Assembly: GCA_032622095.1 (NCBI GenBank)
Contig: CP136063.1
Location: forward strand, 15,417,814-15,481,813
Direction of reading: 5' to 3'
Source: Siphonodentalium dalli
Lineage: Eukaryota > Mollusca > Scaphopoda > Gadilida > Siphonodentaliidae
DNA length: 64,000 nt
In this document: piece after piece, positions 1 to 64,000 of the stretch
Layout: every line of letters begins with the position of its first letter
Position numbering within the stretch: position 1 is the first letter of the stretch
The notes under the pieces: generated by a model
The model's database searches: none
Told to the model about the DNA's origin: nothing
Seen by the model: only the letters and a program-made list of their open reading frames with translations
Position numbers and translations under genes: made by a program

Positions 1-138
1 GCCGTGATCATCACCATTATCACCACTCTCATCTCACCACACCATCACACCATCATTATAGACAGTGGCAGCATCACCATCGTCACCAGCAGCAGAACCA
101 TTGCGACCAGAATCATCATTATAATTATCAAATTCGTC
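1..138. repeat. CAC/ATC-rich simple sequence
   Basis: Degenerate CAC and ATC trinucleotide repeats over the first 120 bases. Their codons would read as His/Ile/Thr in any frame. No splice-flanked coding block was seen. Confidence 0.6.
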
Positions 139-292
139 GTCATTATAACTATGTGAAGCATTATTATATACGTGTACACGTTAATATGTCTTTATCGTTA
201 TCATTATAACTATGTGTAGCATTATTATATACGTGTACACGTTAATGTGTCTTTATCGTTATCATTATAACTATGTGTAGCATTAATATGAT
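139..292. repeat. 61-bp minisatellite, about 2.5 copies
   Basis: The unit includes the palindrome ACGTGTACACGT, then TAATATGTCTTTATCGTTAT and CATTATAACTATGTGTAGC. Same unit as the array at 872-1150. Confidence 0.9.
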
Positions 293-871
293 AATATGCA
301 AGGCATATAGAACGAACCAGTCATAATAGTAAGAATTATATTTGTATTGAATACGGGTGCTTTATATAATCATTATGATATAGTTAAACCTTTATAAATG
401 AACACCATTGCTATGAAGTGGGAAGTAGTAAACATAAACATCGTATTGGCTGCTGACTTCAGAAAAATATCAACACTTCGTTGCATTTACATGTAAACTT
501 GATGTGATATTATAATTAACTCAGATTACATGTGTATGAGCACGGATTAAACGCCCAATCAATACATCAATCAATATATGGCTAGCCTAAAAAGTGAGGT
601 GAAATCAGTTGTCCACGAAGACGACCTAACCACGCTCAGTCATGTCTGGATTCTGGCCCGCAGAGACTGTGAATAGAAAATTCATTTCATATCTGATTCC
701 GCGATTTTGTGAAACTACTGCCGGAAGTCACGTGATTTTTTCAGGAAAATGTTGTGTGAATAAAAATTTCTCCTTTACTGTATACTGTAATTTATGTGTG
801 ACGTCACAAGTACGCACGCCCGCCTGTAACATATACACGACCCGAGCTCGGGCGCGCAAGCGATGTCGTTG
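293..871. other. Spacer between 61-bp arrays, nothing recognised
   Basis: A 91-codon open frame at 642-917 runs into the 61-bp repeat and shows no recognisable domain, so it is not called as a gene. A GC-rich palindrome, CCCGAGCTCGGG, lies near 841-852. Confidence 0.5.
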
Positions 872-1150
872 TTATATACGTGTACACGGTAATATGTCTT
901 TATCGTTATCATTATAACTATGTGTAGCATTATTATATACGTGTACACGTTAATATGTCTTTATCATTATCATTATAACAATGTGTAGCATTATTATATA
1001 CGTGTACACGTTAATATGTCCTTATCGTTATCATTATAAATATGTGTAGCATTATTATATACGTGTACACGTCAATATGTCTTTATCGTTATCATTATAA
1101 CTATGTGTAGCATTATTATATACGTGTACACGTCGATATGTCTTTATCGT
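872..1150. repeat. 61-bp minisatellite, about 4.5 copies
   Basis: TTAATATGTC recurs at 61-base steps (for example 950 and 1011). Homologous to 139-292; the two arrays were probably one before the 580-base spacer separated them, or were seeded by transfer. Confidence 0.92.
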
Positions 1151-1780
1151 CCTGCTAACTTCAATTTCCATTCCTTTTATTCTGATAATTCTGAGAAAAT
1201 ATATGTTATATTTTTTAGAAAGTCTTCTTTTTGCAGGACATAGCTCAATACTAATAAGCATATAAATTACATGGTTATATTAGCCTCAATTTGACGGGTA
1301 AACTGCAAAGTAGTGACACAGTAATATTAATTCGCAAGTTAACATATTACACATGTGTATTTAGCCGCCAAGACAATTGTTGGGTACACGTCATATTTAC
1401 ATCGATACGCATATACTCACATAGTTTATAATTGTAACGTTTCTGTTGTATTTTAGTGACCCTTCTACAAATAACCCACCATGAACATAATATATCGTAT
1501 GATATTCTATATATATCAAGTCAGCCTCTGCAGTAACCCTTGGCTACACTGTGTAATAAGTTCACAAAACGACCATATTATCTGCGCATTTCCTTCAATA
1601 CATATGACTCGTTCTCCACTGTTGTTATCGGTCGTATGCTTGTTTTGTTCTGAACACCTCCGACATGAATAACACATCATTACAGTATATACTGGTTGTG
1701 ACAATCCATTTGTTATATAGAGTGTTAAGCATACATATTTATACAAACAATATGACACTGAGGAATCTTATCCCTTGCAG
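1151..1780. other. Intron sequence upstream of exon 1, nothing recognised
   Basis: AT-rich, ending in the exon 1 acceptor. Short open frames here show no family features. Confidence 0.5.
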
Positions 1781-1863
1781 GTCAATATAATTGATAAAGA
1801 CATTAACACACAGTTCCGTGTGTGTATGGCGAACACAGACCCCAACATGAGGACATTCGACGG
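1781..1863 (+). CDS. VWDE-like: Exon 1 in window: start of VWD domain
   Basis: The acceptor CTTATCCCTTGCAG precedes GTCAATATAATT, and the donor is CGG|GTGAGC. The exon encodes residues 1-27 of the visible protein and two bases of codon 28 (phase 2 end). The peptide ends TDPNMRTFDG, the opening motif of VWD domains (usually GDPHxxTFDG). Here the glycine is T and the histidine is N, so the GDPH site that self-cleaves in some family members is absent. The start is assumed to be phase 0 because this frame continues correctly into exon 2; earlier exons are outside the window. Confidence 0.88.
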
Positions 1864-2086
1864 GTGAGCGAGTTATCATAATATAATGGACACATTTCGC
1901 ATAACGAACTACACTTCATATGAATATGTACGTAAATTGTGAAAAAACTATATGGATATATATAGGAGATATAGCACAGTAGCAATGTTATATTTATTGC
2001 CTCAGAAACATGCCGAGCCGAGCTGGCCCTTAGAACATTTTGATAATACTAAATTAAACACACATCTCAAACACTATTAATTTCAG

Positions 2087-2153
2087 AAAGCGCTGGTCGT
2101 TTCATGGACTGGGTCAGTATGTGATGTACAAACACAAAGAAATGGACCTGCAG
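2087..2153 (+). CDS. VWDE-like: Exon 2: VWD domain, GC-type donor
   Basis: The acceptor is ACTATTAATTTCAG. The first base completes the Gly codon split from exon 1, giving FDGKRWSFHGLGQYV, the usual VWD sequence after TFDG. The exon ends CTGCAG|GCAAGT. This is a near-perfect non-canonical GC donor, and the phase 0 end fits exon 3. Degenerate tandem copies of the end of this exon and its donor follow in the intron. Confidence 0.85.
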
Positions 2154-2770
2154 GCAAGTTATGATAATTACTAGTAATGATATCATCCCGCATAATGTAC
2201 GGCACATTGTGGGACAGTATGTGGTCTACCCACAACGAAGTGAACATGCATGTTAGGCATAACAATGTACTGTACATGCACATACTGCGGCAGTATTTAA
2301 TGCACTGACACATATACATTGACATACATGTAAGTTATGATATTTACTAGTAATTATACCTTCCCGGATAATGTACGGCACATACTGGGACAGTGTGTGG
2401 TCTACAAAAAAAAACGAAATTAACATGCAGGCAGGTTAGGCACATACTGGGACAGTGTGTGGTTTACAAATAACGAAATCAACATGCAGTCATGTTAGAC
2501 ATAACAGTGTACGGCACATACTAGGAAAGTGTGTGGTCTACAAACAACGAAATGAACATGCAGTCAAGTTAGACATAACAATGTACTGTACATACGAAGA
2601 CAGTGTGTAGTCTACAAACAACGAAATGATCATGCAGTCATGTTAGACATAACCATGTATTGTACATACTAGGACAGTATGTGGTCTAAACACAACGAAA
2701 CTAACACGCGGTCATGTTAGACATAACAATGTGCTGTACATACTGGGGCAGTATGTGATGCACAGAAACA
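2154..2770 (+). repeat. Degenerate tandem copies of exon 2 end plus donor
   Basis: Units of about 60-75 bases carry variants of CAGTATGTGGTCTACAAAC, AACGAAATGAACATGCAG and TCAAGTTAGACATAA. They are recognisable as diverged copies of exon 2's last 50 bases and the start of intron 2. About ten copies can be traced. One near 2325 keeps the longer match GTAAGTTATGATATTTACTA, with a GT donor instead of GC. Frames are not preserved, so these are not extra exons. Confidence 0.75.
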
Positions 2771-2958
2771 TATAAATTGACCTGCCGGCAATATGGATAG
2801 TTACTATGGTGCTATCCCGCATAACGGACAGCTTTTGCATTATAAACTGGTAAGAATTCCGAATAACTAAAGTAGTCGTGATTCTAGCGGACGCTTCAAA
2901 ACACATTTCACAGAATTGACGACTACGTATCCGTGTGTGGGGGAAATAGTACAGCTAA
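2771..2958. other. Intron 2 spacer, nothing recognised
   Basis: Unique-looking intronic sequence between the exon-derived repeats and the 30-bp array. No coding or structural signal was seen. Confidence 0.5.
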
Positions 2959-3650
2959 AACGTTTTACTGCTCACATGGAAGAGGTTTAACGTCTTACCG
3001 CTCACATGGAAGATATATAACGTATTACCGCTCACATGGAATAGATTTAACGCCTTACCGCTCACATGGAATAGATTTAACGTCCTACCGCTCACATGGA
3101 AGATATTTAACGTCTTACCGCTCACATGGAAGAGATTTAACGTCTTACCGCTCACATGGAAGAGACATAACGTCTTACCGCTCACATGGAAGAGGTTTAA
3201 CGCCTTACCGCTCACATGGAATAGATTAAACGCCTTACCGCTCACATGGAAGATATTTAACGTCTTACCGCTCACATGGAAAATATTTAACGTCTTACCG
3301 CTCACATGGAAGAGATTTAACACCTTACCGCTCACATGGAAGAGATCTAACGTCTAACCGCTCACATGGAAGATATTTAACGCCTTACCACTCACATGTA
3401 AGAGATTTAACGTCTTACCGCTCACATGGAAGAGAATTAACGTCTTACCGCTCACATGGACGAGATTTAACGCCTTACCGCTCACATGGAAGAAATTTAA
3501 CGTCTAACAGCTCACATGGAAGAGATTTAACGTCTAACCGCTAACATGGAAGAGATTTAACGTCTTACCGCTCACATGGAAGATATTTAACGGCTTACCG
3601 CTCAAATGGAAGAGATTTAACGCCTTACCGCTCACATGGAAGGGATTTAG
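2959..3650. repeat. 30-bp minisatellite, 23 copies
   Basis: The core CTCACATGGA recurs every 30 bases from 2971 to 3631 without indels; the variable part is AGAGATTTAACGTCTTACCG. Because 30 is a multiple of three, the array stays open on both strands (98 and 126 codons). That is a by-product of the period and not evidence of a gene. Confidence 0.93.
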
Positions 3651-3667
3651 TTCTGTTTGCCGTGAAT

Positions 3668-3957
3668 GTGTGACCCGCCATATCAAATCCAGTCGTAAGA
3701 TGGGATTTTGTTTTACCCTGTGCCAATGCATTCTCTTATATATGCGAGTTGACCATAGGTCGTCTCGCATATATAAGAGAATGCATTGGCCTAACACATA
3801 TATAGAAGCATATAGAATATTGTCGTCTGCTCATGTTTGTCTGGGGCTCTGTATGGGTAAAATTATAAAATTGTTAAAGAATACAAGAAAAAATTATTAA
3901 AATTGTAAAAAATTGTTAGGCCAATGCATTCTCTTATATATAGGAGGCGACCTATGG
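3668..3957 (+). mobile_element. Truncated MITE with GTGACCCGCC terminus
   Basis: It begins with the terminal repeat TGACCCGCCATATCAAATCC, followed by the palindromic block around CCAATGCATTCTCTTATATA that is also seen in the copies at 7395 and 62409. The right terminal repeat is missing: homology stops at the second palindrome near 3957. A piece of the same palindrome, ending GAATGCATTGGCACAGGG, reappears at 4697-4755. The element was therefore probably interrupted or deleted. Confidence 0.75.
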
Positions 3958-4793
3958 TGTTGTCATGTCATAGGCAGCGGTATGTTCCCATAGTGTGTGC
4001 ACTGGTCGTGTGCCAATGCTTTGTTTTCCGAAACCGCAACCTTATGCCAAAAACGACAAATGTTAGATAACACATAAATTACTATTCCTTTTTTCCTTTC
4101 GACCCTTGTTGGGACCCACCCCCACCTCCGACATTTGTTCCATTTTCGGCAGGTTTTCTCCGACATTTTTGGACACACACCCTCATCGACCACCAACCAA
4201 CCCCGGCATACGTGCCCGGAAAAAAATCCCCCCCGTTATTATACGGTGTTTTAAGCCAAACTCATTGCAAACACATTCGAAACAATTGTTTTTGAATTGC
4301 GAACAAAATTGTGTGTTGTTCCCATCGACCAACCACCCACCCCGGCATACGTGCCCGGGAATGTTTTTGTCCCCCTGGTTATAAGGGGTCAAAAATACGA
4401 CGAGTATCCGGGGACATAACTTCAAGTGGAGCATGTGGTAACGTTAGCATTACTGGATTGACGCAAACAAAATATTTGCAATTGCTAGTGGAGAGTAATT
4501 GTTTTGTAATTTCTCCGCTGTGCTGCATCCTAGTCTGCCTCCGTTGTGCTCCACCATAGTCTGCCTCCGTTGTGCTCCATCCTAGTCTGCCTCCGTTGTG
4601 CTCTACCCTAGTCTGCCCTCTACCCTAGTCTGCCTTTTGGTTAAATTTGGTTAATTTTATGTTGGTTAACATCGGGCTTTTAGTGCGTACACACCTTAGT
4701 CCAATGTATTATAGTATATATGCGAGGATATATAAGAGAATGCATTGGCACAGGGTTTTCGCAAATTGTCAGGAAGGTCCAGTCATGGAAGAG
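3958..4793. repeat. Short repeats in intron 2
   Basis: Two direct repeats of about 70 bases share CCCCGGCATACGTGCCCG (near 4200 and 4340). A 26-bp unit with CCTAGTCTGCCTCCGTTGTG occurs four times at 4529-4632. A MITE fragment lies at 4697-4755. No coding evidence. Confidence 0.6.
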
Positions 4794-6563
4794 TTAAGGT
4801 TACAATACATCAAACGATTTACATATGCCTCAGTGTTAACAAATCCCGCGGCCTGTATTCGCAGGAAAGATTTGACCCTACACGAGTATTTAAAATTAAA
4901 GAACGTCCTTTAGACACACGGAAATGTGCCCAAAAGTACTTGTAAACGTGGTGGATCACACTGAAGCTTGACAAACGTCACACTACCCTTAAAATTGAGA
5001 AAAAAATGACATCGAAAAAACACCTCCCATAAATTATTCGCCATAACCGTTTACCATGTGGTTATATTTGATGTTTCTCTCCGGGAAACACTTTTATGCA
5101 TTTTTTCGTGCACTTTTCATCCATGTATCATTGACCATTCAGCTGCCAGAATTTGTGTTATGTTGATCCTAGCTTGGGGGTGCCAGGGGAAATCACTCTA
5201 CTAATTTGTATTTGGTGTATTGTAACCTATAGTGGTCACTGGAAAGAAAAGTAAGTCGCCCAAACGATATTATATTGCGTCCATTTATATGCCCACGTCA
5301 AAATAAATAAATTTGATTCGAAACATGTCTGTGTTCTTACTTTATTAACCCTTTTCTGTCACCACCCATAGCTGAATTTACAAAAAAAATACCTTGACTT
5401 GAATGTCAATTTTTTTTCATTTTAGCTGAATTTGGCCAAAGTAAACAATGACGATGTACATACAGGTTGTCGATCTGATAGATTGTAGATACCACTTTCA
5501 GAAAATATGTCATACAATTCGCTAGGCGAATTGGGCGTACTTAGGTTTCACATTGGGCGCACCTACACAATTTTCGAAAAAAATCGACAGAAAACCAAAA
5601 TTGTCCCTTCACAAGAATATATGTATTGGTCGAAATTTGTGAAAGTTAGATAGTCGAACCATTTCTGCAAACTTCCAGGGTAGGCTTTTTTGTCAACCTG
5701 TCATCTAACAGGGACAATTCAACTTCATTTGACCCGAATCTGGTCCGATTTTGCATCATATTTTAGGGTATGGTCCATACTGACGTCACGCTTTACTCTC
5801 ATGTCGTGCCCAAACCCGACAAATATGCCTTGTTGTTCATCTAGGTTGTCGGGCGCCAACAAATATGGTCTCACATTCTTTAAATGGGCACCATTGGGCC
5901 CAAAAATAGGTCGAATCTGGTAATTTCCGGTTCTACAACTATAAGCAGAAATGGCCTCAGATGGGTTAATTTGTACTTTTATTGGACGGCTCCGGCGCCA
6001 AATAAGCTGTCGTATCGCGTGCTTTATGTTTCCAATTTGTTTCATGGGCATAATGAGCACATGACTTGTTTCAGAGCAGAAATCTGAAAAACGACCATTT
6101 TTCACTATAGGTTACAATACACCAAATGCTTTACATAGGCCTCAGTGTTAACACATCCCGCTGGCCTGTATTCGCAGGAAATATTTGACCCTGCACGAGT
6201 ATTTAAAATTAAAGAACGTCCTTTTAGACATACGGAAATGTGCCCAAAAGTACTTGTAAACGTGGTGGACCACACTGCAGCTTGACAAACGGCACACTAC
6301 CCTTAAAATTGAGAAAAAAATGACATAGAAAAAAACACAAACACCTCCGTTAAATTATTCGCCATTTGCACAGCCATAACTGTTTACCATGTGGTTATAT
6401 TTGATGTTTCTCGACGGGAAACACTTATGTTCATTTTTTCGTGCACTTTTCATCCATGTATCATTGACCATTCAGCTGCCATAATTTTTGTTTGCTGATC
6501 CTAGCTTGGGGGTGCCAGGGGAAATCACTCTACTAATTTGTATTTGGTGTATTGTAACCTTAA
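4794..6563. mobile_element. Composite TIR element flanked by TTAA
   Basis: The outer ends are TTAA|GGTTACAATAC and GTATTGTAACC|TTAA, so a 1762-base element (4798-6559) sits between TTAA sites as for piggyBac-type insertions. Two direct repeats of about 440 bases (4798-5229 and 6111-6559) each start with GGTTACAATACA and end with TTTGGTGTATTGTAACC, so each also looks like a complete MITE. The inner flanks are TATA. The middle part (5236-6104) has no recognisable transposase; the longest open frame, 126 codons on the minus strand, matched no family I know. It is probably a non-autonomous element or a pair of MITEs. Superfamily assignment is tentative. Confidence 0.65.
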
Positions 6564-6651
6564 GAGTACATCCTCAAGGGTTGGTTTAAATTACTAGATA
6601 TTGTGTATTTCCGTATTAGGTTATCGCAACCCCATGCTTCTATCATTGCAG

Positions 6652-6858
6652 GTCAATGCTATGTTCACGGGATGTGGATTCGGTACCGTCAGTTGTAACT
6701 GTGGGCTAGCTATCCGCAATATGGAGGATCTGTTGGTTGTTAATTTCTGTGGAGTTATTGAATACGGCCTACAGACCACGGACATCAACGCCTATATGGA
6801 ACAGCGAGCTTGTAATGAGTTGCATATGTTCGTGGAGAAGACAGGCGATGTACACAAG
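6652..6858 (+). CDS. VWDE-like: Exon 3: VWD domain core
   Basis: The acceptor is TTCTATCATTGCAG and the donor CACAAG|GTAGGT. The exon has 69 codons, phase 0 to 0 (residues 51-119). It contains FGTVSCNCGLAIR and a hydrophobic strand, LLVVNFC, as in the VWDE subclass of VWD domains (SCNCGVAVR type). The final 32 bases and the donor are duplicated immediately downstream. Reading through the donor meets TAG at 6877-6879. Confidence 0.92.
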
Positions 6859-6971
6859 GTAGGTGGCAAACTATACTAGAGTTCAGTCCCCTGTGTCCTG
6901 GTCTGATGTTCACGGAGAAGACAGGCGATGTACACAAGGTAGGTGGCAAACTACACAATAGTTCAGCCCCG
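6827..6971 (+). repeat. 80-bp tandem duplication of exon 3 end and donor
   Basis: The segment 6827-6906 (end of exon 3, donor, 48 intron bases) is repeated from 6907 with few changes, including an intact second GACAGGCGATGTACACAAG|G donor at 6938/6939. Use of the second donor would add 80 bases, shift the frame and include the stop at 6877, so the first donor must be the productive one. Confidence 0.9.
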
Positions 6972-7392
6972 TGCATCACAAACACAGAATGTGAGGAAAT
7001 ATCGCACTGTTTTTATTTAAGACATTGCTCGGTTACAATTAATTCTGCATCAATTAATTCTACATTATTCTGAGAAAACAACCTGTCCATTTTGATTCGG
7101 AAAGAAGCTAGCTAAAATCGAAATGAATGGTAACAGGCAGCACAAAACATGTTATATTTGATTGTATGTGACATATTTATGGATGCGCCGATTCAGTATG
7201 CGTTTTCATTGTTTCAAGTTTGTTGCTCGGTGAGTGTGAACAAGTTATTATTTCTTATCGAGACTGCCATTGTATCGATCCACATATCGATCCACATATC
7301 GATCCACATATCGATCCACGTAGTTCTATGCGACTTTTAATCCAGCACGTGATATTCAACGCTTTATGAGTCGCTATGACTATTATCTTAGT
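6972..7392. other. Intron 3 sequence with 12-bp minisatellite
   Basis: Mostly unremarkable. Four copies of a 12-bp unit, ATCGATCCACAT, lie at 7274-7319. No coding signal. Confidence 0.7.
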
Positions 7393-7846
7393 TATGTGAC
7401 CCGCCATATCAAATCCAGTCGTAAGTCGGGATTTTTTTTACCCTTTGCCAATGCATTCTCTTATATATGCGAGTCGACCATAGGTCGGCTCGTATATATA
7501 AGAGAATGCATTACCTAACAAGTTTTTTAAATATATGTTTCTTACAATTTTTAGGACATAAAATAAAAAAAACATCCATTACCCTGCAGGGAGCCCCACA
7601 CATATATAGAAGCATATAGAAGAGTGTCGTCTGCTCATGTTTGTCTGGGGCTCTGAATGGGTGAAATTATAAAATTGTTAATGAATACAAGAACAAATTA
7701 TTAAAATTGTAAAAAATTGTTAAGCCAATGCATTCTCGTATATATGCGAGGCGACATATGGTCGACTCGCATATATATGAGAATACATTGGCACAGGGTA
7801 AATTACAGGGTGAATTACGACTGGATTTGATATGGCGGGTCACATA
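7393..7846 (+). mobile_element. Intact MITE, TGTGACCCGCC terminal inverted repeats
   Basis: The left end TGTGACCCGCCATATCAAAT is matched by the inverted right end at 7819-7844, with a TIR of about 29 bases. The flanking dinucleotide is TA on both sides (7393-7394, 7845-7846), compatible with Tc1/mariner-like insertion. Inside, two long palindromes contain CCAATGCATTCTC and its complement around ATATATGCGAG. There is no transposase, so it is non-autonomous. A second full copy, with its core in the opposite orientation, is at 62409-62852. Confidence 0.85.
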
Positions 7847-8413
7847 TGATGTTACCTGACAATGCACCTGCTTTTTATCAATACAACCAACAAACTCCCA
7901 AGTTCTAAGCAAATTGTCATGTCTTGAAACAGCGACAGCGTTAACAATTTCAGATTATATAAGTTAGGTTTTGCATAATAATATGTTATAGTCAATGTAA
8001 CATACATTCTACCGAACGATTGTGCATGTATGTGATTTATCAGTAAATCGGGAATGGTACCAGGGGGGTGCTTTGGTGTCTATCACCTCACACAACCACA
8101 TCCTTAGTATCGGTCAATGTCATGACTGCAAGAACATTAACTCGACATATCAGACTGGAATAGACATTGACATAGTTCAATGTTATATTTAAACAAATAA
8201 CGTATGTCATGCCTGCAAGAAGATTAATTCGAAATATCAGACTGTAACAGAGATTGACATAGTTCAATTTTATAGTAAAACAAATAGCGTAAACTATGTG
8301 GGTTGCAAGAGTAAAATATTTACCTACCTATTCAACCAATGTTCTGATGCAACGGTCATGTAGATCTATTAAATATATTTAAGTTGAACGTATTATTACA
8401 CGTATTATTACAG
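7847..8413. other. Intron 3, 85-bp duplication
   Basis: A segment beginning TGTCATGACTGCAAGAA at 8119 is repeated from 8204 (period about 85, diverged). The bases just before exon 4, CGTATTATTACA, are also doubled (8388-8413), so the acceptor region is a short tandem duplication. Confidence 0.65.
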
Positions 8414-8613
8414 GTAACCTTACCAACAGGGACAGTTGTTACATTCAGGGTGAGAGGAACACGTATACCATACATCCACATTCAACCATCGATATACGAC
8501 ATAGATAGGACATACGGTTTATGTGGTACCCTTAACAACGACGCCACAGACGATTTTACACTGAGGAGCGGCAGAGTGGTGACGGGTATTTCCGAATTTG
8601 CTAAAGACTGGAT
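8414..8613 (+). CDS. VWDE-like: Exon 4: end of VWD domain
   Basis: The acceptor is GTATTATTACAG. The exon encodes residues 120-185 plus two bases of codon 186. It starts VTLPTGTVVTFRV and holds TYGLCGTLNNDATDDFTL, the diagnostic C-terminal VWD motif (GLCGxxNxDxxDDF), followed by SEFAKDW. The donor is chosen as GGAT|GTATGT: its phase 2 end joins exon 5 as AT|G. An alternative GT four bases later would break the frame. Confidence 0.93.
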
Positions 8614-9534
8614 GTATGTATTTTCGTTATACGTCCACTCATTATACTCTTTGTCTTAGTTGTTCCTATTACGAACGAATGTATGCATTATTCCCTAAGC
8701 ATGGGGTCAAAAGATATTGTGAAACAGCTAATTGACTCGCAAAAGTGTACTTCGATCAATTCAATTGTCAGCATACTAACTCTAATTTTGAAAACGCTGG
8801 TGGTTGGCAAAATCAAGTTATCTATAAACTAACAGCATGTACATGCAGTTGCACCGAAGTGGCACAATTATGTAGATGTAGTGGCTCGGCAGGAAATTGG
8901 AGGTCCAAACTCTTTGCAGTTTGACAGTTAATACACAGCATCAACTGTTGGAGAGTTCAGACCTAAAATATGTATTTTATCTGATAGCGTTATCTCTTTA
9001 CCCTATATTCAGATTTGAATGTGTTGGCTTTAAACCACAGTGAGATTGTTGTTAAACTATATGAACTGAAACCGGTATCAGTTATAAACTGTCCAAAGCA
9101 ATTGTCAGAAAAGAGTAATTTGTGTGAGGATCAAAGAGGACTTGGAGTTGGAAATGCCAACTTGGACACATACACACTGTAGTTGCTAACAAGGCGCGCC
9201 GGTGTGCAGTGGAATGACTAAACTCAACTAGAGTTCATCAAGACTAAACAATGCCCTTACATAAACGTATATAAACCTAATATTTTAATCGTACGTGACA
9301 CGTAGTGGAGCAACCACACATGGTGTGCCTCAAATTTGCTTTTTTTCGGCGACATAACGCTAAGAACAATTTATGTAACATCATGCAGTGGTGACGACGG
9401 AGACGACAAGCCAAATTGACAAGACGTGTCGTGGATTGTAAAATCTTGTCATGACTTCTTCATTTTTCGTAAGTATAAGCACCCTTTCATTTAAACCAGA
9501 ATATCACAACTTGGGTAGTTGTCGACACTTAGTT
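8614..9534. other. Intron 4, first part, nothing recognised
   Basis: No open frame of interest, repeat or splice-flanked coding block was seen. Confidence 0.5.
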
Positions 9535-9682
9535 TAGACATTATAGAGTTGTCGCCCTTTGTCGATGGATGCATTATACAGTTGTCGCCCGCTGTCAAGG
9601 GATGCATTATACAGTTGTCGCCCGCTGTCGAGGGAGACATTATACAGTTGTCGCCCGTTGTCGAGGGAGACATTGTGATTCA
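9535..9682. repeat. 33-bp GTCGCCCG minisatellite, 4 copies
   Basis: The unit is ACATTATACAGTTGTCGCCC followed by GCTGTCGAGGGAG. The same unit recurs near 10450-10490 and as a seven-copy array at 11535-11766, so the three sites share an origin. Confidence 0.88.
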
Positions 9683-10451
9683 GTTCTCGAGCGGGTGACA
9701 AATCTCAATGTCTCCCGAGAAAAAGGGCAACAACTGTTTTGTTATCCGATCATACCACATAAAATATACTTGCCATCCACACGCACGATGTTGCACTGAG
9801 TCAACGAGTGCTTTCCTTCCCGATTATATATATTTCAGTAACTACTTATCGCCCCATAGGATTTCCGTTCCATAAACAATACTCAAGTCGTTAAGTGTGT
9901 GATAATCAGCGTTTATTTACGATCATTTTGGTGGTTAAATCGTCAATATAGGTCCATGCAATGTAAACAAATAAGCCATATAGTTATGTTCTCGTCTTCT
10001 GCAATGTGGCATATTCAATGTCGTCTTGTGTGCGCAATTTACTCGCTATGTTCATTTCATAACGGTCTTCCCCGAAAGCTATTGGGAAGTTGTCAACTTC
10101 ATTAATGCACGTAATTCATATGTGTCAGTGCTCATGGCGATCCTCACATAAAATACTTCTATGATCACATTGCTGACATCGCGGAGGATACGCGTACAGT
10201 AATATTCATTCGCGACAAACGTATGCATTACGTTGTCTACCAGCAAACAGATATAACCATGCAACCAACTTCAAGGGATCCTCTCTTTCAATATTGCATC
10301 ATAATGTCGACATGAACAAATTAAATCACCGAGATGTTTCGATGTAAAAAGTAAATAATAACGCTTGTCCGATAAAAGTATCAACTTAAAAGTTCGAATA
10401 TTACTGAGTGTTCACTAAATATATGCAAATTAGCAAACACCACAACTGGTG
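9683..10451. repeat. Long direct repeat, copy A (about 0.77 kb)
   Basis: It begins GTTCTCGAGCGGGTGACAAA and ends CACCACAACTGGTG. It is colinear with copy B at 10543-11302, with scattered substitutions and small indels. No protein-coding content was recognised; it is probably part of an unclassified mobile element. Confidence 0.85.
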
Positions 10452-10479
10452 ACAATATACAGTTGTCGCCCGTTGTCGA

Positions 10480-10576
10480 GGGAGACATTGAGATTTGTCA
10501 CCCGCTCGAGAACGGAATGTCTCGCTCCGAGTGAGACATTCCGTTCTCGAGCGGGTGACAAATCTCAATGTCTCCC
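10480..10576. repeat. Perfect 44-bp inverted repeat (hairpin)
   Basis: The arms 10480-10523 and 10533-10576 are exact reverse complements around a nine-base loop, GCTCCGAGT. The right arm overlaps the start of the long repeat copy B. It lies between the two direct repeats and could be a head-to-head junction of element ends. Confidence 0.93.
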
Positions 10577-11302
10577 GAGAAGAAGGGCAACAACTGTTTT
10601 GTTATCCAATTATACCACAGAATAAAATCATTTGCCATCCACACGCCCGATGTTGCACTGAGTCACGAGTGCTTTCTTTCCCGATTATGTATATTTTTAG
10701 TAACTTCTTATCATCCCATAGGATTTCTGTTCCATAAACGATAGTCAAGCTGTTAAGCATTTGGTAATCCGTGTTTATTTACGATCATTTTGGTGGTCAA
10801 ATCGTCAATATCGGTCCATGCAATGTAAACCAATAAGCCACATAGGTATGTTCTCGTCTTCTGTAATGTAGCATATTCAATGTCGTCTTGTGTGCGCAAT
10901 TTACTCGCGATGTTCATTTCACAATGGTCTTCCCCGAAAGCTATTGGGAAGTTGTCAATTTCATTAATGTACATTCATACGTGTCAGTGCTCATGGCGAT
11001 CCTCACATAAACTAATTCTATGATCACATTGCAGACATCGCGGAGGATAAGCGTACAGTACCATTAATTCGCGACAAACGTATGCATTACGTTGTCTACC
11101 AGTGAACATTTATCACAAACCAACCTCAAGGGATCCTCTCTTTCAATCTTGCATCATAATGTCGACATGAACAAATGGAATCACCGAGATGTTTCGATGT
11201 AAAAAGTAAATAATAACGTTTGTCCGATAAAAGTATCAACTTAAAAGTTCGAATATTAGTGTTCACTAAATATACGCAAATTAGCAAACACCACAACTGG
11301 TG
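10543..11302. repeat. Long direct repeat, copy B (about 0.76 kb)
   Basis: This is the second copy of 9683-10451, offset 851-860 bases. Divergence of several percent, by eye, indicates an older duplication than the satellite-embedded one at 25-31 kb. Confidence 0.85.
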
Positions 11303-11534
11303 TGTTTTGCGAATCCGTGGGGTATATAAGATCTATGATTTTTTTAGTACGTCGTAGTGATGTGAAATAGGTGAGTCACTGCAGTGTGTGTTTGTAGGTA
11401 TTCTTGCAATATAACACCAGGCGGGCGACAAAAACAAAGTATCCCGGGTCAGCGGGCGACAGTTTGATTTGTCGCCCGGCACGTGACAGCACATGGGCCA
11501 ATCAGAAGGGTGGAAAATAGGGAGAAGGATAACA
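11303..11534. other. Intron 4 spacer with GTCGCCCG motifs
   Basis: Holds inverted GGGCGACA and TGTCGCCCG blocks related to the neighbouring 33-bp units. No coding signal. Confidence 0.5.
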
Positions 11535-11766
11535 ATATAGAGTTGCCGCCCGCTGTCGATGGAGGCATTATAGAGTTATCGCCCGCTGTCGAGGGAAGCA
11601 TTATAGAGTTGTCGCCCGCTGTCGAGGGATGCATTATATAGTTTCGCCCGCTGTCGATGGAAGCATTATACAGTTGTCTCCCTCTGTTGATGGGAAGCAT
11701 TATAGAGTTGTCGCCCGCTTTCGATGGAGACATTATAGAGTTGTCGTCCGCTGTCGGGGGAGGCAT
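11535..11766. repeat. 33-bp GTCGCCCG minisatellite, 7 copies
   Basis: Same unit as 9535-9682, with GCATTATAGAGTTGTCGCCC and GCTGTCGA as its stable parts. The 105-codon open frame on the opposite strand arises from the 33-base period. Confidence 0.88.
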
Positions 11767-12860
11767 AAATCATAAATACACGAGGCCAACAGTTGTAATG
11801 TATATATATCATTGAATTTGTATTGCGCATATTTTGTGTATAAAACTATGTGATACATTGATGTTTATTTTTGTCACCAATATGTTGAAACTCTAAACTT
11901 GTGTATGATGTATAATGTTAAGCTCTCCGTTGCGGAGGAAATAAAGGTATATATATATATATATATATAATGATATTGTATTATTTAGAATCAGAGGCCA
12001 TATACACATGGTATATTACATTTTGTATCACTGTAGTTATTTGTTATGACCGTATCTTCACATCGACTTGAAGGGGGGGGGGGGTCTGATCGCTGGATCA
12101 AACGAGCTGCCACAGGCGGAGAGTTTCGCTGTAGTGATAAATGGTTTATCATATGACTTACATGAATGACTAGATACATTCACTATAGTGATAATTGGTT
12201 TATTATTGACTTAAAACTGCCATGTCCGATTTACACACAAAAAGTTAAATGTTGCTACGTTAATGTTCGTGTCGAACTTCCTTTTTGGCGCTGAATCCGA
12301 AAAACATTAAAATCAGACTAAGGCGGTTCAAATTCACATGTTTCCATCGCGAACTTTGCAACTAGAAATCGTTATCTGGTGGAGTTGACAGTTACTCGCC
12401 GATGGCCGGTGGTTTGCCTCACATGGTCGACGAGTTAATCAACCATTGAAATCACTGTTACATTAGCAGTAAGTATGCGGATTTCCTCCACCACTAAAAA
12501 TGGCAATGTCGTGATATGGCATTAGTTACTGAACCGACATTAAACGTCAATAAATCAGTCGATCAAGCAATCAATCAATATATGTTGTGATGTCAAATAT
12601 TGCGTTAACCATTCACAGGTCCTGTCTACAAAGAAACGATATCGATCGTCCATTGTTTAAACGTGGTTCTAACTATGTCCGTGAGTTTGTGAAACATATC
12701 CATTGATTGCATTCCATCGGAAATATTGGTAGAAAATGGCATCGGGGTTTCCGGGTTAATCCCAGCGTTAACATTTCTGAAACCGGCTGAACTGTCTATC
12801 GTCAACAGGGATTGTTTTTGTCTCATCGGAGTTTCGGCATAAATGATTGAATATTTCCAG
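11767..12860. other. Intron 4, last part; possible retroelement tail
   Basis: At 11930-11970 the sequence TTGCGGAGGAAATAAAGG runs into an AT dinucleotide tract. That is the look of a retroelement 3' end with an AATAAA signal, but no coding part remains. A nine-base G run lies near 12072. A 66-codon minus-strand frame at 12626-12826 is unrecognised. Confidence 0.4.
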
Positions 12861-13173
12861 GGTTACGAATACCACAGACAATTATTTCGATCCTGATATT
12901 GAACTAGATGAGTCGGGCGTTAATGATGACCTGCGCCATTACTGTACCTGTACGCGGGAACTTACGGGCGTTAGCGGCGGAAACTTCGGGGATTTCAACC
13001 AGGTTACCTGTAACCAATCCGTTGCCGGGGAGATGTGCACCGATTCACCCAATGCATTTCCGCATCATATATACAGAACGTGCCAAGGGAGACGGAAGCG
13101 TGACACATATACAGATGACGTCATCGAATATAAACCGATTGTCCTTACGGATGACGTGTACAAAGACATACAG
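12861..13173 (+). CDS. VWDE-like: Exon 5: post-VWD linker with furin-type site
   Basis: The acceptor is GATTGAATATTTCCAG. The first G completes the ATG codon split from exon 4, then 104 codons run to CAG|GTACTG (residues 187-290). The peptide has cysteines spaced as in the VWDE linker (CTCTRELTG, CNQS, MCTDS, TCQG) and N-glycosylation sequons NTT and NQS. GRRKRD at 13087-13104 is a consensus proprotein convertase site, so the extracellular part may be cleaved into two chains. Acidic residues cluster after the site. Confidence 0.93.
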
Positions 13174-13293
13174 GTACTGCACTTGATTCTAGTTATTGAG
13201 CATGACATGGGAGCGGATTTCATTATTTTCAATAAATCACACTTTGTGAATCTCGTCGATGGATACTTGCAGTGTATTTATTATTAGTTATCT

Positions 13294-13420
13294 TCGGCAG
13301 CATCGGGGGTACATGGAGATTTAATACCTGGGTGTCGAATCTGAAACCCAGTGGTGGAACTGAGGGGTTCAAAAGATATATCCAGGTATTAAATCGCCAT
13401 GTACCCACGATGTTGGCCGA
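13294..13420. repeat. Inverted repeat, 38-bp arms
   Basis: The left arm 13294-13331 (starts TCGGCAGCATCG, ends TTTAATACCTGG) pairs with the right arm 13382-13420 with a few mismatches and one indel, around a loop of about 50 bases. It is probably a small foldback MITE; no target duplication is obvious. Confidence 0.8.
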
Positions 13421-14053
13421 GATAACGGTTTTGTCAATTCTATTAATGTATTTCTCACTCCCTTATTTATACCCCAACAACAATAGCCATGCGGACCATA
13501 AAGTCCTGTTTTCATAGATTCTCAGATAAATTCACACCAATCAACACCAATAAGAATAATTCAGTAGCAGATAAATGGATCCGGCGTCAAGTGACGTCAA
13601 GCTCGGCGTGCTAGAACAACGTCACGATTTGTGGCTACTGCTAGTTGAAGGGTCATTCATAAACCCCCGATGTTTCAGGTGTTCATATACCCCCGATGTT
13701 TCGCGGGCGTTCTCTTTTACCCCAAGGGTGACGGGGGTGATTTAAACGTGACGTTGTAGCCAATAATATTACTAGTTACAACCCGATGTGGAGACAACTT
13801 GATGAATCTTTCGGATGCCCTCTAAAGTGTGTGTGTGAACACTGAATCATTGTTCCGTCTGAATCGGTCGTGTACCCTATGAACCATCAGGGTACCATCT
13901 GAGTCCCATAAGTGCCGTGCGAATCGACCGTATGTCCTCTGAATTGTGTGTATACCCTCAGTGTTACAGCTAAGTCTCCCGTGTGACACCCAAATCATCT
14001 GTATCACCAGTTAATCACCCGTATGCCCTCCTAAGTATAGCGTTGCATTCCCA

Positions 14054-14195
14054 TGTAGGAGTAAAATGGCGATGGTGACACTTATTCCATTATGTCCAAT
14101 ACATCCCACATGTAGGAGTAAAAGGGCGATGGTGACACTTATGTCATTATGTCCAATACATAGCACATGTAGGAGTAAAAGGGCGATGGTGACAT
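14054..14195. repeat. 57-bp tandem repeat, about 2.5 copies
   Basis: TGTAGGAGTAAAAGGGCGAT starts at 14054, 14111 and 14168. The third copy is partial. Confidence 0.85.
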
Positions 14196-15202
14196 CGCGC
14201 ATGTATGACTCTTGTTAATGGACTAATATTTGTTTAAGTTTTTAATTGACTAATCTAACATGCGAACTGTATCCAATTTGCTGAATCCCCATGTGCCTCT
14301 AAATCCCCAGCATGCCCTTTGAATCTCATGTACATTGTATGTCATCTGATTCCACAGTGTGCCATCTGAATCCAAAATTTATGATCAGTGTATCCTGTGA
14401 ATCATGATCGTGTCCCCTGAATCATCCACCCACGTGTCCTCTGAATCATATGTGTATCTTCTGACTATTTGTATGTGACTTCTGAACACCCCTTTACGAG
14501 AGCTGAATCATTTGATCGAGTTCGCTGTATATCTATTCTGCGATATTCTGTTAGAATCATTTGATCGAGTTCGTAGTGTATTCCACGGTATAATCTTAGA
14601 ATCGTTTGTTCGAGTTCACTTTCCAAAGAACAATTACTCTAACTCGTCGTATGTCACCCTGCGTGGTGCCTAGACGTCGATATCGTGTGTCTGTTGGCAT
14701 CCCGTACACATTACGAAGTGTCTGGACGTCCATAGTGGTTGAGTGTTGGCATCCGATACACATTAAAAGACATGTCACGGTAGAACTGGTTCGATGAAAT
14801 TAAGTAATTTTGCGCAAAGATTTGTCAATATTGCCTGAACTAATAGTAAAAGTGAAACATCTGACATTAGGGTGGTAATAAATCATCCATTTTATATATA
14901 AACGCCAGGAAATTGCGTTTCTTAAGTTTTAAATGTTTATTATCAGTACAAATTGGGGGATGTCCAACCCAAAAAGTGTGGATGTATTGCGTAAGTGTGA
15001 TTGAAAATTAGATTCAGGTTTTTTTTAGCGCCCTAGCCCCTAACGGGATGAACTGAGAAACTTTATGATGAATCAAACCTTTCGTATGCATAGAGTAATT
15101 GAAAACCATTGGGATCTCGGTATATTTGATTGGGTTTGCGTAAACCTTTGTCTCACCACGCTGGTATCGGGAACAGTTACTATTTCAACATTCGTGTTCC
15201 AG

Positions 15203-15349
15203 GAGCCGTCTTGGATCTCATGGACAGAACCCAGCGCCAGGTCCTTCTGTGAGAACTACTTTGCGAATAAAACAGCAACTGTTATGTGCGAGGGTGATGT
15301 TGGCTTGGATCTACAAATGTTCCTAGAAGATTGTGTATCAGACATCAAG
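15203..15349 (+). CDS. VWDE-like: Exon 6: VWDE-type linker
   Basis: The acceptor is ATTCGTGTTCCAG and the donor ATCAAG|GTTGGA. The exon has 49 codons, phase 0 to 0 (residues 291-339). EPSWISWTEPSARSFCENYF and MFLEDCVSDIK fit the cysteine-poor helical segment between VWD and EGF in VWDE proteins. One N-glycosylation sequon, NKT, is present. Confidence 0.88.
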
Positions 15350-15464
15350 GTTGGACTCAGACGTAATATTTTGTGATTATATTTGCACGCACGTACGCGC
15401 GTATAACGTGTATGTAATTTAATTCAGTATGCATACTCTCTTAAAACCCCGGGTACACTGCATG

Positions 15465-17225
15465 GAGTATTTAATTAATTCTAATCGCACTATTTAATTA
15501 ATTCCAGTCGCGTTTTTTAATTAATTTTAGTCGCGGTTTTTAACTAATTCTCGTCGCTGTATTTAACTAATTTTAGTCGCGGTTTTTAATTAATTCTAGT
15601 CGCGGTATATAATGTATTTTAACCGGGGTTTTAGTTAACTCCCGTCGCGGTATTTAATGAATTATCGTCGCAATATTTCATTTATTCGCGTCACGATATT
15701 TAATTAAATCTCGTCACCGAATTTAATGAATTTTCGTCGCTGTATTTAATTAATTCTCTTTGCGGTATTAAATTAATACTAGTCGCTGTTTTTAATTAAT
15801 TTTAGTCGCGGTTTTTAATTAATTATCGTCGCTGTATTTAATTAATTCTAGTCGCGGTTTTTAATTATTCTAGTCGCGAAATTTAATGTATTTTAACCGG
15901 GGTTTTAGTTAACTCCCGTTGCGGTATTTAATTAATTCTAGTCGCGATATATCATTTATTCGCGTAACGATATTTAATTAAATCTCGTCGCCGAATTTAA
16001 TGAATTTTCGTCGCTGTATATAATTAATTCTGTTTGCGGTATAAAATTAATTCTAATCGTTGTTTTTAATAAATTTAAGTCGCGGTTTTTAATTAATCCT
16101 CGCCGCTGTATTCCTTTAGTTATAGTCGCTGTTTTTAATTAATTTTAGTCCGGTTTTTAATTAATTCTCTTCGCTGTATTTAATTAATTCTAGCCGCGGT
16201 TTTTAATTATATCTTGTCGCGGTATTTAATGTATTTTAACCGGGGTTTTAGTTAACACCCGTCGCGGTATTTAGTTAATTATCGCCGCTGTATTCAATTA
16301 ATTATTGTTGCTGTTTTTAATTAATTTTAGTCGCGGTTTTTAATTAATTATTGTCGCTGTATATCATTAATTAATTCTAGGCACGGTTTTTAATTAATTC
16401 TAGTTGCGGTATTTAATGTATTTTAACCGGGGTTTTAGTTAAATCCCGTCGCGGTATTTAATTAATTCTCGTCGCAATATTTCATTTATTTGCGTCACGA
16501 TATTTAATCAAATCTCGTCTCCGAATTTAATGAATTTTCGTCGCTGTATTTAATTAATTATCTTTGCGGTAATAAATTAATTCTGGTCGCTGTTTATAAT
16601 TAATTTTAGTCCCGGTTTTTGATTAATTCTCGGTATTTAATTAATTATCGTCGCGATATTTCATTTATTCGCGTAACGATATTTAATTAAATCTCATCGC
16701 CGAATTTAATGAATTTTCATCGATTTATTTAATTAACTCTTTTTGCGGTATTAAATTAATTCTAGTCGCTGTTTTTAATTAATTTTAGTCGCGGTTTTTA
16801 ATTAATTATCGTCGCTGTATTTAATTAATTCTAGTCGCGGTATTAAATTAATTCTAGTCGCTGTTTTTAATTAATTTTAGTCGCGGTTTTTAATTAATTA
16901 TCGTCGCTGTATTTAATTAATTCTAGTCGCGGTATTTATTTAATTCTCGCCGCTGTATTCAATTAATTATAGTCGCTGTTTTTAATTAATTGTAGTCGCG
17001 GTTTATAATTAATTATCGTCGCTGTATTTAATTAATTCTAGCCGCGGTTTTTAATTAATTCTAGTCGCGGAATTTAATTTATTTTAACCGGGGATTTAGT
17101 TAACTCCCGTCGGGGTATTTAGTTAATTCTCGTCGCGATATTTAATGTAATCGCTTCACGATATTTAATTAAATCTCGTCGCGGAATTTAATTATATCTT
17201 GTCGCTTTATTTAAATAATTATCTC
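15465..17225. repeat. 23-bp AT-rich array, about 75 units
   Basis: The unit is TTTAATTAATTCTAGTCGCG plus two or three variable bases, with many indels. A longer marker, AACCGGGGTTTTAGTTAAC, recurs near 15621, 15895, 16238, 16425 and 17085. Longer blocks have therefore been duplicated within the array. Most units contain the palindrome TTAATTAA. Non-coding. Confidence 0.92.
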
Positions 17226-17589
17226 CCGGTATTTGAGAAATCAGATTGAATCCGGTTTTAAATAAAAGGGGTCGATAATTCAACATATATTAACTTTATA
17301 TGCGTATTTTGTTTCTGATTAAAATGACAGCTTTGCAGTTTAAAATCTGACCTAGCTCAATGAATCTAAACAATGTAATATTGATAACAGAGACGTGTGC
17401 TGATGCTATCTGATGGAGGAATGTTCACCTTAAAATGTCCAACTATATGGCAGACATGAAGTTTCCTACTGTGGAATTGTTCCAAATTTTGAGTGAGACA
17501 CCCAACCCCAAAACCGATGTCACCACATCCCGTGTTAGTAACAACCGCAAATCAAGTTATCACTGGAAGCCGACTAGCGTTTTGTATTA
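17226..17589. other. Intron 6 spacer, nothing recognised
   Basis: Unique sequence between the 23-bp and 31-bp arrays; no coding or structural signal was seen. Confidence 0.5.
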
Positions 17590-18006
17590 TGTGCAAGTGC
17601 ACCAATCACGTTCTATATCATTTGCACATGCAGCATTCACGTTCTATATCATTTACACATGCGGCAATCGCGTTCTATATCAATTACACACGCAGTAATC
17701 AACGTTCCATATCATTCGTACATGCAGCAATCACGTTATGTACCATTTGTACATGCATCAATCACGTTATGTACAATTTTCACATGCAGTAATCACGTTA
17801 TGTACCATTTGTACACTCAGCAATCGCGTTCTGTACCATGTGTACATGCAGCAACCACGTTCTATACCATTTGTACATGCAGCAACCACGTTCTATACCA
17901 CTTGTATATGCAGCAATCACGTTATGTATCAGTTGTACATGCCGCAATAACATTCTATACCATTTGTACATGCAGCAACCATGTTCTATACCATTTTTAC
18001 ACGCAG
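17590..18006 (+). repeat. 31-bp array of exon 7 acceptor, 14 copies
   Basis: The unit is CCATTTGTACATGCAG|CAAT plus CACGTTCTATA, repeated every 31 bases from 17599. The last copy is the real acceptor ACACGCAG|CAATCAGAC of exon 7. Each unit thus holds the splice acceptor and the first 6-8 exon bases. The exon 7 reading frame stays open upstream to at least 17659. Acceptors three units apart (17821, 17914) are in frame with the exon. Confidence 0.9.
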
Positions 18007-18193
18007 CAATCAGACTCGACGGACTGGGTGGAGGAACAAATGGCGTCTATGAAGTCGGTTTGTATTGACGAAGCCGTAAAGAACACCACTTTACAACAGA
18101 CACAGTCGCCAACTGCAGGGAAATCTATACTAGCGGAGCTAATGGAAGTCATCTGTGATGATGACTGCTCCAACAATGGCGACTGTATTAATG
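18007..18193 (+). CDS. VWDE-like: Exon 7: linker and first half of EGF
   Basis: The exon starts CAATCAGACTCG after the last repeat acceptor and ends TGTATTAATG|GTATTT (62 codons plus one base, residues 340-401). DSTDWVEEQM corresponds to the VWDE segment leading to the EGF module. The end, ICDDDCSNNGDCIN, supplies the first three EGF cysteines. One sequon, NTT. Both ends are bordered by tandem copies of themselves: an array upstream, and about four copies of the end plus donor downstream. Confidence 0.93.
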
Positions 18194-18282
18194 GTATTTA
18201 TACGTTTTATATTAACGGTATTTACAATGGCGATTGTATTAACGTTATTTACAAAGTCAACTGTATTAACGGCATTGTACAC
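18174..18282 (+). repeat. Tandem copies of exon 7 end plus donor, about 4
   Basis: Units of about 23-30 bases carry ACTGTATTAATGGTATTTA and variants TATATTAACGGTATTTAC, GATTGTATTAACGTTATTTA and AACTGTATTAACGGCATTGT. The first contains the true donor; the second keeps a GT donor; the third (TT) and fourth (GC) have lost it. Confidence 0.82.
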
Positions 18283-18703
18283 GTGAAACAGGTCAGACAC
18301 ACCCGCATTCAACTCATGTATTATAGTAAGATTTCTCTATAGTTGTTGTATGCAGATTATGTCGTTGTGTGAATTTGATAATACGAGACATGAGCCAAAC
18401 AACATGCCGTATAGTATCCAAACCTAAGGTAACTGGCGTACTTACGTTGGCACTTCACTTGTCCTGTGTGATGTACCAATGTTTTTACTCTGATTTGACA
18501 AAATCGTGTGGTGTCATTTAAAAATGCTAAATTGTGGGTTGTTACCATTGGAAATGTCAAACTAATTTTATTGTGTGTCCTATTATGGGTCGACAACTTC
18601 CGTATTTTCAAATCGAAATAGTACAGCCTCAACCAAATTGTAGTTCCATAAATTCGGTGAAATGGGACACCCGCCTATTGTGGTGCCTAAACTATTAAAA
18701 CGG
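18283..18703. other. Intron 7 spacer, nothing recognised
   Basis: Unique-looking intronic sequence before the 35-bp array. Confidence 0.5.
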
Positions 18704-20908
18704 TTTTATAATCGACTGGTTACAGGCACATGCGATTGTTTTATAATCGACTGGTTACAGGCACGTGCGATTGTTTTATAATCGACTGGTTACAGGCACA
18801 TGCGATTGTTTTATAATCGACTGGTTACAGGCACATGCGATTGTTTTATAATCGACTGGTTACAGGCACATGCGATTGTTTTATAATCGACTGGTTACAG
18901 GCACATGCGATTGTTTTATAATCGACTGGTTACAGGCACATGCGATTGTTTTATAATCGACTGGTTACAGGCACATGCGATTGTTTTATAATCGACTGGT
19001 TACAGGCACATGCGATTGTTTTATAATCGACTGGTTACAGGCACATGCGATTGTTTTATAATCGACTGGTTACAGGCACATGCGATTGTTTTATAATCGA
19101 CTGATTACAGGTACATGCGATTGTTTTATAATCGACTGGTTACAGGCACATGCGATTGTTTTATAATCGACTGGTTACAGGTACATGCGATTGTTTTATA
19201 ATCGACTGGTTACAGGCACATGCGATTGTTTTATAATCGACTGGTTACAGGTACATGCGATTGTTTTATAATCGACTGGTTACAGGCACATGCGATTGTT
19301 TTATAATCGACTGGTTACAGGCACATGCGATTGTTTTATAATCGACTGGTTACAGGCACATGCGATTGTTTTATAATCGACTGGTTACAGGCACATGCGA
19401 TTGTTTTATAATCGACTGGTTACAGGCACATGCGATTGTTTTATAATCGACTGGTTACAGGCACATGCGATTGTTTTATAATCGACTGGTTACAGGCACA
19501 TGCGATTGTTTTATAATCGACTGGTTACAGGTACATGCGATTGTTTTATAATGGACTGGTTACAGGTACATGCGATTGTTTTATAATGGACTGGTTACAG
19601 GTACATGCGATTGTTTTATAATCGACTGGTTACAGGTACATGCGATTGTTTTATAATGGACTGGTTACAGGTACATGCGATTGTTTTATAATTGACTGGT
19701 TACAGGTACATGCGATTGTTTTATAATGGACTGGTTACAGGTACATGCGATTGTTTTATAATGGACTGGTTACAGGCACATGCGATTGTTTTATAATGGA
19801 CTGGTTACAGGTACATGCGATTGTTTTATAATGGACTGGTTACAGGTACATGCGATTGTTTTATAATGGACTGGTTACAGGTACATGCGATTGTTTTATA
19901 ATCGACTGGTTTCAGGTACATGCGATTGTTTTATAATCGACTGGTTACAGGCACATGCGATTGTTTTATAATCGACTGGTTACAGGCACATGCGATTGTT
20001 TTATAATCGACTGGTTACAGGCACATGCGATTGTTTTATAATCGACTGGTTACAGGCACATGCGATTGTTTTATAATCGACTGGTTACAGGCACATGCGA
20101 TTGTTTTATAATCGACTGGTTACAGGCACATGCGATTGTTTTATAATCGACTGGTTACAGGCACATGCGATTGTTTTATAATCGACTGGTTACAGGCACA
20201 TGCGATTGTTTTATAATTGACTGGTTACAGGTACATGCGATTGTTTTATAATTGACTGGTTACAGGTACATGCGATTGTTTTATAATTGACTGGTTACAG
20301 GTACATGCGATTGTTTTATAATTGACTGGTTACAGGTACATGCGATTGTTTTATAATTGACTGGTTACAGGTACATGCGATTGTTTTATAATTGACTGGT
20401 TACAGGTACATGCGATTGTTTTATAATTGACTGGTTACAGGTACATGCGATTGTTTTATAATTGACTGGTTACAGGTACATGCGATTGTTTTATAATTGA
20501 CTGGTTACAGGTACATGCGATTGTTTTATAATTGACTGGTTACAGGTACATGCGATTGTTTTATAATTGACTGGTTACAGGTACATGCGATTGTTTTATA
20601 ATTGACTGGTTACAGGTACATGCGATTGTTTTATAATCGACTGGTTACAGGTACATGCGATTGTTTTATAATCGACTGGTTACAGGTACATGCGATTGTT
20701 TTATAATTGACTGGTTACAGGTACATGCGATTGTTTTATAATCGACTGGTTACAGGTACATGCGATTGTTTTATAATTGACTGGTTACAGGTACATGCGA
20801 TTGTTTTATAATCGACTGGTTACAGGTACATGCGATTGTTTTATAATCGACTGGTTACAGGTACATGCGATTGTTTTATAATCGACTGGTTACAGGTACA
20901 TGCGATTG
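18704..20908 (+). repeat. 35-bp array of exon 8 acceptor, 63 copies
   Basis: TACAG recurs every 35 bases from 18721 to 20891 with no indel: 62 steps, 63 units. The unit is GACTGGTTACAG|GTACATG plus CGATTGTTTTATAATC; G[C/T]ACATGCGATTG copies the first 13 bases of exon 8 and CTGGTTACAG its acceptor. Variants come in blocks: mainly GCACATG early, AATGGAC at about 19550-19890, AATTGAC at about 20210-20610, and GTACATG as in the exon towards the end. Only the last acceptor (20895/20896) yields the EGF frame. Confidence 0.97.
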
Positions 20909-21083
20909 CTATGACGGTTTTATCGGGACTAACTGCTCCAAGAAAGCAACAATGGCGCCAAACATCACTGGATCCCCCATTGGCGGTAAATGTGACACGA
21001 GTCAACGACCATGTCGACAGGTGACGTTAAAGGCGGATGGGTTGTTCGCAGATGAGATTAAATGTGCTTTTTCGTATTTCCAG
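20896..21083 (+). CDS. VWDE-like: Exon 8: second half of EGF and post-EGF
   Basis: The exon begins after the 63rd acceptor. Its first two bases complete the Gly codon from exon 7, giving CINGTCDCYDGFIGTNC, a complete EGF C-terminal half. The six EGF cysteines are at residues 389, 393, 399, 404, 406 and 415. The rest (CDTSQRPCRQVTLKADGLF) is the conserved block that follows the EGF in VWDE proteins. The donor is TTCCAG|GTGAGT; 62 codons after the split base pair, phase 0 end. One sequon, NIT. Confidence 0.95.
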
Positions 21084-22614
21084 GTGAGTGTACAATGACC
21101 CTCTCGAAAAAGAACAACTTTCGACTGTTTGTTCGGTTTTGATGGGTATTCGCTTTATAGAAAATCGTGCCACATGTAACTGTCACTATTTATGGGGTGA
21201 TCAGGATGCAAATGTATTAATAAAGCCGACGAAGCATTTATATATATATAAATAAACAACATGTTTCCCATATAATTTAGAAATCCGATTTTCAATCCTA
21301 ATTTTGATAGTATTTCTCTAAATGGCCATAACACAATCTATCTGATCATCAATAACTGACATGTCACTACCGAATACTAATACTACTGATAATTTGCTTT
21401 TGTAAATTGTTGTTATCTAGTATGGCCAACATGGACATAAGACAATTGAAGCTTCCTATCTATTTGCTGATTTATTTGTGATCGCATCCTCCTGGACAAA
21501 CTTGTTCGAACGGTCTAGAAATATGCCTATATAAGTGTATATGTGCGATGACAATGTCACTGACACAGTCGTACGTGATATTGGACCCGCCCATGTTGTG
21601 ATCAAAGTAGGCCAACATACCAAATTTGAGTTTGATCGGGCGAGGTCAATGTCAAGGACAGTCGCACGTTAAATTAGACCTGCCCATATAGTTCCCGGGA
21701 TCAAAGTATGCCAACATACCAAATTCGAGTCGGATCGGTTGAGCAGTTTTATAGTCTATAATACACAAACTTACATCACCAACACAACATAAGTTGGAGA
21801 TACAGATCCTTCCCGGACCTCAATCTGTGTACTTATTTGTTTCTAAGTGGATGTCGACAACTCATGGAACCATAAGCTATTTGTATTTCTTTATCAGAAC
21901 GTAGCTTCACTTCGTACTAGATCAATAGCCGATGCTGGCATTTCCAGGTCTTCTTTGGGACCAGTAAGACATCCAAGAGCGATATCATAGGATCGTTCAA
22001 CTGAACAATGAGGGGGGGGATTATAATCGCCTATAATTAAAAATGGTGACCTGCTTTTCAAAATCATGTGACGATGCTATGTGCCAAAGTTTGACAACGG
22101 ATTGTCACGACTTGACTACACATATCGGCAATATCGGGTAAAGGACCAAAACAACATAAAACAAAATTAATACTATTCAACCACGTTTTCTATAATCTGG
22201 CAGACATATACACATTATACATACTGGTTCAACTTTTCAGACATTACGTAGTTTTATGGTGATTTTTCATAACATAAAAATAGTTCTGCCCAATACAAAA
22301 TTTAAATATGCAATGATAACTGTTTGATTTATTTTCTCGCTGACAGCCATGAAGTCAGTAGTAGACTGAGCTGATGCCAGAGTTTGTCTAGATGCAGAGT
22401 GTGCATTGAACATATTTCCTGTCAAACTGTCTATCGACATCCAAGAAATAATAGTTGTTTTTAAACCAATTGCTTAAATTATTTGAACATTGTGAGTTTA
22501 AACACGTGTTGTTACATTACTATTGCATTCATTTGTTATAAAGGATAATGGTTTTCCCCTTCAAATTGAAAATTCAATAATTAAATGGCACGCCTCCTTA
22601 ACTCCTTCGTATAG
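21084..22614. other. Intron 8, one 95-bp duplication
   Basis: A segment from about 21551, containing AACATACCAAATTTGAG and GATCGGGCGAG, is repeated from 21646 with substitutions (period about 95). It resembles a dispersed invertebrate repeat but could not be named. Nothing else was recognised. Confidence 0.6.
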
Positions 22615-22869
22615 GTATTCAAGAATGGTAAATCGGCACCTGAACAAAGGCAAACGACGGGTGGAAAGAGGCGATATGGTGGTGAAGTGGTATGTAATCT
22701 GCCGACTGTGCACAGGAGGCGCCGGGCTACCACAGAACAGATATACGCAGACGGATATGACGTCAGTCTCAGTTACAATGGCGTCGATTACGGGAATGAA
22801 TATAGAATTGTGATATACGATGGGACATGCTACAAATGTATCCAAGAAACCGCAACGTGTTCCATGTTG
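22615..22869 (+). CDS. VWDE-like: Exon 9: VWDE post-EGF domain
   Basis: The acceptor is AACTCCTTCGTATAG and the donor ATGTTG|GTGAGA. The exon has 85 codons, phase 0 to 0 (residues 465-549). YDVSLSYNGVDYGNEY and IVIYDGTCYKC correspond to the VWDE block with the pattern SNDGxxYSN followed by LYDGxCxxC. Basic clusters GGKRRYGG and HRRRRATT are seen; the second (residues 497-501) is another possible convertase site. A longer open frame in another phase across this region is a shadow. Confidence 0.92.
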
Positions 22870-24619
22870 GTGAGATATGTACAGCTATTGCTTAATGCTT
22901 AGTGTATTCAGTGTTAGATATAATTTGCATCAACGGCTTACGTTTCCCCAAATAGTATAAAGCACATAATGACGTTTTGAAAACAACCCGCTGTTTGATT
23001 TAGAATTATTTATCCACGACATACCAGAGTTATGCACTTCTCTCATATCTGATGTATATTTATTATCTTACTATCGTTTTTTTCTGCCCGGACACCAATT
23101 TATTTTATCGCCATAGTTCTACCGATCATTACCCGACAATCATGTACAGGTTTATCCCATGTCAATTCACCTTCCTCTTGCACTTATAACAGTGTCCTGT
23201 CGCCGCTTGAAACTGGCTTCACTTACTCTTTTCGAAACTATCACTTTTTCATTGGTTGATGTCAGTCAAATGCTATTTTCGTTTAAGATGTGCCATATAC
23301 TAACAATGTTGTTATTTGAGTGAACGCATCTAATCGTTGAGTTACGTGTCTTTGAGGTCAGATCGCTGGATGGAAGTATCCCCATGAGGCCACTCATTAA
23401 ATCCAGTGATATGACCTCTTATGACCTCTTATGACCTCTTCAACATGAATTACATCTGCGTGAGGCGACTCATTAAATCCAGTGATATGACCTCTTCAAC
23501 GTGAAGTACATCTGCGACCAGCTTAATTCACTGTAGATACATATTCACGCCGAGTTAAGATGAACTCCCATATTATAAGATACTTTCCCGATCCGTTCAG
23601 AAATTTACCGCAAACTCTGGTATTCAGATGGAGATTATAATATGCATACAATGTGGTGTTATTTAGGTATATATTATAACTATCAGGTTATCCGACTTCG
23701 TCCGGGCTTTGCCCTTGCATTGACCATTGGGAAGGTCAAGGTCAGGTCGGGGTAACGATTTGACCAGTTCAAAACAGTCCCCGGTATTTTGAAGGTCAAG
23801 GTCAGGTCGGGGTAACGTTTTGGCGGTTTTGACCCGTCCAGAACAAAGCAGCACCCTTATGATGTCATACAGATAAAGCCTCTCGGCGATGAGTCAAGAG
23901 GTATGATTTAGTGCAAGTACATTATTTACGCGATGCGTCGAAAACGGAAACATAAGACGATCGATGGAATCAACTAATAAGTATTGTTCCCGGGCAACAA
24001 AAAATATCTTATGACTTGCAATAAATCTCTCATAATAGTCCACACCCTGGGGCATAACTGGGAAGTCAAGACATAATTTTAGAAGGCAAGGGATGAATTG
24101 ACGCCGAAGTGATTTCGAGTGACAACAATGACGATGTCGGAAATAATAACATATCTCGAACCCGGTGGTCGTAGAATGGGAAAATGGACAGACTCCACGC
24201 TTTGATTGTATTAGGCAATTATCGAAGAGACATAAACGCATTTATTAACAATTTTGCCAGCCTTGGGAAGATTCGTAGAAGCGAGTTATGTGCAATGGAA
24301 ATGCATGCACATTTCCTATGTAACGGTTTAACACTGTCTAAACGCTCTTTATCAACGACACTGCGGATACGAACGCATACCTATTGGGGTGGCGGGGATT
24401 GGAGAATGGGTGCTCTGATGTTCTCAGAAGCGGTGCGATGACATTACATCTGTGATTTAACCCTTAGATATGAAGTTTGGGCTAAATCCGCCCGGCAGTT
24501 TTCCGGCAATAGCTAACAGACAGACAGACAAACATAAGTCCCAAAATATATATTAGATAGCCATATAACGTGCTTTATTCAGGTGGATATTATAATAGTC
24601 ATATAACGTGCATTTGCAG
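22870..24619. other. Intron 9 with small duplications
   Basis: A unit with GATATGACCTCTT and CTCATTAAATCCAGTG occurs twice at 23387-23517, with TATGACCTCT tripled inside. A 60-base unit, GAAGGTCAAGGTCAGGTCGG, is doubled at 23731 and 23791. CATATAACGTGC plus a pyrimidine stretch and CAG is doubled at 24562 and 24600; the second copy is the real acceptor of exon 10. No coding block was recognised. Confidence 0.7.
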
Positions 24620-24692
24620 GACTCTTGCCCGCTGTATACAACAACAGCGCCAACAACAACAACAACGGGAATACCAGAAATCAGAGCCACTC
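24620..24692 (+). CDS. VWDE-like: Exon 10: Thr-rich juxtamembrane stalk
   Basis: The acceptor is GTGCATTTGCAG and the donor CCACTC|GTATGT; 24 codons plus one base (residues 550-573). DSCPLYTTTAPTTTTTG gives a short Thr/Pro stretch suited to O-glycosylation between the cysteine-rich ectodomain and the membrane helix. ACA/AAC trinucleotide repeats make up the stalk, so its length could vary. The phase 1 end joins exon 11 as C|CC (Pro) across a 37-kb intron. Read-through of this donor reaches TAG at 24734-24736. Confidence 0.85.
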
Positions 24693-25028
24693 GTATGTAC
24701 AATGTACTTCTCAACTTAAATTCGAACACATATTAGTATCTACATCAATACTCTACTTAAGATAATATCGACTCTTTTAAATGTTCACTTTAAATCGGAG
24801 TCGATGTTACGATCCAACTTTAAACAGTTCTTTACTCGTCGTGTTATGGGTATATATCAAATTCCTAAGACATTACTCGTTATACGCCACCAAGCTGATT
24901 CTAGTTCCGCTGCACAAATGCCAAGATGCCTAAGTTCGGTGATTCAGTTATGTGTTAGAACTCGACGTTGCTGCGACTTGTCATGCTGGACACAGAAAAC
25001 ATAACAGAACGTCTTGAGTCTGCGAGCC
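24693..25028. other. Start of intron 10, unique sequence
   Basis: About 340 bases with no recognised feature before the satellite begins. An unspliced message would end at 24736, and no AATAAA signal is seen here. Confidence 0.6.
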
Positions 25029-25335
25029 AACATCATATCGGCGATAATTATTTCATGGTGTCACCTGATAATTATAATGGACCAATGGTGGTGCTCCGTT
25101 AGTGGTAACGTCATATCGAAGGTCACGATTTAATAGTGTCACCTGGTCAATAGATTGAACCAATGAGTATGCTCCGTTAGTGACAACATCCTATCGATTA
25201 TAATGATTTCATGGTGTCACCTGATAATTAGAATGGATCAATGGGGTTGATCCGTTAGTGGTAACATCCCATCGATGATAATGATTTCATGGTGTCACCT
25301 GATAATTAGAATGGATCATTGGGGTTGATCCGTTA

Positions 25336-26902
25336 GGCCCGTTCCAAACGACGGATTTTTGTCGACTCGAATCTAATACCAGACCCACAATTGTATTAAC
25401 TGCGTCTAAAATGCGACGTTTGAAACAATTAGATCCGTGTCAGACGCACCACAGACGAATCTCCGTCCAATTCAGACGAATCTTCGTCAGTGATGCGTCT
25501 GAAATCCGTCTTGGTTTCAAACGACGGATTTTTGTCGACTCGAATCTAATACAAGTGACGAGAATAGCCGAAAGTTGCCGAATAACGAATGCAAATGATA
25601 TGATAATGATATGATAATGGTATAATAATGAGGGAGTTCCCCTTATCTATGGAAATACCCACATGACGTCATTTGTCGCACACTCTCTTTGTTATGAAGA
25701 AAGATATATCTATAAGAATTGCTTAGGTAACATTGTGAAAATTTTAATTATTATGGTAGTTTGATTTCTCAACGAACATGGCATGTCACTGACTCACATC
25801 TTTATAATGGATATATTCATCAATGATTTAAGGGATATGGGTTGATTGATAATAATTCATATATACCGATATTCCTTATTGTAAGGGATAGGGGTGGTAG
25901 TCTCTGATGTATACTAATTAATATATACCGGTATTACTTATTATAAGGGGTAGGGGTGGTACCACTGATTTTTAATAATTCATATATACCGGCATTACTT
26001 GTTATGAGGGGTATATGGGTGGTAACCTCTTATTTATAATAATTCATATATTCCGGTATTACTTATTATAAGGGGCAGAGTGGTAGCCTATGATTTATAA
26101 TAATTAATATATACCGGTATACTTATTATGAGGGGTAGGGATAGTAGCCTATGATTTATAATATTCATAGATACCGGTATTCCTTATTATAAAGAATATA
26201 GTGTGGTAGCATATGATTTATAATAATTAATATATTCCGGTATTCCTTATTATAAGGGGCAGAGCGGTAGCCTCAGATTTATAATAATTCATATAAACCG
26301 GCCGGTATTACTTATTATGAGGGGTATGGATAGTAGCCTATGAATTATAATAATTCATATATACCGGTATTCCTTTTTATAAAGAATATAGGGTGGTAGC
26401 CTATGATTTATAATAATTCATATATTCCGGTATTCCATATTATAAGGGGTAGGGGTGGTAGTCTCTGATTTATAATAATTCTTGTATACCGGTATTTACA
26501 TGCATGGTATACACATAGATGGCAATTGGTTGCACGATATAACATTTATTTGTAGCGCCTATTATAGTATATTATATATATGTATTTACTATATACATCC
26601 TCATATACATGAGCACATATATTCGCGCTGCAGTCGCGCATATATATATATATATACATAATTTATACTGTATTTTAGTATATATATGTATAACATATAC
26701 CGGTATATATAGGCCTCTATATCTACGCGTGACCAATTTTTGACGGTAACCGGGAATCCACCTTTAAATAAATCGACCGATGTATTAGATTCGACGCGAC
26801 AAAGATGCGTCCGTCTGTAACAAAATCGACCGCAGACGCATCACCGACGGATTTAATACAATTAGATTCGAGTCGACAAAAATCCGTCGTTTGGAACGGG
26901 CC
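25336..26902. mobile_element. Harbinger-like non-autonomous element, copy 1
   Basis: The ends are GGCCCGTTCCAAACGACGGA and its exact inverse, with TIRs of about 41 bases running to TCGAATCTAAT. The flanks are TTA on the left and TCA on the right inside a satellite monomer, consistent with a 3-base target duplication (TTA type) and with GGCCC-starting TIRs of PIF/Harbinger elements. The interior has subterminal copies of the TIR (near 25515-25550), GACG-rich blocks, and a minisatellite of about 62 bases with ATATACCGGTATT (25840-26500). No transposase; the 67-codon frame at 25411 lies in the subterminal repeats. Confidence 0.85.
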
Positions 26903-28231
26903 TCAGTTGTAACATCCCATCGATGATAATGATTTCATGGTGTCACCTGATAATTAGAATGGATCAATGGGGTTGATCCGTTAGTGGTAACATCCCATCG
27001 ATGATAATGATGTCATGGTGTCACCTGATAATTAGAATGGACCAATGGGGTTGATCCGTTAGTGGTAACATCCCATCGATGATAATGATTTCATGGTGTC
27101 ACCTGATAATTAGAATGGATCATTGGGGTTGATCCGTCAGTGGTAACATCCCATCGATGATAATGATTTCATGGTGTCACCTGATAATTAGAATGGATCA
27201 ATGGGGTTGATCCTTTAGTGGTAACATCCCATCGATGATAATGATTTCATGGTGTCACCTGATAATTAGAATGGATCATTGGGGTTGATCCGTTAGTGGT
27301 AACATCCCATCGATGATAATGATGTCATGGTGTCACCTGATAATTAGATTGGACCAATGGGGTTGATCCGTTAGTGGTAACATCCCATCGATGATTATGA
27401 TTTCATGGTGTCACCTGATAATTAGAATGGATCATTGGGGTTGATCCGTCAGTGGTAACATCCCATCGATGATAATGATTTCATGGTGTCACCTGATAAT
27501 TAGAATGGATCAATGGGGTTGATCCGTTAGTGGTAACACCCCATCGATGATAATGATTTCATGGTGTCACCTGATAATTAGAATGGATCAATGGGGTTGA
27601 TCCGTTAGTGGTAACATCCCATCGATGATAATGATTTCATGGTGTCACCTGATAATTAGAATGGATCAATGGGGTTGATCCGTCAGTGGTAACATCCTAT
27701 CGATAATAATGATTTCATGGTGTCACTTGATAATTAGAATGGACCAATGGGGTTGATCCGTTAGTGGTAACATTCCATCGATGATAATGATTTCACGGTG
27801 TCGCCTGATAATTAGAATGGATAAATAGGGTTGATCCGTTAGTGGTAACATCCCATCGATGATAATGATTTCATGGTGTCACCTGATAATTAGAATGGAT
27901 CAATGGGGTTGATCCATCCGTGGTAACATCCCATCGATGATCATGATGTCATGGTGTCACCTGATAATTAGAATGGATCAATGGGGTTGATCCGTTAGTG
28001 GTAACATTCCATCGATGATAATGATTTCACGGTGTCGCCTGATAATTAGAATGGATAAATAGGGTTGATCCGTTAGTGGTAACATCCCATCGATGATAAT
28101 GATTTCATGGTGTCACCTGATAATTAGAATGGATCAATGGGGTTGATCCATCCGTGGTAACATCCCATCGATGATAATGATTTCATGGTGTCACCTGATA
28201 ATTAGAATGGATCATTGGGGTTGATCCGTTA

Positions 28232-29798
28232 GGCCCGTTCCAAACGACGGATTTTTGTCGACTCGAATCTAATACCAGACCCACAATTGTATTAACTGCG
28301 TCTAAAATGCGACGTTTGAAACAATTAGATCCGTGTCAGACGCACCACAGACGAATCTCCGTCCAATTCAGACGAATCTTCGTCAGTGATGCGTCTGAAA
28401 TCCGTCTTGGTTTCAAACGACGGATTTTTGTCGACTCGAATCTAATACAAGTGACGAGAATAGCCGAAAGTTGCCGAATAACGAATGCAAATGATATGAT
28501 AATGATATGATAATGGTATAATAATGAGGGAGTTCCCCTTATCTGCGGAAATACCCACATGACGTCATTTGTCGCACACTCTCTTTGTTATGAAGAAAGA
28601 TATATCTATAAGAATTGCTTAGGTAACATTGTGAAAATTTTAATTATTATGGTAGTTTGATTTCTCAACGAACATGGCATGTCACTGACTCACATCTTTA
28701 TAATGGATATATTCATCAATGATTTAAGGGATATGGGTTGATTGATAATAATTCATATATACCGATATTCCTTATTGTAAGGGATAGGGGTGGTAGTCTC
28801 TGATGTATACTAATTAATATATACCGGTATTACTTATTATAAGGGGTAGGGGTGGTACCACTGATTTTTAATAATTCATATATACCGGCATTACTTGTTA
28901 TGAGGGGTATATGGGTGGTAACCTCTTATTTATAATAATTCATATATTCCGGTATTACTTATTATAAGGGGCAGAGTGGTAGCCTATGATTTATAATAAT
29001 TAATATATACCGGTATACTTATTATGAGGGGTAGGGATAGTAGCCTATGATTTATAATATTCATTGATACCGGTATTCCTTATTATAAAGAATATAGTGT
29101 GGTAGCATATGATTTATAATAATTAATATATTCCGGTATTCCTTATTATAAGGGGCAGAGCGGTAGCCTCAGATTTATAATAATTCATATAAACCGGCCG
29201 GTATTACTTATTATGAGGGGTATGGATAGTAGCCTATGAATTATAATAATTCATATATACCGGTATTCCTTTTTATAAAGAATATAGGGTGGTAGCCTAT
29301 GATTTATAATAATTCATATATTCCGGTATTCCATATTATAAGGGGTAGGGGTGGTAGTCTCTGATTTATAATAATTCTTGTATACCGGTATTTACATGCA
29401 TGGTATACACATAGATGGCAATTGGTTGCACGATATAACATTTATTTGTAGCGCCTATTATAGTATATTATATATATGTATTTACTATATACATCCTCAT
29501 ATACATGAGCACATATATTCGCGCTGCAGTCGCGCATATATATATATATATACATAATTTATACTGTATTTTAGTATATATATGTATAACATATACCGGT
29601 ATATATAGGCCTCTATATCTACGCGTGACCAATTTTTGACGGTAACCGGGAATCCACCTTTAAATAAATCGACCGATGTATTAGATTCGACGCGACAAAG
29701 ATGCGTCCGTCTGTAACAAAATCGACCGCAGACGCATCACCGACGGATTTAATACAATTAGATTCGAGTCGACAAAAATCCGTCGTTTGGAACGGGCC
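28232..29798. mobile_element. Harbinger-like non-autonomous element, copy 2
   Basis: 1567 bases, the same length as copy 1 and offset exactly 2896 bases, with only a few substitutions (for example near 28547 and 29065). The satellite on both sides is also duplicated, up to about 28000 and 30900. This copy therefore arose by segmental duplication of the array and not by a second insertion. Confidence 0.93.
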
Positions 29799-32130
29799 TC
29801 AGTTGTAACATCCCATCGATGATAATGATTTCATGGTGTCACCTGATAATTAGAATGGATCAATGGGGTTGATCCGTTAGTGGTAACATCCCATCGATGA
29901 TAATGATGTCATGGTGTCACCTGATAATTAGAATGGACCAATGGGGTTGATCCGTTAGTGGTAACATCCCATCGATGATAATGATTTCATGGTGTCACCT
30001 GATAATTAGAATGGATCATTGGGGTTGATCCGTCAGTGGTAACATCCCATCGATGATAATGATTTCATGGTGTCACCTGATAATTAGAATGGATCAATGG
30101 GGTTGATCCTTTAGTGGTAACATCCCATCGATGATAATGATTTCATGGTGTCACCTGATAATTAGAATGGATCATTGGGGTTGATCCGTTAGTGGTAACA
30201 TCCCATCGATGATAATGATGTCATGGTGTCACCTGATAATTAGATTGGACCAATGGGGTTGATCCGTTAGTGGTAACATCCCATCGATGATTATGATTTC
30301 ATGGTGTCACCTGATAATTAGAATGGATCATTGGGGTTGATCCGTCAGTGGTAACATCCCATCGATGATAATGATTTCATGGTGTCACCTGATAATTAGA
30401 ATGGATCAATGGGGTTGATCCGTTAGTGGTAACACCCCATCGATGATAATGATTTCATGGTGTCACCTGATAATTAGAATGGATCAATGGGGTTGATCCG
30501 TTAGTGGTAACATCCCATCGATGATAATGATTTCATGGTGTCACCTGATAATTAGAATGGATCAATGGGGTTGATCCGTCAGTGGTAACATCCTATCGAT
30601 AATAATGATTTAATGGTGTCACTTGATAATTAGAATGGACCAATGGGGTTGATCCGTTAGTGGTAACATTCCATCGATGATAATGATTTCACGGTGTCGC
30701 CTGATAATTAGAATGGATAAATAGGGTTGATCCGTTAGTGGTAACATCCCATCGATGATAATGATTTCATGGTGTCACCTGATAATTAGAATGGATCAAT
30801 GGGGTTGATCCATCCGTGGTAACATCCCATCGATGATCATGATGTCATGGTGTCACCTGATAATTAGAATGGATCAATGGGGTTGATCCGTTAGTGGTAA
30901 CATCATATCGATGATAATGATTTCATGGTGTCACCTGATAATTAGAATGGACCAATGAGTATGCTCCGTTAGTGGTAACATCCCATCAATGATAATGATT
31001 TCATGGTGTCACCTGATAATTAGAATGGATCAATGGGGTTGATCCGTTAGTGGTAACATTCCATCGATGATAATGATTTCATAGTGTCACCTGCTAATTA
31101 GAACGGACCAATGGGGTTGAACCGTTAGTGGTAACATTCCATCGATGATAATGATTTCATGGTGTCACCTGATAATTAGAATGGATCAATGGGGTTGATC
31201 CGTTAGTGGTAACATCATATCGATGATAATGATTTCATGGTGTCACCTGATAATTATAATGGATCAATGGGGTTGATCCGTTAGTGGTAACATCCCATCG
31301 ATGATAATTATTTAATGGTGTCACCTGATAATTAGAATGGATCAATGGGGTTGATCCGTTAGTGGTAACATCCTATCGATGATAATGATTTCATGGTGTC
31401 ACCTGATAATTAGAATGGATCAATGGGGTTGATCCGTTAGTGGTAACATCCTATCGATGATAACGATTTCATGGTGTCACCTGATAATTAGAATGGATCA
31501 ATGGGGTTGATACGTTAGTGGTAACATCCCATCGAAGATAATGTTTTCATGGTGTCACCTGATAATTAGAATGGATCAATGGAGTTGAACCGTTAGTGGT
31601 AACATCCCATCGTTGATAGTGATTTCATGGTGTCACCTGATAATTAGAATGGAGCAATGGGGTTGATCCGTTAGTGACAACATCCTATCGATGATAATGA
31701 TTTCATGGTGTCACCTGATAATTAGAATGGATCAATGGGGTTGATCCGTTAGTGGTACCATCCCATCGATGATAATGATTTCATGGTGTCACCTGATAAT
31801 TAGAATGGATCAATGGGGTTGATCCGTCAGTTTTAACATCCCATCGATGATAATGATTTCATGGTGTCACCTGATAATTAGAATGGATCCATGGGGTTGA
31901 TCCATTTGTGGTAACATCCCATCGGTGATAATTATGTCATGGTGTCACCTGATAATTATAATGGATCAATGGGGTTGATCCGTTAGTGGTAACATCCCAT
32001 CGATGATTTCATGGTGTCACCTGATGATTAGAATGGATCAATGGGGTTGGTCTGTTTGTGGTAACATCCCATCGATGGTAATGATTTCATGGTGTCACCT
32101 GATAATTAGAATGGATCAATGGGGTTGATC

Positions 32131-33110
32131 CGTCAGGGGTAACATCCCATCGATGATAATGATTTCATGGTGTCACCTGATAATTATAATGGATCAATGG
32201 GGTTGATCCGTTAGTGGTAACATCCCATCAATGATAATGTTTTCATGGTGTCACCTGATAATTATAATGGATCAATGGGGATGATCCGTTATTGGTAACA
32301 TCCCATCGATGATAATGATTTCATGGTGTCACCTGATAATTAGAATGGATCAATGGGGTTGATCCGTTAGTGGTAACATCCCATCGATGATAATGATTTC
32401 ATGGTGTCACCTGATAATTAGAATGGATCAATGGGGTTGATCCGTTAGTGGTAACATCCCATCGATGATAATGATTTCATGGTGTCACCTGATAATTAGA
32501 ATGGATCAATGGGGTTGATCCGTCAGGGGTAACATCCCATCGATGATAATGATTTCATGGTGTCACCTGATAATTATAATGGATCAATGGGGTTGATCCG
32601 TTAGTGGTAACATCCCATCGATGATAATGATTTCATGGTGTCACCTGATAATTATAATGGATCAATGGGGATGATCCGTTATTGGTAACATCCCATCGAT
32701 GATAATGATTTCATGGTGTCACCTGATAATTAGAATGGATCAATGGGGTTGATCCGTTAGTGGTAACATCCCATCGATGATAATGATTTCATGGTGTCAC
32801 CTGATAATTAGAATGGATCAATGGGGTTGATCCGTTAGTGGTAACATCCCATCGATGATAATGATTTCATGGTGTCACCTGATAATTAGAATGGATCAAT
32901 GGGGTTGATCCGTCAGGGGTAACATCCCATCGATGATAATGATTTCATGGTGTCACCTGATAATTATAATGGATCAATGGGGTTGATCCGTTAGTGGTAA
33001 CATCCCATCGATGATAATGATTTCATGGTGTCACCTGATAATTATAATGGATCAATGGGGATGATCCGTTATTGGTAACATCCCATCGATGATAATGATT
33101 TCATGGTGTC
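32131..33110. repeat. 390-bp higher-order satellite repeat, block 1
   Basis: The marker CGTCAGGGGTAAC occurs at 32131, 32521 and 32911, each followed by the marker GATGATCCGTTATTGG. Five monomers form one 390-base unit, here in three near-identical copies. Confidence 0.9.
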
Positions 33111-36100
33111 ACCTGATAATTATAATGGATCAATGGGGTTGATCCGTTTGTGGTAACATCCCATCAATGATAATGATTTCATGGTGTCACCTGATAATTC
33201 GAATGGATCAATGGGGTTGATCCGTTAGTGGTAACATCCCATCGATGATAATGATTTCATGGTGTCACCTGATAATTAGAATGGATCAATGGGGTTGATC
33301 CGTTAGTGGTAACATCCCATCGATGATAATTATGTCATGGTGTCACCTGATAATTAGAATGGATCAATGGGGTTGATCCGTTAGTGGTAACATCCCATCG
33401 ATGATAATGATTTCATGGTGTCACCTGATAATTTGAATGGATCAATGGGGTTGATCCGTTAGTGGTAACATCCCATCGATGATAATGATTTCATGGTGTC
33501 ACCTGATAATTAGAATGGATCAATGGGGTTGATCCGTTAGTGGTAACATCCCATCGATCATAATGATTTCATGGTGTCACCTGATAATTAGAATGGATCA
33601 ATGGGGTTGATCCGTCAGGGGTAACATCCCATCGATGATAATGATTTCATGGTGTCACCTGATAATTATAATGGATCAATGGGGTTGATCCGTTAGTGGT
33701 AACATCCCATCGATGATAAAGATTTCATGGTGTCACCTGATAATTGTAATGGACCAATGAGTATGCTCCGTTAGTGGTAACATCCCATCGATGATAATGA
33801 TTTCATGGTGTCAGCTGATAATTATAATGGATCAATGGGGTTGATCCGTTTGTGATAACATCCCATCAATGATAATGATTCCATGGTGTCACCTGATAAT
33901 TAGAATGGACCTATGGGGTTGATCCGTTTGTGGTAACATCCCATCGATTATAATGATTGCATGGTGTCACCTGATAATTAGAATGGATCAATGGGGTTGA
34001 TCCGTTTGTGATAACATCCCATCGGTGATATTGATTTCATGGTGTCACCTGATAATTAGAACGGATCAATGGGGATGATCCGTTAGTGGTAACATCCCAT
34101 CAATGATAATGATTTCATGGTGTCACCTGATAATTAGAATGGATCAATGGGGTTGATCCTTCAGTGGTAACATCCCATCGATGATAATGAGTTCATGGTG
34201 TCACCTGATCATTATAATGGATCAATGGGGCTGATCTGTTAGTGGTAACATCCCATCAATGATAATGATTTCATGGTGTCACCTCATAATTATAATGGAT
34301 CAATGGGGATGATCCGTTATTGGTAACATCCCATCGATGATAATGATTTCATGGTGTCACCTGATAATTAGAATGGATCAATGGGGTTGATCCGTTAGTG
34401 GTAACATCCCATCGATGATAATGATTTCATGGTGTCACCTGATAATTAGAATGGATCAATGGGGTTGATCTGTTTGTGGTAACATCCCATCGATGATAAT
34501 GATTTCATGGTGTCACCTGATAATTAGAATGGACCAATGAGTATGCTCCGTTAGTGGTAACATCCCATCGATGATAATGATTTCATGGTGTCACCTGATA
34601 ATTAGAATGGATCAATGGGGTTGATCCGTTTGTGGTAACATCCCATCAATGATAATGAGTTCATGGTGTCACCTGATAATTAGAATGGATCAATGGGGTT
34701 GATCCGTTAGTGGTAACATCCCATCGATGATTTCATGGTGTCACCTGATAATTAGAATGGATCAATGGGGTTGATCCGTTTGTGGTAACATCCCATCGAT
34801 TATAATGATTTCATGGTGTCACCTGATAATTAGAATGGATCAATGGGGTTGATCCATCCGTGGTAACATCCCATCGATGATAATGAATGCATGGTGTCAC
34901 CTGATAATTAGAATGGATCAATGAGGTTGATCCGTTAGTGGTAACATCCCATCGATGATAATGATTTCATGGTGTCACCTGATAATTAGAATGGATCAAT
35001 GTGGTTGATCCGTTAGTGGTAACATCCCATCGATTATATTGATTTAATGGTGTCACCTGATAATTAGAATGGATCAATGAGTATGCTCCGTTAGTGACCA
35101 CAACCTATCGATGATAATGATTTCATGGTGTCACCTGATAAATAGAATGGAACAATGGGGTTGATCCGTTAGTGGTAACATCCCATCGATGATAATGATT
35201 TCATGGTGTCACCTGATAATTAGAATGGATCAATGGGTTGATCCGTTAGTGATAACATCCTATCGATGATAATGATTTCATGGTGTCACCTGCTAATTAG
35301 AATGGATCAATGGGGTTGATCCGTCAGTTTTAACATCCCATCGATGATAATGATTTCATGGTGTCACCTGATAATTAGAATGGTTCAATGGGGTTGATCC
35401 ATTTGTGGTAACATCCCATCGGTGATAATTATGTCATGGTGTCACCTGATAATTATAATGGATCAATGGGGTTGATCCGTTAGTGGTAACATCCCATCGA
35501 TGATTTCATGGTGTCACCTGATAATTAGAATGGATCAATGGGGTTGGTCTGTTTGTGGTAACATCCCATCGATGGTAATGATTTCATGGTGTCACCTGAT
35601 AATTAGAATGGATCAATGGGGATGATCGTTAGGTGGTAACATCCCATCAATGATAATGATTTCATGGTGTCACCTGATAATTAGAATGGATCAATGGGGT
35701 TGATCCGTCAGGGGTAACATCCCATCGATTATAATGATTTCATGGTGTCACCTGATAATTATAATGGATCAATGGGGTTGATCCGTTAGTGGTAACATCC
35801 CATCGATGATAATGATTTCATGGTGTCACCTGATAATTAGAATGGATCAATGGGGTTGATCCGTTAGTGGTAACATCCCATCGATGATAATGATTTCATG
35901 GTGTCACCTGATAATTAGAATGGATCAATGGGGTTGATCCGTTAGTGGTAACATCCCATCGATGATAATGATTTCATGGTGTCACCTGATAATTAGAATG
36001 GATCAATGGGGTTGATCCGTCAGGGGTAACATCCCATCGATGATAATGATTTCATGGTGTCACCTGATAATTATAATGGATCAATGGGGTTGATCCGTTA

Positions 36101-36712
36101 GTGGTAACATCCCATCGATGATAATGATTTCATGGTGTCACCTGATAATTATAATGGATCAATGGGGATGATCCGTTAGTGGTAACATCCCATCGATGAT
36201 AATGATTTCATGGTGTCACCTGATAATTAGAATGGATCAATGGGTTGATCCGTTAGTGATAACATCCTATCGATGATAATGATTTCATGGTGTCACCTGC
36301 TAATTAGAATGGATCAATGTCGTTGATCCGTCAGTTTTAACATCCCATCGATGATAATGATTTCATGGTGTCACCTGATAATTAGAATGGTTCAATGGGG
36401 TTGATCCATTTGTGGTAACATCCCATCGGTGATAATTATGTCATGGTGTCACCTGATAAATATAATGGATCAATGGGGTTGATCCGTTAGTGGTAACATC
36501 CCATCGATAATTTCATGGTGTCACCTGATAATTAGAATGGATCAATGGGGTTGGTCTGTTTGTGGTAACATCCCATCGATGGTAATGATTTCATGGTGTC
36601 ACCTGATAATTAGAATGGATCAATGGGGATGATCCGTTAGTGGTAACATCCCATCAATGATAATGATTTCATGGTGTCACCTGATAATTAGAATGGATCA
36701 ATGGGGTTGATC

Positions 36713-37690
36713 CGTCAGGGGTAACATCCCATCGATGATAATGATTTCATGGTGTCACCTGATAATTATAATGGATCAATGGGGTTGATCCGTTAGTGGT
36801 AACATCCCATCAATGATAATGATTTCATGGTGTCACCTGATAATTATAATGGATCTATGGGGATGATCCGTTATTGGTAACATCCCATCGATGATAATGA
36901 TTTCATGGTGTCACCTGATAATTAGAATGGATCAATGGGGTTGATCCGTTAGTGGTAACATCCCATCGATGATAATGATTTCATGGTGTCACCTGATAAT
37001 TAGAATGGATCAATGGGGTTGATCCGTTAGTGGTAACATCCCATCGATGATAATGATTTCATGGTGTCACCTGATAATTAGAATGGATCAATGGGGTTGA
37101 TCCGTCAGGGGTAACATCCCATCGATGATAATGATTTCATGGTGTCACCTGATAATTATAATGGATCAATGGGGTTGATCCGTTAGTGGTAACATCCCAT
37201 CGATGATAATGATTTCATGGTGTCACCTGATAATTATAATGGATCAATGGGGATGATCCGTTATTGGTAACATCCCATCGATGATAATGATTTCATGGTG
37301 TCACCTGATAATTAGAATGGATCAATGGGGTTGATCCGTTAGTGGTAACATCCCATCGATGATAATGATTTCATGGTGTCACCTGATAATTAGAATGGAT
37401 CAATGGGGTTGATCCGTTACTGGTAACATCCCATCGATGATAATGATTTCATGGTGTCACCTGATAATTAGAATGGGTCAATGGGGTTGATCCGTCAGGG
37501 GTAACATCCCATCGATGATAATGATTTCATGGTGTCACCTGATAATTATAATAGATCAATGGGGTTGATCCGTTAGTGGTAACATCCCATCGATGATAAT
37601 GATTTCATGGTGTCACCTGATAATTATAATGGATCAATGGGGATGATCCGTTATTGGTAACATCCCATCGATGATAATGATTTCATGGTG
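36713..37690. repeat. 390-bp higher-order satellite repeat, block 2
   Basis: The same five-monomer unit, with CGTCAGGGGTAAC at 36713, 37103 and 37493. Surrounding variants at 34-35 kb reappear about 4.03 kb later (CAACCTATCG at 35101 and 39131), so blocks 1 and 2 belong to a larger duplication. Confidence 0.85.
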
Positions 37691-40600
37691 TCACCTGATA
37701 ATTAGAATGGATCTATGGGGTTGATCCGTTAGTGGTAACATCCCATCGATGATAATGATTTCATGGTGTCACCTGATAATTATAATGGACCAATGAGTAT
37801 GCTCCGTTAGTGGTAACATCCCATCGATGATAATGATTTCATGGTGTCAGCTGATAATTATAATGGATCAATGGGGTTGATCCGTTTGTGGTAACATCCC
37901 ATCAATGATAATGATTTCATGGTGTCACCTGATAATTAGAATGGATCAATGGGGTTGATCCGTTAGTGGTAACATCCCATCGATGATTTCATGGTGTCAC
38001 CTGATAATTAGAATGGACCTATGGGGTTGATCCGTTTGTGGTAACATCCCATCGATTATAATGATTGCATGGTGTCACCTGATAATTAGAATGGATCAAT
38101 GGGGTTGATCCGTTTGTGATAACATCCCATCGGTGATATTGATTTCATGGTGTCACCTGATAATTAGAATGGATCAATGGGGATGATCCGTTAGTGGTAA
38201 CATCCCATCAATGATAATGATTTCATGGTGTCACCTGATAATTAGAATGGATCAATGGGGTTGATCCGTTAGTGGTAACATCCCATCAATGATAATGATT
38301 TCATGGTGTCATCTGATAATTATAATGGATCAATGGGGATGATCCGTTATTGGTAACATCCCATCGATGATAATGATTTCATGGTGTCACCTGATAATTA
38401 GAATGGATCAATGGGGTTGGTCCGTTAGTGGTAACATCCCATCGATGATAATGATTTCATGGTGTCACCTGATAATTAGAATGGATCAATGGGGTTGATC
38501 TGTTTGTGGTAACATCCCATCGATGATAATGATTTCATGGTGTCACCTGATAATTAGAATGGACCAATGAGTATGCTCCGTTAGTGGTAACATCCCATCG
38601 ATGATAATGATTTCATGGTGTCACCTGATAATTAGAATGGATCAATGGGGTTGATCCGTTTGTGGTAACATCCCATCAATGATAATGAGTTCATGGTGTC
38701 ACCTGATAATTAGAATGGATCAATGGGGTTGATCCGTTAGTGGTAACATCCCATCGATGATTTCATGGTGTCACCTGATAATTAGAATGGATCAATGGGG
38801 TTGATCCGTTTGTGGTAACATCCCATCGATTATAATGATTTCATGGTGTCACCTGATAATTAGAATGGATCAATGGGGTTGATCCATCCGTGGTAACATC
38901 CCATCGATGATAATGAATGCATGGTGTCACCTGATAATTAGAATGGATCAATGGGGTTGATCCGTTAGTGGTAACATCCCATCGATGATAATGATTTCAT
39001 GGTGTCACCTGATAATTAGAATGGATCAATGGGGTTGATCCGTTAGTGGTAACATCCCATCGATTATAATGATTTAATGGTGTCACCTGATAATTAGAAT
39101 GGATCAATGAGTATGCTCCGTTAGTGACCACAACCTATCGATGATAATGATTTCATGGTGTCACCTGATAAATATAATGGAACAATGGGGTTGATCCGTT
39201 AGTGGTAACATCCCATCGATGATAATGATTTCATGGTGTCACCTGATAATTAGAATGGATCAATGGGTTGATCCGTTAGTGGTAACATCCTATCTATGAT
39301 AATGATTTCATGGTGTCACCTGCTAATTAGAATGGATCAATGGGGTTGATCCGTTAGTGGTAACATCCCATCGATGATAATGATTTCATGGTGTCACCTG
39401 ATAATTAGAATGGATCAATGGGGTTGATACGTTAGTGACAACATCCCATCGATGATAATGATTTCATGGTGTCACCTGATAATTAGAATGAATCAATGGG
39501 GTTGATCCGTTAGTGGTAACATCCCATCGATTGTAATGATTTCATGGTGTCACCTGATAATTAGAATGGAGCAATGGGGTTGATCCGTTAGTGGTAACAT
39601 CCCATCGATGATAATGATTTCATGGTGTCACCTGGTAATTAAAATGGATCAATGGGGTTGATCCGTTAGTGGTAACATCCCATCGATGATAATGATTTCA
39701 TGGTGTCACCTGATAATTATAATGGATTAATGGGGTTGATCCGTCAGTGGTAACATCCCATCGATGATAATGATTTCATGGTGTCACCTGATAATTATAA
39801 TGGATCAATGGGGTTGAACCGTTAGTGGTAACATCCCATCAATGATAATGATTTCATGGTGTCACCTGATAATTAGAATGGATCAATGGGGTTGATCCGT
39901 TAGTGGTAAAATCCTATCGATGATATTGATTTCATGGTGTCACCTGATAATTAGAATGGATCAATGGGGTTGATCCGTCAGTGGTAACATCCCGTCGATG
40001 ATAATGATTTCATGGTGTCACCTGATAATTAGAATGGATCACTGGGGTTCATCCGTTAGTGGTAACATCCTATCGATGATAATTATTTAATGGTGTCACC
40101 TGATAATTAGAATGGATCAATGGGGTTGATCCGTTAGTGGTAACATCCCATCGATGATAATGATTTCATGGTGTCACCTGATAATTATAATGGATCAATG
40201 TGGTTGATCCGTTAGTGGTAACATCCCATCGATTATAATGATTTCATGGTGTCACCTGATAATTAGAATGGATCAATGGGGTTGATCCATCCGTAGTAAT
40301 ATCCCATCGATGATAATGAATGCATGGTGTCACCTGATAATTAGAATGGATCAATGGGGTTGATCCGTTAGTGGTAACATCCCATCGATGATAATGATTT
40401 CATGGTGTCACCTGATAATTAGAATGGATCAATAGGGTTGATCCGTTAGTGGTAACATCCCATCGATTATAATGATTTCATGGTGTCACCTGATAATTAG
40501 AATGGATCAATGGGGTTGATCCGTTTGTGGTAACATCCTATCGATGATAATGATTTCATGGTGTCACCTGATAATTAGAATGAATCAATGGGGTTGATCC

Positions 40601-43600
40601 GTTAGTGGTAACATCCCAGCGATGATTTCATGGTGTCACCTGATAATTATAATGGATCAATTGGGTTGATCCGTTAGTAGTAACATCCCATCGATGATAA
40701 TGATTTCATGGTGTCACCTGATAATTAGAATGGATCAATGCGGTTGATCCGTTAGTGGTAACATACTATCGATGATAATTATTTCATGGTGTCACCTGAT
40801 AATTAGAATGGATCAATGGGGTTGATCCATCCGTGGTAACATCCCATCGATGATAATGAATTCATGGTGTCACCTGGTAATTAGAATGGATCAATGGGGT
40901 TGATCCGTCAGTGGTAACATCCTATCGATGATAATGATTTCATGGTGTCACCTGATAATTAGAATGGATCAATGGGGTTGATCCGTTAGTGGTAAAATCC
41001 CATCGATGATAATGATTTCATGGTGTCACCTGATAATTAGAATGGATCAATGGTGTTGATCCGTTAGTGGTAACATCCCATCGATGATAATGATTTCATG
41101 GTGTCACCTGATAATTAGAATGGATCAATGGGGTTGATCCGTTAGTGGTAACATCCCATCGATGATAATGATTTCATGGTGTCACCTGATAATTAGAATG
41201 GACCAATGGGATTGATCCGTCAGTGGTAACATCCCATCGATGATAATGATTTCATGGTGTCACCTGATAATTATAATGGACCAATGGGGTTGATCCGTTA
41301 GTGGTAACATCCCATCGATGATTTCATGGTGTCACCTGATAATTAGAATGGATCAATGGGGTTGATCCGTTAGTGGTAACATCCTATCGATGATAATGAT
41401 TTCATGGTGTCAACTGATAATTATAATGGACCAATGGGGTTGATCCGTTATTGTTAACATCCTATCGATAATAATGATTGCATGGTGTCACCTGATAATT
41501 AGAATGCACCAATGGGGTTGATCCGTTAGTGGTAACATCCCATCGATGATAATGATGTCATGGTGTCACCTGATAATTAGAATGGATCAATGGGGTTGAT
41601 CCGTTAGTGGTAACATCCCATCGATGATAATGATGTCATGGTGTCACCTGATAATTAGAATTGATCAATGGGGTTGATCCGTAAGTGGTAACATCCTATC
41701 GATGATAATGATTTCATGGTGTCACCTGATAATTAGAATGGATCAATTGGTTTGATCCGTTAGTAGTAACATCCTATCGATGATAATGATTTCACGGTGT
41801 CACCTGATAATTAGAATGGATCAATGGGGTTGATCCGTTAGTGGTAACATCCCATCGATGATAATGATTTCATGGTGTCACCTGATAATTAGAATGGATA
41901 AATGGGGTTGATCCATCCGTGGTAACATGCTATCGATGATAATGATTTCATGGTGTCACCTGATAATTATAATGGATCAATGGGGTTGATCCGTTAGTGG
42001 TAACATCCCATCGATGATAATTATTTAATGGTGTCACCTGATAATTTGAATGGACCAATGGGGTTGATACGTTAGTGGTAACATCCCATCGATGATAATT
42101 ATTTCATGGTGTCACCTGATCATTATAATTGACTAATGGGGTTGATCCGTTAGTGGTAACATCCTATCGATGATAATGATTTCATGGTGTCACCTGATAA
42201 TTAGAATGGATCAATGGGGTTCGATGATAATGATTTCATGGTGTCACCTGATAATTAGAATGGATCAATGGGGTTCGATGATAATGATTTCATGGTGTCA
42301 CCTGATAATTAGAATGGATCAATGGGGTTGATCCGTTAGTGGTAACATCCCATCGATGATAATGATTTCTTGGTGTCACCCGATAATTAGAATGGATCAA
42401 TGGGGTTCGATGATAATGATTTCATGGTGTCACCTGATAATTAGAATGGATCTATGGGGTTGATCCGTTAGTGGTAACATCCCATCGATGATAATGATTT
42501 CATGGTGTCACCTGGTAATTAGAATGGACCAATGGGGTTGATCCGACAGTGGCAACATCCCATCGATGATAATGATTTCATGGTGTCACCTGATAATTAT
42601 AATGGACCAATGGGGTTGATCCGTTAGTGGTAACATCCCATCGATGATTTCATGGTGTCACCTGATAATTAGAATGGATCAATGGGGTTGATCCGTTAGT
42701 GGTAACATCCCATCGATGATAATGATTTCATGGTGTCACCTGATAATTAGAATGGATCAATGGGGTTGATCCGTTAGTGGTAACATCCCATCGATGATAA
42801 TGATATCATGGTGTCACCTGATAATTAGAATGGATCAATGGGGTTGATCCGTTAGTGGTAACATCCCATCGATGATAATGATTTCATGGTGTCACCTGAT
42901 AATTAGAATGGATCAATGGGGTTGATCCGTTAGTGGTAACATCCCATCGATGATAATGATTTTATGGTGTCACCTGATAATTCGAATGGATCAATGGGGT
43001 TGATCCGTTAGTGGTAACATCCCATCGATGATAATGATTTCATGGTGTCACCTGATAATTAGAATGGACCAATGGGATTGATCCGTCAGTGGTAACATCC
43101 CATCGATGATAATGATTTCATGGTGTCACCTGATAATTATAATGGACCAATGGGGTTGATCCGTTAGTGGTAACATCCCATCGATGATTTCATGGTGTCA
43201 CCTGATAATTAGAATGGATCAATGGGGTTGATCCGTTAGTGGTAACATCCTATCGATGATAATGATTTCATGGTGTCAACTGATAATTATAATGGACCAA
43301 TGGGGTTGATCCGTTATTGTTAACATCCTATCGATAATAATGATTGCATGGTGTCACCTGATAATTAGAATGCACCAATGGGGTTGATCCGTTAGTGGTA
43401 ACATCAAATCGATGATAATGATGTCATGGTGTCACCTGATAATTAGAATGGATCAATGGGGTTGATCCGTTAGTGGTAACATCCCATCGATGATAATGAT
43501 GTCATGGTGTCACCTGATAATTAGAATTGATCAATGGGGTTGATCCGTAAGTGGTAACATCCTATCGATGATAATGATTTCATGGTGTCACCTGATAATT

Positions 43601-46249
43601 AGAATGGATCAATTGGTTTGATCCGTTAGTAGTAACATCCTATCGATGATAATGATTTCACGGTGTCACCTGATAATTAGAATGGATCAATGGGGTTGAT
43701 CCGTTAGTGGTAACATCCCATCGATGATAATGATTTCATGGTGTCACCTGATAATTAGAATGGATCAATGGGGTTGATCCATCCGTGGTAACATGCTATC
43801 GATGATAATGATTTCATGGTGTCACCTGATAATTATAATGGATCAATGGGGTTGATCCGTTAGTGGTAACATCCCATCGATGATAATTATTTAATGGTGT
43901 CACCTGATAATTTGAATGGACCAATGGGGTTGATACGTTAGTGGTAACATCCCATCGATGATAATTATTTCATGGTGTCACCTGATCATTATAATTGACT
44001 AATGGGGTTGATCCGTTAGTGGTAACATCCTATCGATGATAATGATTGCATGGTGTCACCTGATAATTAGAATGGATCAATGGGGTTCGATGATAATGAT
44101 TTCATGGTGTCACCTGATAATTAGAATGGATCAATGGGGTTCGATGATAATGATTTCATGGTGTCACCTGATAATTAGAATGGATCAATGGGGTTGATCC
44201 GTTAGTGGTAACATCCCATCGATGATAATGATTTCTTGGTGTCACCCCGATAATTAGAATGGATCAATGGGGTTCGATGATAATGATTTCATGGTGTCAC
44301 CTGATAATTAGAATGGATCTATGGGGTTGATCCGTTAGTGGTAACATCCCATCGATGATAATGATTTCTTGGTGTCACCTGGTAATTAGAATGGACCAAT
44401 GGGGTTGATCCGACAGTGGCAACATCCCATCGATGATAATGATTTCATGGTGTCACCTGATAATTATAATGGACCAATGGGGTTGATCCGTTAGTGGTAA
44501 CATCCCATCGATGATTTCATGGTGTCACCTGATAATTAGAATGGATCAATGGGGTTGATCCGTTAGTGGTAACATCCCATCGATGATAATGATTTCATGG
44601 TGTCACCTGATAATTAGAATGGATCAATGGGGTTGATCCGTTAGTGGTAACATCCCATCGATGATAATGATATCATGGTGTCACCTGATAATTAGAATGG
44701 ATCAATGGGGTTGATCCGTTAGTGGTAACATCCCATCGATGATAATGATTTCATGGTGTCACCTGATAATTAGAATGGATCAATGGGGTTGATCCGTTAG
44801 TGGTAACATCCCATCGATGATAATGATTTTATGGTGTCACCTGATAATTCGAATGGATCAATGGGGTTGATCCGTTAGTGGTAACATCCCATCGATGATA
44901 ATGATTTCATGGTGTCACCTGATAATTAGAATGGATCAATGGGGTTGATCCGTTAGTGGTAACATCCCATCGATGATAATTATTTCATGGTGCCACCTGA
45001 TAATTAGAATGGATCAATGGGGTTGATCCGTTAGTGGTAACATCCCATCGATGATAATGATTTCATGGTGTCACCTGATAATTAGAATGGATCAATGGGG
45101 TTGATCCGTTAGTGGTAACATCCCATTGATGATAATGATTTCATGGTGTCACCTGATAATTAAAATGGACCAATGGGGTTGATCCGTTAGTGATAACATC
45201 CTATCGATGATAATGATTTCATGGTGTCACCTGATAATTAGAATGGATCAATGGGGTTGATCCATCCGTGGTAACATCCCATCGATGATAATGATTTCAT
45301 GGTGTCACCTGATAATTAGAATGGATCAATGGGGTTGATCCGTTAGTGGTAACATCCTATCGGTGATAATGATTTCATGGTGTCACCTGATAATTAGAAT
45401 GGAGCAATGGGGTTGATCCGTTAGTGGTAACATCCCATCGATGATAATGATTTCATGGTGTCACCTGATAATTAGAATGGATCAATGGGGTTGATCCGTT
45501 AGTGGTAACATCATATCGATGATAATGATTTCATGGTGTCACCTGATAATTAGAATGGATCAATGGGGTTGATCCGTTAGTGGTAACATCCCATCAATGA
45601 TAATGATTTCATGGTGTCACCTGATAATTAGAATGGATCAATGGGGTTGATCCATCCGTGGTAACATCATATCGATGATAATGATTTCATGGTGTCACCT
45701 GATAATTAGAATGGATCAATGGGGTTGATCCGTTAGTGGTAACATCCCATCGATGATAATTATTTAATGGTATCACCTGATAATTTGAATGGACCAATGG
45801 GTTGATCCGTTAGTGGTAACATCCCATCGATGATAATTATTTAATGGTGTCACCTGATAATTAGAATGGATCAATGGGGTTGATCCGTTAGTGGTAACAT
45901 CCCATCGATGATAATGATTTCATGGTGTCACCTGATAATAAGAATGGATCAATGGGGTTGATCCGTTAGTGGTAACATCCTATCGATGATAATGATTTCA
46001 TGGTGTCACCTGATAATTAGAATGGATCAATGGGGTTCGATGATAATGATTTCATGGTGTCACCTGATAATTAGAATGGATCAATGGGGTTCGATGATAA
46101 TGATTTCATGGTGTCACCTGATAATTAGAATGGATCAATGGGGTTGATTCGTTAGTGGTAACATCCCATCGATGATAATGATTTCATGGTGTTACCTGAT
46201 AATTATAATGGATCAATGGGGTTGATCCGTTAGTGGTAACATCCCATCG

Positions 46250-49200
46250 ATGATAATGATTTCATGGTGTCACCTGATAATTATAATGGATCAATGTGGT
46301 TCGATGATAATGATTTCATGGTGTCACCTGTTAATTATAATGGATCAATGGGGTTCGATGATAATGATTTCATGGTGTCACCTGATAATTAGAATGGATC
46401 AATGGGGTTCTATGATAATGATTTCATGGTGTCACCTGATAATTAGAATGGACCAATGGGATTGATCCGTCAGTGGTAACATCCCATCGATGATAATGAT
46501 TTCATGGTGTCACCTGATAATTATAATGGACCAATGGGGTTGATCCGTTAGTGGTAACATCCCATCGATGATTTCATGGTGTCACCTGATAATTAGAATG
46601 GATCAATGGGGTTGATCCGTTAATGGTAACATCCTATCGATGATAATGATTTCATGGTGTCAACTGATAATTATAATGGACCAATGGGGTTGATCCGTTA
46701 TTGTTAACATCCTATAGATAATAATGATTGCATGGTGTCACCTGATAATTAGAATGCACCAATGGCTTGATCCGTTAGTGGTAACATCCCATCGATGATA
46801 ATGATGTCATGGTGTCACCTGATAATTAGAATGGATCAATGGGGTTGATCCGTTAGTGGTAACATCCCATCGATGATAATGATGTCATGGTGTCACCTGA
46901 TAATTAGAATTGATCAATGGGGTTGATCCGTAAGTGGTAACATCCTATCGATGATAATGATTTCATGGTGTCACCTGATAATTAGAATGGATCAATGGGG
47001 TTGATCCGTTAGTAGTAACATCCTATCGATGATAATGATTTCACGGTGTCACCTGATAATTAGAATGGATCAATGGGGTTGATCCGTTAGTGGTAACATC
47101 CCATCGATGATAATGATTTCATGGTGTCACCTGATAATTAGAATGGATCAATGGGGTTGATCCATCCGTGGTAACATGCTATCGATGATAATGATTTCAT
47201 GGTGTTACCTGATAATTATAATGGATCAATGGGGTTGATCCGTTAGTGGTAACATCCCATCGATGATAATTATTTAATGGTGTCACCTGATAATTTGAAT
47301 GGACCAATGGGGTTGATACGTTAGTGGTAACATCCCATCGATGATAATTATTTCATGGTGTCACCTGATCATTATAATTGACTAATGGGGTTGATCCGTT
47401 AGTGGTAACATCCTATCGATGATAATGAATTTCATGGTGTCACCTGATAATTAGAATGGATCAATGGGGTTCGATGATAATGATTTCATGGTGTCCACCT
47501 GATAATTAGAATGGATCAATGGGGTTCGATGATAATGATTTCATGGTGTCACCTGATAATTAGAATGGATCAATGGGGTTGATCCGTTAGTGGTAACATC
47601 CCATCGATGATAATGATTTCTTGGTGTCACCCGATAATTAGAATGGATCAATGGGGTTCGATGATAATGATTTCATGGTGTCACCTGATAATTAGAATGG
47701 ATCTATGGGGTTGATCCGTTAGTGGTAACATCCCATCGATGATAATGATTTCATGGTGTCACCTGGTAATTAGAATGGACCAATGGGGTTGATCCGACAG
47801 TGGCAACATCCCATCGATGATAATGATTTCATGGTGTCACCTGATAATTATAATGGACCAATGGGGTTGATCCGTTAGTGGTAACATCCCATCGATGATT
47901 TCATGGTGTCACCTGATAATTAGAATGGATCAATGGGGTTGATCCGTTAGTGGTAACATCCCATCGATGATAATGATTTCATGGTGTCACCTGATAATTA
48001 GAATGGATCAATGGGGTTGATCCGTTAGTGGTAACATCCCATCGATGATAATGATTTTATGGTGTCACCTGATAATTCGAATGGATCAATGGGGTTGATC
48101 CGTTAGTGGTAACATCCCATCGATGATAATGATTTCATGGTGTCACCTGATAATTAGAATGGATCAATGGGGTTGATCCGTTAGTGGTAACATCCCATCG
48201 ATGATAATTATTTCATGGTGTCACCTGATAATTAGAATGGATCAATGGGGTTGATCCGTTAGTGGTAACATCCCATCGATGATAATGATTTCATGGTGTC
48301 ACCTGATAATTAGAATGGATCAATGGGGTTGATCCGTTAGTGGTAACATCCCATTGATGATAATGATTTCATGGTGTCACCTGATAATTAAAATGGACCA
48401 ATGGGGTTGATCCGTTAGTGATAACATCCTATCGATGATAATGATTTCATGGTGTCACCTGATAATTAGAATGGATCAATGGGGTTGATCCATCCGTGGT
48501 AACATCCCATCGATGATAATGATTTCATGGTGTCACCTGATAATTAGAATGGATCAATGGGGTTGATCCGTTAGTGGTAACATCCTATCGGTGATAATGA
48601 TTTCATGGTGTCACCTGATAATTAGAATGGAGCAATGGGGTTGATCCGTTAGTGGTAACATCCCATCGATGATAATGATTTCATGGTGTCACCTGATAAT
48701 TAGAATGGATCAATGGGGTTGATCCGTTAGTGGTAACATCATATCGATGATAATGATTTCATGGTGTCACCTGATAATTAGAATGGATCAATGGGGTTGA
48801 TCCGTTAGTGGTAACATCCCATCAATGATAATGATTTCATGGTGTCACCTGATAATTAGAATGGATCAATGGGGTTGATCCATCCGTGGTAACATCCTAT
48901 CGATGATAATGATTTCATGGTGTCACCTGATAATTAGAATGGATCAATGGGGTTGATCCGTTAGTGGTAACATCCCATCGATGATAATTGTTTAATGGTA
49001 TCACCTGATAATTTGAATGGACCAATGGGTTGATCCGTTAGTGGTAACATCCCATCGATGATAATTATTTAATGGTGTCACCTGATAATTAGAATGGATC
49101 AATGGGGTTGATCCGTTAGTGGTAACATCCCATCGATGATAATGATTTCATGGTGTCACCTGATAATAAGAATGGATCAATGGGGTTGATCCGTTAGTGG

Positions 49201-52200
49201 TAACATCCTATCGATGATAATGATTTCATGGTGTCACCTGATAATTAGAATGGATCAATGGGGTTCGATGATAATGATTTCATGGTGTCACCTGATAATT
49301 AGAATGGATCAATGGGGTTCGATGATAATGATTTCATGGTGTCACCTGATAATTAGAATGGATCAATGGGGTTGATTCGTTAGTGGTAACATCCCATCGA
49401 TGATAATGATTTCATGGTGTTACCTGATAATTATAATGGATCAATGGGGTTGATCCGTTAGTGGTAACATCCCATCGATGATAATGATTTCATGGTGTCA
49501 CCTGATAATTAGAATGGATCAATGTGGTTCGATGATAATGATTTCATGGTGTCACCTGTTAATTATAATGGATCAATGGGGTTCGATGATAATGATTTCA
49601 TGGTGTCACCTGATAATTAGAATGGATCAATGGGGTTCTATGATAATGATTTCATGGTGTCACCTGATAATTAGAATGGATCTATGGGGTTGATCGGTTA
49701 GTGGTAACATCCCATCGATGATAATGATTTCATGGTGTCACCTGATAATTAGAATGGATCAATGTGGTTCGATGATAATGATTTCATGGTGTCACCTGAT
49801 AATTAGAATGGATCAATGGGGTTCGATGATAATGATTTCATGGTGTCACCTGATAATTATAATGGATCAATGGCGTTGATCCGTTAGTGGTAACATCCCA
49901 TCGATGATAATGATTTCATGGTGTCACCTGATAATTATATTGGATCATTGGGGTTCGATGATAATGATTTCATGGTGTCACCTGATAATTAGAATGGATC
50001 AATGGGGATCGATGATAATGACTTGATGGTGTCACCTGATATTAGAATGGATCAATGGGGTTGATCCGTTTGTGGTAACATCCCATCGATGATAATGATT
50101 TCATGGTGTCACCTGATAATTAGAACGGATCAATGGGATTGATCCGTTAGTGGTAACATCCAATCGATGATAATGATTTCATGGTGTCACCTGATAATTA
50201 GAATGGATCAATGGGGTTGATCCGTTAGTGGTAACATCCCATCGATGATAATTATTTCATGGTGTCACCTGATAATTAGAATGGATCAATGGGGTTGATC
50301 CGTTAGTGGTAACATCCCATCGATGATAATGATTTCATGGTGTCACCTGATAATTAGAATGGATCAATGGGGTTGATCCGTTAGTGGTAACATCCCATTG
50401 ATGATAATGATTTCATGGTGTCACCTGATAATTAAAATGGACCAATGGGGTTGATCCGTTAGTGATAACATCCTATCGATGATAATGATTTCATGGTGTC
50501 ACCTGATAATTAGAATGGATCAATGGGGTTGATCCATCCGTGGTAACATCCAATCGATGATAATGATTTCATGGTGTCACCTGATAATTAGAATGGATCA
50601 ATGGGGTTGATCCGTTAGTGGTAACATCCTATCGGTGATAATGATTTCATGGTGTCACCTGATAATTAGAATGGAGCAATGGGGTTGATCCGTTAGTGGT
50701 AACATCCCATCGATGATAATGATTTCATGGTGTCACCTGATAATTAGAATGGATCAATGGGGTTGATCCGTTAGTGGTAACATCATATCGATGATAATGA
50801 TTTCATGGTGTCACCTGATAATTAGAATGGATCAATGGGGTTGATCCGTTAGTGGTAACATCCCATCGATGATAATGATTTCATGGTGTCACCTGATAAT
50901 TAGAATGGATCAATGGGGTTGATCCATCCGTGGTAACATCCTATCGATGATAATGATTTCATGGTATCACCTGATAATTTGAATGGACCAATGGGTTGAT
51001 CCGTTAGTGGTAACATCCCATCGATGATAATTATTTAATGGTGTCACCTGATAATTAGAATGGATCAATGGGGTTGATCCGTTAGTTGTAACATCCCATC
51101 GATGATAATGATTTCATGGTGTCACCTGATAATAAGAATGGATCAATGGGGTTGATCCGTTAGTGGTAACATCCTATCGATGATAATGATTTCATGGTGT
51201 CACCTGATAATTAGAATGGATCAATGGGGTTCGATGATAATGATTTCATGGTGTCACCTGATAATTAGAATGGATCAATGGGGTTCGATGATAATGATTT
51301 CATGGTGTCACCTGATAATTAGAATGGATCAATGGGGTTGATTCGTTAGTGGTAACATCCCATCGATGATAATGATTTCATGGTGTTACCTGATAATTAT
51401 AATGGATCAATGGGGTTGATCCGTTAGTGGTAACATCCCATCGATGATAATGATTTCATGGTGTCACCTGATAATTAGAATGGATCAATGTGGTTCGATG
51501 ATAATGATTTCATGGTGTCACCTGTTAATTATAATGGATCAATGGGGTTCTATGATAATGATTTCATGGTGTCACCTGATAATTAGAATGGATCTATGGG
51601 GTTGATCGGTTAGTGGTAACATCCCATCGATGATAATGATTTCATGGTGTCACCTGATAATTAGAATGGATCAATGTGGTTCGATGATAATGATTTCATG
51701 GTGTCACCTGATAATTAGAATGGATCAATGGGGTTCGATGATAATGATGTCATGGTGTCACCTGATAATTATAATGGATCAATGGCGTTGATCCGTTAGT
51801 GGTAACATCCCATCGATGATAATGATTTCATGGTGTCACCTGATAATTATAATGGATCATTGGGGTTCGATGATAATGATTTCATGGTGTCACCTGATAA
51901 TTAGAATGGATCAATGGGGATCGATGATAATGATTTGATGGTGTCACCTGATATTAGAATGGATCAATGGGGTTGATCCGTTTGTGGTAACATCCCATCG
52001 ATGATAATGATTTCATGGTGTCACCTGATAATTAGAACGGATCAATGGGATTGATCCGTTAGTGGTAACATCCCATCGATGATAATGATTTCATGGTGTC
52101 ACCTGATAATTAGAATGGATCAATAGGGTTGATCCGTTAGTGGTAACATCCCATCGATGATAATTATTTCATGGTGTCACCTGATAATTCGAATGGATCA

Positions 52201-52948
52201 ATGGGGTTGATCCCTTAGTGGTAACATCCCATCGATGATAATGATTTCATGGTGTCACCTGATAATTAGAATGGATCAATGGGGTTGGTCCGTTAGTGGT
52301 AACATCCCATCGATGATAATTATTTCATGGTGTCACCTGATAATTAGAATGGATCAATGGGGTTGATCCGTTAGTGGTAACATCCCATCGATGATAATGA
52401 TTTCATGGTGTCACCTGATAATTAGAATGGATTAATGGGGTTGATCCGTTAGTGGTAACATCCTATCGATGATAATGATTTCATGGAGTCACCTGATAAT
52501 TAGAATGGATCAATGGGGTTCGATGATAATGATTTCATGGTGTCACCTGATAATTAGAATGGATCAATGGGGTTCGATGATAATGATTTCATGGTGTCAC
52601 CTGATAATTATAATGGATCAATGGGGTTGATCCGTTAGTGGTAACATCCCATCGATGATAATGATTTCATGGTGTTACCTGATAATTATAATGGATCAAT
52701 GGGGTTGATCCGTTAGTGGTAACATCCCATCGATGATAATGATTTCATGGTGTCACCTGATAATTAGAATGGATCAATGTGGTTCGATGATAATGATTTC
52801 ATGGTGTCACCTGTTAATTAGAATGGATCAATGGGGTTCGATGATAATGATTTCATGGTGTCACCTGATAATTAGAATGGATCAATGGGGTTCGATGATA
52901 ATGATTTCATGGTGTCACCTGATAATTAGAATGGATCTATGGGGTTGA
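46250..52948. repeat. About 3.2-kb higher-order satellite repeat, 3 copies
   Basis: Runs of 54-base monomers recur at 46250, 49478 and 52733 (spacing 3228 and 3255 bases), with the same order of rare variants around them. These runs produce 71-codon open frames made of an 18-residue repeat (MIMISWCHLIIRMDQ), which are not genes. Confidence 0.85.
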
Positions 52949-55900
52949 TCGGTTAGTGGTAACATCCCATCGATGATAATGATTTCATGGTGTCACCTGA
53001 TAATTAGAATGGATCAAAGTGGTTCGATGATAATGATTTCATGGTGTCACCTGATAATTAGAATGGATCAATGGGGTTCGATGATAATGATTTCATGGTG
53101 TCACCTGATAATTAGAATGGATCAATGGGGTTGATCCGTTAGTGGTAACATCCCATCGATGATAATGATTTCATGGTGTCACCTGATAATTATAATGGAT
53201 CAATGGGGTTCGATGATAATGATTTCATGGTGTCACCTGATAATTAGAATGGATCAATGGGGATCGATGATAATGATTTGATGGTGTCACCTGATATTAG
53301 AATGGATCAATGGGGTTGATCCGTTTGTGGTAACATCCCATCGATGATAATGATTTCATGGTGTCACCTGATAATTAGAATGGATCAATGGGATTGATCC
53401 GTTAGTGGTAACATCCCATCGATGATAATGATTTCATGGTGTCACCTGATTATTAGAATGGATCAATGGGGTTGATCCGTTAGTGGTAACATCCCATCGA
53501 TGATAATGATTTCATGGTGTCACCTGATAATTCGAATGGATAAATGGGGTTGATCCGTTAGTGGTAACATCCCATCGATGATAATGATTTCATGGTGTCA
53601 CCTGATAATTAGAATGGATCAATGGGGTTGATCCGTTAGTGTTAACATCCTATCGATAATAATGATTTCATGGTGTCACCTGATAATTAGAATGCACCAA
53701 TGGGGTTGATCCGTTAGTGGTAACATCCCCTCGATGATAATGATTTCATGGTGTCACCTGATAATTAGAATGGATCAATGGGGTTGATCCGTTAGTGGTA
53801 ACATCCCATCGATGATAATGATTTCATGGTGTCACCTGATAATTAGAATGGATCAATGGGGTTGATCCGTTAGTGGTAACATCCCATCGATGATAATGAT
53901 TTCATGGTGTCACCTGATAATTAGAATGGATCAATGGGGTTGATCCGTTAGTGGTAACATCCCATCGATGATAATGATTTCATGGTGTCACCTGATAATT
54001 AGAATGGACCAATGGGGTTGATCCGTTAGTGATAACATCCTATCGATGATAATGATTTCATGGTGTCACCTGATAATTAGAATGGATCAATGGGGTTGAT
54101 CCATCCGTGGTAACATCCCATCGATGATAATGATTTCATGGTGTCACCTGATAATTAGAATGGATCAATGGGGTTGATCCGTTAGTGGTAACATCCTATC
54201 GATGATAATGATTTCATGGTGTCACCTGATAATTAGAATGGATCAATGGGGTTGATCCGTTAGTGGTAACATCCCATAGATGATAATGATTTCATGGTGT
54301 CACCTGATAATTAGAATGGATCAATGGAGTTCGATGATAATGATTTCATGGTGTCACCTGATAATTAGAATGGATCAATGGGGTTCGATGATAATGATTT
54401 CATGGTGTCACCTGATAATTAGAATGGATCAATGGGGTTCGATGATAATGATTTCATGGTGTCACCTGATAATAAGAATGGATAAATGGGGTTGATTCGT
54501 TAGTGTTAACATCCCATCGATGATTTCATGGTGTCACCTGATTATTAGAATGGATCAATGGGGTTGATCCGTTAGTGGTAACATCCCATCGATGATAATG
54601 ATTTCATGGTGTCACCTGATAATTAGAATGGATCAATGGGGTTGATCCGTTAGTGGTAACATCCCATCGATGATTTCATGGTGTCACCTGATAATTAGAA
54701 TGGATCAATGGGGTTGATCCGTTAGTGGTAACATCCCATCGATGATAATGATTTCATGGTGTCACCTGATAATTAGAATGGATCAATGGGGTTGATCCGT
54801 CAGTGGTAACATCCCATCGATGATCATGATTTCATGGTGTCACCTGATAATTAGAATGGATCAATGGGGTTGATCCGTTAGTGGTAACATCCCATCGATG
54901 ATAATGATTTCATGGTGTCACCTGATAATTAGAATGGATCAATGGGGTTGATCCGTTAGTGGTAACATTCCATCGATGATAATGATTTCATAGTGTCACC
55001 TGATAATTAGAATGCACCAATGGGGTTGATCCATCCGTGGTAACATCCCATCGATGATAATGATTTCATGGTGTCACCTGATAATTAGAATGGATCAATG
55101 GGGCTGATCCGTTAGTGGTAACATCCCATCGATGATAATGATTTCACGGTGTCACCTGATAATTAGAATGGATCAATGGGGTTGATCCGTCAGTGGTAAC
55201 ATCCCATCGATGATAATGATTTCATGGTGTCACCTGCTAATTATAATGGATCAATGGGGTTGATCCGTTAGTGGTAACATTCCATCGATGATAATGATTT
55301 CATAGTGTCACCTGATAATTAGAATGCACAATGGGGTTGATCCATCCGTGGTAACATCCCATCGGTGATAATGATTTCATGGTGTCACCTGATAAGTAGA
55401 ATGGACCAATGGGGTTGATCCGTTAGTGGTAACATCCCATCGATGATAATTATTTAATGGTGTCACCTGATAATTAGAATGCACCAATGGGGTTGATCCG
55501 TTAGTGGTAACATCCCATCGATGATAATTATGTAATGATGTCACCTGATAATTAGAATGGATCAATGTGGTTGATCCGTTAGTGGTAACATCCCATCGAT
55601 GATAATGATTTCATCGTGTCACCTGATAATTAGAATGGTCCAATGGGGTTGATCCGCTAGTGGTAACATCCCATCGATGATAATTATTTAATGGTGTCAC
55701 CTGATAATTAGAATGGATCAATGGGGTTCGATGATAATGATTTCATGGTGTCACCTGATAATTAGAATGGATCAATGGGGTTCGATGATAATGATTTCAT
55801 GGTGTCACCTGATAATTAGAATGGATCAACGGGGTTCGATGATAATGATTTCATGGCGTCACCTGATAATTAGAATGGATAAATGGGGTTGATCCGTTAG

Positions 55901-58900
55901 TGTTAACATCCCATCGATCATTTCATGGTGTAGCCTGATAATTAGAATGGATCAATCGGGTTGATCCGTTAGTGGTAACATCCCATCGATGATAATGATT
56001 TCATGGTGTCACCTGATAATTAGAATGGATCAATGTGGTTGATCCGTTAGTGGTAACATCCCATCGATGATTTCATTTTGTCACCTGATAATTAGAATGG
56101 ATCAATGGGGTTGATCCGTTAGTGGTAACATTCCATCGATGATAATGATTTCATGGTGTCACCTGATAATTAGAATGGATCAATGGGGTTGATCCGTCGG
56201 TGGTAAGATCCCATCGATGATAATGATTTCATGGTGTCACCTGATAATTAGAATGGATCAATGGGGTTGATTCGTTAGTGGTAACATCCCATCGATGATA
56301 ATGATTTCATGGTGTCACCTGATAATTAGAATGGACCAATGGGGTTGATCCGTTAGTGGTAACATCCCATCGATGATAATTATTTAATGGTGTCACCTGA
56401 TAATTAGAATGGATCAATGGGGTTGATCCGTTAGTGGTAACATCCTATCGATGATAATGATTTCATGGTGTCACCTGATAATTAGAATGGATCAATGGGG
56501 TTTATCCGTCAGTGGTTACATCCTGTCGATGATAATGATTTCATGGTGTCACCTGATAATCAGAATGGATCAATGGGGTTGATCCGTTAGTAGTAACATC
56601 CCGTCGATGATAATGATTTCATGGTGTCATCTGATAATTAGAATGGATCAATGGGGTTGATCCGTTTGTGGTAACATCCCATCGATGATAATGATTTCAT
56701 GGTGTCACCTGATAATTAGAAAGGATCAATGGGGTTGATCCGTTAGTGGTAACATCCCATCGATGATAATGATTTCATGGTGCCACCTGATAATTAGAAT
56801 GGATCAATGGGGTTGATCCGTTAGTGTTAACATCCCATCGATGATAATGATTTCATGTTGTCGCCTGATAATTAGAATGGATCAATGGGGTTGATCCGTT
56901 AGTGGTAACATCCCATCGATGATAATGGTTTCATGGTGTCACCTGATAATTAGAATGGATCAATGGGGTTGATCCGTTAGTGGTAACATCCCATCGATGA
57001 TTTCATGGTGTTACCTGATAATTAGAATGGATCAATGGGGTTGATCTGTTAGTGGTAACATCCTATCGATGATTTCATGGTGTCACCTGATAATTAGAAT
57101 GGATCAATGGGGTTGATCCGTTAGTGTTAACATCCCATCGATGATAATGATTTCATGGTGTCACCTGATAATTAGAATGGATCAATGGGGTTGATCCGTT
57201 TGTGGTAACATCCCACCGATGATAATGGTTTCATGGTGTCACTTGGTAATTATAATGGATCAATGGGGTTGATCCGTTAGTGGTAACATCCCATCGATGA
57301 TAATGATTTCATGGTGTCACCTGATAATTAGAATGGACCAATAGGGTTGATCTGTTTGTGGTAACATCCCATCGATGATTTCATGGTGTCACCTGATAAT
57401 TAGAATGGACCAATGGGGTTGGTCCGTTTGTGATAACATCCCATCGATGATAATGGTTTCATGGTGTCACCTGGTAATTAGAATGGATCAATGGGGTTGA
57501 TCCGTTAGTGGTATCATCCCATCGATGATAATGATTTAATGGTGTCACCTGATAATTAGAATGGATCGATAGGGTTGATTTGTCAGTGGTAACATCCCAT
57601 CGATGATAATGATTTCATGGTGTCACCTGATAATTAGAATGGATCAATGGGGTTGATCCGTCAGTGGTAACATCCCATCGATGATAATGATTTAATGGTG
57701 TCACCTGATAATTAGAAAGGATCAATGGGCTTGATCCGTTTGTGGTAACATCCCATCGGTGATAATGATTTCATGGTGTCACCTGATAATTAGAATGGAT
57801 CAATGGGGTTGATCCATTAGTGGTAACATCCCATCGATGATTTCATGGTGTCACCTGATAATTAGAATGGATCAATGGGGTTGATCCGTTAGTAGTAACA
57901 TCCTATCGATGATAATGATTTCATGGTGTCACCTGATAATTAGAATGGATCAATTGGGTTGATCTGTTTGTGGTAACATCCCATCGATGATAATGATTTC
58001 ATGGTGTCACCTGATAATTAGAATGGACCAATGAGTATGCTCCGTTAGTGATAACATCCCATCAATGATAATGATTTCATGGTGTCACCTGATAATTAGA
58101 ATGGATCAATGGGGTTGATCCGTTTGTGGTAACATCCTATCGATGATAATGATTGCATGGTGTCACCTGATAATTAGAATGGATCAATGGGGTTGATCCG
58201 TTAGTGGTAACATCCCATCGATGATTTCATGGTGTCACCTGATAATTAGAATGGATCAATGGGGTTGATCCGTTAGTGGTAACATCCCATCGATGATAAT
58301 GATTTCATGGTGTCACCTGATAATTAGAATGGACCCATGAGTATGCTCCGTTAGTGATAACATCCCATCAATGATAATGATTTCATGGTGTCACCTGATA
58401 ATTAGAATGGATCAATGGGGTTGATCCGTTTGCGGTAACATCCTATCGATGATAATGATTGCATGGTGTCACCTGATAATTATAATGGATCAATGGGGTT
58501 GATCCGTTAGTGGTAACATCCCATCGACGATTTCATGGTGTCACCTGATAATTAGAATGGATCAATGGGGTTGATCCGTTAGTGTTAACATCCCATCGAT
58601 GATAATGATTTCATGTTGTCGCCTGATAATTAGAATGGATCAATGGGGTTGATCCGTTAGTGGTAACATCCCATCGATGATAATGGTTTCATGGTGTCAC
58701 CTGATAATTATAATGGATCAATGGGGTTGATCTGTTAGTGGTGACATCCTATCGATGATTTCATGGTGTCACCTGATAATTAGAATGAATCAATGGGGTT
58801 GATCCGTTAGTGTTAACATCCCATCGATGATAATGATTTCATGGTGTCAACTAATAATTAGAATGGATCAATGGGGTTGATCCGTTAGTGTTAACATCCC

Positions 58901-61503
58901 ATCGATGATAATGATTTCATGGTGTCACCTAATAATTAGAATGGATCAATGGGGTTGATCCGTTTGTGGTAACATCCCACCGATGATAATGGTTTCATGG
59001 TGTCACCTGGTAATTATAATGGATCAATGGGGTTGATCAGTTAGTCGTAACATCCCATCGATGATAATGAATTCATGGTGTCACCTGATAATTAAAATGG
59101 ACCAATAGGGTTGATCTGTTTGTGGTAACATCCCATCGATGATTTCATGGTGTCACCTGATAATTAGAATGGACCAATGGGGTTGATCCGTTTGTGATAA
59201 CATCCCATCGATGATAATGGTTTCATGGTGTCACCTGGTAATTAGAATGGATCAATGGGGTTGATCCGTTAGTGGTAACATACCATCGATGATAATGATT
59301 TCATGGTGTCACCTGAAAATTAGAATGGACCAATGGGGTTGATCCGTTAGTGGTAACATCCCATCGATGATTTCATGGTGTCACCTTATAAATAGAATGG
59401 ATCAATGGGGTTGATCCGTTAGTGGCAACATCCTATCGATGATAATGATTTCATGGTGTCACCTGATAATTATAATGGATCAATGGGGTTGATCCGTTAG
59501 TGGTAACATCCCATCGATGATAATGATTTCATGGTGTCACCTGATAATTAGAATCGACCAATTGGGTTGATCTGTTTGTGGTATCATCCCATCGATGATT
59601 TCATGGTGTCAGCTGATAATTATAATGGACCAATGGGGTTGATCCGTTAGTGGTAACATCCCATCGATGATTTCATGGTGTCATCTGATAATTAGAATGG
59701 ATCAATGGGGTTGATCTGTTAGTGGTAACATCATATCGATGATAATGATTTCATGGTGTCACCTGATAATTAGAATGGATCAATGGGGTTGATCCGTCAG
59801 TGGTAACATCCCATCGATGATAATGATTTCATGGTGTCACCTGATAATTAGAATGGACCAATGGGGTTGATCTGTTAATGGTAACATCCTATCGATGATA
59901 ATGATTTAATGGTGTCACCGGATAATTAGAATGGATCAATGGGGTTGATCCGTTAGTGGTAACATCCCATCGATGATAATGATTTCATGGTGTCACCTGA
60001 TAATTAGAATTGATCAATGGGGTTGATATTTTAGTGGTAACATCCTATCGATGATAATAATTTCATGGTGTCACCTGATAATTAGAATGGATCAATGGGG
60101 TTGATCCGTTTGTGGTGACATCCCATCGATGATAATGATTTCATGGTGTCACCTGATAATTATAATGGACCAATTGGGTTGATCTGTTTGTGGTAACATC
60201 CCATCGATGATTTCATGGTGTCACCTGATAATTAGAATGGACCAATGGGGTTGATCCGTTAGTGGTAACATCCTATCGACGATAATGATTTCATGGTGTC
60301 ACCTGATAAATAGAATGGATCAATGGGGTTGATCCGTTAGTGGCAACATCCTATCGATGATAATGATTTCATGGTGTCACCTGATAATTAGAATGGATCA
60401 ATGGGGTTGATCCGTTAGTGGTAACATCCCATCGATGATAATGATTTCATGGTGTCACCTGATAATTAGAATGGACCAATTGGGTTGATCTGTTTGTGGT
60501 ATCATCCCATCGATGATTTCATGGTGTCAGCTGATAAGTATAATGGACCAATGGGGTTGATCCGTTAGTGGTAACATCCCATCGATGATTTCATGGTGTC
60601 ATCTGATAATTAGAATGGATCAATGGGGTTGATATGTTAGTGGTAACATCATATCGATGATAATGATTTCATGGTGTCACCTGATAATTATAATGGATCA
60701 ATGGGGTTGATCCGTCAGTGGTAACATCCCATCGATGATAATGATTTCATGGTGTCACCTGATAATTAGAATGGACCAATGGGGTTGATCTGTTAATGGT
60801 AACATCCTATCGATGATAATGATTTCATGGTGTCACCGGATAATTAGAATGGATCAATGGGGTTGATCCGTTAGTGGTAACATCCCATCGATGATAATGA
60901 TTTCATGGTGTCACCTGATAATTAGAATTGATCAATGGGGTTGATCTGTTAGTGGTAACATCCCATCGATGATAATAATTGCATGGTGTCACCTGATAAT
61001 TAGAATGGATCAATGGGGTTGATCCGTTTGTGGTAACATCCCATCGATGATAATGGTTTCATGGTGTCACCTGATAATTAGAATGGATCAATGGGGTTGA
61101 TCCGTTAGTGGTAACATCCCATCGATGATAATGATTTCATGGTGTCACCTGATAATTAGAATGGACCAATGGGGTTGATCCGTTAGTGGTAACATCCCAT
61201 CGATGATAATGATTTCATGGTGTCACCTGATAATTAGAATGGACCAATGGGGTTGATCCGTTAGTGGTAACATCCCATCGATGATAATGATTTCATGGTG
61301 TCACCTGATAATTAGAATGGACCAATGGGGTTGATCCGTTAGTGGTAACATCCTATCGAAGATAACAATTTCGTGGTGTCACCTGATAAAATTTACCAAT
61401 GGGGATGATCCGTTAGTTTTACCGTCATGTCGATGATAACGACTGTATTGTGTCAGCTGATATAATGTACCAATTGGGGTTCTCCGTTGTTGGTAATATA
61501 ACA

Positions 61504-62075
61504 GGATTGTCGCATAACGGGTCGTCACCCTAAAAGCCCGCCCTACATGAACTGCACATCCCTTCATTGTCCCCATATGGTAATGGTACCCGCCATCGTG
61601 TTTCAGTTAAATTAAATCATTAAAGGAAACACTCGATCCCTCAATCAATTGTTGTGAATCTAGTTTAGTTCTTTTATTTTGGAAAATGTAGTGCGTTGAT
61701 TTGTATTTCTCAAATAACAAGAAAATATGTTCTCCATTTCTAATGCTGCAAAACTGAACATGTTATTTGTCATATCAGGTTCTTGATGCTTGTGTATATC
61801 CGTCTCAATAGCTACATGTAATGTATGTGCACTTATTCGCATGGCACTTGGATAGCCCGTTGTTGAATTTGTTAAACCCAAGCCCATATCTGAGCTCATT
61901 GTAAAATATACCAAATTGATTAAGTTTCACTATAAAGTGCCGACTATGGTGTCATATGTGGCTCGACGTGATTAGTATAAGAGATTAATATTAGTCTCAC
62001 TCGCCTCGTATGACACCGTATCCGGCAAAAACTGAAAGTAATGTAACTTATAATATATTCTCCTTCGTTTTCCAG
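61504..62075. other. End of intron 10, unique sequence
   Basis: Nothing was recognised between the satellite and exon 11. Minus-strand open frames of 70-84 codons here match no known family. Confidence 0.55.
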
Positions 62076-62199
62076 CCAAGCATATTGATGGCGGCTTTGG
62101 CCAATTCCGGAATATACTGATTGCAGGTTGCATATGTGGTGCAGCGCTACTGTTCTTCGCTATATTCAGTATTGCATTTTTCATCAGATTCCGAAAAAG
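62076..62199 (+). CDS. VWDE-like: Exon 11: transmembrane helix
   Basis: The acceptor is CTTCGTTTTCCAG and the donor CGAAAAAG|GTGAGA. Two bases complete Pro574 from exon 10, then 40 codons plus two bases. NILIAGCICGAALLFFAIFS followed by IAFFI is a 25-residue hydrophobic helix (586-610), and RFRKRKGKK after it is the expected cytoplasmic stop-transfer cluster. The two cysteines in the helix could be palmitoylation or dimer contacts (inference). The phase match on both sides places this exon in the same gene despite the 37-kb intron. Confidence 0.93.
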
Positions 62200-62408
62200 G
62201 TGAGATATCTCATAGAAAATAACAAATTAAGTTCTGATAGGGACTGATATATGGATTGTCGACAATGAAAGTGAAGTTGTAATGAGTTACAGTGATCGTA
62301 TTACGTACATTCACGCTATGTAGTTTGTGTTTAACAAAACGTAGATAAAATGTAAGATCACGGAATACTATGGCTTTACATTAAACTTGAATTAATTTAG
62401 GTCATGAG
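62200..62408. other. Intron 11, first part, nothing recognised
   Basis: Short unique stretch before the MITE. Confidence 0.5.
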
Positions 62409-62852
62409 TGACCCGCCATATAAAATCCAGTCGTAAGTCGGGATTGTTTTACCCTGTGCCAATACATTCTCTTATATATGCGAGTCGACCATAGGTCGCC
62501 TCGCATATATAAGAGAATGCATTGGCCTAACATTTATTTACAATTTTAATAATTTGTTCTTGTATTCTTTAACAATTTTATAATTTCACCCATACAGAGC
62601 CCCAGACAAACATGAGCAGACGACACTCTTCCATATGCTTCTATATATGTGTGGGGCTCCCTGCAGGGTAATGGATGTTTTTTTTATTTTATGTTCTAAA
62701 AATTGTAAGAAACATTTATTTAAAAAACATGATACAAAATTGTTAGGCCAATGCATTCTCTTATATATGCGAGGCGACCTATGGTCGACTCGCATATACA
62801 AGAGAATGCATTGGCACAGGGTACTTACGACTGGATTTGATATGGCGGGTCA
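62409..62852 (-). mobile_element. Intact MITE, TGACCCGCC terminal inverted repeats
   Basis: The left end TGACCCGCCATATAAAATCC and its inverse at the right end flank about 444 bases that match 7395-7844 with the core inverted. It carries the same two CCAATGCATTCTC palindromes and the GGGGCTCCCTGCAGGGTAAT block. Target duplication is unclear here (GAG on the left, CATA on the right). Confidence 0.85.
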
Positions 62853-63388
62853 CATATTAATCTAGTAACCATCGTTACGTTACCTACTTGTTCTTCTTGT
62901 ATTGCTGGGTAAACTTTATTTGAAAAATGCGGTTTCATCCGGTGGGAATATCGGGTGGGTAATTAATTGGCCTCGGTGTGGAAATATCCGATTGGTGATT
63001 ATCAGCGATGGGGAAATAACCGATATAATCAAGATCGTTACATATTTTGATCAATAGTTAGTTAAATTGATTTAAGATAGAAAAGCTGATTAAATAATAT
63101 ATTGATTTGATTGCTGGATAACGCTATTTATAGTAACTAGCATTACTATCTATATACTGAAGATTACTAAGGAGAGCAATCAAGTTAGTAAAGTTGAAGA
63201 ATCAAAATAGTATTATGTCACAAGTTGATCTCATGAAATGTGTCCGTTGCACAGTCAATACATATGTAAACTAAGAATAAAGTATAGGTCAAAATGAAAA
63301 CTTAACAACACGCGAGAGATCGCTAACAACGGTATTCTAAATCAACTGACTATATAAGTGACACACTCTCAATCAATGTGACTTTCAG
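62853..63388. other. Intron 11, second part, nothing recognised
   Basis: AT-rich unique sequence up to the acceptor of exon 12. Confidence 0.5.
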
Positions 63389-63527
63389 GAAGGGCAAAAA
63401 AGAAGGCGAAACGAATAAAGGATACGATGAGAAGATACCAGAACCTTACCCAGATTATGATTGGATTGAAGACGACAACTTATCACTCCAGAGTGAACAA
63501 TATTACCGCCAGGACAGGTTCATGTGA
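63389..63527 (+). CDS. VWDE-like: Exon 12: cytoplasmic tail and stop
   Basis: The acceptor is AATGTGACTTTCAG. One base completes an Arg codon, then 45 codons and TGA at 63525-63527. The tail is basic next to the membrane, then acidic: YDEKIPEPYPDYDWIEDD. YDWI (638-641) fits a YxxPhi sorting motif. The tail ends RQDRFM. The last 36 coding bases are the first unit of a 45-bp tandem repeat that continues past the stop. Confidence 0.93.
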
Positions 63528-63620
63528 TCACTACTTAGTGAAGATAATTGCCACCAGGACAGGTCCATGTGATAACTACATAGTGAACATCATTACCGTC
63601 AGGACAGGCTCATACAATCT
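63492..63620 (+). repeat. 45-bp tandem repeat across the stop codon, 3 copies
   Basis: Units start at 63492, 63537 and 63582 with AGTGAA and share CAGGACAGG followed by TTCATGTGATC-like ends. The second unit keeps ATGTGA; the third has ATACAA instead. The coding end, including the stop, has been duplicated into the 3' untranslated region. Confidence 0.93.
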
Positions 63621-64000
63621 GCCTACACTAACTGGGGCCAATACTATTAATATACTTATAAGGTTTATTTAGGCACATAGAGGTCGTGTTTTGTCATGTG
63701 TGATGATGCTTTTATTTTATAGTTCCGATTTCATGGTTGAGGGGAAAGTCATGTACGTCATTTTACCTCAACCAGATGCGTATTTCCATAATTGTAAATA
63801 TGGAACAACAATACCACTGTACTTATGGGAAAAAGCGTGTAATATATAGCGATGAAAAACCATCAGGTAAGAACAAATTGAGAGTATATAGAGAAGTAAT
63901 GAGTGATTACCGATTGGAGCCACACTTGGACATAGTAAAACATATTGAAGTGAGAAAGATCTTCAGCGAATTGCGGATTAGCAATCATACTCTAGAAATT
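63528..64000 (+). other. 3' untranslated or flanking region
   Basis: After the 45-bp repeats there is a foldback at 63735-63773 (GGTTGAGG paired with CCTCAACC, partly paired inside). No AATAAA or ATTAAA is present before the window ends, so the poly(A) site could not be placed. Confidence 0.5.

Follow-up and report, generated by a model that had tools for sequence, protein, structure and literature searches.

How can a gene tolerate dozens of copies of its own splice acceptor in front of one exon, and which of them leads to a protein? This question is raised by the window, the 64,000-nucleotide stretch of Siphonodentalium dalli analysed here. It contains a tandem array of 35-bp units before exon 8 of a predicted gene with an EGF-like domain (Table 1). 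From its sequence, we consider that the array is very probably a minisatellite of the "mirage" type, which spans an intron-exon junction. It would be tolerated as splicing still uses the last acceptor.

The array consists of exactly 63 units of 35 bp, with zero indels. The pairwise divergence of the units is 3.2% on average (maximum 8.6%). They belong to eight types, arranged in ordered blocks. The variable sites are unit positions 10 (C, T or G) and 24 (T or C), plus three singletons. CTGGTTACAG is kept intact in 61 of the 63 units, and the exceptions are one CTGATTACAG and one CTGGTTTCAG. The exonic 13 nt match exon 8 perfectly in 34 units, including the last. In the exonic part of 28 units GC replaces GT, and one more unit presents GC with a second change. 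The change to GC gives GGC instead of GGT, a silent third-position substitution that keeps the glycine. The GC units (29 of 63) are mostly in the 5' part of the array, and the last 20 units all carry GT. The AG is present in every unit. In 34 of them it forms AG/GT, so that these units could also act as donors.

This structure is beyond chance, given a TRF score of 4027 and a DNA search of the whole genome (2.23 Gb, 9 contigs). All 62 matches at E≤0.001 in this search lie in the array and exon 8, although the search skips very common words and could miss a diverged copy. We also considered ACGGTTTTAT, common to the left flank (18700-18709) and to exon 8 (20914-20923), as a trace of the founding event. 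It was rejected (p = 0.013, with a misfit to the unit length).

We placed the exons by comparison with a paralog located 250 kb downstream on the same contig. With a VWD domain (PF00094, 28.8 bits against a cut-off of 22.9) and EGF domains, the predicted gene is VWDE-like. We take VWDE to be the fitting name. The first-pass annotation gave 18193 as the exon 7 donor; this is the last exon base, and the GT starts one base later. The phase-1 start of exon 8 is shared by 11 paralogous exons, read by eye (L006-L016, the 11 fetched of 23 matches). This equal position supports the exon 8 boundary. The presumed last exons were read by eye near 62-63.5 kb. One of them has a hydrophobic stretch, which is probably membrane-spanning.

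The frame remains open after one acceptor alone, the last of the 63. The upstream 62 run into a stop, located 53 nt past the junction for 60 of them, 26 nt for one, and 161 nt for the penultimate. Exons 7 and 8 joined through the last acceptor score 27.6 bits with the Pfam model EGF_Teneurin, above the cut-off of 24.3. Through the penultimate acceptor the score is 19.9 bits, below this cut-off. These results agree with the earlier claims of an array without indels, in which every unit carries the exon 8 acceptor with 13 exonic nt, and of a last AG that is the only productive one.

Table 1. Features of the window gene discussed in the text (a slash marks the splice junction).
Feature	Position	Strand	Remarks
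Exon 2 donor region, duplicate	2108..2757	+	Lag 176, 81%, then 62/74-bp tandem arrays
Exon 3 donor, 80-bp duplication	6826..6956	+	Takes in the final 33 exonic nt
Second array of acceptors, unit of 31 bp (TRF, 13.4 copies)	17598..18012	+	...CATGCAG/CAATCA-like, exon 7 acceptor with 6 nt of exon start
Exon 7, EGF-like domain (first half)	18007..18193	+	Weak donor AATG/GTATTT at 18194, matrix score 2.3
Degenerate 27-bp array over exon 7 donor	18173..18281	+	TRF 69% matches; found by gapped alignment
Junction minisatellite, 63 x 35 bp	18704..20908	+	22 nt of intron end (TTTTATAATCGACTGGTTACAG-like) with the 13 nt that open exon 8
Exon 8, EGF-like domain (second half) and the segment after it	20896..21083	+	188 nt, last acceptor, donor CAG/GTGAGT
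45-bp array, 2.9 copies	63485..63613	+	Begins in last codons and stop of presumed last exon (by eye)

Can the strength of the sites explain the choice of the last acceptor? We scored the acceptors with a weight matrix derived from a sample of 66 acceptors in this genome (sample median 7.9). The 63 acceptors of the array range from 6.1 to 8.3, and the last one has 7.5 (47th percentile). Sixteen of the 62 upstream acceptors outscore it, 15 with 8.3 and one with 8.1. For this reason, intrinsic site strength cannot select the last acceptor. The donors were scored with a second matrix, from 48 distinct donors. The exon 8 donor reaches 11.5 (94th percentile), against 2.3 for exon 7. Judging from the sequence, the last acceptor is likely to be used because of its position and through exon definition. 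Conversely, a 5'-to-3' choice, or an early commitment during transcription, would favour the upstream copies over the last one.

More precisely, we propose that a segment across the 3' splice site of intron 7 was duplicated in tandem. The array would have grown to its present size by slippage or unequal exchange. All the new copies would lie upstream of the real exon and be spliced out as intron while the last acceptor is used. The growth would be nearly neutral, since the copies leave with the intron in that case. The last acceptor would most likely be picked through exon definition, with its strong donor and the shortest exon (188 nt). Products of upstream acceptors, with their early stops, would be lost by nonsense-mediated decay.

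Several features are those of a mirage. The unit combines an intron end (22 nt) with an exon start (13 nt), in 63 copies. The splice signals are kept, AG in 63 of 63 units and AG/GT in 34. Likewise, junction duplications are present in several genes and at both types of boundary (the window gene, the acceptors of the paralog, and the loci L062, L092 and L013). Intron gain by tandem duplication was rejected, as boundary and phase are equal in the 11 paralogous exons fetched.

The window gene presents other duplicated junctions. Nine unit acceptors upstream of the real exon 7 site, in the 31-bp array, have scores between 4.7 and 9.4, against 8.8 for the real one. The exon 2 donor duplicate includes 46 exonic nt. 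The copies of the exon 7 donor gave 19 of 30 matches, under the threshold of the formal test. The gapped test did not support a 12-mer repeat at the acceptor of exon 4 (p = 0.78). With the 45-bp array at the presumed last exon, tandem duplication also affects a third type of boundary in the gene. Two further repeats were observed in the window. A 78-bp satellite with 54, 186 and 264-bp variants, broken by 61-bp repeats, occupies about 34 kb (26905-61417), probably in an intron of the gene. Given where the presumed last exons are located, the satellite at 29801-61417 would be intronic. A palindromic dispersed element with CAATGCATTCTCTTATATATGCGAG-like sequence at 3700-3970 and 7700-7800 recurs in introns of the window and of the paralog.

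The paralog 250 kb away has its exon 7 and exon 8 acceptors duplicated too, with lags of 40 and 73 bp and with 20 and 9 exonic nt. Unit lengths and breakpoints differ between both genes (31 and 35 bp against 40 and 73 bp), which argues for separate duplication events. Next to the duplicates of the paralog's exon 8 acceptor region there is a foldback element (L007, about 1247-1400), whose inverted arms were recognized by eye. A formal test found a duplicated acceptor in none of ten further paralogous exons (L006, L008-L016). The intron position is old and these ten exons are free of the duplicate; thus, the array was added to a pre-existing junction.

To estimate how common these duplications are, we used 127 junctions (66 acceptors and 61 donors) from 68 loci. 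Two LDLa loci were left out as copies (L030, L034), together with 16 of 18 Sushi loci, because they fall within a single long exon. Of 136 boundaries, 9 were unplaceable and were omitted as well. Near-identical VWDE paralogs (e.g. L009/L010) were retained, and some of the boundaries selected by their score may be misplaced (e.g. L036, L023). With a threshold of 21 of 30 matches, three of the 127 junctions are self-duplicated. They are the acceptor of an LDLa exon in L062 (with 32 exonic nt), the donor of a Sushi exon in L092, and the donor of a VWDE paralog in L013. Random intron positions gave 2.4% in the acceptor test and 4.0% in the donor test. With a threshold of 20, the values are 5 of 127 junctions against 3.0% and 4.7%. 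A genome-wide enrichment of duplications at junctions was rejected, because 3 of 127 is close to the random intron rate. Overall, junctions are neither shielded from duplication nor preferred seeds of it.

The window gene itself enters with 15 junctions, the exon 4 donor being left out. Five of them are self-duplicated, with a control of about 4.2% (P = 3e-4, post hoc and with the 35-bp array counted). Removing this array and the doubtful exon 4 12-mer leaves three hits for a base of 14 junctions (P = 0.019). In the paralog, 2 of 16 junctions are self-duplicated, which is not significant (P = 0.12). In a position-weighted control the values were 27% (window), 8% (paralog) and 1.7% (sample), with no clear enrichment in any of them. 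Long arrays dominate that control, so we used one copy per array; the window result depends on this choice.

Some other loci deserve mention in their own right. L038 (G000:C3:206394530-206402929) has more than 40 Sushi matches in a single uninterrupted frame of 2,818 residues, an unusually long exon. On G000:C4, at about 264.5 and 265.2 Mb (L029/L030 and L033/L034), many LDLa exons appear twice, in opposite orientation and with identical scores. Either a large inverted duplication took place recently, or the assembly contains the region twice. Among the Hox-type loci (11 fetched of 57 matches), there is one whose homeodomain is followed by NLAKLTGP, and others are Lox2/Lox4-like, sequences which we take to be spiralian Hox signatures. 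The mollusc haemocyanin model PF14830 gave no match in this genome, and neither did its controls. L101 and L102 (G000:C7:77673389 and 77720567), in the Hox cluster, are Hox exons with identical translation located 47 kb apart.

The first-pass annotation was right about the acceptor array and the single productive AG. It overlooked the AG/GT in 34 units, as well as the additional junction arrays of the gene. It also regarded the array as not a described gene feature, and this part is not supported. Amphioxus mirages (PMC3087553) and the human ABCA7 VNTR (PMC5954066) are already described. The array belongs, because of them, to a known kind, and it is an unusually large and clean example of a mirage.

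In amphioxus, the name mirages is applied to minisatellite-like duplications of intron-exon boundaries; one consists of an intron 3' end and the 5' part of exon 2 (PMC3087553). They are reported in Adh3, the globins BflGb6 and BflGb9, PGBD5 and TnC, with units from 10 to about 160 bp (PMC3087553, PMC3902484). The PGBD5 case was added by the second of these papers, which cites Adh and TnC. As in the window, the units are tandem and span the boundary, at acceptors and donors, many AG and GT signals are kept, and several genes per genome are affected. RT-PCR suggested regular splicing, and the AG and GT signals could serve as cryptic sites (PMC3087553). In contrast, 63 copies are present here at one acceptor, compared with six in one BflGb6 haplotype and three in the other. 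Amphioxus splicing was assayed by RT-PCR, whereas that of the window array is predicted from its sequence.

The human ABCA7 VNTR is located in intron 18. It is built from 25-bp units with a donor at their start, counts 12 of them or more, and reaches 9,711 bp in one allele (PMC5954066). A single unit is retained at a level of about 2%, and the skipping of exon 19 rises with length. It is likewise a splice-site array in the intron adjoining its exon. However, it is a donor array after an exon and not an acceptor array before one. Its polymorphism and RNA effects were measured, and the window array is known from one assembly. In human duplicated genes, internal tandem repeats with units near 30 bp occur at exon-intron boundaries and change splicing (PMC2812944). 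They average about four copies and yield new introns, whereas no new intron is seen here. The Rogers model of intron gain by AGGT tandem duplication (PMC4974935) also has AG/GT in the unit and extra copies that are spliceable. Nevertheless, it gains an intron, and the one studied here is old, with a phase-1 position shared with paralogs.

Other explanations consider the upstream acceptors functional. Many transcripts might be spliced to them and destroyed by nonsense-mediated decay, so that the array length would tune the protein dose. The ordinary strength of these 62 sites (6.1-8.3 against a median of 7.9), which all lead to stops, is in line with such a regulatory switch, as is the lower expression and greater exon 19 skipping associated with a longer ABCA7 VNTR (PMC5954066). 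We still find it unlikely. Selection for the array is not apparent, as it is confined to the window gene and missing in 10 of 10 further paralogs, the paralog that does bear a duplicate has a different unit, and published mirages are reported to splice normally (PMC3087553). Quite unlikely is a recursive process, in which a wrong junction at a CAG/GTACAT unit (34 of 63) rebuilds a donor that is re-spliced onward to the last acceptor. The donors inside these AG/GT units score 5.8, more than the exon 7 donor (2.3), and the rebuilt donor ATG/GTACAT, with 1.7, is close to it; GT is also kept in the whole 3' block of 20 units. However, these scores reflect donor-like sequence only, the GC units could at best rebuild a weak GC donor, and GT against GC is a silent change. 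We give very little credence to the idea that such a self-correcting ratchet, walking the junction to the last unit, explains the tolerance of dozens of equal acceptors.

A reading as coding sequence concerns the 31-bp array instead. Three of its acceptors, at 17914, 17821 and 17728 (93, 186 and 279 nt upstream), keep the frame and meet no stop. Their scores are 8.8, 7.4 and 6.6, compared with 8.8 at the real exon 7 acceptor. They would add 31 residues to the protein per three units. This coding VNTR seems improbable to us, and it leaves the 35-bp array unexplained. The gene may also be a pseudogene or mostly non-productive. Against a pseudogene, eight exons are open, with 46-79% amino-acid identity to the paralog among the matches listed (the 46% alignment extends into the array). 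Finally, a short array inflated by misassembly is very unlikely. The eight unit types form ordered blocks, which are typical of real minisatellite turnover, and the array, of about 2.2 kb, is small compared with long reads. In addition, the gene has further junction duplicates, at the acceptor of exon 7 and at the donors of exons 2 and 3.

Among the titles and opening abstract lines covered by a literature search no spiralian mirage was found, which does not demonstrate its absence. Mirages, so far described for amphioxus in the literature found, also occur in this genome with spiralian Hox signatures. At this locus, 63 nearly identical acceptors compete naturally, and one of them gives a productive outcome. 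RNA from it could reveal whether distance, transcription order or exon definition decides the choice of acceptor. A large and uniform array like this one is a useful natural experiment on the choice among identical splice sites.
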